A stretch of 64,000 nucleotides of DNA from assembly GCA_009783235.1 (NCBI GenBank), contig WRHN01000002.1, positions 1-64,000 on the forward strand. Reading direction: 5' to 3'. A program made the position numbers and the translations under genes. The notes under the pieces were generated by a model. The model was not told the DNA's origin. It saw only the letters and a program-made list of their open reading frames with translations, and did not search any database. This DNA is from Candidatus Saccharimonadota bacterium (GTDB lineage Bacteria; Patescibacteriota; Saccharimonadia; Saccharimonadales; Saccharimonadaceae). Shown piece by piece: positions 1-64,000 of the stretch; the first letter of the stretch is position 1, and each line of letters starts with the position of its first letter.

Positions 1-93
1 ACGTTGTTCGCTGGCGGTTTCGTTAGTATTAACAGTTGCGTCTTCTGCGCTGTTGTTGCTCGAGCCACTAGGTGGGCTGTTATGGTTTGTCAT
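1..93 (-). CDS. N-terminal fragment of an unidentified protein, cut by window start
   Basis: An open frame begins at an ATG at 93 and runs off the left edge. The 31 residues visible are polar and low in complexity (rich in N, S, T, E), like a disordered N-terminal tail. An AAAGGGG Shine-Dalgarno-like stretch precedes the ATG, and a near-consensus promoter lies further upstream at 153-180, so this is very likely the true start of an expressed gene. Nothing in the visible part identifies the product. It is transcribed divergently from the penicillin-binding protein gene. Confidence 0.6.
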   Translation of the reverse strand, partial: MTNHNSPPSGSSNNSAEDATVNTNETASEQR

Positions 94-152
94 TGTTTTT
101 AAGTCCCCTTTGATTTGAAAAATTATTGTGTTATATATTATTATTTGAGTTT

Positions 153-180
153 ATTATAACAAACACTAGCACGATGTCAA
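153..180 (-). promoter_or_regulatory. Near-consensus sigma-70-type promoter for the gene at 93
   Basis: On the minus strand TTGACA (175-180) is followed after 16 nt by TATAAT (153-158). Predicted transcription starts near 147, leaving a leader of about 53 nt before the ATG at 93. Confidence 0.8.
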
Positions 181-238
181 GCCCTACTTAGAAAATTTTT
201 CGACCAGACAATTTTCCACAAAAAATCCGTCAAAAAGT

Positions 239-268
239 TTTGGCGAGGCACCGCGTTTATGTTATACT
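239..268 (+). promoter_or_regulatory. Promoter of the penicillin-binding protein gene
   Basis: TTGGCG (239-244), 18 nt, then TATACT (263-268). Predicted start near 275 gives a leader of about 20 nt that carries the AAGGAAGG ribosome binding site. Confidence 0.55.
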
Positions 269-293
269 TGGGTTTAGAAAAAGGAAGGATTTT

Positions 294-3149
294 ATGGCTA
301 AGAAAAAAGCAAGAAGCGGTTTTAGGGTTAATTCAAACTTGGTTGGCAACCCCAAGAAACGTCGGGCGCCCAAGTCCAGACGAGGTAAAAAGCGCGACGC
401 TCTGCGACGTGAACGCGCGACTTATAAACGCGCTCTACCTAAAAAATGGTACAAGCGCTGGCTGCGGCGTTTATACCCCACAACCTGGCTCGCCTATCTC
501 AAAACGCGCTTTGGCCGACGTCGCATCTTGCACATTATTCTAGGATTTTTCTTGGCAATTATTGTTTTCATTGTTGGTCTATTTCTCGTTTTTGCGACCG
601 AACTAAGCAAGCTTTCGCCAGAAGAACTCGCTAAACGTGTGGCTTCTACGGTTACTGTCTATTATGACCGCAACGGCGAAATACTCTGGGAAGATAAAGG
701 TACTGGCGACTATCGACTGGTGGTTGACGGTGATCAAATCAGCGACTATATCAGACATGCCACTGTGGCTTTGGAAGATAAGGATTTCTATAATCACGGT
801 GGCGTTTCGTTTTCGGGCATCGCTCGAGCGTTCATCAACAACTTTGGCGGCGGCGGTACCCAGGGCGGTTCAACTCTGACTCAGCAATTAGTCAAGCAAG
901 TCTTCTTCATTGACGAAGCTCAAGAACGCGGGCTGGCTGGCGTGCCCCGCAAAATCAAAGAAGCCGTTTTGTCAATTGAGGTGGAGAACATGTACACCAA
1001 AGATCAAATTCTGAACCTTTACCTGAACGAATCTCCGTACGGCGGGCGACGCAATGGCGTTGAATCTGCCGCACAGACTTATTTTGGTAAATCAGCTAAA
1101 GACGTTTCGCTGGCAGAAGCAGCCCTGATTGCATCAATACCGCAAAATCCAAGTCTATATAATCCGTATTACATTATCGAGGCTTGTGGCACCCAGGAAG
1201 TGTCGATCGACGCGGAGAACGCTGAGGCGACCGAAACCACGACCGAAAATATCAGTGACAGATGTACATTAACCGACAACGGCCTGGTTCAGCGCCAGCA
1301 AACCGCCTTGACATATATGGCGCGGGCTGGCTACATCACCGAAGAAGAAGCTGCGGAAGCCAAATTAGTGCCAATTCTCAGCACTGTCATACCACTCAAA
1401 GATCAACTAACTGACGTCAAGGCGCCGCACTTTGTGATGATGGTCAAAAACGAACTTGAAGACAAACTTGGCGTGGCGACTGTTGGTAGAGGCGGCTTGC
1501 AAGTTACCACCAGCCTGGACATTCGCGTGCAAAATATTTTGGATAATCAGATGACAGAACTTTTCAACAGCTACGTGCCTGATTCTACTGGCTTTGACAA
1601 TGCGTCATTTACCATGGTCGACAACCAAACTGGCCAGGTTTTGGGTCTGACTGGCAGCCGTGATTATAATTACCCCGACTATGGCGCGGTCAACTCGGCT
1701 ACTTCGTTTATCCAGCCAGGTTCTTCAATCAAGCCTTTCGTTTGGGCGGCTCTGATTAATCAACAAGGCGAACAGACTTTTGGCGCTGGCTCGGTTATTT
1801 CAGATGAACCACTGCCGCAAAGTATTTACGCCACTGGTAATGGACAATCTGTGCGTAACGCTGACGGCCGCTTTAAGGGCAGCATCCCGATTCGCCAAAG
1901 CCTTGGCGAGTCGCGCAACATCCCCGTGATTAAGGCTATGGCTTTTATGGGCGTCGAAGAATCAATTGACGCGATCCGCAAAGAAGGTAACCTGAGCTAC
2001 TGCACGGACGGTGCTGATACTTTCGTGGGATTGTCGGCAGCTATTGGCGGTTGCGGCGTCAAACAAGTCGAACACGCTAATACTTTTGCTACTCTGGCGC
2101 GCGGCGGCACTTATCGCCCAGTTACTGGTATCGTAGAAGTTAAAGACAATGAAGATAATGTGGTCTATGAGTGGGAAGACAAGGGTGAACAGGTCATCGA
2201 TCCGCAGGCGGCTTATATAATTTCTGACATCTTGCACGACCCAATTGCCCGCTCTGGCACTCTCGGTAGCTACCCGACCGGAATGTATATTCGCGGCATT
2301 CAAACCGCCACCAAAACTGGTACCACCGACACCGGTGGACAAGCCAAAGACCTTTGGATGAACAGCTACTCCACTCAAGCGGCTCTGTCTGTCTGGTACG
2401 GTAATCACATACCAAAGGCGCTTAGACAAGGCAGCTCGCTTATCCCAGGCAGCGTCGTGGCTGAAATTATGTCCGCCACGCACAACGACATTTTCATCAA
2501 CCCAGAAAACGACAAGTGGGGCAAGTACCACTGGGGCGGAGCCGACGATTGGTTCGCCCAACCACAGGGCATCCAAAGATTATCAATCAGCGGTCGTAGC
2601 GACATTTTCCCAAGCTGGTACAACAAAAATCAAAGGACGCTGACTAAATCGACCAAAGTCTTCGACCAGATTTCTAAAAAACTAGCTACCGACTGTACAC
2701 CGCCAGCGGCTAGAGTCGAAAAAGAAGTCACCAGCTATTACGATATCGTTACCAGAAAGAACACTATCAAAGCCGAGGACGGCTGGGACGCTGAAAACAG
2801 CGACGACGTACATAGCTGCTCGGACATTTCCCCTAGTGTCAGCAAAAACGCCGACGGTAGCGCCGACATCACCTATAGCCCGCCTACCCCACCCGCGACC
2901 AATAGCGGCGCCATCGCTTTTGCACTAGCCCCTGGCAACCACAGCATCAGCGACATCACCGTAACATTCAACGGCGTTGCTTATAGCTGCGGTTGCACAG
3001 TAGTCGGCAACGGTCAATATACTATGATTGTGCCTAGCCAATTTACCGGCAACGTGTCAATAACCATCACGGTGTCAGACGAACTACTATATCAAGATTC
3101 AGCTACTGGCTATATCAATATACCGTCAGCACCGCCAATAGGACCGTAA
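294..3149 (+). CDS. Class A penicillin-binding protein (bifunctional transglycosylase/transpeptidase)
   Basis: Peptidoglycan synthase that polymerises lipid II and crosslinks the stem peptides outside the membrane. In the 951-aa product the order is: a very basic cytoplasmic tail (about 1-78), one membrane anchor (about 79-101), a GT51 glycosyltransferase domain with the EDKDFY motif near 161 and GGSTLTQQ near 192, and a transpeptidase domain with SSIK (S477), SRN (540-542) and KTGT (674-677). A Thr/Ser/Pro-rich linker and an Ig-like beta domain follow at the C-terminus. The ATG at 294 is preferred over an upstream in-frame TTG at 240, because AAGGAAGG sits 5 nt before it and the TTG lies inside the promoter. 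Transaldolase follows 13 nt downstream. Confidence 0.93.
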   Translation: MAKKKARSGFRVNSNLVGNPKKRRAPKSRRGKKRDALRRERATYKRALPKKWYKRWLRRLYPTTWLAYLKTRFGRRRILHIILGFFLAIIVFIVGLFLVFATELSKLSPEELAKRVASTVTVYYDRNGEILWEDKGTGDYRLVVDGDQISDYIRHATVALEDKDFYNHGGVSFSGIARAFINNFGGGGTQGGSTLTQQLVKQVFFIDEAQERGLAGVPRKIKEAVLSIEVENMYTKDQILNLYLNESPYGGRRNGVESAAQTYFGKSAKDVSLAEAALIASIPQNPSLYNPYYIIEACGTQEVSIDAENAEATETTTENISDRCTLTDNGLVQRQQTALTYMARAGYITEEEAAEAKLVPILSTVIPLKDQLTDVKAPHFVMMVKNELEDKLGVATVGRGGLQVTTSLDIRVQNILDNQMTELFNSYVPDSTGFDNASFTMVDNQTGQVLGLTGSRDYNYPDYGAVNSATSFIQPGSSIKPFVWAALINQQGEQTFGAGSVISDEPLPQSIYATGNGQSVRNADGRFKGSIPIRQSLGESRNIPVIKAMAFMGVEESIDAIRKEGNLSYCTDGADTFVGLSAAIGGCGVKQVEHANTFATLARGGTYRPVTGIVEVKDNEDNVVYEWEDKGEQVIDPQAAYIISDILHDPIARSGTLGSYPTGMYIRGIQTATKTGTTDTGGQAKDLWMNSYSTQAALSVWYGNHIPKALRQGSSLIPGSVVAEIMSATHNDIFINPENDKWGKYHWGGADDWFAQPQGIQRLSISGRSDIFPSWYNKNQRTLTKSTKVFDQISKKLATDCTPPAARVEKEVTSYYDIVTRKNTIKAEDGWDAENSDDVHSCSDISPSVSKNADGSADITYSPPTPPATNSGAIAFALAPGNHSISDITVTFNGVAYSCGCTVVGNGQYTMIVPSQFTGNVSITITVSDELLYQDSATGYINIPSAPPIGP

Positions 3150-3162
3150 TCAAGGAGGTTAA

Positions 3163-4245
3163 ATGGACAACGGAACTAAAAAAATTTCTAGCCGCGGAGT
3201 GTCAATTTGGCTAGACTATTTATCGCGCGACCTAATTAATTCAGGCGATTTAGAAAAAATAATCGCCGAAAAAAACGTGGTCGGCGTCACTACGAATCCG
3301 TCAATTTTTCAAAAATCCATTACCGAGTCAGAAACATACGACCTCAACAAATTTAACGACACGGAAACGGCGGTCTGGACTTTGATCGCGGACGACGTGC
3401 GCGATGCGTGTGACATTTTGAGACCCATTTATGATCGATCAAATGGCGTCAATGGTCGTGTTTCAATTGAGGTGGATCCGCGCTTAGCTCACGATTTTTT
3501 GAAAACTAAACTAGAAGCCGCCCGGCTGTTCAACCTAGTTGATCGCGAAAACGTCATGGTTAAAATCCCTGCGACCAAAGAAGGTCTGCCCGCAATTACC
3601 GAAACGCTGGCGCAAGGCATATCGGTCAACGTAACTCTGATATTTTCGCACCAACGTTACCAAGAAGTTATGAGCGCTTTTGTTGACGGAATTGAAGCGG
3701 CCCAAAAAAACGGGCACGATATTTCAAAAATTCACTGCGTGGCTTCATTTTTCGTTTCGCGCATTGATACTTTGGTCGATGAACTGCTAGAGCGAAACGG
3801 TAGCGACGAAGCGTTGGCGCTACGTGGCAAAGTAGCCGTTAGCTACACCCAGCTGGCATATCAAGAATACGAAGGGTTTTTTGCCAATAATGCGCAGTGG
3901 ACTGAACTAGAAAACGCCGGCGCTAATAAGCAACGTCCGCTTTGGGCCTCGACTGGCACGAAAAATCCAGATTATTCCCCGACGATTTATGTTGACACGC
4001 TGGCGTTTGCTGAAATTGTTAATACTATGCCGGAGGCGACTCTCTCAGCAGTTTTTGATCACTCAGACGAGAAACTATACCCCAATAACGATAGCTACAA
4101 AAATGCCAGTTTGAACTTAGAAAAATTAGCTTCTCTTGGCATATCTATGAGCGAAGTAGTCGAACAGCTCGAAAAAGAAGGTGTCGAAAAGTTTATTGTC
4201 TCCTGGGAAGAATTACTGTCCGATATTCAAAGCCGCCTGGGCTAG
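3163..4245 (+). CDS. tal: Transaldolase
   Basis: Transfers a dihydroxyacetone unit between sugar phosphates in the non-oxidative pentose phosphate pathway (sedoheptulose-7-P + glyceraldehyde-3-P to erythrose-4-P + fructose-6-P). The 360-aa protein has the TNPSIFQKSI loop near 45 and the Schiff-base lysine in VMVKIPATKEGLPAI near 128-142. An AAGGAGG lies 5 nt before the ATG. It follows the penicillin-binding protein gene closely and may be co-transcribed with it. Its TAG shares a CTAG palindrome with the TAG of the convergent acetate kinase gene, so the two ends overlap by 4 nt. It completes the pathway encoded by the opposing operon. Confidence 0.95.
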   Translation: MDNGTKKISSRGVSIWLDYLSRDLINSGDLEKIIAEKNVVGVTTNPSIFQKSITESETYDLNKFNDTETAVWTLIADDVRDACDILRPIYDRSNGVNGRVSIEVDPRLAHDFLKTKLEAARLFNLVDRENVMVKIPATKEGLPAITETLAQGISVNVTLIFSHQRYQEVMSAFVDGIEAAQKNGHDISKIHCVASFFVSRIDTLVDELLERNGSDEALALRGKVAVSYTQLAYQEYEGFFANNAQWTELENAGANKQRPLWASTGTKNPDYSPTIYVDTLAFAEIVNTMPEATLSAVFDHSDEKLYPNNDSYKNASLNLEKLASLGISMSEVVEQLEKEGVEKFIVSWEELLSDIQSRLG

Positions 4246-5426
4246 CCAATAAACTTAAGAACGCGACGAGCAATTTCAAGATTCTCATCAGTAGGCACGA
4301 CCAAAACCATCACTCCACTGCGGCTGGATATATCGATGATTTCTTTTGGATTCAAGGTTACGGCGTTTTTGCGCGTCTTAAGATAAAAACCCAAGAATTC
4401 CAGTCGCTCAACAATACGCCGCCTCAGTATAGCACTGCGCTGCCCAACAGTACCCGTGAACACCACCGCGTCACATCCGCCCAGGCTCACCGCCATATCT
4501 GCTATGCCCATAGCCACGCGCGAAGTCCACATATCTATCGCAAACTTCGCTCTGATATTACCCTGTTTTTCTAATTTCAAAAGTTCTCTCAGATCATCAG
4601 ATTTTTCGCTAAGGGCTAGCAGCCCAGACTGTTTGTTCAAATATGACTCAATCTGGACATCGCTAAGCTTTAGTTCGCGTTTTATTTTTGAAGCAGCAGA
4701 AATATCAATCAAGCCAGCGCGCGTCGAGCTCATCAATCCCTCAAGCGGTGAATAGCCCATCGACGTATTGATGCTCTGCCAATTATGCATAGCCGTCACC
4801 GAACAACCGCTACCCAGGTGCGCCACAACGACTTTCTTGAGTTTTTTATAGCGCCCGGCACCTTGCAATCGGCTAGTTACAGAAGCCAGAGAAATACCGT
4901 GATAACCGTAGCGCTTAATGCTCAACCGCTGAGCCAGTTTGGTATTAATACCGTAACTTTTGTAAATAGCTGGCATACTTCTGTGAAAGGCGCTGTCAGA
5001 AATTGCTACTATCTTAGTGCCTTTAAATAATTTTTTGAGCTCGCGCACTTCTTTCAGGGTCGCCTCAACGTGAAGCGGAGCAGAGCTGCGTACTTTTTCA
5101 AGTTCGGTTAAAAAAGTTTGGTTGACCAAATGATCGCCCGTAAAAAAATCGCCAGGAGCTACCACGCGCACGCCAATCGCGGCAATTTTTTCTGAGGGTT
5201 TGATCAAGTTTGTGCGATAAGCAATACCGAGCAACAATTTAGTGGCGGAGTCAAAATTTTTTGCACCAGTTTTAAATTTTTGTGATTTACCAGCAATCTT
5301 GACCGTACACACCACGGTTTTTCTTTCGAATTCAAAATGCAAATCGCCAGCAACCACGCTGCCGCGATAAACGGCGTATTTGCGACTAGCACTACCAGGG
5401 TTTGCAACTAAAACTATCTTGTCCAT
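4242..5426 (-). CDS. ackA: Acetate kinase
   Basis: Converts acetyl phosphate + ADP to acetate + ATP, the energy-yielding end of the phosphoketolase route. The 394-aa length is normal. The N-terminal phosphate loop reads NPGSASRKY (usually NAGSSSLKY), and HLGSGCSVTAM is the second phosphate-binding motif. The start overlaps the end of the phosphoketolase gene by 13 nt, so translation is probably coupled. It is the last gene of the minus-strand sugar-phosphate operon. No phosphotransacetylase is needed, because phosphoketolase delivers acetyl phosphate directly. Confidence 0.96.
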   Translation of the reverse strand: MDKIVLVANPGSASRKYAVYRGSVVAGDLHFEFERKTVVCTVKIAGKSQKFKTGAKNFDSATKLLLGIAYRTNLIKPSEKIAAIGVRVVAPGDFFTGDHLVNQTFLTELEKVRSSAPLHVEATLKEVRELKKLFKGTKIVAISDSAFHRSMPAIYKSYGINTKLAQRLSIKRYGYHGISLASVTSRLQGAGRYKKLKKVVVAHLGSGCSVTAMHNWQSINTSMGYSPLEGLMSSTRAGLIDISAASKIKRELKLSDVQIESYLNKQSGLLALSEKSDDLRELLKLEKQGNIRAKFAIDMWTSRVAMGIADMAVSLGGCDAVVFTGTVGQRSAILRRRIVERLEFLGFYLKTRKNAVTLNPKEIIDISSRSGVMVLVVPTDENLEIARRVLKFIG

Positions 5427-7768
5427 GTTTCGTCCACCACACTCGAATCATCTAGGCCTTTTTCTTTCACGTGGGCGATGTTCTGCTGTAGCTTCTGCTG
5501 GTAACGATTAATCAATTCGTAAGCGCGCTTCTCGTCAACTGCACCCTGTTCGTGCAACCTGCCGATAATTTCTGTCGCCTGATGATATCGAGAAGTTTTA
5601 TTACGCACATGCATATCAAACGGCGTCGTAATAGAACCTTCTTCAATATATCCACGCACCGTCGCGCGGTGAACGGATGCGCCGTAATTATAAAGAATCG
5701 ATTTCAAAGTTTCTGGGTGACCGTGAAAGTTGAAAATCAACGGTTTGTCTGGCGTATAAATTTCGTTAAAAGCACTTTGAGTCAGCTGATTGTTGGCAAT
5801 GCCAATACCGCCCGGGCTCAGCGCTGTTATATGCACAAAACGCAATCTCGCTTCTGGTATTTCCCGTCTAACTAATTTCATAGCCGCAATAGTTTCTTTG
5901 GCCATATAGTCGCCCGCCGCCGACAGCACCACTTGCGGATCATCGTCCGAATAACTGCGCCAAATCGACGCGCCAGCCGAAAATTCAACTTGAGCGCGCT
6001 GCAAACTCAGCCACTGCGGCTCGGGCGTTTTGCCAGCACAAATCACGTTAATTTCACCAACCGAATCAAGCGCTCGATTAATGGAAATAATCGCTTCGTT
6101 GGCATCAGCCGGGAAAAAGACGTTGGCATTTTTGTGGCTGTGGCGCAAAACGTCGTCGATAAATCCTGGATTTTGATGCGAAAAACCATTGTGGTCTTGA
6201 CGCCAGGCCGAACTGGTCAACACAAAATTCAAACTTGGCGGCGCATATCGCCAAGGCACTTTCGACGCCTGATATAAAAACTTGGCATATTGATCAACCA
6301 TCGAAGATATCACCTGGATGAACGACTCGTAACTGACCAAAACCGAGTGGCGACCAGTCAGACAATAGCCTTCGTGCATGCCCTCCAAACTGTGCTCAGA
6401 AAGCAGTTCCATCACCCTGCCGCTAGGCGCCATGTCCTTGTCCCACGACTTGAGCGGCCAAGTCCAGCCGCGTTTTTCAACTTCAAAAATCGCCTCAATT
6501 TTATTAGAATAACTCTCATCTGGCGAAAAAACGCGGAAATTATCACCATTCAAACTAGAAGTATCGCGCAGATATTTACCAATCATGCTCATAGAATTGT
6601 CGCCCGTAATCTCACCCATTTCTGTCGGGTGCGCTTCATAAAGTTCAATCGGCGGAAGATTAATTTTCTTATAAAACGGTGGTGCAGAAATAGCGCGCAG
6701 ATTCATGCCCATAGTGCTCTCGATTGGCGGCACAATAGGTTCCATAAATTCCTTAAATCCAGTTTGCGGGTCAAATAACTCTTCGATTTTGTAAGATTTC
6801 AGCCACTTCTCAAGTTCGCGCAGCTCTTCTTCGTTATTGTTGGCATTGGTCAGCACGACTTGGTGGGACAATGCATTGCCAGCAATTTTTTCGTCATGGA
6901 ATTTTTTGGGGCCAGAGTCGCCTTTCGGCGTGCGCAAAACCAGCATGGGCAAGCGCGGTGTCTCGTCTTCGGGCAGCTTTTTCACTTTTTTAATTTCGCC
7001 ATGCGCCCAGTTAACGGCTTTTTCCATTTCTTCATGAATGTTCTTTTTCAGTCCAGCCTCATCTTTTTTAGCATCAACAATGCGCGGCATATAACCGTAA
7101 CCTGAGAACAAATCCGTCAATTCCTTATCGCTCATTCGACCAAAAACTGTTGGCGCAGAAATTTTGTAACCGTTGAGATGCAAAACTGGCAACACCACGC
7201 CGTTAGTGCGCGGATCGACGATTTTGTTTAAATGCCAAGCCGCGGCCGCAGGGCCAGTTTCGGCCTCACCATCACCGACCAGGCAAACAGTGACCAAATC
7301 TGGATTGTCCAGCACCGACCCATAAGCTGTCGCCAAAGAATAACCCAACTCGCCGCCCTCATAAATTGCTCCAGGAATTTTAGGGTTGGAGTGGCTAGGA
7401 AAAGAGTACGGCCACGAAAAAGTTTTGCAGACATAAGCCAGACCCTTGTAATTATTGGTCGCTTCCGGATAGTAGCGCCACAATGAACCCTCGGCGAACA
7501 AGTTGGCCTGTAGGGCTGCGTAACCATGACCGGGGCCCAAGATAAATAGCATATCTTGGCCGGTAGCCTTAATTAAACGCGAAAAATGCAGATAAGTAAT
7601 GTTAATACCGTTAGCCGATCCCCAGTGGCCAATTAGCCGAGGTTTAATATCCCTGAACTCCAGCGGCCGTTCCAGCATAAAATTATCTTGCAGAAAAATT
7701 TGAGCTGCCGAAATATAGTTCATGGCTCTGAGGTATTTTTCGTATGTATTTTTTCCCACCGATTCCAT
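5414..7768 (-). CDS. xfp: Xylulose-5-phosphate/fructose-6-phosphate phosphoketolase
   Basis: Thiamine diphosphate enzyme that splits xylulose-5-P (and often fructose-6-P) with phosphate into acetyl phosphate and glyceraldehyde-3-P (or erythrose-4-P). The 784-aa length fits the family. Visible motifs are RLIGHWGS near the N-terminus, GPGHGYAALQANLF, the ThDP-binding GDGEAETGPAAAAWH, and the C-terminal domain with TSSAWRQDHNGFSHQNPGF. No clear Shine-Dalgarno precedes the ATG at 7768, but it lies 3 nt after the stop of the transketolase C-half gene, which suggests coupling. The N-terminus aligns with known phosphoketolases only if this first ATG is used. It is the key catabolic enzyme of the window. 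Confidence 0.97.
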   Translation of the reverse strand: MESVGKNTYEKYLRAMNYISAAQIFLQDNFMLERPLEFRDIKPRLIGHWGSANGINITYLHFSRLIKATGQDMLFILGPGHGYAALQANLFAEGSLWRYYPEATNNYKGLAYVCKTFSWPYSFPSHSNPKIPGAIYEGGELGYSLATAYGSVLDNPDLVTVCLVGDGEAETGPAAAAWHLNKIVDPRTNGVVLPVLHLNGYKISAPTVFGRMSDKELTDLFSGYGYMPRIVDAKKDEAGLKKNIHEEMEKAVNWAHGEIKKVKKLPEDETPRLPMLVLRTPKGDSGPKKFHDEKIAGNALSHQVVLTNANNNEEELRELEKWLKSYKIEELFDPQTGFKEFMEPIVPPIESTMGMNLRAISAPPFYKKINLPPIELYEAHPTEMGEITGDNSMSMIGKYLRDTSSLNGDNFRVFSPDESYSNKIEAIFEVEKRGWTWPLKSWDKDMAPSGRVMELLSEHSLEGMHEGYCLTGRHSVLVSYESFIQVISSMVDQYAKFLYQASKVPWRYAPPSLNFVLTSSAWRQDHNGFSHQNPGFIDDVLRHSHKNANVFFPADANEAIISINRALDSVGEINVICAGKTPEPQWLSLQRAQVEFSAGASIWRSYSDDDPQVVLSAAGDYMAKETIAAMKLVRREIPEARLRFVHITALSPGGIGIANNQLTQSAFNEIYTPDKPLIFNFHGHPETLKSILYNYGASVHRATVRGYIEEGSITTPFDMHVRNKTSRYHQATEIIGRLHEQGAVDEKRAYELINRYQQKLQQNIAHVKEKGLDDSSVVDETWTR

Positions 7769-7771
7769 ATG

Positions 7772-8713
7772 CTAATTATTGTAAAACTTTTTAACCGAAA
7801 GCGCAATAGATTCTGAGTCTAAACCGTGTTTTTTAAGCAACTCTTCATAACTGCCAGATTCACCGAACTCGCCTTTCACGCCTATTCTTAACACTGGCGT
7901 CGGCAAAACCTCACTCAAAAGTTCAGCGATAGACGAGCCAAAACCGGCGTCGATTTGATGTTCTTCCACCGTGACAATTTTCTTAAATTTATGGGCCGCG
8001 CTCCAAATAGCTGGCTTATCAAGCGGTTTAATCGTTGGAAAATGCAGTACTTCGGCTTCAATACCTTTAGCGCTTAATCTCTCAGCCGCTTTTAGAACAT
8101 TATGCAACATTGATCCGGTTGTGAGTATCGCGATATCTCTGCCCGTACGCACCTGCTTGGCCCGACCTATGGCAAATTTGTCGGTCTCTTGAAAAATCAC
8201 CGGGAACGCGCCGCGCTGCATGCGTACATACGCCGGGCGTTTATAACCAGGCAATTTGCGTGCCAAAGCCTTGGCTTCGGCCCAATCCGCTGGGCTAAAA
8301 ACCGACATATTAGGCAAAACCCGCATCAGCGCAATATCTTCCAAAGCTTGGTGCGTCGCACCATCAGGAGCATCAGAAAAACCTGCGTGCGTGCTAATTA
8401 TCTTAACGTCTTGGTTGTTCAAACAAATCGTTGTGCGAATCTGTTCCCAATTTCGCCCGGGGCTAAACATAGCAAACGAACTGATATATGGCAGCTTGCC
8501 CTCATGCGCCAAGCCAGAAGCCACGCACGCCATATTCTGCTCAGCTATCCCGCACTCAACAAAATGCTCTGGCAACTCCTCCATAATTTTGCCAAAACCC
8601 GTAGACTCGCCAAGATCAGCCGACAGCGCTATAATCTCCGAATTTTCTTTGGCCGCTTCAAACAGCCCCTCGCCAAAACCTTTTCTGATTTCTTTTTCTT
8701 CAGTACCGCTCAT
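7772..8713 (-). CDS. Transketolase, C-terminal (pyrimidine-binding and C) subunit
   Basis: The 313-aa protein carries the pyrimidine-binding and C-terminal domains of a two-piece transketolase. Motifs are ECGIAEQNM (the glutamate that activates thiamine diphosphate), THAGFSDAPDGATHQALED and VEEHQIDAGFGS. It should pair with the N-terminal subunit encoded at 10375-11166 to move two-carbon ketol units between pentose phosphates. The two halves are separated by a serine-hydrolase-like gene. Its stop is 3 nt before the phosphoketolase start, and the gene upstream ends 3 nt before its own start. Confidence 0.93.
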   Translation of the reverse strand: MSGTEEKEIRKGFGEGLFEAAKENSEIIALSADLGESTGFGKIMEELPEHFVECGIAEQNMACVASGLAHEGKLPYISSFAMFSPGRNWEQIRTTICLNNQDVKIISTHAGFSDAPDGATHQALEDIALMRVLPNMSVFSPADWAEAKALARKLPGYKRPAYVRMQRGAFPVIFQETDKFAIGRAKQVRTGRDIAILTTGSMLHNVLKAAERLSAKGIEAEVLHFPTIKPLDKPAIWSAAHKFKKIVTVEEHQIDAGFGSSIAELLSEVLPTPVLRIGVKGEFGESGSYEELLKKHGLDSESIALSVKKFYNN

Positions 8714-8716
8714 GCT

Positions 8717-10393
8717 TTACATTTTACCATAAATTTTACCTGCAATTTCAGCAATAGTCCCCCACGAATAACCGTCAGTTAAAATCACCTGAATATAATC
8801 ACCTTTGTTTGAATAAACAATTCCCGCATCGTGCAAAAGTCCCCAGAGAAATCCTACCTTGTCAGCCACCACGGCGTTGCCGCCAAGGCCTGCTGGAATA
8901 CCTTGTCGAAAGCGCTGGGCTTTCATGGCGCTAATAAAGCGATTATTATCAATCGGCAGTTCTTGACTATAAATACGCCGCAAAAAGTTCGCCAAATCCA
9001 TAGCGGCCGTTCGCATATCGAGATTGCCGAAATAAGTCACCGAGCTAGCACCAATTTCGTGCGCTTCGTTTTCGACATTCTTCAGACCTTTTTCGTCAAG
9101 CCAAGCCCGCGGACAGTCATTGTCGCTATTAATAATCATCGTCTCAAAACAACTCGGGGGGCTACCCGATTTCAACATTGAATAACCCACAAAAAGTTTA
9201 TAAGTGCTGGCCGCGGTGAACTGTTTCCACTGGTTGATATAAATATTTCGACCTCGCCCAGTCAAATCCATAGTTACAATAGCCACATTTTTGTCGCCAT
9301 ATAAATACTCCAGCTCCGCCGCCAGGCCGATAAAATCATCCGTGAACTTGCGATCGTAAATAGTACCAGGATAAATATGCGCTAGTTCAATCGCCACCAC
9401 GTTACCAGCCGCTCCGTCAATAATTTCGCTAATTGTATCAACGGCTCCCTGATAGTCGATGCCCCAGCCAGCCTTGCCCGCGGTCTGCGAGCTCACCACA
9501 CCGTTGACAAGATTCACCCTGTTATTCTCGGCACTTTGATTTAAGGTCGCTAGGTCAGTCTTCTCCAAAAACCCCCTGACTTCGTCAATGTTCACCCCTA
9601 CGTCAATGTCAGCTTTTTCTTCGTTGGGCGCAAAATTTAGCCACTTTATAGCATCGCGAAATTCAGCCTGAACACGACGTTCGTTTTTATAATCAAAAGT
9701 CAAGCCGCCGCTCAGGGCCGACTGCACCCTGGCAAGCACTGTCTCAACCGTGGCCGTCGAAACCACTGGACGCAAAATATGAATGTCGCAAAACATAGTG
9801 CTTTGCTGGCTAATCCTCAGCACCAGCTCACCACTACAAATATCGGCGCTATCCACACCTTGGTCGCCAACTTCCAACCCAAACTGCGCCTCTACCAGAA
9901 TAAGCTGGTCGTCCTTGACCGTGATCGTAGCATTGACCGGCTCTTTTTGCGCTAGACTCGTGCCGATACCCAACTGAGTATCTGGATAAATATCAATGTT
10001 GCGCGGCCAAAACAGGCTAAACGGCACGAAACGCCAGCCCAGCGAATAATCTATAGTCGACGAAACTTGCCCGCCAACATCAATGGACGCTCCTAATTCT
10101 AGCAAAGAAAATTCTATCTGTTCGCCAGCCGGGTTTTCAATTATAACTTTTCTAGACTCATAATTAGCTAACAGCGACTCAGCAATTTCCGTACTATTTT
10201 TCCGCGACACATTTAGCCCATCAATACTAGTATTAAAGCGCGCCAAATCTCCAGGGTAAAACATTTGTGCGCCAACTTCGACCAAAACTAAGAAAAACAG
10301 TGTCCACGAGACCAGCCACCAACGACTAATTTGTTTGCGTTGGTATTTTTGTTTTGTCTCGCTGTAGGCCTCTCTTAAACTTTGGCCTTCCAT
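8717..10393 (-). CDS. Membrane-anchored serine hydrolase of the class A beta-lactamase fold
   Basis: Predicted 558 aa from the ATG at 10393, chosen because AGAGGAAG lies about 8 nt upstream; an earlier in-frame ATG at 10432 lacks such a site. A short basic cytoplasmic part precedes one membrane helix (about 24-43). Repeated domains then resemble the peptidoglycan-binding domains of VanW/L,D-transpeptidase proteins (SIDGLNVS, SLLELGASIDVGG). A C-terminal penicillin-recognising fold has S-x-x-K (ASTYK, S396/K399), SDN (423-425) and KVG (512-514). It probably acts on cell-wall peptides or binds beta-lactams outside the cell. True beta-lactamase activity is uncertain. It sits between the two transketolase halves, overlapping the upstream gene by 19 nt, which is an odd place for a wall enzyme. 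Confidence 0.8.
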   Translation of the reverse strand: MEGQSLREAYSETKQKYQRKQISRWWLVSWTLFFLVLVEVGAQMFYPGDLARFNTSIDGLNVSRKNSTEIAESLLANYESRKVIIENPAGEQIEFSLLELGASIDVGGQVSSTIDYSLGWRFVPFSLFWPRNIDIYPDTQLGIGTSLAQKEPVNATITVKDDQLILVEAQFGLEVGDQGVDSADICSGELVLRISQQSTMFCDIHILRPVVSTATVETVLARVQSALSGGLTFDYKNERRVQAEFRDAIKWLNFAPNEEKADIDVGVNIDEVRGFLEKTDLATLNQSAENNRVNLVNGVVSSQTAGKAGWGIDYQGAVDTISEIIDGAAGNVVAIELAHIYPGTIYDRKFTDDFIGLAAELEYLYGDKNVAIVTMDLTGRGRNIYINQWKQFTAASTYKLFVGYSMLKSGSPPSCFETMIINSDNDCPRAWLDEKGLKNVENEAHEIGASSVTYFGNLDMRTAAMDLANFLRRIYSQELPIDNNRFISAMKAQRFRQGIPAGLGGNAVVADKVGFLWGLLHDAGIVYSNKGDYIQVILTDGYSWGTIAEIAGKIYGKM

Positions 10394-11166
10394 TTCGTTG
10401 CTTCCTCTTTGCTCGGCGCTTTGCCGTGCCATTTATAATCGCCCTCAATGTCGCTGACGCCCTTACCCGGCACGGTATGCGCCAAAATGGCGGTCGGTCG
10501 GTCGGTTACGATCTTCGCCGTGCCAACTGCGCCAATGAAACTTTCCATGTTGTTGCCGTCAATCTCCGCCACATGCCAGCCAAAACTCTCACATTTTGCC
10601 TGGAGATTTTCCAACGGCATAACTTCTTCTGTTGATCCGCTAATTTGGATTTCGTTGCGATCAATAATCAAAATCAAATTGCCCAGTTTATATTTCGCGC
10701 CGAACATCAAGCTCTCCCAAACATTGCCTTCTTGCATTTCGCCATCGCCCACCACCACATAAACAAAACGTTTATATTGTTCTTCGCGCTTCTGAATAGC
10801 CAGCGCCATGCCAGCCGCCTGACCAATGCCCTCGCCGAGTGGCCCCGAAGTGGTTTGAATTAGCTCCGGCATGGCAACCCGCTCGGGATGCCCCTGCAGC
10901 TTAGAACCAAATTTACGCAGGGTCGCAAGCTCACCCTTAGGAATTTTACCGAATTCTGCTAAAGTAGCGTACTGCACTGGCGCCACGTGCCCATTCGACA
11001 ACATGAACAAATCTTTGTCCGTCAAAATCTCGCCGTAAAGCGCCGTCAAAATCTCGACCAAACCTAGCGACCCAGCAGTGTGGCCCGAACCAGCCGCCGC
11101 CAGCATATCAATAATATTTTTTCTAATATTTTTAGCGTGTTTTTCAAGTCTGGGCAGATCAACCAC
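10375..11166 (-). CDS. Transketolase, N-terminal (thiamine diphosphate-binding) subunit
   Basis: The 263-aa N-half of split transketolase binds the diphosphate of the cofactor. GSGHTAGSLG, SNGHVAPVQYA, TTSGPLGEGIGQAAGMA and the GDGEMQEG metal/ThDP motif are visible. It needs the C subunit at 7772-8713. It overlaps Rpe by 8 nt upstream and the serine hydrolase gene downstream, so it lies inside one operon of pentose phosphate genes. Confidence 0.94.
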   Translation of the reverse strand: MVDLPRLEKHAKNIRKNIIDMLAAAGSGHTAGSLGLVEILTALYGEILTDKDLFMLSNGHVAPVQYATLAEFGKIPKGELATLRKFGSKLQGHPERVAMPELIQTTSGPLGEGIGQAAGMALAIQKREEQYKRFVYVVVGDGEMQEGNVWESLMFGAKYKLGNLILIIDRNEIQISGSTEEVMPLENLQAKCESFGWHVAEIDGNNMESFIGAVGTAKIVTDRPTAILAHTVPGKGVSDIEGDYKWHGKAPSKEEATKWKAKV

Positions 11167-11836
11167 GACGAGCCGTCACCTTCCTGTCTTGCGCTACCGC
11201 GTGCGCACGTGCCGCCAAAATATCCTCTAGCATTTTCCACGCATTTTCTGGGTTCTTACTATCTACCACGGCCGCTCCAGCGTTAATAACGTTCACGCCC
11301 GACAAAGACATTTTCTTAATATTGTCAGCATTGGCGCCTCCGTCCCAACCGATTTCAACCGTTGGATTTATCGCACGAATCGAGCTAACTTTGCTGAGCA
11401 TCGACAAAATCGCCTCACCGCCGTTAAACCCCAGTTTGCCGCCAAAAATTAAACAGTGATCACAAAGACTAATCAACTCCGCCGCATCTTCCGGCTGAGT
11501 GTCGGGCAAAATCGCTACGCCAGCTTTGATGCCAAATTTTTTAATATAATGCAGAAATTCCAAAATTTCGCCCTGCGATTCCGCGTGCAAAATAATCATG
11601 TGCGGATTTAGCGATATGGCCGTCTCTAGCCAGCCGCGCGGCTCTTTAACCATCAAGTGCAGATCGACTTTCTGCTCTGGATTGAGATAAATTTGATTGA
11701 GACTAACAGTTTGCGACGGGGCAAACACTCCGTCAGTAATGTCAATTTGCACGCGCGGCGCAAACGCCAGTTTGGCTGACTTTTCCGCAAAATCATCTGG
11801 TGTAGCCGCCAAAATAGTCGGGCAAATCATTGCCAT
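11159..11836 (-). CDS. rpe: Ribulose-phosphate 3-epimerase
   Basis: Interconverts ribulose-5-P and xylulose-5-P, supplying the phosphoketolase substrate. It is a TIM-barrel protein of about 225 aa with the N-terminal CPTILAATPDDF, the metal/catalytic stretch QIDITDGVFAPS, DLHLMVKEP and the phosphate loop region EIGWDGGAN. The ATG at 11836 is preferred: it lies 1 nt after the rpiB stop, with GGAGG 9 nt upstream. The longer frame from 11860 would start inside rpiB without a binding site. Confidence 0.94.
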   Translation of the reverse strand: MAMICPTILAATPDDFAEKSAKLAFAPRVQIDITDGVFAPSQTVSLNQIYLNPEQKVDLHLMVKEPRGWLETAISLNPHMIILHAESQGEILEFLHYIKKFGIKAGVAILPDTQPEDAAELISLCDHCLIFGGKLGFNGGEAILSMLSKVSSIRAINPTVEIGWDGGANADNIKKMSLSGVNVINAGAAVVDSKNPENAWKMLEDILAARAHAVAQDRKVTARRG

Positions 11837-11837
11837 T

Positions 11838-12299
11838 TTACGCGTCCTCCAATTTATCAATCATTCTGTTGCGCCGCCTATAACGCTCTACTCCCGCAAA
11901 CGGCGCCGTCAAAAACGCGTCAATAATCGCCGCGGTCAGTTCATCATCTTTCTCCAAAATGTCCGCCGGCAAAGCTAAAACATTGGCGTCGTTATCTTTG
12001 CGAGATTGAATTATCTCTTCACGGTCGCGCACCACCGCCGCACGAATTCCCTCAAAACGATTAGCCGCCATGGCTACGCCCTGACCCATGCCGCACATTA
12101 AAATCGCCCTGGAATCTTCGCTGTCCTGGTCGCCGAGCAATTTCAAACAAGCAGCCTGCACAAAAATCGGGTAGTCATCGTCTTTGTTATAACTCTTAGC
12201 GCCACAGTCCACCACGTCATAGCCGCGTTTTTCCAAATACGCAAAAACCTTGCGTTTTAACTCGAACCCCCTGTGATCCGCACCCAAATAAATCTTCAT
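11838..12299 (-). CDS. rpiB: Ribose-5-phosphate isomerase B
   Basis: Interconverts ribose-5-P and ribulose-5-P. The 153-aa RpiB/LacA-type protein starts MKIYLGADHRGFELK. The catalytic cysteine lies in MCGMGQGVAMAANR and the arginine segment in GIRAAVVRD. AAAGGAGGG precedes the ATG. It stands upstream of rpe, transketolase and phosphoketolase, so ribose from nucleoside or nucleotide breakdown could feed the fermentation (inference). Confidence 0.95.
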   Translation of the reverse strand: MKIYLGADHRGFELKRKVFAYLEKRGYDVVDCGAKSYNKDDDYPIFVQAACLKLLGDQDSEDSRAILMCGMGQGVAMAANRFEGIRAAVVRDREEIIQSRKDNDANVLALPADILEKDDELTAAIIDAFLTAPFAGVERYRRRNRMIDKLEDA

Positions 12300-12310
12300 T
12301 TTCCCTCCTT

Positions 12311-12775
12311 TTATAAATTATTAAAGCTTTCCTTTAATCTCTCAATATCTTTGTTCAGGCCTTCCATGACTTTTTCTAGCTCGTCTTGTTGCCGGCTTAA
12401 TTCTTCACCATCATCAGGGTCTTCACCGTTCTGACGCGCCTCGTTGTAAGCTCTAGTTCTGGTTTCGTAATCATCTTTGTCAATATAATAACGTGTAAAA
12501 TTAGAATAAAGTTGGTGATAATCGCTCTCGAGCTCTCTGATTTTTCTGTATTGCGGGTTAAGCAATTCGCCAAACGGCACCACGCCAAGACGCACCACTT
12601 CTCCCGATCTGCCATCTTCATTAAACTCCTTGACCTGCGCGGTGATGTCGCGTTTGTAATTTTGCACTTCGACATGCGAATAGACAAATATCGCCGCACT
12701 TAACAATCCAACCACCACCAAAATAAACAAAAATCCCAGTCCTGTCATTTTTAAAATCTTTTTTGACTTTTTCAT
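12311..12775 (-). CDS. Unknown membrane-anchored coiled-coil protein
   Basis: The 154-aa protein has a lysine-rich start, one N-terminal membrane helix (about 11-32) and a long charged segment predicted to be helical, with heptad-like Glu/Leu spacing near its C-terminus (RQQDELEKVMEGLNKDIERL). The topology suggests that the charged part is outside or periplasm-like. I recognise no family. It starts 4 nt after the stop of the 91-aa gene and is the second gene of the pentose phosphate operon. Confidence 0.7.
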   Translation of the reverse strand: MKKSKKILKMTGLGFLFILVVVGLLSAAIFVYSHVEVQNYKRDITAQVKEFNEDGRSGEVVRLGVVPFGELLNPQYRKIRELESDYHQLYSNFTRYYIDKDDYETRTRAYNEARQNGEDPDDGEELSRQQDELEKVMEGLNKDIERLKESFNNL

Positions 12776-12779
12776 TTTT

Positions 12780-13055
12780 TTACCCCACTACCGCCAACAC
12801 GATTATTATGATTACTACCAAAATTCCGCCGCCGATTAAAACCAGCCAAGTTTTATCTAAGTTGAGAGTTTTACTGGTCGCGTAATCTTTGATGTATACC
12901 GAATCTTCCACGCCATCTACGTCTTCTGGCTCCAAATTCACCTGCCTAGACTTCGCCGCAACTTTGCCGCCGCCTTCGGTTTTTTCTTTGAGTTCCGCCG
13001 CGATGCGTTTTTGTAGTTCGCTGCGATTATCATTTAAGTTTACAAGTATTCCCAT
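12780..13055 (-). CDS. Unknown small tail-anchored membrane protein
   Basis: The 91-aa protein has a hydrophilic N-terminal 65 residues and ends in one hydrophobic helix (WLVLIGGGILVVIIIIVLAV), a C-tail-anchor layout. It has no known motif. It is the first gene of the operon that continues to acetate kinase. The promoter box lies only 7 nt upstream of the ATG, so its mRNA is probably leaderless. Confidence 0.65.
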   Translation of the reverse strand: MGILVNLNDNRSELQKRIAAELKEKTEGGGKVAAKSRQVNLEPEDVDGVEDSVYIKDYATSKTLNLDKTWLVLIGGGILVVIIIIVLAVVG

Positions 13056-13062
13056 GTTTCAT

Positions 13063-13068
13063 ATTTTA
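13063..13068 (-). promoter_or_regulatory. Extended -10 box directly before the 91-aa gene (leaderless)
   Basis: Minus-strand TGCTAAAAT, with the hexamer at 13063-13068, ends 7 nt before the ATG at 13055. Transcription should begin at or within a base or two of the start codon. It would drive the whole pentose phosphate/phosphoketolase operon. The -35 region is weak. Confidence 0.6.
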
Positions 13069-13100
13069 GCATAAAAAGAATTTTTCTAAATGCTTACGCT

Positions 13101-13128
13101 TTATTTTTTAAAAATTATCTGTTACAAT
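13101..13128 (+). promoter_or_regulatory. Probable promoter of the aquaporin gene
   Basis: TACAAT at 13123-13128 with a poor -35 (TTATTT, 13101-13106, 16-nt spacing). A strong AAGGAGG site follows at about 13149, 11 nt before the ATG at 13167. Confidence 0.5.
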
Positions 13129-13166
13129 CAAAAGCATAATAACTTAAAAAGGAGGAAGAGTTAGAA

Positions 13167-14177
13167 ATGGCAACAAAAAAGGCCGCTGCTAAAAAACCGG
13201 CAGCTAAAAAATCCGCCGCAAAGAAACCGACAAAGAAAATTGCGGCGAAAAAAGTGGTGGCGAAGTCTTCAGCAGTAAAAGCTGCTGGATCTAAAACAGC
13301 AAAAAAATTAACCGTTAAAGAAAAAGCTTTGACCATCAAACCAGGCGCTTTAATCGCCGAGTTTTTGGGCGTCTTTATTCTAGCTAGCATGGCAATAGTA
13401 TTTGCTAACACTGGTGTGGAATTTCTACTGGTAATCATCGCGATTATCGTAATCTTCGCAGTGATTTCTGGCGCGCACCTAAACCCAGCCGTCTCATTTG
13501 CGGCCTGGATCAATCGCAAAATGTATTGGCCAAAACTACTTTCGTTTATCGCAGCACAATCTTTGGGCGCAGTTCTAGCGTTTTTTGTCATGGGCGCGTT
13601 CATTAACGAACAAAATGCTACTTATGCCGAAGACGGCACTCGCACTGTTGCGACAGTTGAGAGCAAATTAATCGAGATGGGCTATGTCACAGAAGAAGAC
13701 ATTGACGGTAAAACCACCGCTGAAGTTGTCGCGGAAGTAACTGGCGGACAGGCGACTGTCGAGCAAGTTGCCTCACAAATCGGCGTCAAATCATCCTTCA
13801 GCGTTCCTGAGATTACCGCTCATAAAGAACTTTACGTTTTCTTTGTGGAACTTGTTGGCTCAATCATAGTCGGCCTTGGCGCGGGCTTTGCCCTGCTGAC
13901 TAGTCGTCGAAAATCACTTTCTCGTGGCTTTGCTTACGGTGGTGCGATTTTCATTGGCTTAGCTATTGCTGGCGGCGCGGCTGTCTTGAACCCAGCTCTG
14001 GCTGGCGCGATTCAAGCCTTCCCACTAAGCGGTGATTTCGCAACGGTAATCTGGCCGTACATCATCTTTATTCTAGCCACTACCGTTGGTGTAACCATTG
14101 GTTTCAGCCTGTACAACGTCATGCTAAAAGATGCTGACGCTTGCACTTGCGGCCCCGACTGCAACTGTGGCAAGTAA
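13167..14177 (+). CDS. Aquaporin/glycerol facilitator-family channel with histone-like tail
   Basis: The 336-aa MIP-family channel has both NPA signatures: GAHLNPAVS in the first half and AVLNPALAG in the second. It probably passes water, glycerol or another small neutral solute. Three oddities are visible. The first about 55 residues are a Lys/Ala/Pro repeat (AAAKKPAAKKSAAKKP type) like histone H1 or bacterial histone-like tails. A hydrophilic insert of about 75 residues follows the third helix. The C-terminus ends in a cluster of four cysteines (CTCGPDCNC). The ATG has AAGGAGG upstream. A terminator follows, so it is a single-gene unit. Confidence 0.9.
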   Translation: MATKKAAAKKPAAKKSAAKKPTKKIAAKKVVAKSSAVKAAGSKTAKKLTVKEKALTIKPGALIAEFLGVFILASMAIVFANTGVEFLLVIIAIIVIFAVISGAHLNPAVSFAAWINRKMYWPKLLSFIAAQSLGAVLAFFVMGAFINEQNATYAEDGTRTVATVESKLIEMGYVTEEDIDGKTTAEVVAEVTGGQATVEQVASQIGVKSSFSVPEITAHKELYVFFVELVGSIIVGLGAGFALLTSRRKSLSRGFAYGGAIFIGLAIAGGAAVLNPALAGAIQAFPLSGDFATVIWPYIIFILATTVGVTIGFSLYNVMLKDADACTCGPDCNCGK

Positions 14178-14201
14178 ATAGAGCTGACCGTTCTTATAAC
14201 G

Positions 14202-14227
14202 AAAAGCCCTCTCTAAGAGGGCTTTTT
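14202..14227 (+). terminator. Intrinsic terminator of the aquaporin gene
   Basis: Stem AAGCCCTCT / AGAGGGCTT with a short CTA loop, followed by a T-run (14222-14226). Confidence 0.85.
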
Positions 14228-14313
14228 CTTGTGGTTAATCGCGCTGTTTATTAGTCAGGTCGATTAATCTGGCGGCGCAATTTCATCCGCGGTAAAATTT
14301 AGTGGATTAGATA

Positions 14314-15354
14314 TTATTCCTCCCTAACTGGCGCATCAATCTGCATGACTTCTGATTTTTCTTCACCGCCCGCAATTTTAACCACGTCCTTATCGACTTT
14401 TTTGAACTCTTTTGAGGCGTTATTATAATGATTGACTGTCGTGCCCAATGAGTTACCAAGTCGATTCATCAGTTCACTATATTTTTCTAAATGCGAACCC
14501 AGGCGTGCCACCCGCTTTTGAATTTCTTTGGCTTGCTCTTCAATTTGCAAACTCCTGAGCCCTTGCAGCACCGTTTGCAGGTACGCCACGAACGTAGTCG
14601 GGCTAACAATAATCACGTGTTTATCACGAAAAGCATACTCGATTAAATCCCGTTTGTCGCCACCTGTCTCACCTACTCGAGCAATCAACATGTCGTAATA
14701 CAAAGCTTCGCTAGGTATGAACATAAACGCGAAATCCATAGTGTTTTCACTTGGGCGAATATATTTTGACGTCTCGTCGACTCTGTCTTTCAAATCATCG
14801 CGCACTTGCTTTGCCAAATTTTTCTTAGAAACGGCGTCCTTAGCCGCTATCATACGGTTATAATTTTCGAGGCTGAATTTTGAATCAATCGGCAAAATCA
14901 TTTTGTCTTTTAAAAACAAAGCCGCATCGACCAAATCGCCGTTTTTAAATTTATATTGTCGCTGCCACTGGTTGGGCGGAAAGAAATTTTCTAACACGGC
15001 TCCTAGCTGAAACTCGCCAAAATTGCCGCGATGCTTAGGGTTCAAAAGAATGTTTTGCAGATTTCTCAGCTCGTCTGTGGCGTTTAAAACTGTTTTATTA
15101 GTCTCCTCAAATTTCGTCATGCGCTCGGTGATATCCGCCACTAATTTTTGCGAAGCGGCGAATTGTTTGTGCACCGACTCATTTTGCTTGCCCATCTGTT
15201 CGGACATGACTTTTGCCATGTCGTCCATGCGCCGCGAAATGTCCACCAAGAACTTATCGTCGGTGCTGTTGTCTGTTGTTTTGTTAGCACGTAACAGCAA
15301 AAATATCACCAGGCCCAGTAAGGCCAATACCGCTATACTTAAGATAATTTCCAT
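14314..15354 (-). CDS. rmuC: RmuC-family DNA recombination protein
   Basis: A 346-aa RmuC protein, a predicted nuclease-fold factor that limits recombination at inverted repeats. An N-terminal membrane helix (about 4-23) precedes a coiled coil (about 35-95). The RmuC domain has the stretches NLQNILLNPKHRGNFGEFQL and FMFIPSEALYYDML. It is divergent from comEC, with 35 nt between the start codons. Its -10 box ends 7 nt before the ATG, so the mRNA is predicted to be leaderless. Confidence 0.92.
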   Translation of the reverse strand: MEIILSIAVLALLGLVIFLLLRANKTTDNSTDDKFLVDISRRMDDMAKVMSEQMGKQNESVHKQFAASQKLVADITERMTKFEETNKTVLNATDELRNLQNILLNPKHRGNFGEFQLGAVLENFFPPNQWQRQYKFKNGDLVDAALFLKDKMILPIDSKFSLENYNRMIAAKDAVSKKNLAKQVRDDLKDRVDETSKYIRPSENTMDFAFMFIPSEALYYDMLIARVGETGGDKRDLIEYAFRDKHVIIVSPTTFVAYLQTVLQGLRSLQIEEQAKEIQKRVARLGSHLEKYSELMNRLGNSLGTTVNHYNNASKEFKKVDKDVVKIAGGEEKSEVMQIDAPVREE

Positions 15355-15355
15355 A

Positions 15356-15383
15356 TTACTTATTTTAACACATTTGCTAGAAT
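15356..15383 (+). promoter_or_regulatory. Promoter of comEC (leaderless)
   Basis: TTACTT (15356-15361), 16 nt, then TAGAAT (15378-15383) with TGC before it. It ends 6 nt before the ATG at 15390. Confidence 0.6.
15362..15367 (-). promoter_or_regulatory. -10 box of rmuC (leaderless)
   Basis: Minus-strand TGTTAAAAT, with the hexamer at 15362-15367, lies 7 nt before the rmuC ATG. It falls inside the spacer of the opposing comEC promoter, so the two polymerases cannot bind together. Confidence 0.6.
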
Positions 15384-15389
15384 GTGATT

Positions 15390-16847
15390 ATGACTTTTTT
15401 CAAGCGCGAAATTCACGCTTCTTGGATTATTACTGCGGGATTTTTTGGTGTGCTGTTTGGCATTGGCTTTAGTTTGGTATTATATATCGGAGTTATTCCA
15501 GGTTGGATTTTGGCGACCTTAGTAATCCTGCTGCTGGTTTTGAGCCTACGTCAACATAAAATTTGGTGTGTCCTGCCAGCGCTGTTTGCGGGTCTTATTA
15601 TTGGCTTAGCGCGCGGTGGAACCGAGCGCGTAGTGTTAAATGTCTACGGCGATTTCATCGGTCAGGACGTAACCGTTACAGGCAAAGTATCAGAAGATCC
15701 AGATTTCGGATTGTCCGGAGATTTACGAGTCAAATTATCACACGTCCAGATTGACGGTATAGAGTTACCAGCCACAGTTTGGGCCAGCGCTATTTCTGGG
15801 CCGCTCAAACAAGTCAAACGCAGCGACATTGTTTCTGTCTCTGGTAATTTGAAAATTGGTTTTGCTAATTTTCCTGCCAGTATTAGTTTTGGAAAACTAA
15901 CGCACATCACGCGGGGAGATCAAGACGATTTGGCGCGCGACCTTCGCGACAGTTTTGGCGAAAAGCTTCGCGAAGTAATCAAAGCGCCCGAGGCCGATCT
16001 TGGCATGGGCATTTTGGCTGGGCAAAAACGCGCTCTGCCCAACCTGCTGTCCGAAGCTTTCATGGCCGCCGGCCTGACTCACATTATCGTCGCCAGCGGC
16101 TACAATTTAACTATATTGGTACGCTTTGCTCGACGTCTATTCGCTAAAATCTCGCGGTTCGCCGCCACTTCCGGAGCTATCATTTTGGTTTTGATTTTCG
16201 CTTCCGTGACTGGTTTCGGCCCGTCTATGATACGCGCCTGTTTGGTAACAATGCTGTCACTTTTTTGTTGGTATGTCGGCCGCAAAATGCACCCTGTTAC
16301 GTTGCTCTGTATAGTCGCTGGCATCACCGCGCTAATCAATCCTTATTTCGTCTGGGGCGACGCTGGTTGGTATATGAGCTTTGGAGCTTTTGCTGGAGTT
16401 ATCATAGTTTCGCCATTACTGCAAAATTATTTCTGGGGCGACAAAAAACCAAGTTGGTTTAGACAGATTTTCATAGACACCATGTGCGCCAGCTTAATCA
16501 CCATGCCAGTCATCGCTTTTTTCATAGGCAATTTTGCACCCTTTGGGTTGCTGGCCAACCTTTTAGTCTTGCCGATAGTGCCCTTTACCATGCTTTTGAC
16601 TTTTCTAGCCAGCATCTTTGCAATAATCTTGCCATTCGCGGCGGTTGTTCTTGCCCTGCCAGCAGGGTGGTTATTATCATATATAATCAAAGTCGCCGAA
16701 ACCGTGGCGAGTTTTCCAGGCGCTCTAAACCAGGTTGAATTTCCCGCCTGGGCGCTGGGCGCGTCTTATGCCTTATCGGTTTTAGTCGTTTTATATATGT
16801 GGCGCAAAACGAAATTCAACTTCCGCAATGACTACCTGGTTAAATAA
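15390..16847 (+). CDS. comEC: ComEC/Rec2-family DNA uptake channel
   Basis: An integral membrane protein of about 485 aa with the competence domain, which forms the channel moving single-stranded DNA across the membrane in natural transformation. Two or three N-terminal helices precede an OB-like soluble segment (DVTVTGKVSEDPDFG). The core domain contains LTHIIVASGYNLTILVRF and about nine helices. It stops after the membrane domain, so the C-terminal metallo-beta-lactamase-like nuclease domain of longer ComEC proteins is absent. The ATG at 15390 is chosen over the GTG at 15384, because the -10 box ends at 15383 and transcription should start near 15390. Confidence 0.9.
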   Translation: MTFFKREIHASWIITAGFFGVLFGIGFSLVLYIGVIPGWILATLVILLLVLSLRQHKIWCVLPALFAGLIIGLARGGTERVVLNVYGDFIGQDVTVTGKVSEDPDFGLSGDLRVKLSHVQIDGIELPATVWASAISGPLKQVKRSDIVSVSGNLKIGFANFPASISFGKLTHITRGDQDDLARDLRDSFGEKLREVIKAPEADLGMGILAGQKRALPNLLSEAFMAAGLTHIIVASGYNLTILVRFARRLFAKISRFAATSGAIILVLIFASVTGFGPSMIRACLVTMLSLFCWYVGRKMHPVTLLCIVAGITALINPYFVWGDAGWYMSFGAFAGVIIVSPLLQNYFWGDKKPSWFRQIFIDTMCASLITMPVIAFFIGNFAPFGLLANLLVLPIVPFTMLLTFLASIFAIILPFAAVVLALPAGWLLSYIIKVAETVASFPGALNQVEFPAWALGASYALSVLVVLYMWRKTKFNFRNDYLVK

Positions 16848-16848
16848 A

Positions 16849-16872
16849 AACGCCCCTCCATTTGAGGCGCTT
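16849..16872 (-). terminator. Terminator of the minus-strand hypothetical pair
   Basis: On the minus strand GCGCCTC ... GGAGGGGCG forms a stem with one mismatch, followed by TTTTTATTT. It lies between the convergent ends of comEC and the 128-aa gene. Confidence 0.6.
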
Positions 16873-16873
16873 C

Positions 16874-17260
16874 CTATGCTAATTTATTACCCGTAAACGG
16901 GTCCGTTTTGTAAATCCCGCGCATCACTTCTTCGTAATAAACTTTCATGGCCGCCCGCAGATTTTCCAGCTCCACGCCCTCTACGCGCTTATAAATGCCG
17001 TCAACATTTTTGATGATACCGTCTGGGCGAATTTCGTAGCGCACAATTTGTTTGCGATTGATATCGCCGTCTCGCCACTGCTCCTGCCAGACCCAAGTAT
17101 GCGCATCCAAACAATAAAACTCACGCGAACGCCCTTGCGGTATCGGCCCAAATAATTGCTTACCTATGCGCGATTCCAAAGTAATCAGCTCTTCACGCGT
17201 CATTTTCGCTAATTGAGACTTTTTAGTCAAAGTCGTCAAGTTTTTTATCACTTGGATCAT
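16874..17260 (-). CDS. Unknown protein, 128 aa
   Basis: A soluble, mixed-charge protein with no membrane segment and no motif I recognise. It contains aromatic stretches (FYCLDAHTWVWQEQW) and a segment, RYEIRPDGIIKNVDGIYKRV, that looks like a beta hairpin. Its start overlaps the stop of the upstream 152-aa gene by 1 nt, so the two are translated together and probably work together. It ends just before a terminator. Confidence 0.7.
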   Translation of the reverse strand: MIQVIKNLTTLTKKSQLAKMTREELITLESRIGKQLFGPIPQGRSREFYCLDAHTWVWQEQWRDGDINRKQIVRYEIRPDGIIKNVDGIYKRVEGVELENLRAAMKVYYEEVMRGIYKTDPFTGNKLA

Positions 17261-17718
17261 TAGGCCGCCCTTACTTCTGGGATATAATACTGTCGATTAT
17301 CTCTGGGCGCATGGGCAGTTTTGTGAGCGCCATGACCGACAGCCGACACGCGACCGTGATTGGGTTCGTTAAAATTAAATCTTACAATTTCAAGATTGCG
17401 CCCCATATTAATCTCACTCGTCATATCAGCTAGCTGTTCAATTTGCGTAGCCGGTTTCAAATATTTATTATTAACCTCGTTGCGAGCATTACGAATTGCA
17501 ATTTCGCGCTCAGCAGCTTCAATGACTTGTTGTCGATGATCAAGAAAATCACGAGTCGCCTGAATGGCCTCTGGTTTGTTAAGTATCATGTCCCAACTCG
17601 AATCCACCCTAGCTCGCGGCTTGATTACTTCTTCAGTAACTTCAGCTCGAACAGGGTCTGGACGACGAGTCGTTTGGTCGTCTCTATCGATGTAGAATAC
17701 TCTTTCCTCTACCAACAT
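17260..17718 (-). CDS. Unknown protein, 152 aa
   Basis: Begins MLVEERVFYIDRDDQTT. A charged first half is followed by a helical middle (FLDHRQQVIEAAEREIA) and a C-terminal His-containing stretch (HGRVSAVGHGAHKTAH). I recognise no family. The ATG at 17718 is used because AAAGGAAAG precedes it; the frame is open further upstream to 17763, but that would start at the transcription start. A good promoter lies at 17762-17790. It is co-translated with the 128-aa protein. Confidence 0.7.
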   Translation of the reverse strand: MLVEERVFYIDRDDQTTRRPDPVRAEVTEEVIKPRARVDSSWDMILNKPEAIQATRDFLDHRQQVIEAAEREIAIRNARNEVNNKYLKPATQIEQLADMTSEINMGRNLEIVRFNFNEPNHGRVSAVGHGAHKTAHAPRDNRQYYIPEVRAA

Positions 17719-17761
17719 ATTTCTTTCCTTTTCTCGACCACCTCTAACTGGCCGACACAAC

Positions 17762-17790
17762 ATTGTAGCAAATTAATATGCAAAAGTCAA
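17762..17790 (-). promoter_or_regulatory. Promoter of the two-gene hypothetical operon
   Basis: Minus-strand TTGACT (17785-17790), 17 nt, TACAAT (17762-17767) preceded by TGC. Predicted start near 17756. Confidence 0.75.
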
Positions 17791-17800
17791 CCCCTGGGGG

Positions 17801-18553
17801 CTAGATTTTAAATAATTCTTTTGTATTTTTAGAAGTAATCTCATCTACCACTGAAACCTCTACCTTGTATAGCCTAGCTAAAAATCTTGCCACCTCAGCC
17901 ACGTTGGCAGGCTGGTTTTGCTGACCCCTCAACTTCGCCGGTGCCAAAAACGGCGCGTCTGTCTCAAGAATAATACTCTTCAATGGACATTTTCTAATCA
18001 CCTCCCGCACGTCTCCAGCAAACGTTACTATACCGTTCACCCCTATAAACAAGCCTCGCTGCAGGGCTTTTGCTAAATCGTCTTCGGAGCCAGTGAAACT
18101 GTGCAACACTCCGCGAATTCGACCCTTAAATTCATCAAAAATCGACCAAAAATCATCAAAAGCGTCCCGCACATGAAAACTAACTGGCAAATTGCGCTCG
18201 AGCGCCAACGACAATATTTTCTTTAACAGCTCTTTCTGCTCTTGAGGCGTATTTTGAGAATTCTCATAATGATAATCCAGACCAACATCGCCGAACCCCA
18301 CGATTTTTGGTGATTTCTCAATAATTTCCCTCAGCTCCGCTAAACCACCGTCTATGACTTCCCCTGGATGAATGCCCACCAACGCAAAAACCTCATCGTG
18401 CTGCTCTGCAAATTTTGCCGCCAACCGAGAATCTTTAACGCTAGTGCCAACAGTGATTATTTGATTAATGCCAGCATCTTGCGCATTTTGCAGAACCTCA
18501 GCCCACTCAAAAGGAAAGTCCGCTTCGTGAATATGAGCATGAGCGTCAATCAC
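17801..18553 (-). CDS. tatD: TatD-family metal-dependent DNase
   Basis: A 250-aa TIM-barrel metallohydrolase of the TatD family (3'-5' exonuclease, DNA repair/turnover). The metal ligands are visible: HAHIHEADF at the N-terminus, the glycine/aspartate region GFGDVGLDYHY, HVRDAFDDF, HSFTG and ETDAPFLAP. The start is a GTG at 18553 with GAGGAAT upstream. It overlaps the end of the M16 peptidase gene by 8 nt, so the two are co-translated. Confidence 0.94.
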   Translation of the reverse strand: MIDAHAHIHEADFPFEWAEVLQNAQDAGINQIITVGTSVKDSRLAAKFAEQHDEVFALVGIHPGEVIDGGLAELREIIEKSPKIVGFGDVGLDYHYENSQNTPQEQKELLKKILSLALERNLPVSFHVRDAFDDFWSIFDEFKGRIRGVLHSFTGSEDDLAKALQRGLFIGVNGIVTFAGDVREVIRKCPLKSIILETDAPFLAPAKLRGQQNQPANVAEVARFLARLYKVEVSVVDEITSKNTKELFKI

Positions 18554-19826
18554 AAAATAATTCCTCTACCCTGGCGTGTAGTCGCTCGGCCGTCGCTTTG
18601 TCGGTACTGCCGTACAAACCCAGTCCCCAAATATTCGCGTCAAAAAACTCTCGAACCGTAGCAACGATTTGTTTTTTAGTAACGGCCTCAATACGCTTGA
18701 TAGAATCGTCAAAATTATCCACAAAACCATCGAAGAAGTAACGGTGGCCATACCAATTTGCCAACTGGCCGACCGTCTGATTGCCGATTTGATGACGCCC
18801 CATGCCATACAACTTTGTCGCGTCGAGCAACTGATCGTCAAAATCCCCCGCCTTGACCTTTTTTAATACCTCAACCACCAAATCAAACAGCTCATCTATT
18901 TTTTCAATATTCACATCACCACCAAAATCCCAGGCTGAATTATATTCGTAACGGCCAGCGCTACTCCACACGTCATAAGTCAGACCGCGTTTGCGCGCCT
19001 CACCCAAAATTAAACCGTGCAAAGTTCCGTTCAAAATATGATCCATGCAACTCATGGCCGTGCTCTCAGCATCGGACAGCCGTCGCGGCATGTTGATAGT
19101 CAAGCCAAAAGTAATATTCGAAATATCTTTGCGCCGTATGGCAAACGATTCAAAACTGTGCGTGTCATCGACCGGCACCGACATTCTCTCGCCCGCCGCT
19201 AAATCAAAACTATTAAGAATTCTTTTGAGCCTGGGCTCTTGCCCTGAAAAATTTCCCGCCACCACAAACCGCATATTTTCGGCCGTGTGTGTGCGACGAT
19301 AATGATCGCGAATATCCGCCAAAGTGATGTTGGGCAGCGTTTCAAGCTTTTCTTGCCAAGTTAAATTTTTCTCGCCCAACTCTTGTCCAATACGCGGCCA
19401 CAGCACCCGATTCGGCACATTGAGATAGCCAGTCAGTTCTGATTTCACATTACCCAACTCACTGTCGAATTCACTTTGCACAAATTTTGGTGAACAAATC
19501 GTCAGTTTTTGCAACTCCAAAATACGCTCCCATTCAAAATCTGCACACTCCGCGATGTAGCACATGTTGTAGTTCGACGTCCAAGCATTATTCCAGGCGC
19601 CGTTCTTCGTAAACTCTTCATCAAAACTGTGCGCATCGGAAAACTTAGCATTAGCGCCAAACGCCAGGTGTTCCATGACGTGGGCCGTTTGATCTTTGCC
19701 TTCTTTCGCATAACGATCGCCCGCTCTAAACTGAAACTGCGTGTTCATGACCGGGGCATCAGGTATGTTAATAATCAGGCCTCTAGCGCCTGACTTCAAA
19801 ACTACTTCCTCGACTGTATGTTTCAT
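18546..19826 (-). CDS. M16-family zinc metallopeptidase
   Basis: A 426-aa M16 (insulinase/processing-peptidase) protein. The inverted zinc motif H-x-x-E-H reads HVMEHLAFGA near residue 47. The second half-domain (about 220-420) is the inactive lobe typical of the family. There is no signal peptide, so a cytosolic peptide-degrading role is likely. Its -10 box (19834-19839) overlaps the stop codon of the upstream cysteine desulfurase gene and ends 7 nt before the ATG, so it can be transcribed on its own as a leaderless mRNA. Confidence 0.92.
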   Translation of the reverse strand: MKHTVEEVVLKSGARGLIINIPDAPVMNTQFQFRAGDRYAKEGKDQTAHVMEHLAFGANAKFSDAHSFDEEFTKNGAWNNAWTSNYNMCYIAECADFEWERILELQKLTICSPKFVQSEFDSELGNVKSELTGYLNVPNRVLWPRIGQELGEKNLTWQEKLETLPNITLADIRDHYRRTHTAENMRFVVAGNFSGQEPRLKRILNSFDLAAGERMSVPVDDTHSFESFAIRRKDISNITFGLTINMPRRLSDAESTAMSCMDHILNGTLHGLILGEARKRGLTYDVWSSAGRYEYNSAWDFGGDVNIEKIDELFDLVVEVLKKVKAGDFDDQLLDATKLYGMGRHQIGNQTVGQLANWYGHRYFFDGFVDNFDDSIKRIEAVTKKQIVATVREFFDANIWGLGLYGSTDKATAERLHARVEELFCD

Positions 19827-19833
19827 TACTCTT

Positions 19834-19839
19834 ATTTTA
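19834..19839 (-). promoter_or_regulatory. -10 box of the M16 peptidase gene (leaderless)
   Basis: Minus-strand TGGTAAAAT. Its TAA is also the stop codon of the cysteine desulfurase gene. The box ends 7 nt before the M16 ATG. Confidence 0.55.
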
Positions 19840-20982
19840 CCACATTTGCCCTTGTTTTTGAGATATCTCTAGCTCTTTCGGCAAGGTTTTTTTGAAAATT
19901 TTTTTGGCTTGCTCAATTTCTGGCTGAGTGGTAAAACGGCCGAGCGAAATCCGCAGCGATCCATCAGCTTCCGCGTCGGTTAGCCCGATGGCAGTTAAAA
20001 CATGGCTTCTCGCGCCGCTATTTGCAGCACAAGCCGAACCCGTAGCACACATAACTCCCGCAAAATCCAAAGCGAAAACCGCTCGCTCGCCGTCCAGACC
20101 CTCAATTGAAAAATTGAAAATACCAGGCAATCTATGTTTGCTCGCGCTATTAATTCTAGCGCCCGCAAATTCACCAATAATAAAACTCTCAAAATCATCG
20201 CGCAAAATTTTAATGCGCCCGACCTCGCTCTTGCGCTTTTTTTCTGCCTGCGCCAAGGCCGCAGCAAATCCAACCGCTCCAGCTACATTTTCCGTGCCAC
20301 TACGCAGCCCCATTTCTTGACCGCCACCATGAACCAGCGGCCGCAACTCAACTCCCGCTCGTACATACAGGGCGCCAACTTGCTTTGGCCCGTAACATTT
20401 GCCAGAATTTAAAGTCATCAAATCAACACCCAGACGCGCCACGTTTAAGTCTAAAAATCCCGCCGCCGCCGAAGCGTCAGTGTGTAAATAAATCGGCGTT
20501 TTATTATCACGCTTAGAACGCCGAGCGCGCTCCGCACAAATAATTTCCGCCGCTTCTTTGAGTGGTTGCACCACACCAATTTCGCTATTGGCATAGCCGA
20601 TAGAAACCAGCTCCGTCTTTTCGTCAATCTTATTTTTTAAATCGTCTAAATCGATGCGTCCCCTTGCGTCGACTTTTACTAAATTTTTTCCAGCGCAGGC
20701 CAGCACCGCCGAATGCTCAATTTGGCTAGTTAAAACATTTGAAAAAGATCCCAGCGCTAAATTAATCGACTCGGTCGCACCCGCAGTAATGATAATTTCA
20801 TTTTGGTTAGCGCCCAGCACCTTGGCAATATCGTGTCTGGCGTTTTCAAAAACAGCTCGCGTTTCGCGTGCAGGAGTATATGCCGCCGACGGATTGTAAA
20901 ATCTGTCCGTAAAAAACGGCTCCATAGCCAGTCGCGCCTTTTTGCAAATTGGCGTCGCCGCAGCATAATCAAGATAAATCAT
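19837..20982 (-). CDS. Cysteine desulfurase (NifS/IscS class)
   Basis: A PLP enzyme that takes sulfur from L-cysteine for Fe-S cluster or tRNA thiolation. 381 aa, fold-type I. It has ATESINLAL, the PLP aspartate region LHTDASAAAGF, the PLP lysine in SGKCYGPKQVGALYVR, and a catalytic cysteine loop GSACAANSGARSHVL (usually SACSSG-x-PSHVL). The loop is slightly unusual, and whether this is an IscS- or an MnmA-partner type cannot be told. The -10 box ends 7 nt before the ATG. Confidence 0.93.
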   Translation of the reverse strand: MIYLDYAAATPICKKARLAMEPFFTDRFYNPSAAYTPARETRAVFENARHDIAKVLGANQNEIIITAGATESINLALGSFSNVLTSQIEHSAVLACAGKNLVKVDARGRIDLDDLKNKIDEKTELVSIGYANSEIGVVQPLKEAAEIICAERARRSKRDNKTPIYLHTDASAAAGFLDLNVARLGVDLMTLNSGKCYGPKQVGALYVRAGVELRPLVHGGGQEMGLRSGTENVAGAVGFAAALAQAEKKRKSEVGRIKILRDDFESFIIGEFAGARINSASKHRLPGIFNFSIEGLDGERAVFALDFAGVMCATGSACAANSGARSHVLTAIGLTDAEADGSLRISLGRFTTQPEIEQAKKIFKKTLPKELEISQKQGQMW

Positions 20983-20989
20983 ATAATAT

Positions 20990-20995
20990 ATTCTA
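20990..20995 (-). promoter_or_regulatory. -10 box of the cysteine desulfurase gene (leaderless)
   Basis: Minus-strand TAGAAT ends 7 nt before the ATG at 20982. It has no TG extension and only a weak -35. Confidence 0.45.
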
Positions 20996-21001
20996 CTATA
21001 T

Positions 21002-21598
21002 TTACTGCATTTCGTCTAGTGCGGATTTGATATGGTCGTAACGAAAACCCTGGCGCGCCAAATATTGCACGAGTTTTTCGGTAGAATCGTATTTGTCGCG
21101 TTTTTTTGCCATCAAATTTTTCAAAGATTCCGATTCGTCGAAATCACTGTCAGCCAAAACTTTTTCCATTAGTTCTTTTTGAATGCCTTTTTTCATCAGC
21201 TCGGCCTGCATTTTTCGCTTGGAAAAATTACGTGTATTCGTCCGACTTCTAACGAAACTCTCGGCAAATTTTTCGTCATTAAGATAGAGCCGCTCTTTCA
21301 GCCGCTCGATCACGCGGTCGCGAATTTCCGCAGACCATTGCTTTTTCCAGGCATAGTCGCGGATCTCCTTCTCACTACGCGGCCGACGAGAAATCAAGTC
21401 CACTGCCCGAATATAACTCTTGCCAAACTCCGACTCATCTTTTAGTTTTGCCAGTTCTTCCTCAGTAAGCTCCTGGCCTTTGCGAACGTTTAATTTTACC
21501 AACTGCGATTCATCTAAACTAAACGAATATTGTTCGTCCACAAAAACATTGTACCGCCCCTCGGTTTTGACAGCCTGAGAAATTTTAGTAATTATCAC
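21002..21598 (-). CDS. recX: RecX-family regulator of RecA
   Basis: A 198-aa RecX-like protein made of three-helix repeats (for example VDLISRRPRSEKEIRDYAWKK, then a block from RLKERLYLNDEKFA through the arginine-rich RSRTNTRNFSKRKMQ). RecX inhibits RecA filament growth. The N-terminal about 50 residues form a small beta domain as in longer RecX proteins. The start is a GTG at 21598, 7 nt after an extended -10 box, so it is probably leaderless. recA is not in this window. Confidence 0.88.
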   Translation of the reverse strand: MIITKISQAVKTEGRYNVFVDEQYSFSLDESQLVKLNVRKGQELTEEELAKLKDESEFGKSYIRAVDLISRRPRSEKEIRDYAWKKQWSAEIRDRVIERLKERLYLNDEKFAESFVRSRTNTRNFSKRKMQAELMKKGIQKELMEKVLADSDFDESESLKNLMAKKRDKYDSTEKLVQYLARQGFRYDHIKSALDEMQ

Positions 21599-21605
21599 AC
21601 TATAG

Positions 21606-21611
21606 ATTTTA
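21606..21611 (-). promoter_or_regulatory. -10 box of recX (leaderless)
   Basis: Minus-strand TGCTAAAAT ends 7 nt before the GTG start at 21598. Confidence 0.55.
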
Positions 21612-21628
21612 GCATGAATAACCGCGTT

Positions 21629-22012
21629 TCATTTTTTCGGCTTGGTCGTGTGTGCTTCTTGACCATATTCTGGCACTACAATTTTATGGTTTTTGCCAGT
21701 TTTCAAATTATTGACGCCTGTCTTCAGCCAGTCATCACCGCCAGCACCAACAATTGGAATGTTTTCCGTGTACGCAATGGTATTAGCAACCGTTATACCA
21801 ATACGCAAACCAGTAAAACTCCCCGGCCCAGAAAAAACCACTACCCCGGTCAATTGCTTAAAATCCCCATCTAAAAATTTGTTTAGCTTGTCCAACAAAT
21901 TCTTCGCCAGAGTTCGCTCCGCCGTCCATTTTTTCTGTCGCAAGATATTACCAGAATCGTCCAAAACATAAATCTCCACTGGCTCAAAATTTGTCTTAAT
22001 CGCTAAAATCAT
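21629..22012 (-). CDS. tsaB: TsaB-like protein of tRNA threonylcarbamoyladenosine synthesis, short form
   Basis: TsaB supports TsaD in making the t6A modification of ANN-decoding tRNAs. The 127-aa product starts MILAIKTNFEPVEIYVLDD and has the family signature VVFSGPGSFTGLRIG. Usual TsaB is about 220-230 aa with two ASKHA-fold halves, whereas only the N-terminal half is present here. It is either a minimal form or a truncation. The ATG at 22012 is 1 nt after the stop of the 180-aa gene, so it is coupled to it. An upstream in-frame start at 22051 lies inside that gene. Confidence 0.8.
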   Translation of the reverse strand: MILAIKTNFEPVEIYVLDDSGNILRQKKWTAERTLAKNLLDKLNKFLDGDFKQLTGVVVFSGPGSFTGLRIGITVANTIAYTENIPIVGAGGDDWLKTGVNNLKTGKNHKIVVPEYGQEAHTTKPKK

Positions 22013-22013
22013 A

Positions 22014-22556
22014 TCACGGTTTCGGTCTCCAGCCACGTATTGTGCGCGCATTGGGACTATCAGATATCCTGTGTCTTATTATACTTTCATATCTTAGTTC
22101 ATTGGCGCCCGCGTAGGTAGGCGCATTACACTCCGTTCGCGCGCCAAACACTGCAACGCCCTCAACAGACGCAGAGTTCTCGTATTTTTTTCCGCCAGGA
22201 GCAGCTAGGCCACCAAATAGGTCTAGAGAATAACCAATCATTATATCAGGAAACCTAAAAGTCGGATCGTCTCCTCTGGCCCCAAAGAGGTCTATAGCTT
22301 GGCCCGTTTCTAAATCTACGAACATACCATCAGAAATAATGGCAGGTTGACGGTTTTGAAATTTAATCGCGACAGTTCTGCACTTGGTGACGCCGCCCAT
22401 TAAGTCGCGAGTAAGGCATGGATCTAGCGTTTCGTCAGTTTCGCCTAATCTGACTATGTCGCCACATTTGCTGTATATCGCAGCACCATTTTCGGTATAA
22501 AAAAACTCTGCTTCTTTTAATTGATTATTCTGACCATTATTAAATTCATGTGACAT
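22014..22556 (-). CDS. Unknown protein, 180 aa
   Basis: Begins MSHEFNNGQNNQLKEAEFFY, soluble, with four cysteines (SKCGDIV, DPCLTRD, TKCRTV, TECNAP) and two similar turns (IDLFGARGDD and LDLFGGLAAP). No known family comes to mind. The ATG at 22556 is chosen because AAGGAG lies about 10 nt upstream; the frame is open to 22715, but that part would lie inside secA. It sits between secA and tsaB on the same strand. Confidence 0.65.
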   Translation of the reverse strand: MSHEFNNGQNNQLKEAEFFYTENGAAIYSKCGDIVRLGETDETLDPCLTRDLMGGVTKCRTVAIKFQNRQPAIISDGMFVDLETGQAIDLFGARGDDPTFRFPDIMIGYSLDLFGGLAAPGGKKYENSASVEGVAVFGARTECNAPTYAGANELRYESIIRHRISDSPNARTIRGWRPKP

Positions 22557-22584
22557 CCCCACTATTCTCCTTCTTATTATTCTA

Positions 22585-25311
22585 TTATCGCCGACCTTTT
22601 TTGCGGTTTTGGCGTTGCTGTTTTTTCTTCTTGCTAACCGTCTTTTTGGATTTTTTGACCGCAGTCTTTTTAGTCTTAAAATCGGCATCACCTGTGTGAT
22701 TTTCTGGCAGACCAATCTCGTTAACTCCCCGCTCGACCGCCGTCTCAGCTGCTCGCGTCAAAGCTGAATCGTACTCGCTATCTAAAACTTCTTTTGGCTC
22801 AACATCGCGTCGGCGCAAATGGAAAACTACTCGCAAAACTTCAGTCTGCAAATTACGCTGCAGCGAGTCAAACAGTTTTTGTGACTCGCGACGATATTCC
22901 ACCAGCGGATCGCGCTGACCAACGCTGCGCCAATGAATGCCCTCGCGCAAGTGCTGCATATTCTCAAGGTGCTGCATCCACAAAACGTCCAAAACCTGCA
23001 TGTAAACTTCACGCTCCGCTCCGCGCATCAACTCAGACGAAACTTCCTTTTCTTGTTTTTCGTAAGCTTTTTTAACTAATTCCAACGCCCGCTTTGTGCG
23101 TTTGTCATCGTTTTTTGTCGCGCCGATTTCTTTTGTATGCTTCTCGCTAAGCGGAAAGATTTCACTAAACTGTGCGGCAAATCCTGAATTAATTTTAGCC
23201 GGCAGCTCTGTCAACGCCCCCACTAAATCTTCAATCAGTCGTTCAATCTCGGGTTTAATATCTTGCCCGAGAAGAATTTTGCGACGCACCGAATAAACAA
23301 CTTTGCGATGACGGTTGATCACGTTGTCGTATTGCACCACGTTCTTGCGCGTGTCAAAGTTATAGCCCTCGACCCGCTTTTGCGCTGCTTCTAGAGTTTT
23401 GCTGACTGACTTACTTTCAATCGGCGTATCTTCAGGCACATTCAAGCGCTCCATTAACGCCGCTACCCGTTCGCCCTGGAAAATCCGCATCAAATCGTCT
23501 TCTGTCGAAACGTAAAAAATCGAGTCGCCCGGATCGCCCTGGCGACCGCCACGACCACGCAACTGATTGTCAATGCGGCGACTCTCATGACGCTCCGAAC
23601 CAATAACCACCAAACCGCCCTTGTCAGCAATACCTTTGCCCAGCATAATATCTGTACCGCGCCCAGCGATGTTAGTAGCCAGCGTTACCGCGCCCTTTTG
23701 GCCAGCCTGCGAAATAATCTGCGCCTCCCGCTCATTGTTCTTGGCGTTTAAAATCTCGTACTTAATACCCGCCTTGGCCAGATAGTGCCCAATCAACTCG
23801 TTTTTGGCAATCGACGCCGAACCGATAAGCACCGGCCTACCAGCTTTATGATATTCTTTGACGTCTTCGATCAACGCCAAAATCTTACCTTTTTCAGATT
23901 TGAAAATTTTGTCTGCGTGATCCACGCGAATCATCGGCTTGTTAGTCGGAATTTGAATCACATCCAGCCCATAAATCTGCTGAAACTCTTCAGCCTCGGT
24001 AAAGGCCGTGCCGGTCATACCAGAAAGTTTTTCGTACAAACGGAAATAATTTTGGAAAGAAATCGTCGCCAAAGTCTGACTTTCTTGCAGCACCGCCACG
24101 CTTTCTTTTGCCTCAATCGCCTGGTGTAACCCCTCGTTGTAGCGTCGCCCTTGCATCAAACGACCAGTGTGTTCATCAACAATTACCACCTCGCCGCCAG
24201 TAGTTACCACATAATCTTTATCGCGACGAAAGACCACTTCAGCCTTCAGCGCTTGATCCATATGATAAACCGAACGCACATTGTCGGGAGAGTAGAGATT
24301 TTTGACGCCCAGCATCTTTTCGACCTGCTCAACGCCTTCGTCGGTCAAGACTACCGTGCGTCGCTTTTCGTCGTGTTCGTAATGTTCGGTCTGCAAAGTT
24401 TTGGCAATTTTGGCAAATTTAATATAAAGCTCTGGATTTTCTGCCGCTGGCGCACTAATAATCAGAGGTGTTCTAGCTTCATCAATCAAAATTGAGTCAA
24501 CCTCGTCAACAATGGCAAAGTTGAGTTCGCGTTGACGCAACAGATTAGCGTCCGACACCATATTGTCGCGCAGATAGTCAAAACCGAACTCGTTGTTGGT
24601 GCCATAAGTGATGTCGGCTGCATAGGCTTCTTTACGCGTGGCTGGGCGTAACTGCTGCATTCGAGAATCATAATGGGTCTCATTTTTATATTTTGGATCG
24701 TAGACAAAACTAGCGTCGTTAATTATCACACCAGTAGACAGCCCCAGAGCGTGATACAACGAACCCATCCAACAACCGTGCAGCTGCGCCAGATAATCAT
24801 TCACCGTCACTACATGCGTGCCGCGTCCAGTCAGAGCATTGAGGTAGACCGGCGCTGTAGCGACCAAAGTTTTACCCTCGCCAGTTTTCATTTCCGCAAC
24901 GTTACCCTCGTGCAGCGCAATTCCACCAATCATCTGCACGTCAAAATGGCGCTGGCTCAAAACACGATCTGCCATTTCGCGCACTACAGCAAAAGCTTCT
25001 GGCAAAATTTCATTTAAGGCATTTAGTCGCCTGTCTTTAAGTTTGTCAGCGTCAACTTTGCCTTTTTTTTGCGCGTCGGTTTTTTTGGTTTTGCTCTCGC
25101 CGCTCTTCTTGGTCTTGTCGGCCCTTTTATCAAATAACTTTCCATACTTAGCTCTCAAAATGTCAGTTTGCTCCGCCAGCTCTTTCTTACTCATCTTGGC
25201 GTATTTATCACCGAGTTTGTTAATTTCTTCAACTTTTTTGTCGAGTCGCTTTAAAACCTTCTTCTGTGAGTCACCGAATATCTTAGATAAAACCTGCTGT
25301 TTTGTACTCAT
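22585..25311 (-). CDS. secA: Preprotein translocase ATPase SecA
   Basis: The ATP-driven motor that pushes unfolded preproteins through SecYEG. 908 aa. Walker A is GEMKTGEGKTLVA, the DEAD-type box is in IVDEVDSILIDEARTPLI, and TYGTNNEFGFDYLRDN and ATNIAGRGTDI are diagnostic. Two departures are visible: a lysine-rich insert of about 35 residues after residue 60 (KTKKSGESKTKKTDAQKKGK), and a C-terminus that ends in a Lys/Arg-rich tail instead of the zinc-binding cysteine motif used to contact SecB. It has its own promoter and a GAGGGAG site. Confidence 0.97.
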   Translation of the reverse strand: MSTKQQVLSKIFGDSQKKVLKRLDKKVEEINKLGDKYAKMSKKELAEQTDILRAKYGKLFDKRADKTKKSGESKTKKTDAQKKGKVDADKLKDRRLNALNEILPEAFAVVREMADRVLSQRHFDVQMIGGIALHEGNVAEMKTGEGKTLVATAPVYLNALTGRGTHVVTVNDYLAQLHGCWMGSLYHALGLSTGVIINDASFVYDPKYKNETHYDSRMQQLRPATRKEAYAADITYGTNNEFGFDYLRDNMVSDANLLRQRELNFAIVDEVDSILIDEARTPLIISAPAAENPELYIKFAKIAKTLQTEHYEHDEKRRTVVLTDEGVEQVEKMLGVKNLYSPDNVRSVYHMDQALKAEVVFRRDKDYVVTTGGEVVIVDEHTGRLMQGRRYNEGLHQAIEAKESVAVLQESQTLATISFQNYFRLYEKLSGMTGTAFTEAEEFQQIYGLDVIQIPTNKPMIRVDHADKIFKSEKGKILALIEDVKEYHKAGRPVLIGSASIAKNELIGHYLAKAGIKYEILNAKNNEREAQIISQAGQKGAVTLATNIAGRGTDIMLGKGIADKGGLVVIGSERHESRRIDNQLRGRGGRQGDPGDSIFYVSTEDDLMRIFQGERVAALMERLNVPEDTPIESKSVSKTLEAAQKRVEGYNFDTRKNVVQYDNVINRHRKVVYSVRRKILLGQDIKPEIERLIEDLVGALTELPAKINSGFAAQFSEIFPLSEKHTKEIGATKNDDKRTKRALELVKKAYEKQEKEVSSELMRGAEREVYMQVLDVLWMQHLENMQHLREGIHWRSVGQRDPLVEYRRESQKLFDSLQRNLQTEVLRVVFHLRRRDVEPKEVLDSEYDSALTRAAETAVERGVNEIGLPENHTGDADFKTKKTAVKKSKKTVSKKKKQQRQNRKKGRR

Positions 25312-25338
25312 TCTCCCTCTTTCTGTTAATACCCGTCC

Positions 25339-25368
25339 AGTATAACATATTCAGCCTACTCTGTTCAA
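25339..25368 (-). promoter_or_regulatory. Promoter of secA
   Basis: Minus-strand TTGAAC (25363-25368), 18 nt, TATACT (25339-25344) with TGT before it. The leader is about 20 nt and carries the Shine-Dalgarno site. Confidence 0.65.
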
Positions 25369-25411
25369 TATAACAGCAGGAATAATTCGAAAGAGACGAT
25401 CGAATTGGAGA

Positions 25412-26326
25412 TTATGCGCCAATTTTATCTTTTTTGGCGCCGCGTTTGGCGTTGCGTTCGATATATTCAATAATTGGCGTAGCCACGTCGCGGCCAGTAA
25501 TTTTTTCAATGCCAAAGCCCGGGCTGGCGTTTACCTCTAGCACCAACGGGCCCCTAGCCGAGCGCATAATGTCCACACCGGCCACCGACAAACCCATGGC
25601 CCTAGCGGCTTTGACTGCTATACGGCGCTCTTCTTGGGTCAATTTAATGCGCGTGCCCGAACCATTCTGATGTAAATTTGAACGAAAATCGTCGTCCAAA
25701 CTTTGACGCTGCATGCTCGCCACCACGCGCCCGCCCACTACGAACACACGAATATCCGTGCCAGCCGATTCTTTGATAAATTCTTGCACCAAAACGTTCG
25801 TGCCTTCTTCGTTGCGCAAATAAAACGCCTGCAGCACTGATTTGGCGGCTTTTTTGGTCTCCGCTAAAACTACTCCATTTCCGTGCGTGCCAGAAGCCAG
25901 TTTAATAATCACCGGGATACCACCGACTTCGTCCAGAATGCCGTCAATGTCAATAGAATTGCGCGAAAAAACGGTTTTTGGTATGTCAACTGAGCGAGCC
26001 AAGATTTGCGTGGCACGCAATTTATCACGCGAACGCTGAATGGCCAACGCCGACGCCGTCGAAAAAATGCCTTCGCGCTCTAGCTGGCGAACAATCGCTG
26101 TGCCATATTTAGTCATAGAGTTGGCAATGCGCGGAATAATCGCCTGGTAACTTTTAAGGTCAATGTCTTTACCTTTATAAATCACCTTAGGATCTTTTCT
26201 ATCAATTGACACAAAACAGTTTTTATATTTAATAATATCCACGCTGTGTCCGCGCGCTTCCGCCACTTGCTTTAGACGTATGGTCGAATAGTTGACGTTA
26301 CCATTTGACAAAATAGCTATCTTCAT
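25412..26326 (-). CDS. rimK: RimK-type ATP-grasp amino-acid ligase
   Basis: A 304-aa ATP-grasp enzyme of the RimK/LysX group. RimK adds glutamates to the C-terminus of ribosomal protein S6. Seen: N-terminal MKIAILSNGNVNYST, the ATP-grasp core GGIPVIIKLASGTHGNGV, LVQEFIKESAGTDIRVFVVGGRVVASM and the metal/ATP segment LVLEVNASPGFGIEKITG. Ribosomal protein S6, encoded 3.4 kb away in this window, ends in Glu-Glu, which fits it as acceptor. It overlaps the upstream DTG-protease-like gene by 29 nt, so the two proteins are likely partners. Confidence 0.9.
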   Translation of the reverse strand: MKIAILSNGNVNYSTIRLKQVAEARGHSVDIIKYKNCFVSIDRKDPKVIYKGKDIDLKSYQAIIPRIANSMTKYGTAIVRQLEREGIFSTASALAIQRSRDKLRATQILARSVDIPKTVFSRNSIDIDGILDEVGGIPVIIKLASGTHGNGVVLAETKKAAKSVLQAFYLRNEEGTNVLVQEFIKESAGTDIRVFVVGGRVVASMQRQSLDDDFRSNLHQNGSGTRIKLTQEERRIAVKAARAMGLSVAGVDIMRSARGPLVLEVNASPGFGIEKITGRDVATPIIEYIERNAKRGAKKDKIGA

Positions 26327-26759
26327 CTTTTGCTCCTTTCATTTTCCACTCCCCATCAAATTCACTGTGCAAGTTGGTATCTATTATAAAATGATTATTT
26401 TTAAGAAAACGACGGCCAATCAAAACTCGTCGCTTCATCTCTGATCGATCGGACAAGGCCAGCAAAATTTCATATATTTCGCCAGCTATTTCAATACGAA
26501 ACGGCACAATATAGCGCCTGGATGACTCGCCGTTCGCCACCCGCGCTGGCGTAACTTTATAAACTGTCGCCTCGTAGTGGTACTTTTTCTTGCCAAATAA
26601 ATTAAATTTCAGAATATGCTTACTTTTATCTACCGTGATATCCGAGACGTGAATAGCCCCAGTAAAAGCCCCAGTGTCAATCTTAGCAATACGCGAGACG
26701 CCCTGAAAATCCGGGAAACTAACCCGTTCAAAACAACCTATCACATTTGGCTTCTTCAT
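26298..26759 (-). CDS. RimK-associated aspartic-protease-like protein (RimB/DUF type)
   Basis: A 153-aa protein of the family often encoded beside RimK ligases and annotated as an ATP-dependent zinc protease. The fold is retropepsin-like: the DTG motif is in RIAKIDTGAFTGAIH (D28), and the partner strand is VLIGRRFLKNNHFIIDT. It may trim the residues added by RimK, which is inference from family context. It is translated together with the ligase (29-nt overlap). The -10 box ends 8 nt before the ATG. An AGGAAG also lies there, but only 2 nt from the ATG. Confidence 0.85.
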   Translation of the reverse strand: MKKPNVIGCFERVSFPDFQGVSRIAKIDTGAFTGAIHVSDITVDKSKHILKFNLFGKKKYHYEATVYKVTPARVANGESSRRYIVPFRIEIAGEIYEILLALSDRSEMKRRVLIGRRFLKNNHFIIDTNLHSEFDGEWKMKGAKDEDSYFVKW

Positions 26760-26767
26760 ATCTTCCT

Positions 26768-26773
26768 ATTATA
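26768..26773 (-). promoter_or_regulatory. Extended -10 box of the protease/ligase pair (leaderless)
   Basis: Minus-strand TGGTATAAT ends 8 nt before the ATG at 26759. Confidence 0.6.
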
Positions 26774-26800
26774 CCATATTAACCATAAAAACACAATGTT

Positions 26801-28018
26801 TTACGCTTGTTTCAACTTATTTTTCACATAGTCCACGTGGTCAGAGTTCGTGGGGTCAAATTTACCGAGTTCAACAAATTTCATGATTTCTTTGATACTT
26901 TTACCGCCGTCCAACTCCGCTCGAATATATTTCAGCATATCTATAAAACCGTTAAAGTACACCACGTCCTTGGTGAACACGCCCGATATTGCGTCATTGC
27001 CAGGGGTGCCTCGAAAAATGCGGTTGACGTGCGCATAGGCGATATTCTCAATTTCGTCCTGAGATTTATCAGGATAGCGTCGTCGCAAACGCTCAATCAC
27101 CGCCAATACCAGCTTCGAACGCTTGATGCGAATGTGGTTACCGCTAGTAACCCTTAGCTGACCCAGCGCCGCCGATATGTCCACATATCTATCCACCAGT
27201 TTATCTGGTATTTTATCGGCAATAGCAAATTCGTTGATGGTAGCAAACCCTTCTTCCGCCGGCACATGATCAGGCAAGCCAGAGCTCAAAAGCGAGTCCA
27301 ACTTCGCGCCATTAATGGCCGTACGAGCGTGGCGCAGAACTTCGTGCGCGAACAGACCCTTCACAGTAATTAGTTTGTCGCTGGAACGATGCAAGCCCAC
27401 GCAGATGGTCTTGCTAGATCTACTGACGCTCAATTTATCCGAATCAACCTGTAGAACTTGCCAATCCCCCCAATCTTTTTGATTTTGACTCTTCAGATAA
27501 TTTAAACCCTTTTCGAATAATTCCGCAATCTCGGATGGCCCAACCCACCGCTGATTATCATCGCCGAACAAATCAAACAGGCCGGGATATTCGCCGTGCA
27601 GATAACTCTTGACCAAAGTGCGAATATCGTCATATTTTCCGTAAAATTCAACTAGTCCTTCATTCAGTATTTTCCCAGCAACCTCAGGGTCTGGCTCACC
27701 GTACATTTTGATGCTAATTTTAGTAAATTCATCAGCTGCGAATTGCCGATTATCCACCGGAATCGAGTCGTCGTTGGCGTGCTTGGCCAAAAGTTCCAAG
27801 TGTTTCACTTTGCTGCGCACGTCCTGACGTTTCAAGCGAATCAATTCATCATTGATTTCTTGATGTTCCGCCTCAAAACCACCCTCGTCTTTGTCAAAGT
27901 TTTCGGTTTTTAGTTGTGGATACTCCAAAGTTTCGGCCTTGCTACTGGCCGTCGTTGGTTTTAGCTCTTTCAGAATTTCGCCGTAAGCATCCACCTCTGC
28001 ATCTACGTCGGGCTGCAT
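26801..28018 (-). CDS. MATCAP/QEGLA-type (DUF1704-like) metallopeptidase
   Basis: A 405-aa protein. The core has HEVLRH (225-230, an HExxxH zinc motif) in FAHEVLRHARTAINGAK, and the third ligand in PAEEGFATINEF (EEG at 255-257). This arrangement matches the family called flavohemoglobin-expression-modulating QEGLA-motif proteins in bacteria and MATCAP tubulin carboxypeptidases in eukaryotes. A charged N-terminal region of about 150 residues has no clear family. A carboxypeptidase acting on a protein C-terminus would fit the adjacent RimK ligase, but the substrate is unknown. No signal peptide is seen. Confidence 0.75.
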   Translation of the reverse strand: MQPDVDAEVDAYGEILKELKPTTASSKAETLEYPQLKTENFDKDEGGFEAEHQEINDELIRLKRQDVRSKVKHLELLAKHANDDSIPVDNRQFAADEFTKISIKMYGEPDPEVAGKILNEGLVEFYGKYDDIRTLVKSYLHGEYPGLFDLFGDDNQRWVGPSEIAELFEKGLNYLKSQNQKDWGDWQVLQVDSDKLSVSRSSKTICVGLHRSSDKLITVKGLFAHEVLRHARTAINGAKLDSLLSSGLPDHVPAEEGFATINEFAIADKIPDKLVDRYVDISAALGQLRVTSGNHIRIKRSKLVLAVIERLRRRYPDKSQDEIENIAYAHVNRIFRGTPGNDAISGVFTKDVVYFNGFIDMLKYIRAELDGGKSIKEIMKFVELGKFDPTNSDHVDYVKNKLKQA

Positions 28019-28024
28019 GGTTCA

Positions 28025-28030
28025 ATTTTG
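28025..28030 (-). promoter_or_regulatory. Possible -10 box of the metallopeptidase gene (leaderless)
   Basis: Minus-strand TGGCAAAAT ends 6 nt before the ATG at 28018. A second candidate, TAAAAT at 28035-28040, would leave a 16-nt leader after the box. Confidence 0.4.
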
Positions 28031-28064
28031 CCACATTTTAACCATAAAAACAAGCTGCTTATGA

Positions 28065-28970
28065 TTAGTTAAAATCAAAAAGTCCGCGGCGCTTTTTGCC
28101 CTCAAACTCTTGCAGCAGTTCTTTTTGCTTTTTAGTCAGGTTGCGCGGAGTTTCTACTTGAATAGTAACAATTTGCGGGCCACGACCATCAGAGCGAATG
28201 AGCGGTACACCATGCCCAGACAGCTTAAAATCCGTACCCGACTGAGTACCAGCCGGCACCTTCATCACCACAGGGCCGTCTACAGTAGCGACCTCTAGCT
28301 CGCACCCGAGAGCCGCGTCAACCATAGAAATAGTTTCTTGCGACAGGATAAGGCTGCCCTCGCGCGTGAATTTCTTGTGCGGACGCACACTAATCGCCAC
28401 GTATAAATCTCCCGGTGCGCCGCCATCGCCTCTGGGCTCGCCGCCCTTACCAGCCAGACGAATCTGCATGCCATCATCAATACCCGCCGGAATTTTTATC
28501 TTGACGTGATCGCCAGTACGGACGCCAACCGTTTTTTCGGTGCCAAAAATTGCCTCTTCAAAATCAATAGTTACACTAGTCTGGTAATCGGCGCCGCGCG
28601 CGCGCTGACGCGAAAATCCACCGCCCGTGAACATATCAAAAATGTCTTCAATACCACCAAAACCGCCACCATTAAAACCACCGAAATCAAAATTAATATT
28701 CTGGCCGTTAAAGTTAAAGCCCTCAAATGGATTACCGCCAGATGCCGCGCCCCCTGCGACGCCAGCATGCCCAAATTGATCATAGCGCTGTTTTTTAGCT
28801 GGATCCTTTAAAACTTCATACGCCTCGCTCACCTCTTTAAATTTGGTTTCGTCACCGCCTTTGTCGGGGTGGTGCTTAACCGCCGCCTTGCGATAAGCTT
28901 TCTTAATTTCATCAACCGAAGCACTCTTAGCAAGACCTAAAACTTCGTAGTAATCTCTTTTTTCGCTCAT
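28065..28970 (-). CDS. dnaJ: DnaJ-type co-chaperone lacking the zinc centre
   Basis: A 301-aa Hsp40. The J domain (1-70) has the HPD motif ([10 protein letters not shown]). A Gly/Phe-rich linker (about 75-120) follows, and then the two C-terminal substrate-binding domains. The four CxxCxGxG zinc repeats of classical DnaJ are absent, so this is a type II (CbpA-like) form. It should stimulate DnaK ATPase during protein folding. A CIRCE operator overlaps its promoter, so it is predicted to be heat-induced by HrcA. dnaK, grpE and hrcA are not in this window. Confidence 0.93.
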
Positions 28971-28980
28971 AACTTAGACA

Positions 28981-29009
28981 AGTCTAACACAAATAATTAG
29001 CACTTGCAA
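28981..29009 (-). promoter_or_regulatory. Promoter of dnaJ
   Basis: Minus-strand TTGCAA (29004-29009), 17 nt, TAGACT (28981-28986). The -10 box lies 10 nt before the ATG at 28970. The -35 box lies inside the CIRCE element. Confidence 0.55.
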
Positions 29010-29023
29010 GTCTCGAGTGCTAA
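28997..29023. promoter_or_regulatory. CIRCE operator (HrcA binding site)
   Basis: TTAGCACTT, 9 nt, GAGTGCTAA: 17 of 18 positions match the consensus TTAGCACTC-N9-GAGTGCTAA. It covers the dnaJ -35 region, so HrcA binding should block dnaJ transcription at normal temperature. Confidence 0.93.
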
Positions 29024-29040
29024 TTGCTGTTCTAGCTATT

Positions 29041-29069
29041 GAAATAGCGCCCTCAGTAGACGCTATTTC
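29041..29069 (-). terminator. Hairpin after the ribosomal protein S18 gene, possible terminator
   Basis: GAAATAGCG / CGCTATTTC form a perfect 9-bp stem with an 11-nt loop, 18 nt past the rpsR stop. The T-run on the minus strand is short, so termination may be partial. A smaller alternative stem GCTATT/AATAGC overlaps it. Confidence 0.5.
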
Positions 29070-29086
29070 GCCACAACCTATGCCCC

Positions 29087-29290
29087 CTAGTCGTTCGACA
29101 CGAACGGCAGCAGACCCAAATGTCTAGCGCGCTTAATTTCGCGAGCTAGCTCGCTCTGCATTTTAGCGTTCAGCCCAGTCGCTGTGCGCGGCATAATCTG
29201 AGCGTAACTATCCATGTATTTTCTCAAAGTTTCAACGTCTTTATAGTCAAAAAACTTCGGTAACTGTTTTTTTACAAATTTCTTTGCCAT
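29087..29290 (-). CDS. rpsR: 30S ribosomal protein S18
   Basis: A 67-aa bS18, which binds 16S rRNA as a heterodimer with S6. Family features are [30 protein letters not shown] and [11 protein letters not shown]. It is slightly shorter than usual (about 75 aa), with a clipped N-terminus. It is the last gene of the rpsF-ssb-rpsR operon, 12 nt after ssb. Confidence 0.96.
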
Positions 29291-29302
29291 ATTCTCCTCT
29301 TC

Positions 29303-29725
29303 CTAAAACGGGATATCATCCAAATTAATCGGCTCGTCGCTAATTTCTTCGGTGCTAGATTTACCAGAGCCCGAACCACTACCAGCACCGCTCTTGCCAT
29401 CGTTGACAAAACTAAAGCTGTCCACCGCCACGCGAATAGCCGAACGATTTTTGCCGGTATCTTTATCCTCCCAAGTGTCTTGACGCAAACGACCTTCTAC
29501 CAAAATTTGCCGTCCCTTGGTGAAGTACTTCGCAATGGTTTCACCTCTTTGACCCCAAGCTTCGCACTCAATGAAACTGGTGCGCTCTTGTTTCTCGCCA
29601 GATTTATCCACCCAGCTTTCATTGACAGCTACCGAAAAATTCGTCACGCTCGCGCCACCAGATGTCGAACGCGTCTCCGGATCTCTTGTTAAATTTCCTA
29701 GTAATATTACCTTATTAAATGCCAT
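29303..29725 (-). CDS. ssb: Single-stranded DNA-binding protein
   Basis: A 140-aa SSB. The OB-fold domain (1-105) begins MAFNKVILLGNLTRDPETRSTSGG and includes FIECEAWGQRGETIAKYFTKG. A Gly/Ser linker leads to the acidic C-terminal tail, which ends DEPINLDDIPF, the usual docking peptide for replication and repair partners. It sits between the S6 and S18 genes, the common bacterial order. Confidence 0.97.
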   Translation of the reverse strand: MAFNKVILLGNLTRDPETRSTSGGASVTNFSVAVNESWVDKSGEKQERTSFIECEAWGQRGETIAKYFTKGRQILVEGRLRQDTWEDKDTGKNRSAIRVAVDSFSFVNDGKSGAGSGSGSGKSSTEEISDEPINLDDIPF

Positions 29726-29739
29726 CTCTAGCTCCTTTC

Positions 29740-30075
29740 TTATTCCTCGGTTTTTTCAACCTTAGCTGCTTCTTCAATTAACGCCTTTTTCTTGGCATCA
29801 ACCTTAACGACAAGATGTCTGATTACATCTTCCGTGATGTTCAATGTGGCATCAATTTTACCTACAGCCTCGGCTGGCAAATCCAACGTCAACAGATAAA
29901 AAATCGCGTGCGTTTCGTCTTTAATTTTGTACTCTAAGCGCTTTTTGCCCTGTTCTGTTGTTGCGACCACCTTGCCTTTATTGTCGGTAATAACTTTACC
30001 GACCTTATCCAAAACTTTTTTGACGTCCGACTCTAAATCGGAACGTATCAAAATCGTCAGTTCATATTCCTTCAT
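29740..30075 (-). CDS. rpsF: 30S ribosomal protein S6
   Basis: A 111-aa bS6 (MKEYELTILIRSDLESDVKK at the start). The C-terminus extends beyond the folded domain in an Ala/Lys/Glu-rich tail that ends in Thr-Glu-Glu. A Glu-Glu end is the known acceptor for RimK glutamylation in other bacteria, and a RimK-type ligase is encoded at 25412-26326. AAGGAGAG precedes the ATG. It heads the operon. Confidence 0.96.
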   Translation of the reverse strand: MKEYELTILIRSDLESDVKKVLDKVGKVITDNKGKVVATTEQGKKRLEYKIKDETHAIFYLLTLDLPAEAVGKIDATLNITEDVIRHLVVKVDAKKKALIEEAAKVEKTEE

Positions 30076-30099
30076 TTGCTCTCCTTCCCTGGATTTTGA

Positions 30100-30125
30100 G
30101 AGCGCGTTTTTGTTGATACGCGCCC
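30100..30125 (-). promoter_or_regulatory. Hairpin in the rpsF leader
   Basis: Plus-strand GAGCGCGT (30100-30107) and ACGCGCCC (30118-30125) give an 8-bp stem with one G-U pair in the rpsF 5' leader, shortly before the Shine-Dalgarno site. It could take part in S6/S18 autoregulation, but I do not see the described S6:S18 recognition motif. Confidence 0.4.
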
Positions 30126-30146
30126 GAAAGTTGATATTACTCTTTT

Positions 30147-30152
30147 ATCCTA
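30147..30152 (-). promoter_or_regulatory. Probable -10 box of the rpsF operon
   Basis: Minus-strand TGGTAGGAT, an extended -10. The -35 region is only a T-run. Predicted leader of about 65 nt. Confidence 0.45.
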
Positions 30153-30193
30153 CCATAAAACACGCTCGAAAAAAAGAGGCACCGCTTAATAAT

Positions 30194-30373
30194 CTACTTC
30201 GGCGCCGCAAAACCGATGGCAGCTACCACCAAACTGCTAACCGCAGTAACCGCTATCAACAACTCCGCGTTGAGCGATTGTTGCAAGCCAATAATCACCG
30301 CCACGCCCAGCCACATAATCGCGATGGTTGCGGCAGTATAAGGATATTTGACATGCAAAACCAAGTTCTTCAT
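30194..30373 (-). CDS. Unknown small membrane protein, 59 aa
   Basis: Two hydrophobic helices (about 13-31 and 36-56) with a short turn (GLQQSLNAE). The ATG at 30373 is preferred over 30388, because CAGGAG lies 4 nt upstream. It starts just after the kinase gene on the same strand (12 nt after its stop) and may be co-transcribed with it. No family is recognised. Confidence 0.6.
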   Translation of the reverse strand: MKNLVLHVKYPYTAATIAIMWLGVAVIIGLQQSLNAELLIAVTAVSSLVVAAIGFAAPK

Positions 30374-30384
30374 AAAACTCCTGT

Positions 30385-31846
30385 TCATATTAACATTCTA
30401 CCACTTACGCGCTCAAAGATAAACTGATCACTCTCAGCTAGAGATGAAAAGGTTTCTAGCAATAATTCATAGCTCTCGCCGAGACTGAAACGCGATTTTG
30501 TTGGCATATCGTTCTTGACACCATAAGCTTCGGCGTACGAAAGCGCGTAGTTCATAGCCGCCAGCATAGCTGATGCAAATTTATCACGCGTTTCGCGATC
30601 GTCTAAAACCGTAAGTGAACCAAGAAACGATTGCATGGCTTTGAGCAGTTGGAAACCAGACATGTCGAGTCTAACGTTCAGCGCATTACCGCCATCAAGC
30701 ACCTCTGTTAGCAAACGAAAGAAATGTCCATTGTCAGCCAAATCTCGGACGGCCCTGTCGTCTTTCATGTTGTCAAACTTGGACGTTACTGCCTCCGCCA
30801 ACACACTTAAGACTGGTTGGGCAGCATCAAAACTGCAATTGTTCAGAGCAGTAGCAAAATCTGGCGAAAAACACATCAGTGTTGTCTCGATTAATTTATG
30901 TAAGCCCCCCGAACCGTCTAAAATATTACGATAAGCCTTAACCCAGTCCCGAAAAGCCGCCTGGCTAATTGGTTTATTGGCGATAATACCAAAGTCAATA
31001 AAAGCAATCTTATTGTTTGGCAACAACTTAATGTTGCCAGGATGCGGATCGCCAAAAACATAGTTGGCTTGCATGGCCATGCGCAACGCCTCGCCACCAG
31101 CTACCGCCAGCTGCGACCATAAATCAGAGCCCGTCATTCGCTTGGCTATCTCGGTGGCTGGCTGATTTACAGTGGCGGACAAAACATCAGCAAAAGTTGG
31201 GCCGTCAATAAAATCCTGCACTATGACATTTGAACTAGATAGGCTTCTGTAGGCTTTAGGTATAACAACGAGCGGATGACCCTGATAAAACTTATGAAAA
31301 TATTCCATATTAGCAATTTCACGACTATAATCTGTCTCCAGGACACAAGTCTTGCAAAACTCATCAATAACATCTTGATAGTTCACAATAGGGCTAACTA
31401 TAAACTTAGTGAACAAACCCGCCAAACGACGCAGATAGCGCAAATCTTGGTCAAGGTGGTTGCTAATACTAGGGCGCAAAATTTTTATAGCGACCGTTTC
31501 ACCAGTTTTCAACCGGCCTTTATAAGCTTGCGCAAATGAACCCGTTGCAAAAGGCTCCGTGCCATAATGCGAAAACGCCGAAACGTCTATGTGCTGGCTA
31601 ACGTCAATAGTCTCGGTTGGAATTTGGTTGAAGACAGTCATTTCGGCAGGCCCAGCCCACCCCTCAAGAAATTTATTATTCACCGCTAAAATCTGCAAAC
31701 ACTTAAAATAAACGCCGCCCATGTTTTTCATTTCATAAAACAGCGTTCGCTTGTATTCGGTCTGTTTGTTGGGTGAATTTGACAATTGAATTTTAGCAAG
31801 TTTTTTTAGCCAGTCTGGCAAACTGCACGGTGCGACCGGACATCAT
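30385..31846 (-). CDS. ABC1/UbiB-family atypical kinase, frame broken near the N-terminus
   Basis: About 490 aa of the ABC1/ADCK/UbiB kinase-like family (atypical ATPases linked to lipid or quinone biology). Seen: a KxGQ-like segment that reads FKCLQ, the ATP-binding lysine in VAIKILRP, the catalytic-loop equivalent FGDPHPGNIKL and IDFG. The uninterrupted frame begins only at a TTG at 31821 with no binding site. A good start, GAGG-AAAAA-ATG at 31846, opens in another frame, reads MMSGRTVQFARLAKK and runs into a stop. Removing one A from the A7 run (31801-31807) would join it to LAKIQLSNS in the kinase frame. This could be a sequencing error, a real mutation or slippage. Confidence 0.82.
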
Positions 31847-31998
31847 TTTTTCCTCACGAAACCAATAATGAACAACGCCACGGTCATAAAAATGGCTAGC
31901 AGCGGCAAGAGTACTCCTTCATATTGCAGAAAATATACCACCAATATTATGGCTATCCAGACCGCCAAAACGCTCAGCGACACAAAAGCGTATTTCAT
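31843..31998 (-). CDS. Unknown small membrane protein, 51 aa
   Basis: Starts MKYAFVSLSVLAVWIA and ends IIGFVRKK. Two membrane helices are separated by QYEGVLLP, with a basic end. Its TGA overlaps the ATG of the kinase gene (ATGA), so translation is coupled. A TGTTATAAT box ends 6 nt before its ATG, making it the leaderless first gene of the kinase operon. No family is recognised, but the coupling suggests a partner of the kinase in the membrane. Confidence 0.72.
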   Translation of the reverse strand: MKYAFVSLSVLAVWIAIILVVYFLQYEGVLLPLLAIFMTVALFIIGFVRKK

Positions 31999-32004
31999 GT
32001 TTTT

Positions 32005-32010
32005 ATTATA
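32005..32010 (-). promoter_or_regulatory. Extended -10 box of the 51-aa/kinase operon (leaderless)
   Basis: Minus-strand TGTTATAAT ends 6 nt before the ATG at 31998. Confidence 0.6.
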
Positions 32011-32032
32011 ACATAAATCTGCTGTCGGTAAA

Positions 32033-32108
32033 TGGTCTGGGTGATCAGACTTGAACTGACGACCTCGGCGTCCCGAACGCCGCGCGCTACCAACTGCGCC
32101 ACACCCAG
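32033..32108 (-). tRNA. tRNA-Pro (anticodon CGG)
   Basis: 76 nt with an encoded CCA. Acceptor CTGGGTG/CACCCAG, D arm GCGC-AGTTGGTA-GCGC, anticodon stem CGGCG/CGCCG with loop TTCGGGA, and T arm with loop TTCAAGT all fold. The CGG anticodon reads CCG codons. A TGTTAAAAT box (32117-32122) sits 8 nt upstream of the mature 5' end. Confidence 0.95.
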
Positions 32109-32215
32109 ATAATTTAATTTTAACACGTTCTGGAGATTTGGAAAGAGAAAAATAGCAGGTTCACGAAAAAGGGGAGCCGCTAGGCAATATTTTATTTTTT
32201 AATTATTTTAAAAGT

Positions 32216-32244
32216 TTGCATTTTATATTATGTTTTGTTATATT
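32216..32244 (+). promoter_or_regulatory. Promoter of the perR-rubrerythrin operon
   Basis: TTGCAT (32216-32221), 17 nt, TATATT (32239-32244) with TGT before it. The leader is about 95 nt. The -10 region touches the inverted repeat at 32243-32271. Confidence 0.65.
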
Positions 32245-32271
32245 AATAATGATAATAGTTATTATTATTAA
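32243..32271. promoter_or_regulatory. Inverted-repeat operator, probable PerR/Fur box
   Basis: TTAATAATGATAA and TTATTATTATTAA are inverted copies (12 of 13 positions pair) around TAG. The AT-rich, ATAAT-containing palindrome resembles Fur/PerR boxes and starts at the -10 element, before a Fur-family gene. Autorepression is the natural reading. Confidence 0.7.
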
Positions 32272-32346
32272 ATAATATAAACGTAAAGGCTGAGTGATTA
32301 AATTACTAAAATTAATTGGCTTATCACCAGCCAGAAAGGCTCGTTC

Positions 32347-32760
32347 ATGCAGAAGCAATCCATTCAGCGCGATGTAGTCAAAAATGATGTTCTACACCGT
32401 TTTGATCACCCCACGGCCGAGATGGTTCATTTCAGCGCCCGCCAAAAATGTCCGCGTATTAGCCTAGCGACTGTCTATCGTCATCTGGAAAATTTAACCA
32501 AGGAAGGCTTAATTCATAAATTTACGGTTCCAGGTGAACCAGACCACTACGACGCAACAGCCAATGAACATATCCATGCGCTCTGCGAAAGTTGCGGTGA
32601 AATTTATGACATCACAGTAAGACTGTCCAAAATTTTAAAGCGACAAGTTGAAAAAGGTGGTAAAATTAAACTAAATGACTATCAGCTATTGGCGAGCGGA
32701 ATATGTCACAAATGTAACAAATCAGAAAGGAAGAATAATGAAAAATCTAAAAGGCACTAA
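32347..32760 (+). CDS. Fur-family transcriptional regulator, PerR-like
   Basis: A 137-aa Fur-superfamily repressor. The winged-helix DNA-binding part includes [22 protein letters not shown]. The metal-binding part includes [27 protein letters not shown] with a CxxC, and a second CxxC near the end (ICHKC), giving the structural four-cysteine zinc site. Its linkage to rubrerythrin and a rubredoxin fusion points to peroxide sensing (PerR) rather than iron supply, but this is not proven. Its 3' end overlaps the rubrerythrin start by 23 nt. Confidence 0.88.
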
Positions 32761-33280
32761 AACAGAGAAAAATTTAATGGAGGCGTTTGCTGGCGAATCG
32801 CAAGCTCGCAATAAATATACTTTCTATGCGGCCAAAGCTCGTAAAATGGGTTTTGAGCAAATTGCCAATTTTTTTGAAGAAACTGCGGTCAATGAGCAAG
32901 AACACGCCGAGCTGTGGTTTAAGGCGCTGCATGACGGTGAAGTGCCAGAAGTCAAAGCTGGCTTGGCCGATGCGGCGGCGGGCGAAAATCATGAGTGGAC
33001 GGATATGTACGCTCGCATGGCGAAGGAGGCCAAGGAGGAAGGCTTCGACGAGCTGGCTTTTAAGTTTGAAAAGGTTGGCGAAATCGAAAAATCTCACGAG
33101 GAGCGTTATCTTAAACTATTAGAAAATATTGAAAAAGACCGAGTTTTCGAAAAAGATGGCGACGTGATGTGGAAGTGCGGCAAGTGTGGGCATTTGCATT
33201 TCGGCACGACAGCCCCTGGAGTTTGCCCTGTTTGCGGGCACACGCAAAGCTTTTTTGAAGTACGAGCAGAGAACTACTAG
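32738..33280 (+). CDS. rbr: Rubrerythrin
   Basis: A 180-aa non-haem di-iron peroxidase that reduces hydrogen peroxide. The four-helix ferritin-like domain has ligands in [21 protein letters not shown] and [10 protein letters not shown]. The C-terminal rubredoxin domain has WKCGKCG and VCPVCG. The ATG at 32738 with GAAAGGAAG upstream is the family-conserved start ([13 protein letters not shown]). It lies inside the end of the regulator gene, so expression is coupled. Electrons probably come from the rubredoxin-bearing protein encoded next. Confidence 0.96.
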
Positions 33281-33291
33281 ACCGTTTGGCT

Positions 33292-33314
33292 CTTCCCTGT
33301 TTTTGGCAGGGAAG
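33292..33314 (+). promoter_or_regulatory. Intercistronic hairpin between rubrerythrin and the rubredoxin fusion
   Basis: CTTCCCTG / CAGGGAAG form a perfect 8-bp stem with a 7-nt loop. No T-run follows, so it more likely protects or punctuates the mRNA than terminates it. Confidence 0.5.
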
Positions 33315-33350
33315 TCTGCGGACGCTTGAAAATAAATTAAAGGAGGATAA

Positions 33351-34637
33351 ATGATTTACAGATGTAAAATGTGTGGCCAAAACTATGATGAATCAGTCGA
33401 AAGTACAGATTTTTCTGACCTTCCCGACGATTGGGTTTGCCCTGTTTGTGGTGCGCCTAAGTCCCTGTTTGAGCCAATTGCTGAAGAAACTGTTGGGCCT
33501 AAATCCCACGAAGCGCCAAACGCATCGCTCGAAGATAACATGGCTTATATTCAAACAATCGCCGCCACTGGCGAGAGCGTGATCGAACCGTCGGGAACTA
33601 AAATCAATGTAACTAATTGGAGCGATATTTTGCTAATTGGCGGCCAGCTAAATCGTAAGCCGCTTGAGAGCCCGACCGAAGTCAAAACCGAAACAGTGAT
33701 TGGTCGCCTGGCGAAAAAGCCTCTGGTACTATCCTGCCCGATTATCGTTTCGCACATGAGCCATGGCGCGCTGACTGGCGAGCAAAAAACTGCCATTGCT
33801 CGCGGAGCGAACGCTGTTGGTGTAGGAATCGGCAGTGGCGAGGGCGGCATATACGAAGGCGAAATAGCGGAAAATTCGCGCTATATTTTTGAGTATGTGC
33901 CGAGCAAGTATTCAGCGACCGACAAAAATCTCAAACGCGCTGGCGCTATTGAAATAAAAATTGGCCAATCTGCGAAGCCTGGTCTGGGCGGCCATCTGCC
34001 AGGTGCTAAGGTTACCGAAGAAATTGCCAAAATACGCGGCAAGAAAGCGGGTGAAGATATAATTGCCCCGCCAGCCTTCACGGACATTAATTCGCCCGAG
34101 GACTTGAAAGGTCTGGTCGATGAGCTGCGGCAAAAATCTGACGGCAGACCAATTGGTATCAAGCTTGCCGCCAATGATGTTGAAGCTGATTTGGCGTGGG
34201 TGAAAATTGCTCAGCCAGATTTTGTAACCATTGACGGACGCGGAGGTGGAACTGGCGCAGCGCCGAAAATTTGGCGGGACGCTGCTGGTATCCCCACTGT
34301 GTACGCCCTGGCTCGCGCTCGTAAATTTTTGGACGAGAACAAGTTAGCTATCGATTTAATTGCGACTGGTGGGCTGCGTATTTCGTCAGATTTCGCTAAG
34401 GCTCTGAGCATGGGCGCCGACGCCGTAGCTGTAGCCACCAGTGTATTGACCGCTCTGGCGACTGATTCCGACCTGGCAGATGCAAAGAAGGTCGAAAATT
34501 ATCTGGGCATTTCCAATCAAGAATTAAAAACCATGACTGGCGCCATGGGGCATCGCGATGTGCGCGAACTTGACCTACAAAATCTGGTCACCACCAACCA
34601 CGACATTGCCGATTATACAGATATTCCGCACGTTTAG
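33351..34637 (+). CDS. Rubredoxin fused to a glutamate-synthase-like FMN domain
   Basis: 428 aa. Residues 1-45 are a rubredoxin (YRCKMCG near the start, [10 protein letters not shown] near 28-37) that holds one iron. After a linker, residues of about 80-420 form the FMN-binding TIM barrel of the glutamate synthase large subunit: [51 protein letters not shown] and [20 protein letters not shown]. The glutaminase domain and the cysteines of the 3Fe-4S cluster are absent, so glutamate synthesis is unlikely. It is probably an electron carrier or oxidoreductase serving rubrerythrin. AAAGGAGG precedes the ATG. It ends convergently with the peptide-binding protein gene, 4 nt overlapping. Confidence 0.85.
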
Positions 34638-36442
34638 ATCGTTCTAAAAACGGACTGGCTGAGCACGGTCCAATTTGTCAGCTCTGAAAATCGCCAACTA
34701 GCATCAATAATTAGACCGCCCGCTAGCGTGTTGATGCCTTTGTTGGCGGCGTAGTAAAACATCGGACTGTACAGCGCTACTGCTGGCGCGTCGCTGACCC
34801 ATTGCTGTAAAAATTCCTCGTAACGCGCGTTGCGTTCTTCTTCAGTTTTAGCTACTTGCGCTGCGTTAATGGCTAGGTCGGCCATTGAAGAGCTATAATT
34901 AGAATAATTTGTGCCGACCGGGTTAGCCCCAGAACTATGCCAATATGCTGATGAATCGTCATACGCGCCGAATTTTAACTGAGTCAGCAAAACATCGTAG
35001 CTGCGCGGCACCATATAGCTAGCTTGCAATTGTTTGACATCTACATAATTCAAGTTCACGGCGATGCCAATATCGCGCCAATTTTTTGATAATATTTCTG
35101 CCACGCCAGCATAACTAGTTCCCGACGCCACTACAAATGATATCTCAAATTTTTTGCCGGCGGAATTTACCCGCACCCCGTCCTGACTTTTGTTCCAGCC
35201 CGCAGCATCTAATATACGTTCCGCTTCTTCTACGCTACGGTTTGGCTGGCCAGTATCAAACTCGCCAAAGGTCGGTGCGTCTAGCGCCTGCGGCCTCACG
35301 CCATCTACCGCTACCATATCCAAAACCGCCTCTCGATCAACTGCTAGGCGCAGCGCACGTCGCTGACTTAAGTCTAAACTATGAGTATTAAACAAAGCCA
35401 TCACACCGTCGCGCAGGGTTTCTTGAATTAATTTCAGGCTAGAATATTTTGGTATTTCGGCTGCATCATCTCGGCTCAAACCCGCCGCCGCGTTGATATC
35501 GCCGCTCGCAATAGCTTGTTTCAAATGGCTAGAATCCGCGAAGGTATGAATTTTGATAAGTGGAATATGCGGTTTGGCACGACGATAGTTGTCATTTACG
35601 CTAAAGGTAATCGTCGAGTTTGTCTCGCTGGCTGCGGTTTGGCCGACATACTGATAGGGGCCAGAAACAACCGCTGGCTGTTGATCATAAAACCCTCGTA
35701 TGTTTAGCGTGCCTATGTCCGCTAGTTGATGTTTAGGCAAAATGCCAATAATTAGCAAGTCAAACAAGGTGTTCGTTGGTAGCGAAGTGCGCACAGTGAA
35801 TTTTTTGTTGTCAATTTTTTCAACCGTTATTTTACTAAAACTTTTACGATAAGGCGAAGCCAGCGCCGAATTCTTGATAGAGTCAATCGTAAAAATCACG
35901 TCGTCTGTTACAATTTCCCGACCATCGCTCCAGCGCAAAATATTGCCGAGCGTAAATTCATAACTTTTACTGTCAGCGCTAATGGTGTATCTTTCTAAAA
36001 TATCCAGCTGCAGACTACCGTACGGATCGTACGTGAACAACCCCCTGTACATCAGTCGCGACAATGCTTTTTCAGTATCGCTCTCAGCGAAAATTGGATT
36101 AAGATTATGCACCTCACCAACCACGCCTTCGGAATACACGCCACCGCTCACCCCGGCCGTACTCATCACTGTGTTCTCTGTCAGAACGCCCTGCACGACT
36201 ACTGACACAAGCAGCAACAAAACAATCACCAGCCAACCAGCTAGGTGTTCTCGCACGCGAGTTAGACGCTTCCAGCGCATGATTACAAATTTGTAGATGT
36301 GGGTAACAGACACCCGCTCCAAGCGACGATAACTTGCCTTCACATTTTTAGTGTCTGGCAGTTTGTCTTTTAAACCGCCACCAGAATCATCAACCGCGAC
36401 AGGAGCCACGGTTTGTTTTGGTTCCGTCTGTTTTTTCTTCAA
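34634..36442 (-). CDS. Membrane-anchored peptide-type ABC transporter substrate-binding protein (family 5)
   Basis: 602 aa. A long basic cytoplasmic tail (1-65) and one membrane helix (about 68-87) replace a lipoprotein signal. The rest is an SBP family 5 fold ([23 protein letters not shown] is cut here to its key VHNLNPIF and LMYRGLF; also [18 protein letters not shown] and [13 protein letters not shown]). Such proteins bind oligopeptides or other ligands for import. No permease or ATPase gene is adjacent. The start is a TTG at 36442, 4 nt past the secG stop, with an AGGTTAGGG region upstream, so it is translated with secG. Confidence 0.88.
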
Positions 36443-36446
36443 TGCC

Positions 36447-36668
36447 CTAACCTAAAACTAAGTTAACTAAAATGCTGGCCACGAAAATCACCGCCAGAAC
36501 AATGGTCGTGTCATAAAGATTCTTCTCAACGCCTCTGCGCGTGGTGAACAACTCACCGCTTGAACCAAAACCAGCTCCGAGCGACGCACCGCGCGCCTGT
36601 AGCAAAATCGCTAAAATCATCAAGCAAGCGCTGACGCCCATTACCCAAGTTAAAATTTCATGAATCAT
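36447..36668 (-). CDS. secG: Preprotein translocase subunit SecG
   Basis: A 73-aa protein with two membrane helices (about 5-23 and 54-72) and the conserved central loop QARGASLGAGFGSSGELFTTRRGVEK (key part GFGSSGELFTTRRG). It is the small subunit of the SecYEG channel. GAGGAAAG precedes the ATG. Confidence 0.93.
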   Translation of the reverse strand: MIHEILTWVMGVSACLMILAILLQARGASLGAGFGSSGELFTTRRGVEKNLYDTTIVLAVIFVASILVNLVLG

Positions 36669-36692
36669 ACTCTTTCCTCTCGTTAGTTTGCC

Positions 36693-38000
36693 CTATTTTA
36701 ACATACCTTTGCCACGCAGTAAAGTGTGATAATTAACCGCAAACCGATGGGCTTCATCACGAATTCGCTGAAAAAGTTTAACTACGTCATCATAGTCTTT
36801 GCTGGCGCCAATGAGATTTTTAGCATGCGCGGTGTTATGTTGAGCGCCGTGCAAATTAATTTTGACAAAATCTGCAGCAGCTCCGTTAGACGAAAAAACT
36901 TTCGGCACAACAATTTCTTCGTTGCGTTTAGCCACGCCAACGCAAGGAATATTCAGCGGCCACAAAACGCCCTCAACCGCTCGCAGTTGCGGCGCACCAC
37001 CGTCCAATAACACCAAGTCTGGCATCGGCCAATTAGCGTGTCGTCCAGAAAAACGCCTTTTCAGTACTTCAGTTAAAGCCGCAAAATCATCATTTTTTTC
37101 GCACGAAATTTTAAACTTGCGATACTGCGCTTTGTCGGCCAAGCCGTTACTAAACACCACCATAGACCCCACAACATTTTGACCGCCAGTGTGCGAAATG
37201 TCATACGCCTCAATGCGGCGCGGCGGCGCGTCAAGCTCCAAAATTTTCGCCAATCCCGCTAGCCCCCTGTCCTTAGAAATATCCACGAACTCTTCCGAGC
37301 CAAAAAGTATGCGACTATCAAATTCTTTGAGGCTCATAACTTGATTACGCAAAATAGCCGCCGTCTCGAAATCATGCCTCGCAGCAGCGACCTTCATTTC
37401 TCTTTCCATTTCTCGCAGTAATGCTTTGCGATTTCCCCTCAAATATGACAAAAGTTTTTTAAGGTCTTTAATATAATTCTCATCATTAGCCTCTGGCACC
37501 AACCCCAAATCGCGATCCAATTTCGACTTCGGCAGAGTTTTGGTTGTGTAATACGGAAAAACTCGCCGCAAAACACGCAGAGCTTTTTTTATCGGTATGG
37601 ACGAGTAAAACGGGCCAACATATTCCGCTCCGTCGTCTAGCGGATCTCTCACAAAAGTCACGTTTGGCACAACGTCCTTTAGCCCTACCCGCACAAAAAT
37701 CTGCGACTTATCATCACGCAGCAAAATATTGAACCGCGGCATATAGCGCTTAATCATTTCCGACTCCAAAAACAGCGCGTCAAACTCAGTTTCGACTTCT
37801 TGAATTTCTAGATCGACAATCTCCGCAACTAATTTTTGCGTTTTTAAATCATGATTTTTATTTTGAAAATAACTTGAAATTCGATGGCGCAGATTTTTCG
37901 CCTTGCCCACATAAATCACCTCGCCCTTCGCATCTTTATAAAAATAAACTCCCGGCCCGTTCGGCAGATTTTTCAACTTTTTTTCCAAACTCTTATTCAC
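36693..38000 (-). CDS. uvrC: UvrABC excinuclease subunit C, short form
   Basis: Makes the two incisions in nucleotide excision repair. 435 aa instead of about 600. The GIY-YIG nuclease domain (GPGVYFYKDAKGEVIYVGKA, 1-95), the UvrB-binding UVR motif (about 200-235) and the RNase H-like C-nuclease domain (IEAYDISHTGGQNVVGSMVVF, LLDGGAPQLRAV, RDEAHRFAVNYH) are present. The tandem helix-hairpin-helix domain that normally follows is missing, so DNA binding may rely on partners. The start is a GTG at 38000, 6 nt after a TGTTAAAAT box, so the mRNA is predicted to be leaderless. Confidence 0.94.
   Translation of the reverse strand: MNKSLEKKLKNLPNGPGVYFYKDAKGEVIYVGKAKNLRHRISSYFQNKNHDLKTQKLVAEIVDLEIQEVETEFDALFLESEMIKRYMPRFNILLRDDKSQIFVRVGLKDVVPNVTFVRDPLDDGAEYVGPFYSSIPIKKALRVLRRVFPYYTTKTLPKSKLDRDLGLVPEANDENYIKDLKKLLSYLRGNRKALLREMEREMKVAAARHDFETAAILRNQVMSLKEFDSRILFGSEEFVDISKDRGLAGLAKILELDAPPRRIEAYDISHTGGQNVVGSMVVFSNGLADKAQYRKFKISCEKNDDFAALTEVLKRRFSGRHANWPMPDLVLLDGGAPQLRAVEGVLWPLNIPCVGVAKRNEEIVVPKVFSSNGAAADFVKINLHGAQHNTAHAKNLIGASKDYDDVVKLFQRIRDEAHRFAVNYHTLLRGKGMLK
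36695..36723 (-). promoter_or_regulatory. Promoter of secG
   Basis: Minus-strand TTTACT (36718-36723), 17 nt, TAAAAT (36695-36700) with TGT before it. It lies inside the 3' end of uvrC. Confidence 0.6.
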
Positions 38001-38006
38001 TGTTTC

Positions 38007-38012
38007 ATTTTA
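38007..38012 (-). promoter_or_regulatory. -10 box of uvrC (leaderless)
   Basis: Minus-strand TGTTAAAAT ends 6 nt before the GTG at 38000. Confidence 0.6.
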
Positions 38013-38026
38013 ACACGCACCAGAGT

Positions 38027-38060
38027 AAAAGCCCAGCGACACATTTATCACTGGGCTTTT
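38027..38060 (-). terminator. Terminator of the MFS exporter gene
   Basis: AAAAGCCCAG / CTGGGCTTTT form a perfect 10-bp stem with a 14-nt loop, 10 nt past the MFS stop and just upstream of the uvrC promoter. U-richness comes from the stem end itself. Confidence 0.8.
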
Positions 38061-38069
38061 GGGGGTGAA

Positions 38070-39245
38070 TTATCTTTTGAGCTTTCGAACGATGATAAAT
38101 GATGCTGGTAGAAAAACTACCAAACACAAAGCTAACGACCAGCGCGGATCAGCATTGCCAACCAACCCGAACAGCCAGACCAAAGGCACGTAAATCAAGC
38201 GGCAAAGGCACTTCGCAAAAGACATCAACGTAGTCTTGACGTCAGCCGCCAGTCCTTCTTGAACCATCGGCTGAATGACACTAGAGGTCCAGCCTCGAGC
38301 AAATCCCGCTACAGCGTATAGCCAAACCGTGATCAGCGATAGGTGCACACATATTGTAGCGAATCCGACCGACACCACCAAAATTGGCAAAACAAACTTT
38401 TGCCAAGCTGGCCACGCCGCGATTTTCTTATTACGTTTTTGCACTAACTCTGCGGCTATGGCTTCGGCGATTGAATTGAGTATCCAACTGCTAGCCACCA
38501 AAATCATCGGTACGCCCGCTAGTAACAGCAACGGCGTAAGCACCCATAAAGTCGGGTGAGTGATTTCGGTAGCTACCGCATAGGCAATGGTTTTCCAGCG
38601 CAAATCCTTGTTTTTCCAAAGTCCGTCTTTAATAACGGTTTTGATATCAACAAGAAAATTTCTGTGCGACGGCCGATGTTTCTCTTCGCTGTCCAGCAAG
38701 AACAGCGAAACAAAACCGCCGACAAAATACACTGCGCTGCTGGCGGCGATAGCCAACCGAAAATCATAAGCTCCCAGAGGAGCGCCTATTGCCAAAATGG
38801 CTATTTGGGCAACCGCTCGCCACTTGACGATGCGCGCCCATCTCTCTTGAAAACTGTCGCCAATTTTGTTGGTGTAGTCCTCTACCAATATAGAGTCAAC
38901 GCCAGAAGAAAATGACAAAGTGATTCCCAAGATGACTTCTGCTGCTACAACTCCTGCAAAACTGTCGACTTGCGCGTAGAACAAAAATCCCAACGCTGCG
39001 CCAAAATCGCCCAAGATATTCGCCCATTTTCGAGAGAACCTATCAGCAATCCAGCCAGCTGGCACATCTAGCACCAATATCACGATCGTAAACACTGCTT
39101 GGCTCAAACCAATCTGCCCTTGATCCATGCCTATGGAATTGAAAAACGGCGCCATAATCGGCATGGCCAAACACGTCGCCGTGATGACCGACTCGAGGCT
39201 TATCAACCTCAGACTTCCTTTGACTTTCCTTATCGTCCTATCCAT
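38070..39245 (-). CDS. Major facilitator superfamily exporter under leader-peptide attenuation
   Basis: A 391-aa MFS transporter with about 12 membrane helices. The loop between helices 2 and 3 carries the family motif A-like stretch GWIADRFSRKWANILGD. Substrate cannot be read from sequence. Proton-driven drug efflux is suggested by the regulatory leader, not by the protein. The ATG at 39245 has AAAGGAAAAG upstream; the open frame extends to 39320 but without a start signal. About 330 nt of leader precede it, holding a 30-codon ORF, an intrinsic terminator and alternative stems. A terminator follows, so it is a single-gene unit. Confidence 0.88.
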   Translation of the reverse strand: MDRTIRKVKGSLRLISLESVITATCLAMPIMAPFFNSIGMDQGQIGLSQAVFTIVILVLDVPAGWIADRFSRKWANILGDFGAALGFLFYAQVDSFAGVVAAEVILGITLSFSSGVDSILVEDYTNKIGDSFQERWARIVKWRAVAQIAILAIGAPLGAYDFRLAIAASSAVYFVGGFVSLFLLDSEEKHRPSHRNFLVDIKTVIKDGLWKNKDLRWKTIAYAVATEITHPTLWVLTPLLLLAGVPMILVASSWILNSIAEAIAAELVQKRNKKIAAWPAWQKFVLPILVVSVGFATICVHLSLITVWLYAVAGFARGWTSSVIQPMVQEGLAADVKTTLMSFAKCLCRLIYVPLVWLFGLVGNADPRWSLALCLVVFLPASFIIVRKLKR

Positions 39246-39406
39246 ATTCTTTTCCTTTCTCTGAAATAAATACTTCAAAAATGGCTTGCAACCCTTCTTT
39301 GTGAAAAATAGTTTGGTCAAAAATAATTCGTTAAAGTACTAGCTGACATTTTGATATGCAGCTAGTTGAACCTCCGAGAGGATTGCTTTAATTATTAGTT
39401 TTTTAT

Positions 39407-39429
39407 AAAAAGTCTCCTTGTCGGAGACT
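39407..39429 (-). terminator. Attenuator terminator in the MFS leader
   Basis: Minus-strand AGTCTCC (39423-39429), loop GACAA, GGAGACT (39411-39417), then TTTT (39407-39410). It is a standard intrinsic terminator 160 nt ahead of the MFS start, so full-length mRNA requires readthrough. Confidence 0.85.
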
Positions 39430-39462
39430 CATCTAGCTTCGTATTTTGAGTAATTAGATTAA

Positions 39463-39558
39463 GATAAGTCTCACACTATTTTGTGCCAATTGACCGGCAA
39501 CATGGCAAAAAGCACCACATTGGTCTTGGCGTTAAAAATATAGTGTTGTGAACTTATC
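39463..39558 (-). promoter_or_regulatory. Alternative pairing segments of the MFS leader (attenuator)
   Basis: Segment 1 (39540-39558, GATAAGT and ACACTAT on the minus strand) pairs with segment 2 (39463-39479, ATAGTGT and ACTTATC) in two 7-bp blocks. Segment 2 (GAGACTTATC, 39463-39472) can instead pair over 10 bp, one G-U, with segment 3 (GATGAGTCTC, 39424-39433), the 5' arm of the terminator. Segment 1 spans codons 2-8 of the leader ORF and segment 2 overlaps its stop codon. An inner stem GCCAA..TTGGC lies between them. Confidence 0.75.
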
Positions 39559-39563
39559 CTCAT
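39471..39563 (-). CDS. Leader peptide of the MFS exporter, 30 aa
   Basis: The ATG is about 3 nt from the predicted transcription start and the frame ends with TGA at 39471-39473. The product begins MRISSQHYIF, has a hydrophobic middle (NVVLFAML) and ends VNWHKIV. I recognise no known leader peptide. Its position over the attenuator segments makes it a likely sensor of ribosome stalling. Confidence 0.7.
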   Translation of the reverse strand: MRISSQHYIFNAKTNVVLFAMLPVNWHKIV

Positions 39564-39572
39564 AACGTTCCA

Positions 39573-39601
39573 ATTCTAGCACAATAGAACGCTTATGTCA
39601 A
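39573..39601 (-). promoter_or_regulatory. Strong promoter of the MFS leader
   Basis: Minus-strand TTGACA (39596-39601), 17 nt, TAGAAT (39573-39578) with TGC before it. Confidence 0.85.
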
Positions 39602-39627
39602 GTGTTTTTGTTTAAGCTTTTTTGTGC

Positions 39628-39633
39628 TAGAAT
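39628..39633 (+). promoter_or_regulatory. Extended -10 box of the DedA gene (leaderless)
   Basis: TGCTAGAAT ends 8 nt before the ATG at 39642. It is back to back with the MFS promoter. Confidence 0.55.
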
Positions 39634-39641
39634 TAGGGAGT

Positions 39642-40304
39642 ATGATTCCAGGAGTCAGTTTAGAGGTAGTCTTGTCGGTTTTAGGTTACGCGGTATGCCT
39701 GATTATTTTTGCTGAAACCGGGCTAATGGTGGGGTTTTTCCTGCCTGGCGACTCGCTGCTGTTCACAGCTGGCGCTCTGACTGGACTAGGGGTTTTGCCT
39801 GTTGACATTGCCCTGTTGTCGATTTTATTCTTTGTGGCTGCGGTTCTCGGCAATTCTGTTGGTTATCTTTTCGGCTACAAAGTGGGGCGTAAACTATTCC
39901 GCAAAAAAGACTCCCGCATTTTCAAACAAGAATACCTGCGAATGTCCGAGCAGTTCTACGAAAAACACGGCCCCATTGCCGTAGTTTTGGCGCAATTCAT
40001 GCCCATAATCCGTACCTTCAACCCCATAGTAACTGGCATTTCTAAGATGAACTATTTAAAGTTTATCGCCTATAACATTTTTGGCGCGCTGATTTGGACT
40101 GTCGGCTTTACCCTAGCTGGCTATTACCTGTTCAAAAGTTTCGGCTACCTGATTGACCCCGAGCAAATTGACCTGTATATCATGCCGCTCATCGTTCTAA
40201 TAGTCATCTTATCGCTGCTGCCGGCCATTATTCACGTCCTGAGAGACAAAAAGCGTCGCAGACTGATATTTACTAAAGTCAAAGGAATTTTTAAGAGAAA
40301 ATGA
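39642..40304 (+). CDS. DedA/SNARE-associated family membrane protein
   Basis: A 220-aa DedA-family protein with about five membrane segments. DedA proteins are implicated in flipping lipid carriers (undecaprenyl phosphate or phospholipids) and in membrane-potential homeostasis. Diagnostic stretches are ETGLMVGFFLPGDSLLFTAG, FRKKDSRIFKQEYL, and FMPIIRTFNPIVTGISKMNY with the conserved arginine. The ATG at 39642 is chosen; a GTG 18 nt earlier lies within the promoter box. The stop overlaps the GH13 gene start (ATGA), so both proteins come from one mRNA. Confidence 0.92.
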   Translation: MIPGVSLEVVLSVLGYAVCLIIFAETGLMVGFFLPGDSLLFTAGALTGLGVLPVDIALLSILFFVAAVLGNSVGYLFGYKVGRKLFRKKDSRIFKQEYLRMSEQFYEKHGPIAVVLAQFMPIIRTFNPIVTGISKMNYLKFIAYNIFGALIWTVGFTLAGYYLFKSFGYLIDPEQIDLYIMPLIVLIVILSLLPAIIHVLRDKKRRRLIFTKVKGIFKRK

Positions 40305-42058
40305 TGGATAAGGGTGGGATGCCGTTTGGCTCAACAGTGCAGAAAAACTACGTGGATTTTGTGGTTTGGGCACCAAATGCCAAAAAAGTCTGGGTCTTTT
40401 TAGAAGAAAACGACAACGAATTTGCTGATTACGAAATGATTTCCATCGAGCCAGGCATTTGGGAAACCAAAATTGGCTCGGCACACCCCGGCATGCGTTA
40501 CAAATATAAAATCCAAGATCCCTGGGACAATATCATTTATCGCAACGATCCGTATGCACGAGTTTTGACTTCTTCGAACGATGGTTGCGGGCTGATTATC
40601 AAAGACACTTTCCGATGGCCAGAAAAAAAATTCCGCGCCGTGCCGCGCGATAAACAAATAATTTACGAACTGCACGTCGGCACTTTCGCCCAGCCTTTCC
40701 CTGGTCATCCGGGCACCTTCAATGAAATTATCAAAAAAATGGGATATCTGAAAAATCTCGGCATTAATATGATCGAGGTTATGCCCATCAATTCAACGCC
40801 GTATTATAACGATCGCGGCTATAGTCCGTCGCATCTGTTTAGCATAGAAGAACGTTTTGGCGGGCGAATTGAATTTCAGCGCTTTGTGCGCTCGGCTCAT
40901 AAACATGGCATCGGCGTAATTGTCGACGTAGTGTATAACCACGCCGCGATTGATCATAATGACCTGTGGCAGTTTGACGGTTGGAACGAAGGCTATCACG
41001 GCGGAATTTACTTTTACAATGATGGGCGAGCTGACACGCCGTGGCTAGGGCCGCGCTACGATTATGGCCGACCAGAAGTCAGGCAGTTCATTTTGGATAA
41101 CGTGCGCATGTGGATTGAAGAGTTCAAAGTTGACGGGCTGAGATTGGACTCTACGCATCACATTCGCAGTTTTGATGGCACCGAAAATCCTGACGCCGCC
41201 AATCCTGAAGGCTGGAAACTACTGCAAGACATCACGCAATTGGTACATAAACTAAACTCGCGTGCCGTGGTGATTGCTGAGGACACCTCGCTCAATGACT
41301 ACCTGACAAAACCAATAAATGACGGTGGTGCTGGGTTTGATGCTCAGTGGGGTTTGGGCTTTCCTAGCAAAATTCGAGAGAGTTTTGGCGTCGGCAAATG
41401 GCAAGATGTCGATAATATGATAAAAGAGATGCAGAGTTATTATAATGGCGATTTCCGTCAAAAAATCATTTACTCTGAGAGTCATGACACCGCCTCGCGC
41501 TCTGATGGCGGTAGGCGCCTGGACGTTGATTTTGACTCGTCGAATCCCACAAGTTTATGGGCGCAACAAAAACTATTGCTGGCTGCTGGCATTACCCTGA
41601 CTGCTCCTGGCCCACCGATGCTGCTGGCTGGTCAAGAATTTATGCAACCTGGCGAGTTTAGCTCTCTTGAGCCGTTAGACTGGGATGTTCAGCGAGCGTT
41701 TTGGCCCAACATTACCCTGGCCTTTCGCCACCTGCTTAATCTTCGCAAAAACACTTTCGGCAACACCGCAGGATTGACTGGCGGATTTTTTGAGGTATTT
41801 CACACAGACAAAGAAAATAACGTCGTGGCTTACACGCGTGGAAATTGCATTATTATCGCTAATTTTGGCGAAAACAGGTTCGATGAATATGAACTGAAGT
41901 TGCCATTTTCTGGCATTCTCTCGGTGCAATTCAACTCCAGTTGGAGTGGCTATCATCCAGAATTTCCCGACATGGTTTTCGATTACGCAGAAACTAACGA
42001 CGAAAACGCCTTGTGCATTCCGCTAGCGGAGCATTCTATTATCATTCTGTCGCAATAA
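40301..42058 (+). CDS. GH13 family glycoside hydrolase/transglycosylase, branching-enzyme-like
   Basis: 585 aa. An N-terminal CBM48-type beta domain (FVVWAPNAKKVWVFLEE) precedes a GH13 barrel with VDVVYNHAAIDH, DGLRLDSTHHI (nucleophile Asp), VVIAEDTS (acid/base Glu) and SESHDTA (third carboxylate, region IV), then a C-terminal beta sandwich. The layout with the CBM48 module and the size fit alpha-glucan branching enzymes or malto-oligosyltrehalose trehalohydrolases. The sequence does not settle which. No other glycogen or trehalose gene is in the window. It is coupled to DedA by a 4-nt overlap. Confidence 0.87.
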   Translation: MMDKGGMPFGSTVQKNYVDFVVWAPNAKKVWVFLEENDNEFADYEMISIEPGIWETKIGSAHPGMRYKYKIQDPWDNIIYRNDPYARVLTSSNDGCGLIIKDTFRWPEKKFRAVPRDKQIIYELHVGTFAQPFPGHPGTFNEIIKKMGYLKNLGINMIEVMPINSTPYYNDRGYSPSHLFSIEERFGGRIEFQRFVRSAHKHGIGVIVDVVYNHAAIDHNDLWQFDGWNEGYHGGIYFYNDGRADTPWLGPRYDYGRPEVRQFILDNVRMWIEEFKVDGLRLDSTHHIRSFDGTENPDAANPEGWKLLQDITQLVHKLNSRAVVIAEDTSLNDYLTKPINDGGAGFDAQWGLGFPSKIRESFGVGKWQDVDNMIKEMQSYYNGDFRQKIIYSESHDTASRSDGGRRLDVDFDSSNPTSLWAQQKLLLAAGITLTAPGPPMLLAGQEFMQPGEFSSLEPLDWDVQRAFWPNITLAFRHLLNLRKNTFGNTAGLTGGFFEVFHTDKENNVVAYTRGNCIIIANFGENRFDEYELKLPFSGILSVQFNSSWSGYHPEFPDMVFDYAETNDENALCIPLAEHSIIILSQ

Positions 42059-42062
42059 GTGT

Positions 42063-42068
42063 TAAAAT
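42063..42068 (+). promoter_or_regulatory. -10 box of the methyltransferase gene (leaderless)
   Basis: TGTTAAAAT ends 6 nt before the GTG at 42075. Confidence 0.55.
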
Positions 42069-42074
42069 TAATCC

Positions 42075-42557
42075 GTGGAAATCGTGATTATCGCGCATAA
42101 TATTCGGTCTGTTTTAAATTTGGGCTCGATTTTTCGCACCGCTGAAGGTTTTGGCGTACGCAAAATTTACCTTTCTGGATACACGCCGAATTGGCACAGC
42201 AACCTACCGCACGTACGTCAAAAAATGTCAAAACAAATTCACAAAACAGCGCTTGGAGCGGAAGAAATAGTAGTGAGTGAGTATGTGCCAGATTTAATTG
42301 CAAAAATTGCCGAGCAAAAAAAAGACGGCTGGCGGATAGTCGGACTCGAGCAAGACGCGCGAGCGATTTTGCTGCCAGATTATAAACCGAGCGGGAAAAT
42401 TGCTTTGCTGCTCGGAGAAGAAGTCGGCGGCATAGAAAATCAGCTCCGCCAACTTTGCGACGATTTAATAGAAATTCCCATGCGCGGTCAAAAAGAATCC
42501 TTCAACGTCGCCGTCGCTACGGGCGTTGCGCTGTATGATTTAACTACGCGCCGATAA
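42075..42557 (+). CDS. SpoU/TrmH-family RNA 2'-O-methyltransferase
   Basis: A 160-aa SPOUT methyltransferase. The three signature motifs are NIRSVLNLGSIFRTAEGFG (N and R), IALLLGEEVGGI, and IPMRGQKESFNVAVATGVALYD. It should methylate the 2'-OH of a tRNA or rRNA nucleotide using SAM. The target is unknown. The protein is minimal, without the extra N-terminal RNA-binding domain of RlmB-type members. The start is a GTG 6 nt after the -10 box. It lies 16 nt after the GH13 gene. Confidence 0.92.
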   Translation: MEIVIIAHNIRSVLNLGSIFRTAEGFGVRKIYLSGYTPNWHSNLPHVRQKMSKQIHKTALGAEEIVVSEYVPDLIAKIAEQKKDGWRIVGLEQDARAILLPDYKPSGKIALLLGEEVGGIENQLRQLCDDLIEIPMRGQKESFNVAVATGVALYDLTTRR

Positions 42558-42591
42558 ACTCCGCGTTAAAAAATGCTTCAAATGTAATTTA

Positions 42592-42618
42592 AAAGCGCCT
42601 TGTATTACAAGGCGCTTT
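42592..42618. terminator. Hairpin between convergent units, probable bidirectional terminator
   Basis: AAAGCGCCTTG / CAAGGCGCTTT form a perfect 11-bp stem with a 5-nt loop, between the plus-strand methyltransferase and the minus-strand mini-genes. The T-run is better on the minus strand (TTTTAAATT). Confidence 0.75.
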
Positions 42619-42646
42619 GCGCTTACTGTTTCTACGTCTAGTCAGC

Positions 42647-42796
42647 TTAATTTTCTGCCACTGGCGAAGTCAAACGCATATCAAGGCCCTCGTCTTCAAC
42701 CGCCGCAAGAACTATGTCTCGCACCGTACTATGCGGTTGTCCGTCTTTTTCAAGAAGTCCTGCAGATATGAGATCCGCGCTAATTGAGCCAAACAT
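42647..42796 (-). CDS. Unknown mini-protein, 49 aa
   Basis: Begins MFGSISADLISAGLLEKDGQ, ends TSPVAEN. Acidic, no membrane segment, probably helical in the middle (TVRDIVLAAVEDEG). Its ATG directly follows the TAG of the 53-aa gene (TAGATG), so it is translated by coupling. No family is recognised. A strong hairpin terminator follows. Confidence 0.6.
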   Translation of the reverse strand: MFGSISADLISAGLLEKDGQPHSTVRDIVLAAVEDEGLDMRLTSPVAEN

Positions 42797-42958
42797 CTAG
42801 TGGTCAGAATCTCGACATTTTTTCGCCAGTTCATAAAGTTTTATAACTCCTACTACGCCTTCTTCAGGCAACGAACGCAACACAATCATCACTGCTTTTA
42901 CAACAACTGCTGGTAATTCCACGCCCGTCTTAAGCGTAACCATCTCCACCTCCGACAT
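42797..42958 (-). CDS. Unknown mini-protein, 53 aa
   Basis: Begins MSEVEMVTLKTGVELPAVVV and ends CRDSDH. Amphipathic, with a hydrophobic middle (VVVKAVMIVL) too short and charged to be a clear membrane helix. AAAGGAGG lies 6 nt before the ATG, an excellent site. It is the first gene after a 280-nt structured leader with a consensus promoter. There is no double-glycine leader motif and no recognised family. Confidence 0.65.
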   Translation of the reverse strand: MSEVEMVTLKTGVELPAVVVKAVMIVLRSLPEEGVVGVIKLYELAKKCRDSDH

Positions 42959-42973
42959 TGCAAGCCTCCTTTT

Positions 42974-43240
42974 GGTTAAACGCTCTCGCAAGAGCGCTGG
43001 CCCGGGTAATCAAACGCTAAAAACCCAAGCCCTGACTTTTTGACACGCTTAACGCAGCCCAATTCCATAACTGGCCACTATAGAGAATCAATTTATTTTT
43101 TAATTCCTTATAGCGGCCAACCATAGCGGTGGTTGTATAATGACGTTTTACAAGCAAACGGTATTAAAATCCTAGACGACCCAAAGCACAACGTGCGCGC
43201 CTGGTCGTCTTTGGTGTGTAAACAAACATACCAAGCCTAT
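42974..43240 (-). ncRNA. Long structured 5' leader or embedded small RNA
   Basis: No ORF of note fills this stretch, although its promoter is consensus. Three good stems are visible: AGACGACC/GGTCGTCT (43174-43181 with 43203-43210), an 11-bp stem TGGCCACTATA/TATAGCGGCCA (43072-43082 with 43109-43119) that encloses further AT pairing, and CGCTCT-CGCA-AGAGCG (42981-42996) just ahead of the Shine-Dalgarno site. It does not match the tmRNA, SRP, RNase P or 6S features I know. It may be a cis-regulator of the mini-genes or an independent RNA. Confidence 0.5.
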
Positions 43241-43246
43241 TTTTGT

Positions 43247-43275
43247 ATTATAGCAAAGAATACTGGTTTTGTCAA
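43247..43275 (-). promoter_or_regulatory. Perfect consensus promoter before the structured leader
   Basis: Minus-strand TTGACA (43270-43275), 17 nt, TATAAT (43247-43252), preceded by TGC. It is the best promoter in the window. Confidence 0.9.
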
Positions 43276-43323
43276 TAGTGCCCGCATCTTTACTGTACTT
43301 TAGAAAGTTTATCCGTATTGTGC

Positions 43324-43329
43324 TAAAAT
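43324..43329 (+). promoter_or_regulatory. Extended -10 box of the C39-like gene (leaderless)
   Basis: TGCTAAAAT ends 6 nt before the ATG at 43336. Confidence 0.6.
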
Positions 43330-43335
43330 AGCTTT

Positions 43336-43874
43336 ATGGATTTTTTTATCTCACCAAAACCAAATCACATTTCTCAATATGATTCGGCAAAGAAACTGGG
43401 TTTCAGTGACGCGGACTATGATTTTTGGTCGTCGCGGTTGTGCGGCCTCGTTTGTTTGGCTATGGTTTTGGATGCTTATGAACTTTTAGAAATTAGCGTG
43501 GCTAATCTTACAAAACAGGCTGTGGAAGCCGGCGGCGTTAACGAAAACTACGATTGGAGATACACGCCACTAGTTAAACTGGCGCGCGGTCTCGGCTTAC
43601 ACGGTCAAACCCATCGTGAGTTGAATATTGAAGACAAGATAACTAAACTAAAAAAAGGCCGTTTTGTGGTGGCTTCGGTTAATCCAAAAATTTTACGTGG
43701 TGAATTAAGTGAAAAAAGGGGCGGACATTTAGTTTTAGTAGTCGGCGCTAAATTTGAGGGCGGTGATTTAGTAGGGGTCTATATTCACGACCCCGCAGAA
43801 ATATCCGCGCCGTCTTTTATTCCGGCGGAATTATTCAACAAAGCCTTCGCTGGTCGCGGATTTTCAATCTGGCG

Positions 43875-43878
<4 letters not shown>
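43336..43878 (+). CDS. C39-like cysteine peptidase domain protein
   Basis: A 180-aa single-domain protein of the papain-like C39 type. The catalytic cysteine is in SSRLCGLVCLAMVLDAY (normally CGPTCLAMVL), the histidine in RGGHLVLVVGAK and the aspartate in YIHDPAE. No signal peptide or membrane helix is seen, so it acts in the cytosol or is released by another route. C39 domains mature peptide leaders or cut peptide bonds; the substrate here is unknown. Its end overlaps the convergent neighbour gene by 4 nt. The mRNA is predicted to be leaderless. Confidence 0.75.
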
Positions 43879-47268
<3,390 letters not shown>

Positions 47269-47269
<1 letters not shown>

Positions 47270-48153
47270 TACATCCTCGCAGAATTTTGTTTTAGTCTCG
47301 CAATACGTTCTTCAATCGGCGGATGAGTAGAAAATAGTTTACTCATAAATCCTTTGGGCTTCAAAGGATTCACCGTGAACAAATGAGCCGTCGAAGTATT
47401 TTGACGCTGCATTGGCTTAGCATTATCGCGCAACTTCTCAAGAGCGCTTATCATGCCATCACTGTCGCGCGTCGTCAGAGCCGAAGAAGCATCGGCTAGA
47501 TATTCTCGCTGACGCGATATCGCCAACTGAATCATCACCGCAATAAGCGGCGCTAGAATAACCGCTACCAATCCTATAATATACGTCACCATGGCGTTTT
47601 TACTATCGCCGCCTTTGCCACCATAAATCATAATCCGCCACGCCACATCACAAATCACACTAATGGCGCTGGCCAGCCCAAAAGCGATAGTCGCAACCAA
47701 AATATCGTAATTTTTCACATGTCCCATTTCGTGCGCCATTACCGCCTCCATTTCGCGCTTGTCCATGATTTCCAGCAGACCTGTCGTCGCTGCTATCATG
47801 GCATGTTTAGGGTTTCGCCCCGTCGCAAAAGCGTTGGGTGCCGGATCCTCAATCACATAAACTTTCGGCATCGGCATACCCTCGGTAATAGTGATATTTT
47901 CTATCACATTCCAAAGAGTCGGGCAGTCTTTTTTTTGTATTTCGCGTGCACCGTTCATAGTTATGGCCAGCTTGCCCGCCGCAAAATATTCAATGCCTAC
48001 ATAAACAGCCGCAATGATAATCACCATTAAAGTCAGCGACCAACCTTCGTTCAACGCATAACCGGCCAACAATCCCAAACCGCTGATGACCAACAGAAAC
48101 GCCGCCATGATGATGACGGTGTTTCGCTTGTTGGCAGCAATAGCGCTATACAT
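47269..48153 (-). CDS. htpX: HtpX-type M48 membrane zinc metalloprotease
   Basis: A 294-aa membrane protease for quality control of membrane proteins. Two N-terminal helices (about 14-55) precede the zinc motif HEMGH (AVMAHEMGHVKNYD) with the third ligand in REYLADASSALTT. Two more helices lie between them. It follows lemA by 2 nt, the widespread LemA-HtpX pairing. Confidence 0.95.
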
Positions 48154-48155
48154 GT

Positions 48156-48749
48156 CTATTTTTCGTCAAAGCTAACGTTCGATTTTGAAGCGTCTTGGCC
48201 TTTTTCTAGGTCTGCACGATCTTCAACTTCAAATAATTCATACTCTTTGAAGCCGAGTATACTAGCAAATAAGTTGTTTGGAAAAACTTTAATCTTGACG
48301 TTGAAATCACGTACGCCGCCGTTATAAAATCGACGAGCAGCTTGAATTTTGTCTTCAGTGTCTGAAACCTCGTCCATCAACTTGCCGTAATTAGCAACAG
48401 TTTGCAACTGCGGATATGCCTCAAAATTAAGCCCGCCAATAGTTTTGGTCAAGACGTTCTCTGCTTTTGCAACTTCTGCTGGGGCAGCGCCCTTTTTAAT
48501 AGCTTCGGTCAACCCAGCACGCGCTTCAGTTACGTGCTCGATTGTGCCCTTTTCGAATTTGGCAGAGCCCTTGACGGTTTCGACCAAATTACCGAATAAA
48601 TCCGCACGACGCTTCAACTGAACAGTGATGTCGCTCCATGCTTCTTTTACCCTCATGTTCAGATGCACCAAGCTGTTGTACAGGCCTATGATAAACACGA
48701 TGACCAGAACAACCACGCCCAGCAGTATCCACAACCATAGTAAATTCAT
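48156..48749 (-). CDS. lemA: LemA family protein
   Basis: 197 aa. An N-terminal membrane helix (about 4-24) precedes a coiled four-helix LemA domain (NMRVKEAWSDITVQLKRRADL, YGKLMDEVSDTEDKIQAARRFYN, FPNNLFASILGFKEYELFEV). The function is not firmly known; it is commonly encoded with HtpX. GGAG precedes the ATG. First gene of the transcript that reaches the NlpC/P60-like gene. Confidence 0.93.
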   Translation of the reverse strand: MNLLWLWILLGVVVLVIVFIIGLYNSLVHLNMRVKEAWSDITVQLKRRADLFGNLVETVKGSAKFEKGTIEHVTEARAGLTEAIKKGAAPAEVAKAENVLTKTIGGLNFEAYPQLQTVANYGKLMDEVSDTEDKIQAARRFYNGGVRDFNVKIKVFPNNLFASILGFKEYELFEVEDRADLEKGQDASKSNVSFDEK

Positions 48750-48805
48750 TCTTTTCTCCTTTGTTAAATTTTTACCTTGCGATTCACCTGAAACCGCTTG
48801 TTGTT

Positions 48806-48834
48806 ATTGTAGCATATCAGCAGTTAAAAGTCAC
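48806..48834 (-). promoter_or_regulatory. Promoter of lemA
   Basis: Minus-strand GTGACT (48829-48834), 17 nt, TACAAT (48806-48811) with TGC before it. The leader is about 50 nt. Between this and the tRNA terminator (48835-48943) I see only an 18-codon ORF after a GGAGG and nothing convincing. Confidence 0.65.
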
Positions 48835-48943
48835 TTTTTCGTACCGGGGGAGATAAAAACACCCACGATTTGATTAAAAGTGAGCATTCCCTCCTTTCAA
48901 AATGCCCATTTTTGCCTTTGGCGAGAGTTTCAAAATCTTGATC

Positions 48944-48965
48944 AAAAAATGACGGATTTACCGCC
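48944..48965 (-). terminator. Terminator after tRNA-Leu
   Basis: Minus-strand GGCGG / CCGTC (one G-U pair) with a 5-nt loop, followed by a run of six T. Confidence 0.6.
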
Positions 48966-48988
48966 ATATCCTGGTTTATTCGCTACTG

Positions 48989-49076
48989 TGGTGCGCGAGG
49001 AGGGACTTGAACCCTCACGACTTTTAAGGTCAACAGATTTTAAGTCTGCAGCGTCTACCAATTCCGCCACTCGCGC
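48989..49076 (-). tRNA. tRNA-Leu (anticodon TAA)
   Basis: 88 nt with an encoded CCA and the long variable arm of class II tRNAs. Acceptor GCGCGAG/CTCGCGC, anticodon loop CTTAAAA, T loop TTCAAGT. Reads UUA (and UUG). It is 36 nt downstream of tRNA-Cys and probably co-transcribed with it. Confidence 0.95.
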
Positions 49077-49112
49077 TTATATTGCGCCAAAACATCGCGC
49101 AATAAAACATCC

Positions 49113-49186
49113 TGGAGGCGCCTAGCGGAGTTGCACCGCTCTAAACGGTTTTGCAGACCGTTGCCTAACTGCTCGGCCAAGACGCC
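49113..49186 (-). tRNA. tRNA-Cys (anticodon GCA)
   Basis: 74 nt with an encoded CCA. Acceptor GGCGTCT/AGGCGCC (one G-U), anticodon stem ACGGT/ACCGT with loop CTGCAAA, and discriminator T, as usual for tRNA-Cys. Confidence 0.95.
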
Positions 49187-49194
49187 ACGTGAAT

Positions 49195-49200
49195 ATTGTA
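49195..49200 (-). promoter_or_regulatory. -10 box of the tRNA-Cys/tRNA-Leu unit
   Basis: Minus-strand TGCTACAAT ends 8 nt before the mature tRNA-Cys, so almost no 5' trailer needs removal. Confidence 0.6.
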
Positions 49201-49286
49201 GCACAAAACAACGCTGGCAAAAACCGATAAAGTAGCGCGCTACAGCCAACATGAATAACAAGTCGCCAAAAATAAAGCCGTTCTAT

Positions 49287-50048
49287 TTATTTATGCGTAT
49301 GCTCGCCGCGAACTTGGCCGCGCAGAGAATCTAGAATCTCTACTGGAAATAGCACCATGGTTTTCTGAGATGGCTCCTGGGAAATTCGCTCAAGTGTGTT
49401 TAGCGTGCGTAGATTGATAGCACCAGTTGCATTACTCAGGGTCTCAGCTGCCTCCGCTAGAGTTTTAGCAGCCGTGCGTTCACCATCAGCATTAATAATA
49501 GTGGCACGACGCTGGCGATCGGCCTCAGCCTGTTTAGCCATGGCACGTTTCATGTCTTGTGGTAACTCAATATTCTGAATTTTTACGGCTTCGACATCAA
49601 TCCCCCATGGATTTGTTTGCTTATCGACAATCTCCTGGATCTGGTTAGAGATCTCATCTCGCTTGCTTAACAGATCATCAAGATTAACGTTACCAGTCAC
49701 ATCACGAAGAGCGGCTTTGGCAAATTGTGATGTTGCATAAACATAATTCGTGGTTTCCAGCACGGATTTTTCTGGCGCCTTGACGCGGAAATAGACTACG
49801 GCGTCAACGTTAACTGTGACGTTATCTTTGGTAATAACCTCTTGTTTTGGCACATCGATCGGCGTCGAGCGCACGTCGACCATAATCATTTTTTGAAAAA
49901 CCGGCACCACAAAACGCAGGCCAGGGTTTTTAACCCCAGTGTACTTACCCAACGTCAGCACTACTCCGCGACGGTACTGATCGATTACTTTTACGCCCCA
50001 GAAAAATATTATTATGGCTGCTACCAAAATCCCTATCAATATTTCCAT
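49287..50048 (-). CDS. SPFH-domain slipin (stomatin/prohibitin-like) membrane protein
   Basis: 253 aa. One N-terminal membrane hairpin or helix (about 3-20), then an SPFH domain (QYRRGVVLTLGKYTGVKNPG, VDVRSTPIDVPKQEVITKDN) and an Ala/Glu-rich coiled region (MAKQAEADRQRRATIINADG, AAKTLAEAAETLSNATGA). Such proteins form ring-like scaffolds in membrane microdomains. Usually an NfeD-type protein is encoded beside slipins, but none is here. GAGAGGAG precedes the ATG, and a TGTTAAAAT box lies at 50081-50086. Confidence 0.93.
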   Translation of the reverse strand: MEILIGILVAAIIIFFWGVKVIDQYRRGVVLTLGKYTGVKNPGLRFVVPVFQKMIMVDVRSTPIDVPKQEVITKDNVTVNVDAVVYFRVKAPEKSVLETTNYVYATSQFAKAALRDVTGNVNLDDLLSKRDEISNQIQEIVDKQTNPWGIDVEAVKIQNIELPQDMKRAMAKQAEADRQRRATIINADGERTAAKTLAEAAETLSNATGAINLRTLNTLERISQEPSQKTMVLFPVEILDSLRGQVRGEHTHK

Positions 50049-50102
50049 TTTAACTCCTCTCTTGTTAACAATTCTCTATCATTTTAACATATTTCAGCCA
50101 GA

Positions 50103-51308
50103 TTATTTAAAAATTTTTTTGTCTTTAATTTCTTCTGGCAAATAATTTTCGCCGATGTTGAACCCCGCCTGCCATTCTTGAGTTTTGCCCGATTTAGTTT
50201 TACCATAGCCGAGATTTTTCATGAGTTTAGTGGGCGCGTTACGCAAGTGTATCGGCACTGGCAAATTCGGCGTGTCAGCAGACAATTTTTTGGCGCGCGC
50301 CCAAGCATCATAAGTTTGGCGATTTTTGGGAGATTTAGTAAGAACGGTTACGACGTGACTAAGGATAATTCCTCCCTCCGGCATGCCAACACGTTCGACA
50401 GACTGAAAAGCCGAAAGCGCTAAATTTAGCGCTGCAGGAGCTGCCAGTCCAATGTCTTCTGAGGCAAAAATCACCATACGACGCGCAATGAACTTTGGGT
50501 CTTCGCCAGCCTGCACCATGCGCGCCAAATAATACAGCGCAGCATCGGTTTCGCCAGCGCGCATCGACTTGATAAACGCGGAGATAACATTATAATGCTC
50601 TTCGCCGTTCTTGTCATAAGCTGGTAGTTTTTTCTGCGCCGCTTGTCTAACTGTCTCAACAGTAACTTTCGCAGAAATTCCCAGAGCAAATTCCAAATTA
50701 GCAAGCGCCACGCGCGCATCGCCAGCCGCGAGTTCCGCCAAATATTCTAGGGATTTTTTGTCAACTTTGCTGATGGCTTTTTCTGATTTTAAAGCTCGTT
50801 TTAGCACTTCTATAATTTCAGAACCCGAGAGTTGTTCCAACACCAACACGCGCGCTCGCGACAATAGCGGATTAATTACCTCGAAGCTAGGATTTTCGGT
50901 TGTGGCGCCAATTAATGTTATCAACCCAGACTCAACATGCGGCAAAAAAGCATCTTGTTGCGCCTTATTAAAACGATGAATCTCATCAACAAAAAGCACC
51001 GTGCGAAGATTTAGATTCCAATTTTTTCTAGCTCGTTCAATAACCTTCTCGACGTCTTTTTTGCCAGAAGTTACCGCCGAAATTTCCATAAAATCCGCCT
51101 CTAGCTCTTGAGCGATTATGCGCGCTAAAGTGGTTTTACCAACACCCGGTGGCCCCCAAAAAATAATATTGACCGGCTCTTTACTTAGTACGATTTTCGA
51201 CAAAATCTTGCCCTCGCCGATTAAATGTGTTTGCCCCACCACGTCAGAAAGTTTGGTCGGGCGCATGCGCTCGGCCAGCGGCCTTCTTCGCTCCGCTCGC
51301 TCAGTCAT
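50103..51308 (-). CDS. rarA: Replication-associated recombination protein A (RarA/MgsA AAA+ ATPase)
   Basis: A 401-aa AAA+ ATPase related to clamp-loader subunits and RuvB, acting at stalled replication forks. Walker A is WGPPGVGKTTLAR, Walker B is FVDEIHRFNKAQQDAFLP, sensor 1 is LIGATTENPSFEV, and the C-terminal tetramerisation domain (KSMRAGETDAALYYLARM, EDIGLAAPAALNLA) is complete. The -10 box ends 6 nt before the ATG, so it is predicted to be leaderless. Confidence 0.95.
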   Translation of the reverse strand: MTERAERRRPLAERMRPTKLSDVVGQTHLIGEGKILSKIVLSKEPVNIIFWGPPGVGKTTLARIIAQELEADFMEISAVTSGKKDVEKVIERARKNWNLNLRTVLFVDEIHRFNKAQQDAFLPHVESGLITLIGATTENPSFEVINPLLSRARVLVLEQLSGSEIIEVLKRALKSEKAISKVDKKSLEYLAELAAGDARVALANLEFALGISAKVTVETVRQAAQKKLPAYDKNGEEHYNVISAFIKSMRAGETDAALYYLARMVQAGEDPKFIARRMVIFASEDIGLAAPAALNLALSAFQSVERVGMPEGGIILSHVVTVLTKSPKNRQTYDAWARAKKLSADTPNLPVPIHLRNAPTKLMKNLGYGKTKSGKTQEWQAGFNIGENYLPEEIKDKKIFK

Positions 51309-51314
51309 GTCTAC

Positions 51315-51320
51315 ATTGTA
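51315..51320 (-). promoter_or_regulatory. Extended -10 box of rarA (leaderless)
   Basis: Minus-strand TGCTACAAT ends 6 nt before the ATG at 51308. Confidence 0.55.
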
Positions 51321-51409
51321 GCACTGGCGTAAATATTACCAAAACTAAAACTGCGCACAGGCAATCAATACACACTTACTCAAAATCAAAAATAACGCCG
51401 TCCCCGGCC

Positions 51410-52681
51410 CTAATCGCTAAAATCAACCATCTTCAGATTTGGATTGGCTTCTTCGATACGAATTAGTTCGTTGTACTTAGCGGTACGTTCGCCGCGGCTC
51501 AGCGAGCCGTCTTTCAGCTGTCCACAATTGAGGCCAACCGCCAAATGCGCAATTGTTACATCTTCAGTCTCGCCAGAACGATGCGACATAATTGTGTTAA
51601 AACCGTTATCCTGCGCCATTTTAACAGTTTTAATGGTCTCTGACAGTGAGCCAATTTGGTTTGGTTTAATCAAAATAGCGTTGGCGGACTGTTCGTTGAT
51701 TGCCCGCTCCAACAATTTAGGATTGGTAACCAAAAGATCGTCGCCGATTATCTGGGTGTGCTCGCCAATTTTAGCGGTCAAGGCTTTCCAGGTTTTCCAG
51801 TCGTTTTCCGCCAAACCATCTTCGATAGAAAACACGGGGTATTTTTTGACCATGGCCTGCCAATATTCGACCATTTGCTTGGAACCCAGGCGCGCATGAT
51901 CAGCGGCCAGGCTATATATGCCATCTTTATAAAATTCAGTCGCCGCCGCGTCGAGAAAAATCGCCACTTCTTCGCCGGGCCTGTAACCTGCTCTTTCAAC
52001 CGCCTCTAATATAATCTTTAACGGCGCCTCGTTGCCGCCGCCCAGTTTTGGCGCATAACCGCCCTCATCACCCACAGTGGTCGCATGACCACGCTCTTTG
52101 AGAAGTTTGCCCAAAGCATGAAAAATTTCCGAACCCACACGTACTGCCTCGGCAAATTTTTTCGCCTTAATTGGCACTACCATATATTCTTGAAAATCAG
52201 TCGCCCAGCTTGCGTGCTCGCCGCCATTCATCACGTTAAACATCGGCAGCGGTAAACTCAATTCTGCTGTACCAGAAATTTTGGCAATATATTTGTACAA
52301 CGGCAACCCCTCGGCGTTAGCCTCAGCCTTGGCGCAAGCGAGCGACACCGCTAAAATAGCATTTGCGCCAAGATTAGATTTATTCTCAGTTCCATCAAGC
52401 TGCAACATAGTCAAGTCAATTTGGCTTTGGTTAGCCGCGTCCATGCCAATGAGTTTAGGCGCAATAGTGTCGCGAATATTGAGCACCGCCTTTAAAACGC
52501 CTTTGCCGCCGTAGGCTTTGTCGCCATCGCGCAACTCAAGCGCTTCACCCGAACCAGTAGACGCGCCACTTGGCACGGTCGCCCTACCCCAAGCACCAGA
52601 TTCCAATATCACATCAGCCTCTACGGTGGGATTGCCACGCGAGTCTAAAACTTGTCTAGCATTGATTTTCTTAATTAACAT
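51410..52681 (-). CDS. eno: Enolase
   Basis: A 423-aa enolase converting 2-phosphoglycerate to phosphoenolpyruvate in lower glycolysis. Motifs: ARQVLDSRGNPTVEADV, SGASTGSGEALELRD, VGDEGGYAP, the catalytic lysine region ANAILIKPNQIGSLSET, and MSHRSGETEDVTIAHLAVG. It starts one base into the stop of the dehydrogenase gene (TAATG), so the two are translated in tandem. That links phosphoenolpyruvate formation with pyruvate reduction. Confidence 0.97.
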   Translation of the reverse strand: MLIKKINARQVLDSRGNPTVEADVILESGAWGRATVPSGASTGSGEALELRDGDKAYGGKGVLKAVLNIRDTIAPKLIGMDAANQSQIDLTMLQLDGTENKSNLGANAILAVSLACAKAEANAEGLPLYKYIAKISGTAELSLPLPMFNVMNGGEHASWATDFQEYMVVPIKAKKFAEAVRVGSEIFHALGKLLKERGHATTVGDEGGYAPKLGGGNEAPLKIILEAVERAGYRPGEEVAIFLDAAATEFYKDGIYSLAADHARLGSKQMVEYWQAMVKKYPVFSIEDGLAENDWKTWKALTAKIGEHTQIIGDDLLVTNPKLLERAINEQSANAILIKPNQIGSLSETIKTVKMAQDNGFNTIMSHRSGETEDVTIAHLAVGLNCGQLKDGSLSRGERTAKYNELIRIEEANPNLKMVDFSD

Positions 52682-53706
52682 TATCTCAAACCTCGTAAAC
52701 CTTTCCGCCCCCCCCCTATGGCACCCTTGATATTCTCTACTGTCATCTCGTTAATCGACAAAATTGCTTCTGTGGTATTAAATGCGTTATGGTTGGTTAC
52801 CAAGACATTCGGCATACGTTCCAAGGCCAAAATTGCCGCTGCATGACGCAGGGCCACATCACGATTTTCGTCGGTATCACTGCTAACAAACCTGACAAAT
52901 TCTTCGGGGTCTAATAGATATTCACTCTCAATTACATCAAGCGCCGCTCCGGCCAATTGTTTCTGATGCAAAATCCGCACCAATGCCACAGTATCAATCA
53001 GCTCGCCCCGCGCCGTGTTAATTAAAATCGCCGATTTCTTCATCAATCTCATTTTCTCTTCATCAATAAAATGAACGTTTTCGCGCAAAAGCGGCACGTG
53101 TAGCGTCACGATATCAGAGTGCTTCAATAGATCGTCAAGATTAGCGACCATTTTAATGCTATTACGCTGAATAAAATCTTCGTCTGGAAACGGATCGTAA
53201 GCAATAATATTCATGCCAAAACCCTTAGCGATGGCCGTTACGCCCTTGCCAATAGCCCCCAGCCCGACAATCCCCAGCGTCTTGCCAAACAAATCAAAAC
53301 CCCGTTCGGCTTTGCGCACCATACCATCCACGTCCTGCTCTTCTTCCAGAGTAACGGTAATCTTTCGCGACAAATTCAATAACAAAGCAAAAACATATTC
53401 CGCCACCGAATGCTTACCGTAGCCGGGCGCATTCGCCACTTGCACGCCTTTCGATTTGGCGTAATCCACGTCAACATTATCAAAACCAGCCGAACGACAG
53501 GTGATAAGTTTTAGTTTAGACAAATGTTTAATAATGTCCTTGGTAACGTTATAGTCCACAAAAACGCTCAGCGCCTCAAGATCTTTTTCGAACTGTTGAT
53601 AGTCGTCTTTTTCGGAATTATAAAAATAAAGCTTATAATCTTTTAGCGCTTTAGTAAAGAAATTTCTCTCTGAAGCATTACAATCAACAAAACCCACCTT
53701 GTGCAT
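52681..53706 (-). CDS. D-2-hydroxyacid dehydrogenase, probable D-lactate dehydrogenase
   Basis: A 341-aa NAD-dependent enzyme of the D-isomer family. The Rossmann motif is GLGAIGKG, the catalytic arginine is in NTARGELIDT, and the catalytic histidine is in TNHNAF. Substrate-site spacing and the operon with enolase fit reduction of pyruvate to D-lactate to regenerate NAD+. Other 2-oxoacids are possible. The last ten codons contain a run of nine G on the coding strand (52708-52716), encoding GGG. Its -10 box ends 10 nt before the ATG, leaving a leader of about 3-4 nt. Confidence 0.88.
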   Translation of the reverse strand: MHKVGFVDCNASERNFFTKALKDYKLYFYNSEKDDYQQFEKDLEALSVFVDYNVTKDIIKHLSKLKLITCRSAGFDNVDVDYAKSKGVQVANAPGYGKHSVAEYVFALLLNLSRKITVTLEEEQDVDGMVRKAERGFDLFGKTLGIVGLGAIGKGVTAIAKGFGMNIIAYDPFPDEDFIQRNSIKMVANLDDLLKHSDIVTLHVPLLRENVHFIDEEKMRLMKKSAILINTARGELIDTVALVRILHQKQLAGAALDVIESEYLLDPEEFVRFVSSDTDENRDVALRHAAAILALERMPNVLVTNHNAFNTTEAILSINEMTVENIKGAIGGGRKGLRGLR

Positions 53707-53716
53707 AGTTATTATA

Positions 53717-53744
53717 ATTTTAGCACAAGCAAAATATTTGTAAA
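53717..53744 (-). promoter_or_regulatory. Promoter of the dehydrogenase-enolase operon
   Basis: Minus-strand TTTACA (53739-53744), 16 nt, TAAAAT (53717-53722) with TGC before it. A TATAAT follows at 53711-53716, closer to the ATG. Confidence 0.6.
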
Positions 53745-53756
53745 GTAGCGGGGCGT

Positions 53757-56288
53757 TTAAACTGCGACAGCCTTGAGCTGCGCCTGAGCGCGCTTGGTAA
53801 TTTGGCTGATGATTTGATTTATTTCGTCACCATTCAGGGTTTTATCGTAGCTAGCAAAAGTTAATTTGAAGCTAATGTTTTTGGTCGATTTATCGTCGCC
53901 TTGATAGATGCTGACTGGGTTAATTTGAAACCAGAGTTTTTGCGTGCCTAGGTTTTCTCGAATAAGATCTTCCAGTTTTGCGTATTCCAAACTGGATTTG
54001 ACTTGAAAAGTCAAATCGCGATTGACTTCGGGAAATTGGCTCTTTTTATCAAACTTCTCTTCGCTAACTGACTTCTTAACCGCTGTTAGAATCAAGTCGA
54101 CACCCATCTCGATTGCCGCCGTATCATGTGGCAGCTTAAACTTGTCAGCGATACTGTTTTTAATTTCAGCAACATTACCAACATAATCATCACCAATAAA
54201 TAAATCCGCTGCTCGTTTTAGTTCAAAGTAAGTTTCAACTTCAAATGATTTTTTTCGTGGCACAAACTTAACATCTACACCCAGGCTGGCCGCCAGCTGT
54301 GTTACGTAGTTTTTTGCAGTATAGTAATTGCCCCTGTCTTTAGTATCTATAATAACAACACCAAGGTTGTCATACTGGATTGGGACTTTTTCATTAGTCA
54401 ACCCGGCATTTTTCCAAAAAACCTGGTTCATCTCAAACAGTGCAAATTTTTCGTAACCATCTTTAATGTTCTCTTTGGCCTTTTCAAACAAATTTGGCAA
54501 GATTTGCTGACGCACATATTGCAGCTCCGGGCTGATTGAGTTAATAATTTTGTACGAATTCTTGGGATCTTGGCCAACTTGGTTTAGCAGCCTCTCACTT
54601 ACGAAACTATAGGTCAAGATTTCGTTGGCTCCGGCACTCGAAAGAATCTGGCGGATTTTCGATTTTAGATCGCCAAGTTCATCGGCCTCTACCATTGTGT
54701 AACCACGAGTCGGCAACTTCAAGGGAATGTTATCATAGCCATTCAACCGTCCAACTTCTTCGATAATATCTTCGGGAATATGAATGTCGGTACGCCACCA
54801 TGGAACGACTACAGTTAGAGTATCAACCCCAGACTGTATGCTGTGGTCGTGCGGAATCTCACCCCGCTTACGCTCTTCCTCGTCAAATATAGCGTTCAAT
54901 TTTCTAATTATTGGTATTGCTGTATTGTTGATATTTACCTTAAACCCAACATTTTCTAAAGTGGTAATCATGTCGTCAAAAATATAATTTGTCCCGAGTG
55001 CGGCATTGATCTGTTCAACAGTTACGGTAATTGGTTTAATTTTAACAGGCTTCGGATAAGCATCCACCACGTCCAAAACCCGCCCGCCCGTCATAGCTAC
55101 AGCCTCACTCAAAACTGGAGCGGTCAAACCAGCAGGTTGACCCTTGGTAAAACGCGTAATGGCCTCGCTAAAAATACCGTGGCGGAATTGGGTGCCACGC
55201 AAATTGTAAAGATTAAAAGACGCAGATTCAATAATAATGCGCCGCGTAGTTTTATCAATTTCGGTGTTAGCCCCGCCCATCGCGCCCGCCAGTGCCACCG
55301 GCACATTATTCGAAGTAATGACAATGTCGCCTTCGCACATGATAATTTCCTTGCCGTCAAGCAACCCCAGCTTCTCGCCTGGCTGAGCCGCTCTAACGAT
55401 GATTTTTGGATTTTTGACTCCCCCAACTTTAACAAATTTATCGTAATCAAAGGCGTGTAATGGCTGGCCAGTATCTAGCATCAATCGATTCGTTACGTCA
55501 ACAATGTGGCTAATCGGACGCATGCCGGCTTTACATAAAATCACGTCGTCCTGTGTTAAGAACCCTGAAGATTTCGGCATTTCCTTCATGTCGACAACGG
55601 CCGCCGAGTAGCGCGGACAAAGTTTTGTATCGCAAATTTCGACGCTAAGATTGCCAGCGTTCAAGGCCTTGAGTTTTGACGCCAAAATTTTTGGCTCATC
55701 GAATTGCTGCCCTAAAATTCCCGCGACTTCACGCGCGAAACCAATCACTCCAAAACAATCTGGCCGGTGGGTTAACGACTTCGGATCGATATCTAGCAGC
55801 GTGTCGTTCAGGCCAAATTTTTCCGCAAAACTATCGCCAGGCTTAGCAAAGTCCGGCGCGATTTCGACTATCCCGTCGTGCTCGTCGCCTAAACCAAGCT
55901 CACGCATTGACGCCAACATGCCGTTGCTCATCTGACCCATCAACTTTCGCGAATCCAGCATGAACTCATCATCAGTGCCATAAGTTTCTGGCACAACAGA
56001 TTTTGGCGGCAGCCAAACTGCCAACATACCAGTTTTGACGTTGTTGGCGCCACAAACCACCTGCACCAATTCCTTTTTGCCGACATCAACCTGACATAAA
56101 TTCAAGTGGTCAGAACCGTCAATTTTATGATGCTCTTCCACTTTTACAATAGTCGCGTCTTTATATTTCGGCGCCAAGTCGATCGCCGCTTCGACCTCCA
56201 CCAGCCGCGCACCGATCAATGCGACCAATTCATCAGTCGCAACATCGATATCAACGTATTTTTTTAACCAATTTAAAGATATAATCAT
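53757..56288 (-). CDS. pheT: Phenylalanine-tRNA ligase beta subunit
   Basis: 843 aa. The N-terminal tRNA-binding OB domain (CQVDVGKKELVQVVCGANNV) is followed by the B3/B4 editing region, the B5 domain, the catalytic-like core (RLNGYDNIP, EILTYSFVSERLL) and the C-terminal anticodon-binding FDX-ACB domain (FPEVNRDLTFQVKSSL). It works as an alpha2-beta2 enzyme with PheS. The start overlaps the stop of the 97-aa gene (ATGA). Last gene of the rpmF operon. Confidence 0.97.
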   Translation of the reverse strand: MIISLNWLKKYVDIDVATDELVALIGARLVEVEAAIDLAPKYKDATIVKVEEHHKIDGSDHLNLCQVDVGKKELVQVVCGANNVKTGMLAVWLPPKSVVPETYGTDDEFMLDSRKLMGQMSNGMLASMRELGLGDEHDGIVEIAPDFAKPGDSFAEKFGLNDTLLDIDPKSLTHRPDCFGVIGFAREVAGILGQQFDEPKILASKLKALNAGNLSVEICDTKLCPRYSAAVVDMKEMPKSSGFLTQDDVILCKAGMRPISHIVDVTNRLMLDTGQPLHAFDYDKFVKVGGVKNPKIIVRAAQPGEKLGLLDGKEIIMCEGDIVITSNNVPVALAGAMGGANTEIDKTTRRIIIESASFNLYNLRGTQFRHGIFSEAITRFTKGQPAGLTAPVLSEAVAMTGGRVLDVVDAYPKPVKIKPITVTVEQINAALGTNYIFDDMITTLENVGFKVNINNTAIPIIRKLNAIFDEEERKRGEIPHDHSIQSGVDTLTVVVPWWRTDIHIPEDIIEEVGRLNGYDNIPLKLPTRGYTMVEADELGDLKSKIRQILSSAGANEILTYSFVSERLLNQVGQDPKNSYKIINSISPELQYVRQQILPNLFEKAKENIKDGYEKFALFEMNQVFWKNAGLTNEKVPIQYDNLGVVIIDTKDRGNYYTAKNYVTQLAASLGVDVKFVPRKKSFEVETYFELKRAADLFIGDDYVGNVAEIKNSIADKFKLPHDTAAIEMGVDLILTAVKKSVSEEKFDKKSQFPEVNRDLTFQVKSSLEYAKLEDLIRENLGTQKLWFQINPVSIYQGDDKSTKNISFKLTFASYDKTLNGDEINQIISQITKRAQAQLKAVAV

Positions 56289-56578
56289 TTTAACCCATCC
56301 CTGTCCTTGGTCTTGGTCTTAGTGTCTTCACCTGTGCGCAATCGCTTTTCGATATTTTTCATTTGCTTTTTAGCGTGCTTTTCCAGCTGCTTTTTCAGGT
56401 CGTCTGGCAAATCGAGCGGCGTTTGGATTTTAACAATTTTCGTGTGCATAGCAATGTCGTAAATCGCCCAAACAAACATGGTGACCGGAAAAACCTGCAT
56501 ATAAAACGGCGCGCCCACAAGAGCCAACATCAGCTCCATTGAGATAGCCACCGATAATCTTATTAGCACATTGCGCAT
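56285..56578 (-). CDS. Unknown small membrane protein between pheS and pheT
   Basis: 97 aa. Two hydrophobic segments (about 4-20 and 25-44) are followed by a charged, Lys-rich cytoplasmic helix (LDLPDDLKKQLEKHAKKQMK) and a polar tail. It overlaps pheS by 1 nt and pheT by 4 nt, so its translation is tied to both synthetase subunits. I recognise no family. A regulatory or anchoring role is only speculation. Confidence 0.7.
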   Translation of the reverse strand: MRNVLIRLSVAISMELMLALVGAPFYMQVFPVTMFVWAIYDIAMHTKIVKIQTPLDLPDDLKKQLEKHAKKQMKNIEKRLRTGEDTKTKTKDRDGLK

Positions 56579-57576
56579 TATTTAAACTCCTTCAGGAACC
56601 GTAACTTGCCCGATTCAAAATAACGAATGTCATCAATGCCATATTTCAACATAACCAAACGCTCAATGCCACCGCCCCAGGCGAAACCGCTATATTTGGT
56701 CGGATCAATATCAGCTTCTTTTAAAACGTTGGGGTGAATCATGCCGCAGCCAAGCATTTCTAACCAACCATCACCTTTACCGCCCAGAGAAGCTGGTTTT
56801 TCGATTAAGAATTCTAAGCTAGGCTCAGTGAATGGGAAGTAGGCTGGCTGGGTTTTGACGTTTAACTTTTGACCATAATAATTTTCGAAGAATTCGCGCA
56901 AAACCGCCATCATCTGGCCAAGAGTTGCATCCCGTGATACGAATACACCTTCACATTGATAAAAAGTATGTTCGTGAGTAGGATCGGGGTCTTCATTGCG
57001 AAAAACCCGGCCGTAGCTGACGGTAGCAATATGTTTTCCTGTTTCTAGGTCTTTTCTACCGGCCTTCAAAATCCGATTCTGCATGGTGCTGGTGTGAGCT
57101 GGCGGAATAAAACCTTCTTCAGTGCGAAAAGAGTCGTAGCTATCGCGGGCTGGATGATCGGGCGGAAAGTTCAGAGACGTAAACATATTATAGTCATCGT
57201 CGAGTTGACGCGATTCGATAGCCTCAAAACCCATTTTTTGGTAAATATCTACTACACGTTCTAATTCGGTCATTAACGGATGGCGTGAACCATGATCGAC
57301 TGTCATTATCTCAGGCAATGGCTCGTTTATTCCGCAAGGTGCAGTAACGTCAATTGGCTGGATAGTCTCATCTTGCTGCGCAGCTTCTAGCCGTTCGATT
57401 TCAGCCTCTAGCGCCCGCTTCAAATCATTCACCGCCCGACCAAACTCTCCGCGCTTTTCTGCCGGTTGCTTGACTATGTCGGCATAAAGTTTCTTCAGCT
57501 CAGGCGCCTTCAAAATGTCCCGCGGATTAGCCAACTCTCGCGTACGCATCACTAAAAGCTTTTTAGTTTTGTCCAT
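56578..57576 (-). CDS. pheS: Phenylalanine-tRNA ligase alpha subunit
   Basis: A 332-aa catalytic subunit charging tRNA-Phe. N-terminal coiled coil, then class II motifs: LNFPPDHPARDSYDSF, motif 2 GRVFRNEDPDPTHEHTFYQ and motif 3 GFAWGGGIERLVMLKYGI. It starts 14 nt inside the end of rnc. A TGGTATAAT box within rnc ends 7 nt before the ATG, so it also has its own leaderless transcript. Confidence 0.97.
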   Translation of the reverse strand: MDKTKKLLVMRTRELANPRDILKAPELKKLYADIVKQPAEKRGEFGRAVNDLKRALEAEIERLEAAQQDETIQPIDVTAPCGINEPLPEIMTVDHGSRHPLMTELERVVDIYQKMGFEAIESRQLDDDYNMFTSLNFPPDHPARDSYDSFRTEEGFIPPAHTSTMQNRILKAGRKDLETGKHIATVSYGRVFRNEDPDPTHEHTFYQCEGVFVSRDATLGQMMAVLREFFENYYGQKLNVKTQPAYFPFTEPSLEFLIEKPASLGGKGDGWLEMLGCGMIHPNVLKEADIDPTKYSGFAWGGGIERLVMLKYGIDDIRYFESGKLRFLKEFK

Positions 57577-58282
57577 GCTCTTTATTATACCACATTATTC
57601 CCTGTTCAGCCGCAGCGCTCTGAGCTTTTTGTTTGGACGGGCCCACGCCGCTGCCAATTTTTTTATCACGCACATAAACGCCAACTGTGAATTGCTTGTC
57701 GTGATCTGGACCTTCTTCTTCTAAGACTTTGTAATCTGGCGTTTGGTCATCGTGTTTCTGGGATAATTCCTGTAGATATGACTTAGGGTCGCGCCACGAA
57801 CCCGTCGCCAAAATTTCATCAATCTTTGAGATAATTCTGGCATTGATAATTTTTTCTGCGCCCTTATAGCCCTTCTCAAGATAAACCGCTCCGATTAAAG
57901 CCTCGAAAGCGTTAGCGACGATATGTTTGCGAGCGCTTTCTGAACCCGCGCGCTCGCCTTTGCTCATGCGCAAAAGCGCATCATAACCCAGCTCCTCGCC
58001 AGCCTCACAAATTGACTCGGTGCGCACCAAAGCGGAGCGCCAAGCTGTTAAAATTCCCTCGGGCTCTGTATATTTTTGGAACAGAAAACTGGTTACAACT
58101 AACTCCAGCACCGCGTCACCCAAAAACTCTAGGCGTTCGTTGTGCTGCCGCGCTGATTTGCGATGCTCATTAACATAACTGCGGTGCGTAAAAGCCGTTA
58201 CCAACAAATCAACATCTTTAAACTCGTAGCCCAAAGTCTCCTTGGCCCAAGCTTGATATGGCGCCGTGTTCATACCGCTCAT
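57563..58282 (-). CDS. rnc: Ribonuclease III
   Basis: A 239-aa double-stranded RNA endonuclease for rRNA processing and mRNA turnover. The signature NERLEFLGDAVLELVVTSFL and the second metal site in VANAFEALIGAVYLEKG are intact. A C-terminal dsRNA-binding domain (PKSYLQELSQKHDDQTPDYKVLEEEGPDH, key end KVLEEEGPDH; then GSGVGPSKQKAQSAAAEQ) follows. It starts immediately after the Nudix gene stop, with GAGGAG upstream. Confidence 0.96.
   Translation of the reverse strand: MSGMNTAPYQAWAKETLGYEFKDVDLLVTAFTHRSYVNEHRKSARQHNERLEFLGDAVLELVVTSFLFQKYTEPEGILTAWRSALVRTESICEAGEELGYDALLRMSKGERAGSESARKHIVANAFEALIGAVYLEKGYKGAEKIINARIISKIDEILATGSWRDPKSYLQELSQKHDDQTPDYKVLEEEGPDHDKQFTVGVYVRDKKIGSGVGPSKQKAQSAAAEQGIMWYNKEHGQN
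57584..57589 (-). promoter_or_regulatory. Internal extended -10 box of pheS (leaderless)
   Basis: Minus-strand TGGTATAAT lies within the last codons of rnc and ends 7 nt before the pheS ATG. Confidence 0.6.
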
Positions 58283-58813
58283 TTAAATTTCTCCTCTTTG
58301 CTCAAGACGTTTGCGACCCAGAGTCATTAATTTTTGAATGTCATCATATTCCGCTAACTTCAAAGCTTTTTTGTACGGAAACCACGAAATGCCCTTCATC
58401 CACTCCTCTTTCTGGATATCGTCTGTGTCACCAAGAACTTTAAAAAGATAAATTTGAGTCGTCATCATCACCAATGTATTTTCGCGGCGAAAGTTAAAAT
58501 GAATTTTGCCCAGCCAACAAATCGGCTCAACATCTTTCACGCCCGCTTCCTCGCCGACCTCGCGAATGGCCGTCTCTTGAGCGGTCTCGCCCGGCTCAAT
58601 GTGTCCCTTAGGAATAGTCCAGCGCTCATAAAAATCTTGAATCATCAAAATCTCCAGCTTGCCTTCTTTCACTCGATACAAAACCGCGCCTGCCGTCGGC
58701 TCACGCACAATTTCTTGAATTGACGATCTAGAATTGCCCCTGAAAAATTTCTTTTTTTCGGGTTTTTTCTCAGGATTTTTCTGTTTCGGCGAATTTCCGC
58801 CTTTCTTCCACAT
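58283..58813 (-). CDS. Nudix hydrolase
   Basis: A 176-aa Nudix protein. The Nudix box G-x5-E-x7-REVGEEAGV is in KGHIEPGETAQETAIREVGE. A Lys-rich N-terminal tail of about 35 residues (KQKNPEKKPEKKKFFRG) precedes the domain. It hydrolyses a nucleoside diphosphate linked to another moiety (X); the substrate cannot be read. It lies between nusB and rnc, starting 2 nt after nusB. Confidence 0.9.
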   Translation of the reverse strand: MWKKGGNSPKQKNPEKKPEKKKFFRGNSRSSIQEIVREPTAGAVLYRVKEGKLEILMIQDFYERWTIPKGHIEPGETAQETAIREVGEEAGVKDVEPICWLGKIHFNFRRENTLVMMTTQIYLFKVLGDTDDIQKEEWMKGISWFPYKKALKLAEYDDIQKLMTLGRKRLEQRGEI

Positions 58814-58815
58814 AT

Positions 58816-59250
58816 TTACTCCTCGAACTCTTGTCGATAGAGAGAACCCAGCACACCGTTGACGAATTTCGAAGAATTATCCGAGCCGAACTCTTTGGCC
58901 AGCTCAATGGCCTCATTAATCGTCACTTTAACCGGCACAATATCCCCGAAGTTCAGCAGTTCATAAGTCGCCATCTGCAAAATTAAGTGGTCGACCACAG
59001 CAATCTGTTTCAGTGGCCATTCCGGCGCCAGAGGCTGTAAAATTGCGTCAAGGTTTTTGGCGTCTTTAATTACACCATTCACCAATTTCTTGACGAAATC
59101 TTTGTCGCCGAGCTCTTTTGTGTATCGGTCAACATTGCGAGCAAGCACTTCTTTTAAATCGACCTCTGTATCGTTTTCATCTTTGCGAAAACAAAATTCG
59201 TACAGTGTCTGAAGTGCGACGATACGTCCTAGATGTCTATTGCTTGCCAT
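58816..59250 (-). CDS. nusB: Transcription antitermination factor NusB
   Basis: 144 aa, all-helical RNA-binding protein that works with S10 (NusE) in rRNA antitermination. Family stretches: NRHLGRIVALQTLYEF, EWPLKQIAVVDHLILQMATYEL, VPVKVTINEAIELAKEFGSDNSSKFVNGVL (key part INEAIELAKEFG). GGGTGAG precedes the ATG. Second gene after rpmF. Confidence 0.95.
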   Translation of the reverse strand: MASNRHLGRIVALQTLYEFCFRKDENDTEVDLKEVLARNVDRYTKELGDKDFVKKLVNGVIKDAKNLDAILQPLAPEWPLKQIAVVDHLILQMATYELLNFGDIVPVKVTINEAIELAKEFGSDNSSKFVNGVLGSLYRQEFEE

Positions 59251-59295
59251 TAATTCTCACCCTATCGTTAAATTGTTAATATTAAAATTTGAAAA

Positions 59296-59436
59296 TTACT
59301 TTTTACCAGCTTCGCGCTTAGTAGTTTTGACTTTCACTGGCGATTTGCCGTTCACCGCACGCGCCAGTTTTAGGCGCAAGTGGCTACGACGCAAGCCCGT
59401 CTTCCTTGGGGAAGTCTGCTTTTTAGGTTGGCCCAT
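59296..59436 (-). CDS. rpmF: 50S ribosomal protein L32
   Basis: 46 aa, too short for usual gene finders. Begins MGQPKKQTSPRKTGLRRSH and ends KREAGKK, matching bL32. The four zinc-binding cysteines of some L32 proteins are absent (a zinc-independent form). AAGGAG lies 7 nt before the ATG. It heads the nusB-rnc-pheST operon. Confidence 0.92.
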   Translation of the reverse strand: MGQPKKQTSPRKTGLRRSHLRLKLARAVNGKSPVKVKTTKREAGKK

Positions 59437-59469
59437 TAGTTTTCTCCTTTTGGTTAATTGTTTAGCAAC

Positions 59470-59498
59470 ATTCTAACACAGCTCGCGCCAGATTGCAA
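59470..59498 (-). promoter_or_regulatory. Promoter of the rpmF-nusB-nudix-rnc-pheST operon
   Basis: Minus-strand TTGCAA (59493-59498), 17 nt, TAGAAT (59470-59475) with TGT before it. Confidence 0.75.
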
Positions 59499-59517
59499 AG
59501 ACACGGCACTTTTGGCA

Positions 59518-60627
59518 CTAGTGGATATACACCCAGCCCGGTTGATAAATCGGCACGTTATACAACCACGAAACTCGATTAAAACCAAATCCGCCACCGC
59601 CCAAATAGCCACCGTAAGTACTACCGTAGTTGTTCATATCAGAAATTATCATCGTGCCGTTGGCCCAGTCGACACTCTCTACAATACCCACGTGGTTAAC
59701 CGTCATCACAAAAACCGCACCGGCCGCTGGTGTTGAATTAACTACCCACGGCGCTGGAGCATTGCGCCAAGTATAGGCATTGCCCCAGAATGAACCGACT
59801 GGTCGGCCCATCTCAGCTCGACGATTATAAGCATACCAAGTACAGTTGCCAAAAGCGTAGCGGTTGCCCGCCATCGCGCCGCTCATATACCAACCAGCAC
59901 CACCGCTATAAGAAGATGCGCGCGTAACTGGCGCTGGCGCCACATATTCTGGACGCTCTTTCTCCGGTAAAACACCAGTCGGCAGCAAAATGCGTTCACC
60001 CACCGGCAAAGCTTCGTCTATCACTTCGTCGTTATAATAAGCAATCAATTCCGCGTCCGAACCGTATTTCTCAATCAACGACGCCACGGTATCGCCCTCT
60101 TTCACTGTATGCACCACGCCGTCGGTTACTGGAATTAACAAACTTGTTCCAGGAGTAACATCAGCGGTTTTCAGACCATTAGCCCAGCGAATTGTAGTTG
60201 ACGAAACCATGCCGTTGAATTTATCAACAATTGAGTCGACATTATCACCTTCTAGCGCAATATAGGTCACAAAAGCCTTAGAGTTGGTGGCCTCATTCAC
60301 CTTAGAAATTACCGCCTCATCAGCCTGGCCCAAACCCTCTTTAATACGCACCGTATCAGCATTAGAAGTCGCCTGGCTGTACACCGAAAGATTGCCCACT
60401 TGCGCTACATGCGCCGCTATATCGGCCACTGTTACCTGATCTGCCGACACCATCTGCGAACCGGGCAGCGTTGGCAACACCAATGAATAAAGTTGGCCGC
60501 CACTAACCGCCTGCTCTTCCGCTCGGGCTGGCGAACGATAACCGACAAAAACTACCGCCACCACAAAAATAAACAGCAACGGGTAAATGATTGCCAATTT
60601 GTCTAGATTCTTTAATTTCTCAGTCAT
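59518..60627 (-). CDS. LysM-CHAP cell-wall hydrolase, membrane anchored
   Basis: 369 aa. A signal/anchor helix (about 11-30) with an Ala-rich end, two LysM-like modules (AFVTYIALEGDNVDSIVDKF and VVHTVKEGDTVASLIEKYG) that bind glycan, and a C-terminal CHAP amidase/endopeptidase domain with the catalytic cysteine in FGNCTWYAYNRR and histidine in NHVGIVESV. It likely cuts peptidoglycan during growth or division, or that of a host cell if the organism is an epibiont (inference). Confidence 0.92.
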   Translation of the reverse strand: MTEKLKNLDKLAIIYPLLFIFVVAVVFVGYRSPARAEEQAVSGGQLYSLVLPTLPGSQMVSADQVTVADIAAHVAQVGNLSVYSQATSNADTVRIKEGLGQADEAVISKVNEATNSKAFVTYIALEGDNVDSIVDKFNGMVSSTTIRWANGLKTADVTPGTSLLIPVTDGVVHTVKEGDTVASLIEKYGSDAELIAYYNDEVIDEALPVGERILLPTGVLPEKERPEYVAPAPVTRASSYSGGAGWYMSGAMAGNRYAFGNCTWYAYNRRAEMGRPVGSFWGNAYTWRNAPAPWVVNSTPAAGAVFVMTVNHVGIVESVDWANGTMIISDMNNYGSTYGGYLGGGGFGFNRVSWLYNVPIYQPGWVYIH

Positions 60628-60697
60628 ATTAATCGTCTACGGCCGCATTTTATCTATCCATGTCAGCAAACGCGCCCACTCGCTATAGACACCAGCA

Positions 60698-60726
60698 ATT
60701 GTAGCAAAAACTGGCGAGTTTTGCAA
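60698..60726 (-). promoter_or_regulatory. Promoter of the LysM-CHAP gene
   Basis: Minus-strand TTGCAA (60721-60726), 17 nt, TACAAT (60698-60703) with TGC before it. The leader is about 65 nt. Confidence 0.7.
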
Positions 60727-60763
60727 TACGACGCGCCACAAGCTTGCCACACTTGAGCTGTAC

Positions 60764-60792
60764 TTGACTTTTTACGGCAAATATGCTACAAT
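60764..60792 (+). promoter_or_regulatory. Promoter of the 192-aa gene
   Basis: TTGACT (60764-60769), 17 nt, TACAAT (60787-60792) with TGC before it. The leader of about 80 nt carries AAAGAGGTG ahead of the ATG. Confidence 0.8.
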
Positions 60793-60877
60793 GGAAGCGT
60801 TATTTTAGGTGGTTGGTGAAATTTACCAAAAATAAGTGCCTTGCATTTTTAGGTCAAAATAGAAAGAGGTGATTTCA

Positions 60878-61456
60878 ATGCTATATTTTTTGCTAGCAGT
60901 AATAATCGTGCTTTTGTACATTTTTGCTGCTAAATCCACTTCGCAACCTGTGATGACGCAGGGTGTCGACAGAGAAGACGCCGTGGAAGATCTTGGGTGT
61001 CTAATGGTGGCGCTTATAGCCTCTCTTATTGCAATTATGATGTTGTCAGTTTTGTTATTGGGAAATCATCGTGACCGCCACGGCATAGAGCGAGTCGAGA
61101 TTTTAGAATCTGAAGAACTTGTTGCTCTAACAGATAATATTGGCACAGAAGGCAGTTTTGTTCTTGGCTCAGGCAAAGTCAAAACCGAACACGTTTACAC
61201 CTATATGGTGAAAAACGAGCGCGGCAATGGCGTCATCCACACAATAAGTGGCGATAATATCGAAATTGACACTAACGACGCAGAGCCGCCACGCATTGAG
61301 TGGCAGAGAGTAATGTTAGAGATAGACCCTGATGATCAATCTATAGTCTATCTGTTGTTCTTCAGGCCAGGGCCCCGTGTTATCCACAAAGAACTCGTGG
61401 TGATTCACGTGCCGCCCGGCGCGATAACGTACGACTACGAAATTAACCTAAAATAA
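60878..61456 (+). CDS. Unknown membrane protein with a soluble beta-rich domain, 192 aa
   Basis: Two N-terminal membrane helices (about 2-18 and 42-63) are followed by about 125 residues rich in alternating hydrophobic and polar residues (likely beta structure), for example EHVYTYMVKNERGNGVIHTI and RVIHKELVVIHVPPGA. I recognise no family. The ATG at 60878 has GAGGTG 6 nt upstream; an in-frame GTG at 60869 is part of that site. It is a single-gene unit between a good promoter and a good terminator. Confidence 0.75.
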   Translation: MLYFLLAVIIVLLYIFAAKSTSQPVMTQGVDREDAVEDLGCLMVALIASLIAIMMLSVLLLGNHRDRHGIERVEILESEELVALTDNIGTEGSFVLGSGKVKTEHVYTYMVKNERGNGVIHTISGDNIEIDTNDAEPPRIEWQRVMLEIDPDDQSIVYLLFFRPGPRVIHKELVVIHVPPGAITYDYEINLK

Positions 61457-61459
61457 CCA

Positions 61460-61491
61460 AAAACCGCCGGAGCAGTTCTCTCGGCGGTTTT
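61460..61491 (+). terminator. Terminator of the 192-aa gene
   Basis: AAAACCGCCG / CGGCGGTTTT, a perfect 10-bp stem with a 12-nt loop, then CTCTTTC. Confidence 0.85.
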
Positions 61492-61520
61492 CTCTTTCTC
61501 TCTTCTTTTGAACGTTAAAT

Positions 61521-61544
61521 CCCCCACGCCGATTGGCGTGGGGG
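61521..61544 (-). terminator. Terminator of the 132-aa gene
   Basis: CCCCCACGCC / GGCGTGGGGG, a perfect 10-bp GC-rich stem with a GATT loop, 20 nt past the stop. The following T-run is short (ATTTAA). Confidence 0.7.
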
Positions 61545-61564
61545 TAGTTGGACAATAGCAACTC

Positions 61565-61963
61565 TTAACTTTGAATAACGAGGATATATCCAGTGCGGTC
61601 TTTAGCGCAGTAAGTTCCCTCAAATGCGCGACCGAAGTGGAAAATGGTTCCAGCTATGTCAAATTCTTTGTTAGACTCGTCCCCACGGGGAGATAAACTC
61701 GTTATATCCAAATAGAGGTCACACATAGCTCTGTGCTCACTAACCTTCACTGCTCTGAATGCCAGTTTCTTTTTGACTGTTCCAGAAAACACATCTTGTA
61801 AGAGCTTGACATCAGGACCGTCAATTATTTGATAATCAGTTTGTTCACGGCGCCTAATACGAGATTGCTCGTTTATATCAAAATTCGCCATAGTAGCGAC
61901 CCACTTTCTGAAAAGTTCTTCTACGTTTGGCTTGCCAATACGCAGACTCACCCCAGTGACCAT
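61565..61963 (-). CDS. Unknown protein, 132 aa
   Basis: Soluble, begins MVTGVSLRIGKPNVEELF; a basic middle (SRIRRREQTDYQII) and a C-terminal half with likely beta strands (GTIFHFGRAFEGTYCAKD). No family is recognised. The ATG at 61963 or the GTG just before it may be used. A strong promoter stands about 30-70 nt upstream and a terminator follows, so it is a single-gene unit. Confidence 0.65.
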   Translation of the reverse strand: MVTGVSLRIGKPNVEELFRKWVATMANFDINEQSRIRRREQTDYQIIDGPDVKLLQDVFSGTVKKKLAFRAVKVSEHRAMCDLYLDITSLSPRGDESNKEFDIAGTIFHFGRAFEGTYCAKDRTGYILVIQS

Positions 61964-62003
61964 CACCAGGAGTTACCACACACAACTGCACAGTAACATA
62001 TTA

Positions 62004-62032
62004 ACTGTATCACACTTTTATAGTTATGTCAA
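62004..62032 (-). promoter_or_regulatory. Promoter of the 132-aa gene
   Basis: Minus-strand TTGACA (62027-62032), 17 nt, TACAGT (62004-62009) with TGA before it. Confidence 0.75.
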
Positions 62033-62039
62033 GTCAAGA

Positions 62040-62504
62040 TTACGATTTCCGGCGCAGATACACCAAATACCAAACCGCGCCCAAGCTCGCCGCCGCCACT
62101 CCTCCAAAAACGTCAAACGGCGTATGCACTAACCCCAAGACGCGCCCTATAGCTACCAGAGCCGCTACCACCAACAGTAGCCAGCTGATTTTTTTAAACT
62201 TGCTCATAAAAATTGCCGCATAAGCCATCACGAACGCCAGCAGCGTATGGTCTGACGGAAAACCTGGGTTAGGGATATAACTAACAATCGGCTCAACACC
62301 TTCTTCTACGAAAGGTCGGACTTGGTTGATTGGCAGCAAGCTCATAATTTTAGCAATCAACAATGCCGTCAGAGCGGCGATTAAAATATAGGTGAATTTT
62401 TCACGACGCTCTTTTTTGCTGATGCCTAGCAGAATAACTGCGGCTACTACTGGCATCATCAAGAACAATAACCAGTCGGCTAAGAATTGCACCGCCGCTA
62501 TCAT
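62040..62504 (-). CDS. PAP2-family membrane phosphatase
   Basis: 154 aa with about five membrane helices. The phosphatase motifs are PSDHTLLAF (PSxH) and GRVLGLVHTPFDVFGG (R-x5-H-x3-D). The first motif (K-x6-RP) is not obvious; PFVEEGVEP precedes. It probably removes phosphate from undecaprenyl pyrophosphate or a phospholipid at the outer face. The start overlaps the end of the P-type ATPase gene by 4 nt. Confidence 0.88.
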   Translation of the reverse strand: MIAAVQFLADWLLFLMMPVVAAVILLGISKKERREKFTYILIAALTALLIAKIMSLLPINQVRPFVEEGVEPIVSYIPNPGFPSDHTLLAFVMAYAAIFMSKFKKISWLLLVVAALVAIGRVLGLVHTPFDVFGGVAAASLGAVWYLVYLRRKS

Positions 62505-64000
62505 TGCTTTTGTTTTGCTCCTGTTTGATCAATTTTTTCCGCTTTTTTGGCGTCTTCACGATTAATTATCAGTTTATAGACTTCGGTAACCGCCAGAACG
62601 GTGAACGCCGTGATAACCAAGACAATCAACAGTTCGCCAATGTTGAGGTCTACCAACTTGAACAAGAATTCGCCGAACGGAGTGAACATGATGATGACTT
62701 GCGCCACCAGCGATATGACGACCGCCAAAAGGAACTTACGGTTACGAACACGATATTTAAAGACGCTAGTGTGCAGCGAACGTACAGTCCAGGCAATGAC
62801 GATTTGAATGAAAATTAGCGTCAAGAACGCCGTGGTGCGGGCATATTCCACCGAATGAGACTGCAACATGAAAGAGTAAATACCAAGAGTGATACCAGAA
62901 GTAACTGTGGCCAAAATCATCACTAGACCGACAGAGCGACGATCGAGAATCGGTGATTTTGGATTATTGGGCGGACGCTTCATAATATTAGAATGGCCTG
63001 GCTCTAGACCAAGCGGAATCACCAGCAGCGTATCGGTGATAAGATTAATCCAAAGGATTTGCACCGCTTCTAGCGGCAGCGGCAGACCAATCAGCAACGC
63101 CCCCAAGGAAACTAGGACTTCACCAGCATTAGTCGAAATAAGATAAACCAGCATACGTTTGATGTTGGTCAGGATAATTCGCGACTCACGAATGCAGTCG
63201 ATAACCGACTTAAAATTGTCGTTCAGCAGCACAATATCACCAGCGTCTTTAGCGATTTGCGAGCCAGAACCCATAGCTATGCCGACGTCGGCCTTAGTGA
63301 GGGCCGGTACATCATTAACGCCATCGCCCGTCATAGCGGTGATTTCAGTCTTCTTTAGAATTTCTAGAATTTTAAATTTTGTCTCTGGAACCACCCGCGC
63401 AAAAACCGAAGCTGCTTTTACTTTTGCGGGCGAAACGGCCTGACGACTAAGTTCTGTGGCATCAAAAATAGCGTCGCTTTTGTCGGCTACTCCAAGTGTA
63501 TGCGCTATATTAAACGCTGTTTCGGCGTGATCGCCAGTAATCATCTTTACGTCGATGCCAGCGTATTTAGCTAATTCAATAGCGTGATGAGCGGTGGAAC
63601 GCAGGGTATCGGCAATACCCACCATACCCAAGAAATCCATTTTGGCGCCTTTTAGCTCTTCAATATTTTCTACTGGTTTTTTCAGATAAACCCGCCCAAA
63701 ACCAATCACTCGCTCACCGCGCCTAGTCATGGCGTGTAGCTCTGACATTGCTTTTTTACGGGCGGTGCGACTCATTCTGGAGTATTTAATCATTTTTTCT
63801 GGTGCGCCCTTGACATAAGCGACCAATTTGCCATTTTTCATATGCCAAACGTTACCAGACATGGTCATCTGATAATTAAACGACAGAACCGCCACAAACT
63901 TGGCTTTTATCTTTTGGTTTTTGACAAATTTATTGAGCGCCACATCAAGCGGGTCGCTGTTTTTGGTTTTCGACTCATTAGTCGACAAGGCTATTTCCTG
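62501..64000 (-). CDS. Cation-transporting P-type ATPase, C-terminal part (cut by window end)
   Basis: The frame is open through the right edge, so the first half of the protein lies outside. The visible part (about 500 aa) holds the nucleotide-binding motif KGAPEKM, the phosphatase-domain motifs MITGDHAETA and MTGDGVNDVPAL, then about six membrane helices (NAGEVLVSLGALLIG, ILWINLITDTLLVIPLGLEP). The ILWINLITD motif of the sixth helix is typical of type II (calcium/sodium-potassium-like) pumps. The DKTGT phosphorylation site must lie upstream. A TTG at 63988 is not the start. Confidence 0.93.
   Translation of the reverse strand, partial: QEIALSTNESKTKNSDPLDVALNKFVKNQKIKAKFVAVLSFNYQMTMSGNVWHMKNGKLVAYVKGAPEKMIKYSRMSRTARKKAMSELHAMTRRGERVIGFGRVYLKKPVENIEELKGAKMDFLGMVGIADTLRSTAHHAIELAKYAGIDVKMITGDHAETAFNIAHTLGVADKSDAIFDATELSRQAVSPAKVKAASVFARVVPETKFKILEILKKTEITAMTGDGVNDVPALTKADVGIAMGSGSQIAKDAGDIVLLNDNFKSVIDCIRESRIILTNIKRMLVYLISTNAGEVLVSLGALLIGLPLPLEAVQILWINLITDTLLVIPLGLEPGHSNIMKRPPNNPKSPILDRRSVGLVMILATVTSGITLGIYSFMLQSHSVEYARTTAFLTLIFIQIVIAWTVRSLHTSVFKYRVRNRKFLLAVVISLVAQVIIMFTPFGEFLFKLVDLNIGELLIVLVITAFTVLAVTEVYKLIINREDAKKAEKIDQTGAKQKQ

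Follow-up and report, generated by a model that had tools for sequence, protein, structure and literature searches.

A near-leaderless leader ORF with mutually exclusive RNA helices before an MFS exporter gene, a likely ribosome-mediated attenuator recurring in Patescibacteria

Between a promoter and a gene for an MFS exporter, the window (the whole stretch of 64,000 nucleotides of Candidatus Saccharimonadota contig WRHN01000002.1 analysed here) carries a short ORF and several mutually complementary segments, which raises the question of whether this leader is a regulatory switch and, if so, which signal it reads. Little is known of how Patescibacteria regulate their genes, and most of them cannot be cultured. 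A recurrent cis-acting switch has the merit of being testable outside their cells, in a cell-free system or with reporters in E. coli or B. subtilis. Such a switch would be a first inducible response, would hint at the natural compounds that these epibionts encounter and would suggest a role for two orphan gene families; if it works as inferred, ribosome-mediated attenuation operates from leaderless or near-leaderless mRNAs across a wide range of organisms. We consider it likely that the locus is a ribosome-mediated transcription attenuator controlling the exporter and probably induced by a drug. Translation of the leader, the stall site, the drug inducer and termination in vivo are inferred, and there are no expression, ribosome-profiling or drug data. 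What sequence comparison does show is the segments and their covariation, the open frame, the position of its stop codon, the near-leaderless start and a phylum-wide link to two classes of genes.

Promoter, leader ORF and alternative helices in the window

All features of the locus lie on the minus strand. The promoter (39573-39601) is of the sigma-70 type with an extended -10 box, TTGACA-17-TGC-TAGAAT; TTGACA occupies 39601-39596 and TGC-TAGAAT 39578-39573 (11 of 12 matches plus the TG), and homologous leaders have this extended -10 promoter at the corresponding place. The leader ORF (39471-39563), on what would be a nearly leaderless mRNA, contains 30 codons and encodes MRISSQHYIFNAKTNVVLFAMLPVNWHKIV, with its ATG at 39563-39561, 9 nt past the -10 box, and its TGA stop at 39473-39471. 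In the homologous leaders the ATG mostly lies 6 nt after the -10 box, with the frame open through segment 2 (see below). Indeed, when spacings of 5-9 nt were permitted, the value was 6 nt in 31 of 46 non-redundant leaders and 7-9 nt in the remainder. Since the expected start site for an ATG 6 nt past the -10 box is the A of the ATG itself, these mRNAs are predicted to be leaderless, and the usual gap of 6-9 nt leads us to infer, from the sequence alone, that the leader mRNAs in general are leaderless or nearly so.

Segment 1 consists of block A, GATAAGT (39552-39558, nt 6-12, codons 2-4), and block B, ACACTAT (39540-39546, nt 18-24, codons 6-8), both of which covary with segment 2 in the swap test described below. 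Segment 2, ATAGTGTGAGACTTATC (39463-39479, nt 85-101), overlaps the leader stop codon and appears as an RCTTATC motif in the phylum-wide alignment. Segment 3, GCTAGATGAGTCTCCGA (39421-39438), with the core GATGAGTCTC (nt 131-140), can pair with segment 2 as an antiterminator, with segment 4 as a terminator, or with a fifth segment. Segment 4, GGAGACTT with its U-tract (39404-39417), forms the 3' half of the intrinsic terminator, predicted as GAGTCTCC-GACAA-GGAGACTT-TTTAT. Segment 5, TCGGAGGTTCAACTAGC (39361-39377), lies beyond the terminator and can form about 17 bp with segment 3. Further downstream, the regulated gene (38070-39245) encodes an MFS exporter of 391 aa (MFS_1) and has its own Shine-Dalgarno sequence, AGAAAGGAAAAG. 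The protein is only distant to TetA(P) and HP1165, with profiles far below the curated cut-offs, and distantly matches NorA in a profile search of solved structures.

The helix energies in the window are -18.0 (1:2), -18.2 (2:3) and -12.4 kcal/mol (3:4), values which were equalled by 46, 6 and 0 of 20,000 dinucleotide shuffles, respectively. No shuffle matched any two helices jointly, and a chance origin of the helices was therefore rejected. The locus combines a promoter, a short ORF, mutually exclusive 1:2, 2:3 and 3:4 helices and an intrinsic terminator before the gene, and so meets the structural criterion for membership among attenuators.

The switch that these elements suggest would work as follows. 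The 5' end of the mRNA lies at or just before the leader AUG, and a 70S ribosome can therefore load once this end emerges. With no ribosome on the leader, 1:2 would pair and 3:4 would terminate transcription; with a ribosome reading to the stop codon, segment 2 would be covered and 3:4 would again terminate. A ribosome-targeting antibiotic would halt the ribosome when about codon 8 occupies the P site and segment 1 lies under its footprint; the freed segment 2 would capture segment 3 as the latter is synthesised, so that RNA polymerase would continue into the MFS gene (or, in relatives, a GNAT gene). In computed folds, the ribosome-free leader forms 1:2 and 3:4, the leader masked up to the stop codon forms 3:4, and the leader masked at nt 1-39 forms 2:3 when transcription has only reached the end of segment 3. 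Once segment 4 has been transcribed, the minimum with nt 1-39 masked is again 3:4, which speaks against the model at equilibrium. As 3:4 prevails at that stage despite the masking of segment 1, the antiterminator must win kinetically.

The original prediction, made by a model from the letters of the window without database searches, had placed the promoter, the 30-codon ORF and the 1:2, 2:3 and 3:4 pairings where they are given here, and these held, beyond chance in the shuffles. Its switch logic, in which the terminator forms without translation or with translation to the stop and yields to 2:3 when a ribosome stalls early, also held in the folds, in the last case only until segment 4 is made. 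It had missed segment 5 (39377-39361) and a strong hairpin within the leader ORF (39483-39527, GCCAAGACCA...GGTCAATTGGC), which together with 1:2 turns the entire ORF into one long arm.

Covariation and recurrence of the leader before MFS and GNAT genes

The source genome (677 kb) is the sole one of its genus in the comparison set, and the covariance model finds just one such leader in it. A homologue of the MFS protein was found at E<=1e-25 in 57 of the 394 sampled genomes of the family; querying the contigs with the single protein gave no match, and an alignment query gave 56 loci. Named records that carry the homologue are mostly Candidatus Saccharibacteria, with a few MAGs labelled otherwise. 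Nearly all the MFS homologues of the family are preceded by a promoter, an ATG, an ORF of about 29-55 codons (usually about 30-45) and segments 2, 3 and 4, and the leader also occurs before MFS homologues in other families of the order.

Covariation was assessed in two ways. Firstly, segments were swapped among 46 non-redundant leaders (20,000 permutations). The cognate 1:2 duplexes averaged -20.2 kcal/mol vs about -12.3 for swapped ones (z -15.8) and the cognate 2:3 duplexes -22.5 vs -19.7 (z -5.6), with z -2.0 for the unrelated control pair 1:3. These permutations ignore relatedness; the swaps include partners from close relatives, and this tends to diminish the effect. Secondly, compensatory changes were counted in 34 aligned leaders that the covariance model had retrieved. 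In 2:3, 87% of the cells are paired, changes on both sides occur at 8 of 10 pairs and 21 cells are compensatory vs 4.7 in shuffles (for example GGCTTATC/GATAAGCC, GACTTATC/GATAAGTC and ACGTATCG/CGATACGT). In 3:4, 88% of the cells are paired, with 16 compensatory cells vs 4.9 in shuffles. The latter count leans towards pairing because this alignment was fitted to 3:4, which is not so for 2:3. The criterion that an attenuator keeps its pairings by compensatory change was met.

A covariance model trained on MFS leaders alone (R1) also matches leaders before GNAT acetyltransferases of the MAFGPIMR...ELAP family, Acetyltransf_3 (L088, L090, L091, L093-L098 and L104), a second gene class unrelated to the first, and before distantly related MFS proteins from a different family (L099-L101). 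In a sample of the whole phylum there were seven matches outside the order, all preceding MFS or GNAT genes; model R2 matched at E<=0.01 in 12 of 380 genomes of the phylum sample, and all 12 matches precede genes of these kinds. The leader is thus present in other families and classes of Patescibacteria, and sequence comparison shows that the same leader switch recurs across the phylum tied to two gene classes. Since scoring by the models is confined to segments 2 to 4 and the filters were strict, absence from other genomes is not established. Separately, one borderline match (L188, G439:C8:196311-196410, E=0.005) has a leaderless-type ORF encoding MRTVSIQLNNFFTSSTHGGIAYFTL and a terminator; it was excluded from the set, its downstream genes being neither MFS nor GNAT and no segment 5 being obvious.

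Whether the downstream genes are of the resistance type was judged from their families. Pfam assigns them to MFS_1 and GNAT (Acetyltransf_3), named exporters are only distantly similar and no curated NCBIfam cut-off was reached. The MFS exporters and GNAT acetyltransferases could form a plausible drug-resistance set, their transport substrates and acetylation targets being unknown.

Reading of the leader ORF and nature of the signal

If the RNA acted alone, binding a protein or a metabolite, the ORF would be incidental. In favour of such a switch, the sequences of segments 2-4 show strong conservation, the RNA folds stably and the ORF is taken up by a large internal hairpin. Reading frames were examined in an ORF-blind manner, using only the model matches and the best promoter. 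Of 33 loci, 29 have the frame of the first ATG ending between -8 and +18 nt of where segment 2 ends, with +11 the commonest value. Of the 66 control frames, the remaining two at each locus, 3 end in that interval and 59 had closed before it. At the four loci that missed, the promoter was apparently mispicked and a proper leader ORF is present. The ATG frame alone is open and ends at segment 2, the ATG is fixed relative to the -10 box, and ORF length varies among leaders with the stop position kept. In addition, Rfam had no family at the gathering threshold for the window and none at a permissive threshold for seven loci. On these grounds an RNA-only switch appears very unlikely.

In the window the stop sits within segment 2 (-8). 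Whether the stop is there or at the commoner +11, a ribosome at the stop codon would, as we infer from the sequence alone, cover segment 2. The criterion of a conserved ORF with its stop placed for masking of segment 2 by a terminating ribosome was met. The original prediction was to be refuted if relatives had the ORF disrupted by stops and the segments without compensatory changes, and the outcome was the opposite, since relatives keep the ORF open and the pairings compensated; the covariation that it proposed to search for in homologous leaders was positive for 1:2, 2:3 and 3:4. Its reading of the locus as an antibiotic-inducible design is supported by the MFS and GNAT genes, the placement of the stop and the conserved ORF; translation of the leader, ribosome stalling, in vivo termination and the nature of the inducer are all inferred.

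Constraint on the peptide itself is moderate. Among single-difference central codons, 14 of 28 differences are synonymous vs 8.0 expected, in a codon-position test that is weak because close pairs are few. A motif [ASTCV]-[YH]-[QWEHF] recurs at codons 7-9 in both MFS and GNAT leaders, and [ASTCV][YH] starts at codon 7 in 20 of 60 leaders vs 0-6 at any other codon. The window peptide deviates from it, with Q-H-Y at codons 6-8 rather than [AST]-[YH], and the motif could in part reflect RNA pairing. Across leaders, the part of segment 1 that is paired spans nt 8-34 (median). A ribosome covers about 15 nt on either side of the P-site codon, and codon 8 in the P site would give a footprint of about nt 7-39, just matching this span. 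Leaders of the ermC and cat-86 type stall in a drug-dependent manner within about 5-10 codons of the start. Ala, Ser or Thr directly before the P-site residue is the stalling context of chloramphenicol and linezolid (PMC8987054). From the fit of the footprint, the motif at codons 7-9 and this stalling context, we infer that a drug stalls the ribosome around codon 8.

The same attenuator could instead sense amino-acid or queuosine status through a scarcity of tRNA in charged or modified form, with no drug involved. NAY codons (Asn, Tyr, His, Asp) make up 32.5% of codons 2-9 vs 13.9% elsewhere in the ORFs of 60 leaders, and NAR codons are hardly enriched (11.9% vs 8.3%). One Saccharimonadales genome also has an apparent Tyr attenuator of the same leaderless design (L102). 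Against this, no amino acid is consistently repeated at any one position, the genes downstream encode MFS pumps and GNAT acetyltransferases and do not serve the biosynthesis or import of one compound, and the early ORF region is A-rich, which itself raises NAY. A run of control codons for one amino acid, of the trp or his type, was not found in the leaders, whose target genes are not biosynthetic. Control by an amino acid was accordingly disfavoured as a candidate for want of repeated control codons, although NAY codons are enriched. A tRNA signal is unlikely in our judgement; given the Q-H-Y of the window, the paired region and the NAY enrichment, it is not excluded.

The leader of L102 itself (about 1470-1620; G497:C86:26694-26796) encodes a Tyr-rich leaderless-type peptide, MSSIIINSTYYVRIYLADYYSVS, and its terminator immediately precedes a gene for a prephenate dehydrogenase-like protein. 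To judge from the sequence, it resembles a classical tyrosine attenuator with the same spacing between promoter and ATG.

A further possibility is that the leader senses slow translation in general, any slowing at the 5' end leading to read-through with no specific drug or peptide context. The leader peptides are diverse and only moderately constrained, and BmrB of B. subtilis reacts to a number of unrelated 50S drugs (PMC4191407). We judge this less likely than not; what argues against it is the positional motif at codons 7-9, common to MFS and GNAT leaders.

Known attenuators and the fifth segment

The drug-induced attenuator that we favour has known counterparts. In the macrolide-resistance operon mef(A)/msr(D), a ribosome stalled on a short leader peptide attenuates transcription before genes for an MFS exporter and an ABC-F protein (PMC10314930), and attenuation by stalling before an MFS exporter is shared with the Patescibacteria leader. 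The differences lie in the leaders: MefAL comprises 8 codons and bears the +x+ macrolide motif, and MsrDL is translated from its own ribosome-binding site, whereas the Patescibacteria leader has its AUG at or near the 5' end, usually about 30-45 codons, and a fifth segment. The +x+ arrest motif (Arg/Lys-X-Arg/Lys) of the mefA and ermD leaders is absent from the 30-residue window peptide and is not common to the listed leaders. In bmrB-bmrCD of Bacillus subtilis, a leader ORF of about 50 codons with terminator, antiterminator and anti-antiterminator lets 50S drugs induce multidrug (ABC) pump genes through leader translation (PMC4191407). Leader ORF, alternative helices and pump genes are alike; in contrast, bmrB has a 5' UTR and its terminator inside the leader ORF rather than past the stop codon. 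The bmrCD pump belongs to another family in another phylum, and no homology to the Patescibacteria system has been shown. The four-segment logic is that of trp-type attenuators, and a leaderless leader ORF is shared with the cysteine-rich upstream ORFs of mycobacteria, for which a role as attenuators has been proposed (PMC4633059). Finally, ermC exposes a ribosome-binding site where the Patescibacteria leader uses a terminator.

With the mefA and bmrCD attenuators known in Firmicutes and leaderless upstream ORFs in mycobacteria, the kind of system is therefore known. No earlier description of such leaders in Saccharibacteria or Patescibacteria was found in the open-access literature searched, in agreement with the original prediction, which knew of none for this type of organism. 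What is new, as far as this literature shows, is that the mRNA is nearly leaderless, that a fifth segment exists, that GNAT genes are among the targets and that the system extends across the phylum.

A bolder reading can be put forward, which we are slightly inclined to doubt. An ancient, phylum-wide, leaderless five-segment attenuator would link two unrelated detoxification genes, for an MFS pump and a GNAT acetyltransferase, to stalling on a variable peptide. It would have been retained through deep divergence as a main inducible response by which these host-dependent cells meet compounds that target the ribosome, and segment 5 would add a control step unknown in other attenuators.

Segment 5 pairs with segment 3 in all of the 34 leaders tested, mostly over 12-18 bp (cognate -23.7 vs swapped -17.8 kcal/mol, z -10.1), and is transcribed only after the termination decision. 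The strength of this pairing could suggest that the long 3:5 duplex controls mRNA processing or stability and that the terminator is secondary. Leaders of genus g12 (L049, L054, L058, L063 and others) have a 3:4 hairpin without a U-tract, and the output there may therefore not be intrinsic termination. Set against this explanation, which we regard as very unlikely, most leaders have a good terminator with a covarying stem and a U-tract. Within the attenuator, segment 3 keeps segment 5 as a conserved partner of unknown role; read-through mRNA might be processed at segment 5 or locked by it. Genus g2 has segments 4 and 5 at one and the same place.

Follow-up and report, generated by a model that had tools for sequence, protein, structure and literature searches.

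An in-frame TAG codon in a small-protein gene behind a consensus promoter and a folded 5′ leader in a Candidatus Saccharimonadota bacterium

Layout of the locus

The locus lies on the minus strand of a 64-kb stretch of Candidatus Saccharimonadota DNA, called the window below. It comprises a promoter, a folded leader, a short coding part and a terminal hairpin (Table 1). A C39-peptidase-like gene is located upstream of the promoter in divergent orientation, and a search made with it returned two weak relatives. At the other end, the small-protein gene converges with a SpoU-type methylase gene, and the hairpin between the two (z −4.4), with its U tract, probably ends transcription of both. This is where the sequence-only reading, made from the letters of the window, had placed a terminator.

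The same reading had described a consensus promoter with a TG extension, and this was found as described. Its further claim that no other perfect TTGACA-17-TATAAT occurs in the window is correct for a spacer of 17 nt but fails once a spacer of 16 nt is counted, as a second perfect promoter is present at positions 153 to 180. The whole genome holds 11 perfect promoters with spacers of 16 to 18 nt, versus none for a reversed control pattern. The position of the promoter puts the probable transcript start near 43240, and the motif suggests that the small-protein unit is transcribed. Another perfect promoter of this genome, at position 133074 of contig C1 (L012), precedes a leader of more than 100 nt and a small gene that resembles, by eye, a glycine/arginine-rich stress protein.

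Table 1. Features of the small-protein locus (window positions)
Feature	Position	Strand	Basis
Perfect promoter TTGACA-17-TATAAT, TG before the −10 box	43247..43275	minus	motif in sequence
Structured 5′ leader, ~282 nt	42959..43240	minus	fold z −5.44; start deduced from promoter
Leader hairpin	43174..43210	minus	z −3.8
Long leader hairpin, 26 pairs	43065..43126	minus	z −6.6
Two leader hairpins just 5′ of the ribosome-binding site	42980..43031	minus	fold
Shine-Dalgarno site AGGAGG, 6 nt 5′ of ATG	42965..42970	minus	sequence
First gene half (53 codons, followed by TAG)	42797..42958	minus	same frame; profile match
In-frame TAG; Q, E or K in 9/12 homologous domains at this column	42797..42799	minus	alignment
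Second gene half (49 codons), from the ATG adjoining TAG	42647..42796	minus	same frame; profile match
Probable terminator hairpin, common to this unit and the convergent methylase gene	42592..42618	minus	fold z −4.4; U tract in sequence

The folded leader

The predicted folding energy of the leader (positions 43240 to 42958) is −104.8 kcal/mol, versus −79.2 (standard deviation 4.7) for shuffled sequences, and none of 200 shuffles folded as well (z −5.44). After correction for composition, it ranks 25th among 7,196 genome windows of 282 nt. The 26-pair hairpin, compared with 112,862 windows of 72 nt after correction for G+C content, ranks 26th. The leader is thus well folded, which is rare but not unique, since other stretches of the same genome fold as well. 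The best-folded one, L039:8500-10500 (around 208.5 to 210.5 kb of contig C1), lies in and beside the gene of a proline-rich protein, probably a surface protein, that has a perfect promoter of its own. A coding-like frame was looked for in the leader, and none was found. The initial description of a structured leader devoid of an ORF therefore stands, with the hairpins at 43126-43065 and 43210-43174 prominent as single elements. Whether the Shine-Dalgarno site is paired in the predicted folds, i.e., masked by the leader, varies with the amount of coding sequence included.

A search of the region against Rfam 15 gave no family at the gathering score, and the matches up to E 10 were chance-like and far below the cut-off, in agreement with the initial failure to recognize a known RNA. 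RNase P RNA, tmRNA and the 5S, LSU and SSU rRNAs were all located elsewhere in the genome and were rejected as identities of the leader. At L034:7327-11487, the bacterial 23S rRNA model (2.9 kb) is matched over about 4.2 kb, so that this gene probably holds insertions or introns. SRP RNA and 6S RNA were not found in the genome at the Rfam gathering score, in a search by 20-kb stretches that could miss a match cut at a stretch border. No SRP domain-IV motif was visible by eye in the leader.

A CRISPR tracrRNA was rejected, as the 36-nt CRISPR repeat of the genome has no match at the leader. The CRISPR locus itself (L036:16234-19530 and L037:797-1558, around 156 to 162 kb of contig C1) contains a Cas9-like ORF of 1098 aa, a Cas2-like ORF preceded by a perfect promoter (both named by eye), and an array of 36-nt repeats and 30-nt spacers in which one spacer occurs twice. 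The leader is not a mobile repeat either, as it is present in single copy save for short matches on contig C3, one of 22 nt and one of 17 nt.

No relative of the leader was found outside its own genome, either by BLAST (0 of 60 other genomes; 1 of 61 with its own) or with a single-sequence covariance model (0 of 244; 1 of 245), a model that is insensitive and was run on many genomes with stricter filters, so that distant relatives could be missed. The sequence-only reading had named lack of conservation as the outcome that would speak against it, and on this point the evidence is divided: the protein is kept as one unit in relatives (see below), and the stems were seen in none of these genomes.

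The strong promoter and the folded leader without an Rfam match are consistent with a heavily transcribed RNA that belongs to none of the known families. The leader might itself be the product, as an abundant small RNA or a new cis-regulator, with the gene behind it incidental. Its z score, the 26-pair hairpin, the perfect promoter and the lack of an Rfam match agree with this idea, as does the failure to find SRP and 6S RNAs elsewhere in the genome at Rfam thresholds. We nevertheless regard it as quite unlikely, given the good AGGAGG-ATG arrangement directly after the leader, the lack of relatives in the genomes searched, and a homologous gene (L004) that has a perfect promoter but a short leader.

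One frame and one domain across the TAG codon

The coding part starts with the ATG at 42958 and had been read as two coupled genes of 53 and 49 codons. The two ORFs share a single frame, in which they are split by TAG alone, with ATG directly after it. We searched all open stretches of 30 codons or more in the genome, 11,493 in total, with a profile of the protein family from which the window protein had been left out. The second half ranked first (E 1.1e-9, profile positions 64 to 104), followed by the first half (E 4.4e-7, positions 6 to 53), whereas the next ORF had an E value of 0.099. The halves are thus consecutive segments of one domain, which is encoded by one ORF in the relatives, and the description as two genes has to be abandoned: neither ORF has a family of its own, and the second lacks a ribosome-binding site, the longest Shine-Dalgarno run before its ATG being 2 nt.

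The TAG codon serves as a normal stop in this genome, where 180 of 604 nonoverlapping ORFs of at least 100 codons end with it. No tRNA with a CUA anticodon (CTA in the gene) is among the 46 listed by ARAGORN, and on these grounds a TAG-recoded genetic code was rejected. Highly expressed genes are reported to end only rarely in amber codons (PMC8954436).

By similarity over the whole domain, with both halves matching end to end, the coding part belongs to a family of proteins of about 100 residues that is unannotated: Pfam, NCBIfam, PHROGs, PADLOC and the PDB sequences returned no named family, with best scores near chance. Known members in the phylum are L003, L004, L025, L027 and L062 to L064, together with L026 and L066, in which the domain is present twice. 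An additional member (L020; E 3e-4) is encoded in a run of hypothetical genes on the Tsukamurella plasmid NZ_LR134455. All 10 homologous proteins, from nine genomes and this plasmid, are uninterrupted, and none of their 12 domains contains a stop codon. A match on a Mycolicibacterium plasmid (E 0.7 to 0.8) was included in alignments A4 to A6 and profile h, but left out of the 12-domain count and of profile h2, which also omits the second domain of L026; the two profiles agree.

The family is thinly spread. A first search of 120 genomes, with the frame read through, identified the genome under study and one uninterrupted homologue. Later draws at the level of family and order found it in 3 of 394 and 3 of 392 genomes. 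The count was 1 among 45 genomes from the genus of one homologue, 4 among 332 from the whole phylum, and 4 among 41 and 2 among 74 from the orders to which two new members belong; the draws overlap, and those of 120, 394, 392 and 332 genomes each include the genome under study. Besides the latter, nine genomes carry the family. A tRNA-like sequence was noted by eye directly 5′ of the small-protein gene in one of them (L027:1300-1411).

Like the window gene, L004 has a perfect promoter, TTGACA-17-TATAAT with TGC, located 99 nt before its ATG. However, its leader is only about 70 nt, so that a long leader is not a family trait; no leader like that of the window gene was found among the other members. 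L026 has an 11-of-12 promoter match 148 nt before ATG, and the other members scanned have weaker candidates.

A phage or plasmid origin of the locus was rejected. There was no DNA match, the protein has no relatives on viral contigs, neither it nor the plasmid relative has a phage match, and the one phage match of the L004 protein was at chance level. Protein scans of genome contigs found nothing. A single-sequence AlphaFold prediction gave a low-confidence model of a beta-hairpin and four helices, and its pLDDT of 54 was too low for a fold search.

A nonsense codon and the alternatives

We consider it probable (about 0.6) that the locus is one strongly transcribed gene of this family carrying a nonsense codon. 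The near-ideal promoter would yield an mRNA in which an orphan folded 5′ leader, some 280 nt long, precedes the coding part and its AGGAGG ribosome-binding site. Ribosomes would stop at TAG and release a fragment of 53 residues, and the second fragment, of 49 residues, would be made only through weak restart at the adjoining ATG. The leader would most likely protect the mRNA and tune its translation. Next to its uninterrupted homologues, the gene carries a disabling lesion, as a pseudogene would. The TAG itself may be a recent substitution. The residues at this column in the 12 homologous domains are Q (4), E (3), K (2), D, V and R (1 each), and Q, E and K codons (CAG, GAG, AAG) can be one base away from TAG, although residues rather than the codons of the homologues were compared here.

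Some observations argue against a nonsense codon. Codon use is gene-like in both halves (scores 0.189 and 0.145, versus a mean of 0.183 and a standard deviation of 0.10 for 177 ORFs of 100 to 200 codons), and the second half retains the conserved residues of the family, so that decay would be very recent, or selection would still be acting. In addition, Met does not follow the TAG column in any of the 12 domains, and the adjoining ATG would thus be a coincidence. Lastly, a stop directly followed by ATG is a common style in this genome, found in 14 of 40 neighboring same-frame ORF pairs, this junction included.

These features would fit a functional split gene, i.e., a fission fixed at TAG-ATG, in which termination-reinitiation yields both intact-looking halves and these reassemble into one fold. 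In native gene pairs, reinitiation is reported to be most efficient where the genes overlap or lie very close together (PMC10666635), and the adjoining stop and start here fall within the coupling distance range described there. The ORFs differ from such pairs by being parts of one domain, without a Shine-Dalgarno site for restart. The latter point favors a nonsense codon, as 9 of the 13 other stop-ATG junctions in the genome have a Shine-Dalgarno match of at least 4 nt before ATG. As, moreover, no second genome with the split was encountered among those searched for the family, we hold a functional split to be unlikely.

Continuation of conserved sequence beyond the stop is also what readthrough would produce, with UAG decoded at some rate to give a limiting amount of whole protein. 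In-frame stops are reported in bacterial genes other than simple pseudogenes, under purifying selection (PMC7918605). The present gene resembles those cases by its internal stop and conserved downstream half, but the stop is known from one genome. Readthrough appears highly unlikely, because TAG acts as a regular stop in this genome, a tRNA with a CUA anticodon was looked for and not found, and the site shows no specific sign of readthrough.

If the TAG were a miscall, the gene would be whole. TAG differs by one base from each of CAG, GAG and AAG, the usual residue is Q, E or K, and the assembly, in 6 contigs, may be of metagenomic origin. The surroundings of the locus showed no further sign of error, and we judge an assembly or sequencing error improbable.

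In a more elaborate version, a strongly expressed small protein would be deliberately split or throttled at UAG-AUG, and the species-specific 280-nt leader would be a new cis-regulator setting the amounts of whole protein or paired halves. This combination seems very improbable. If the split is real and kept, the gene would nonetheless be a compact system in which to test how a single domain is split at a stop-start junction.

The locus illustrates how an internal stop can make one gene look like a coupled operon. What looked like two orphan mini-genes becomes a single member of a family of small proteins that is named by none of the libraries searched, occurs sparsely across the phylum and is also found on an actinomycete plasmid.
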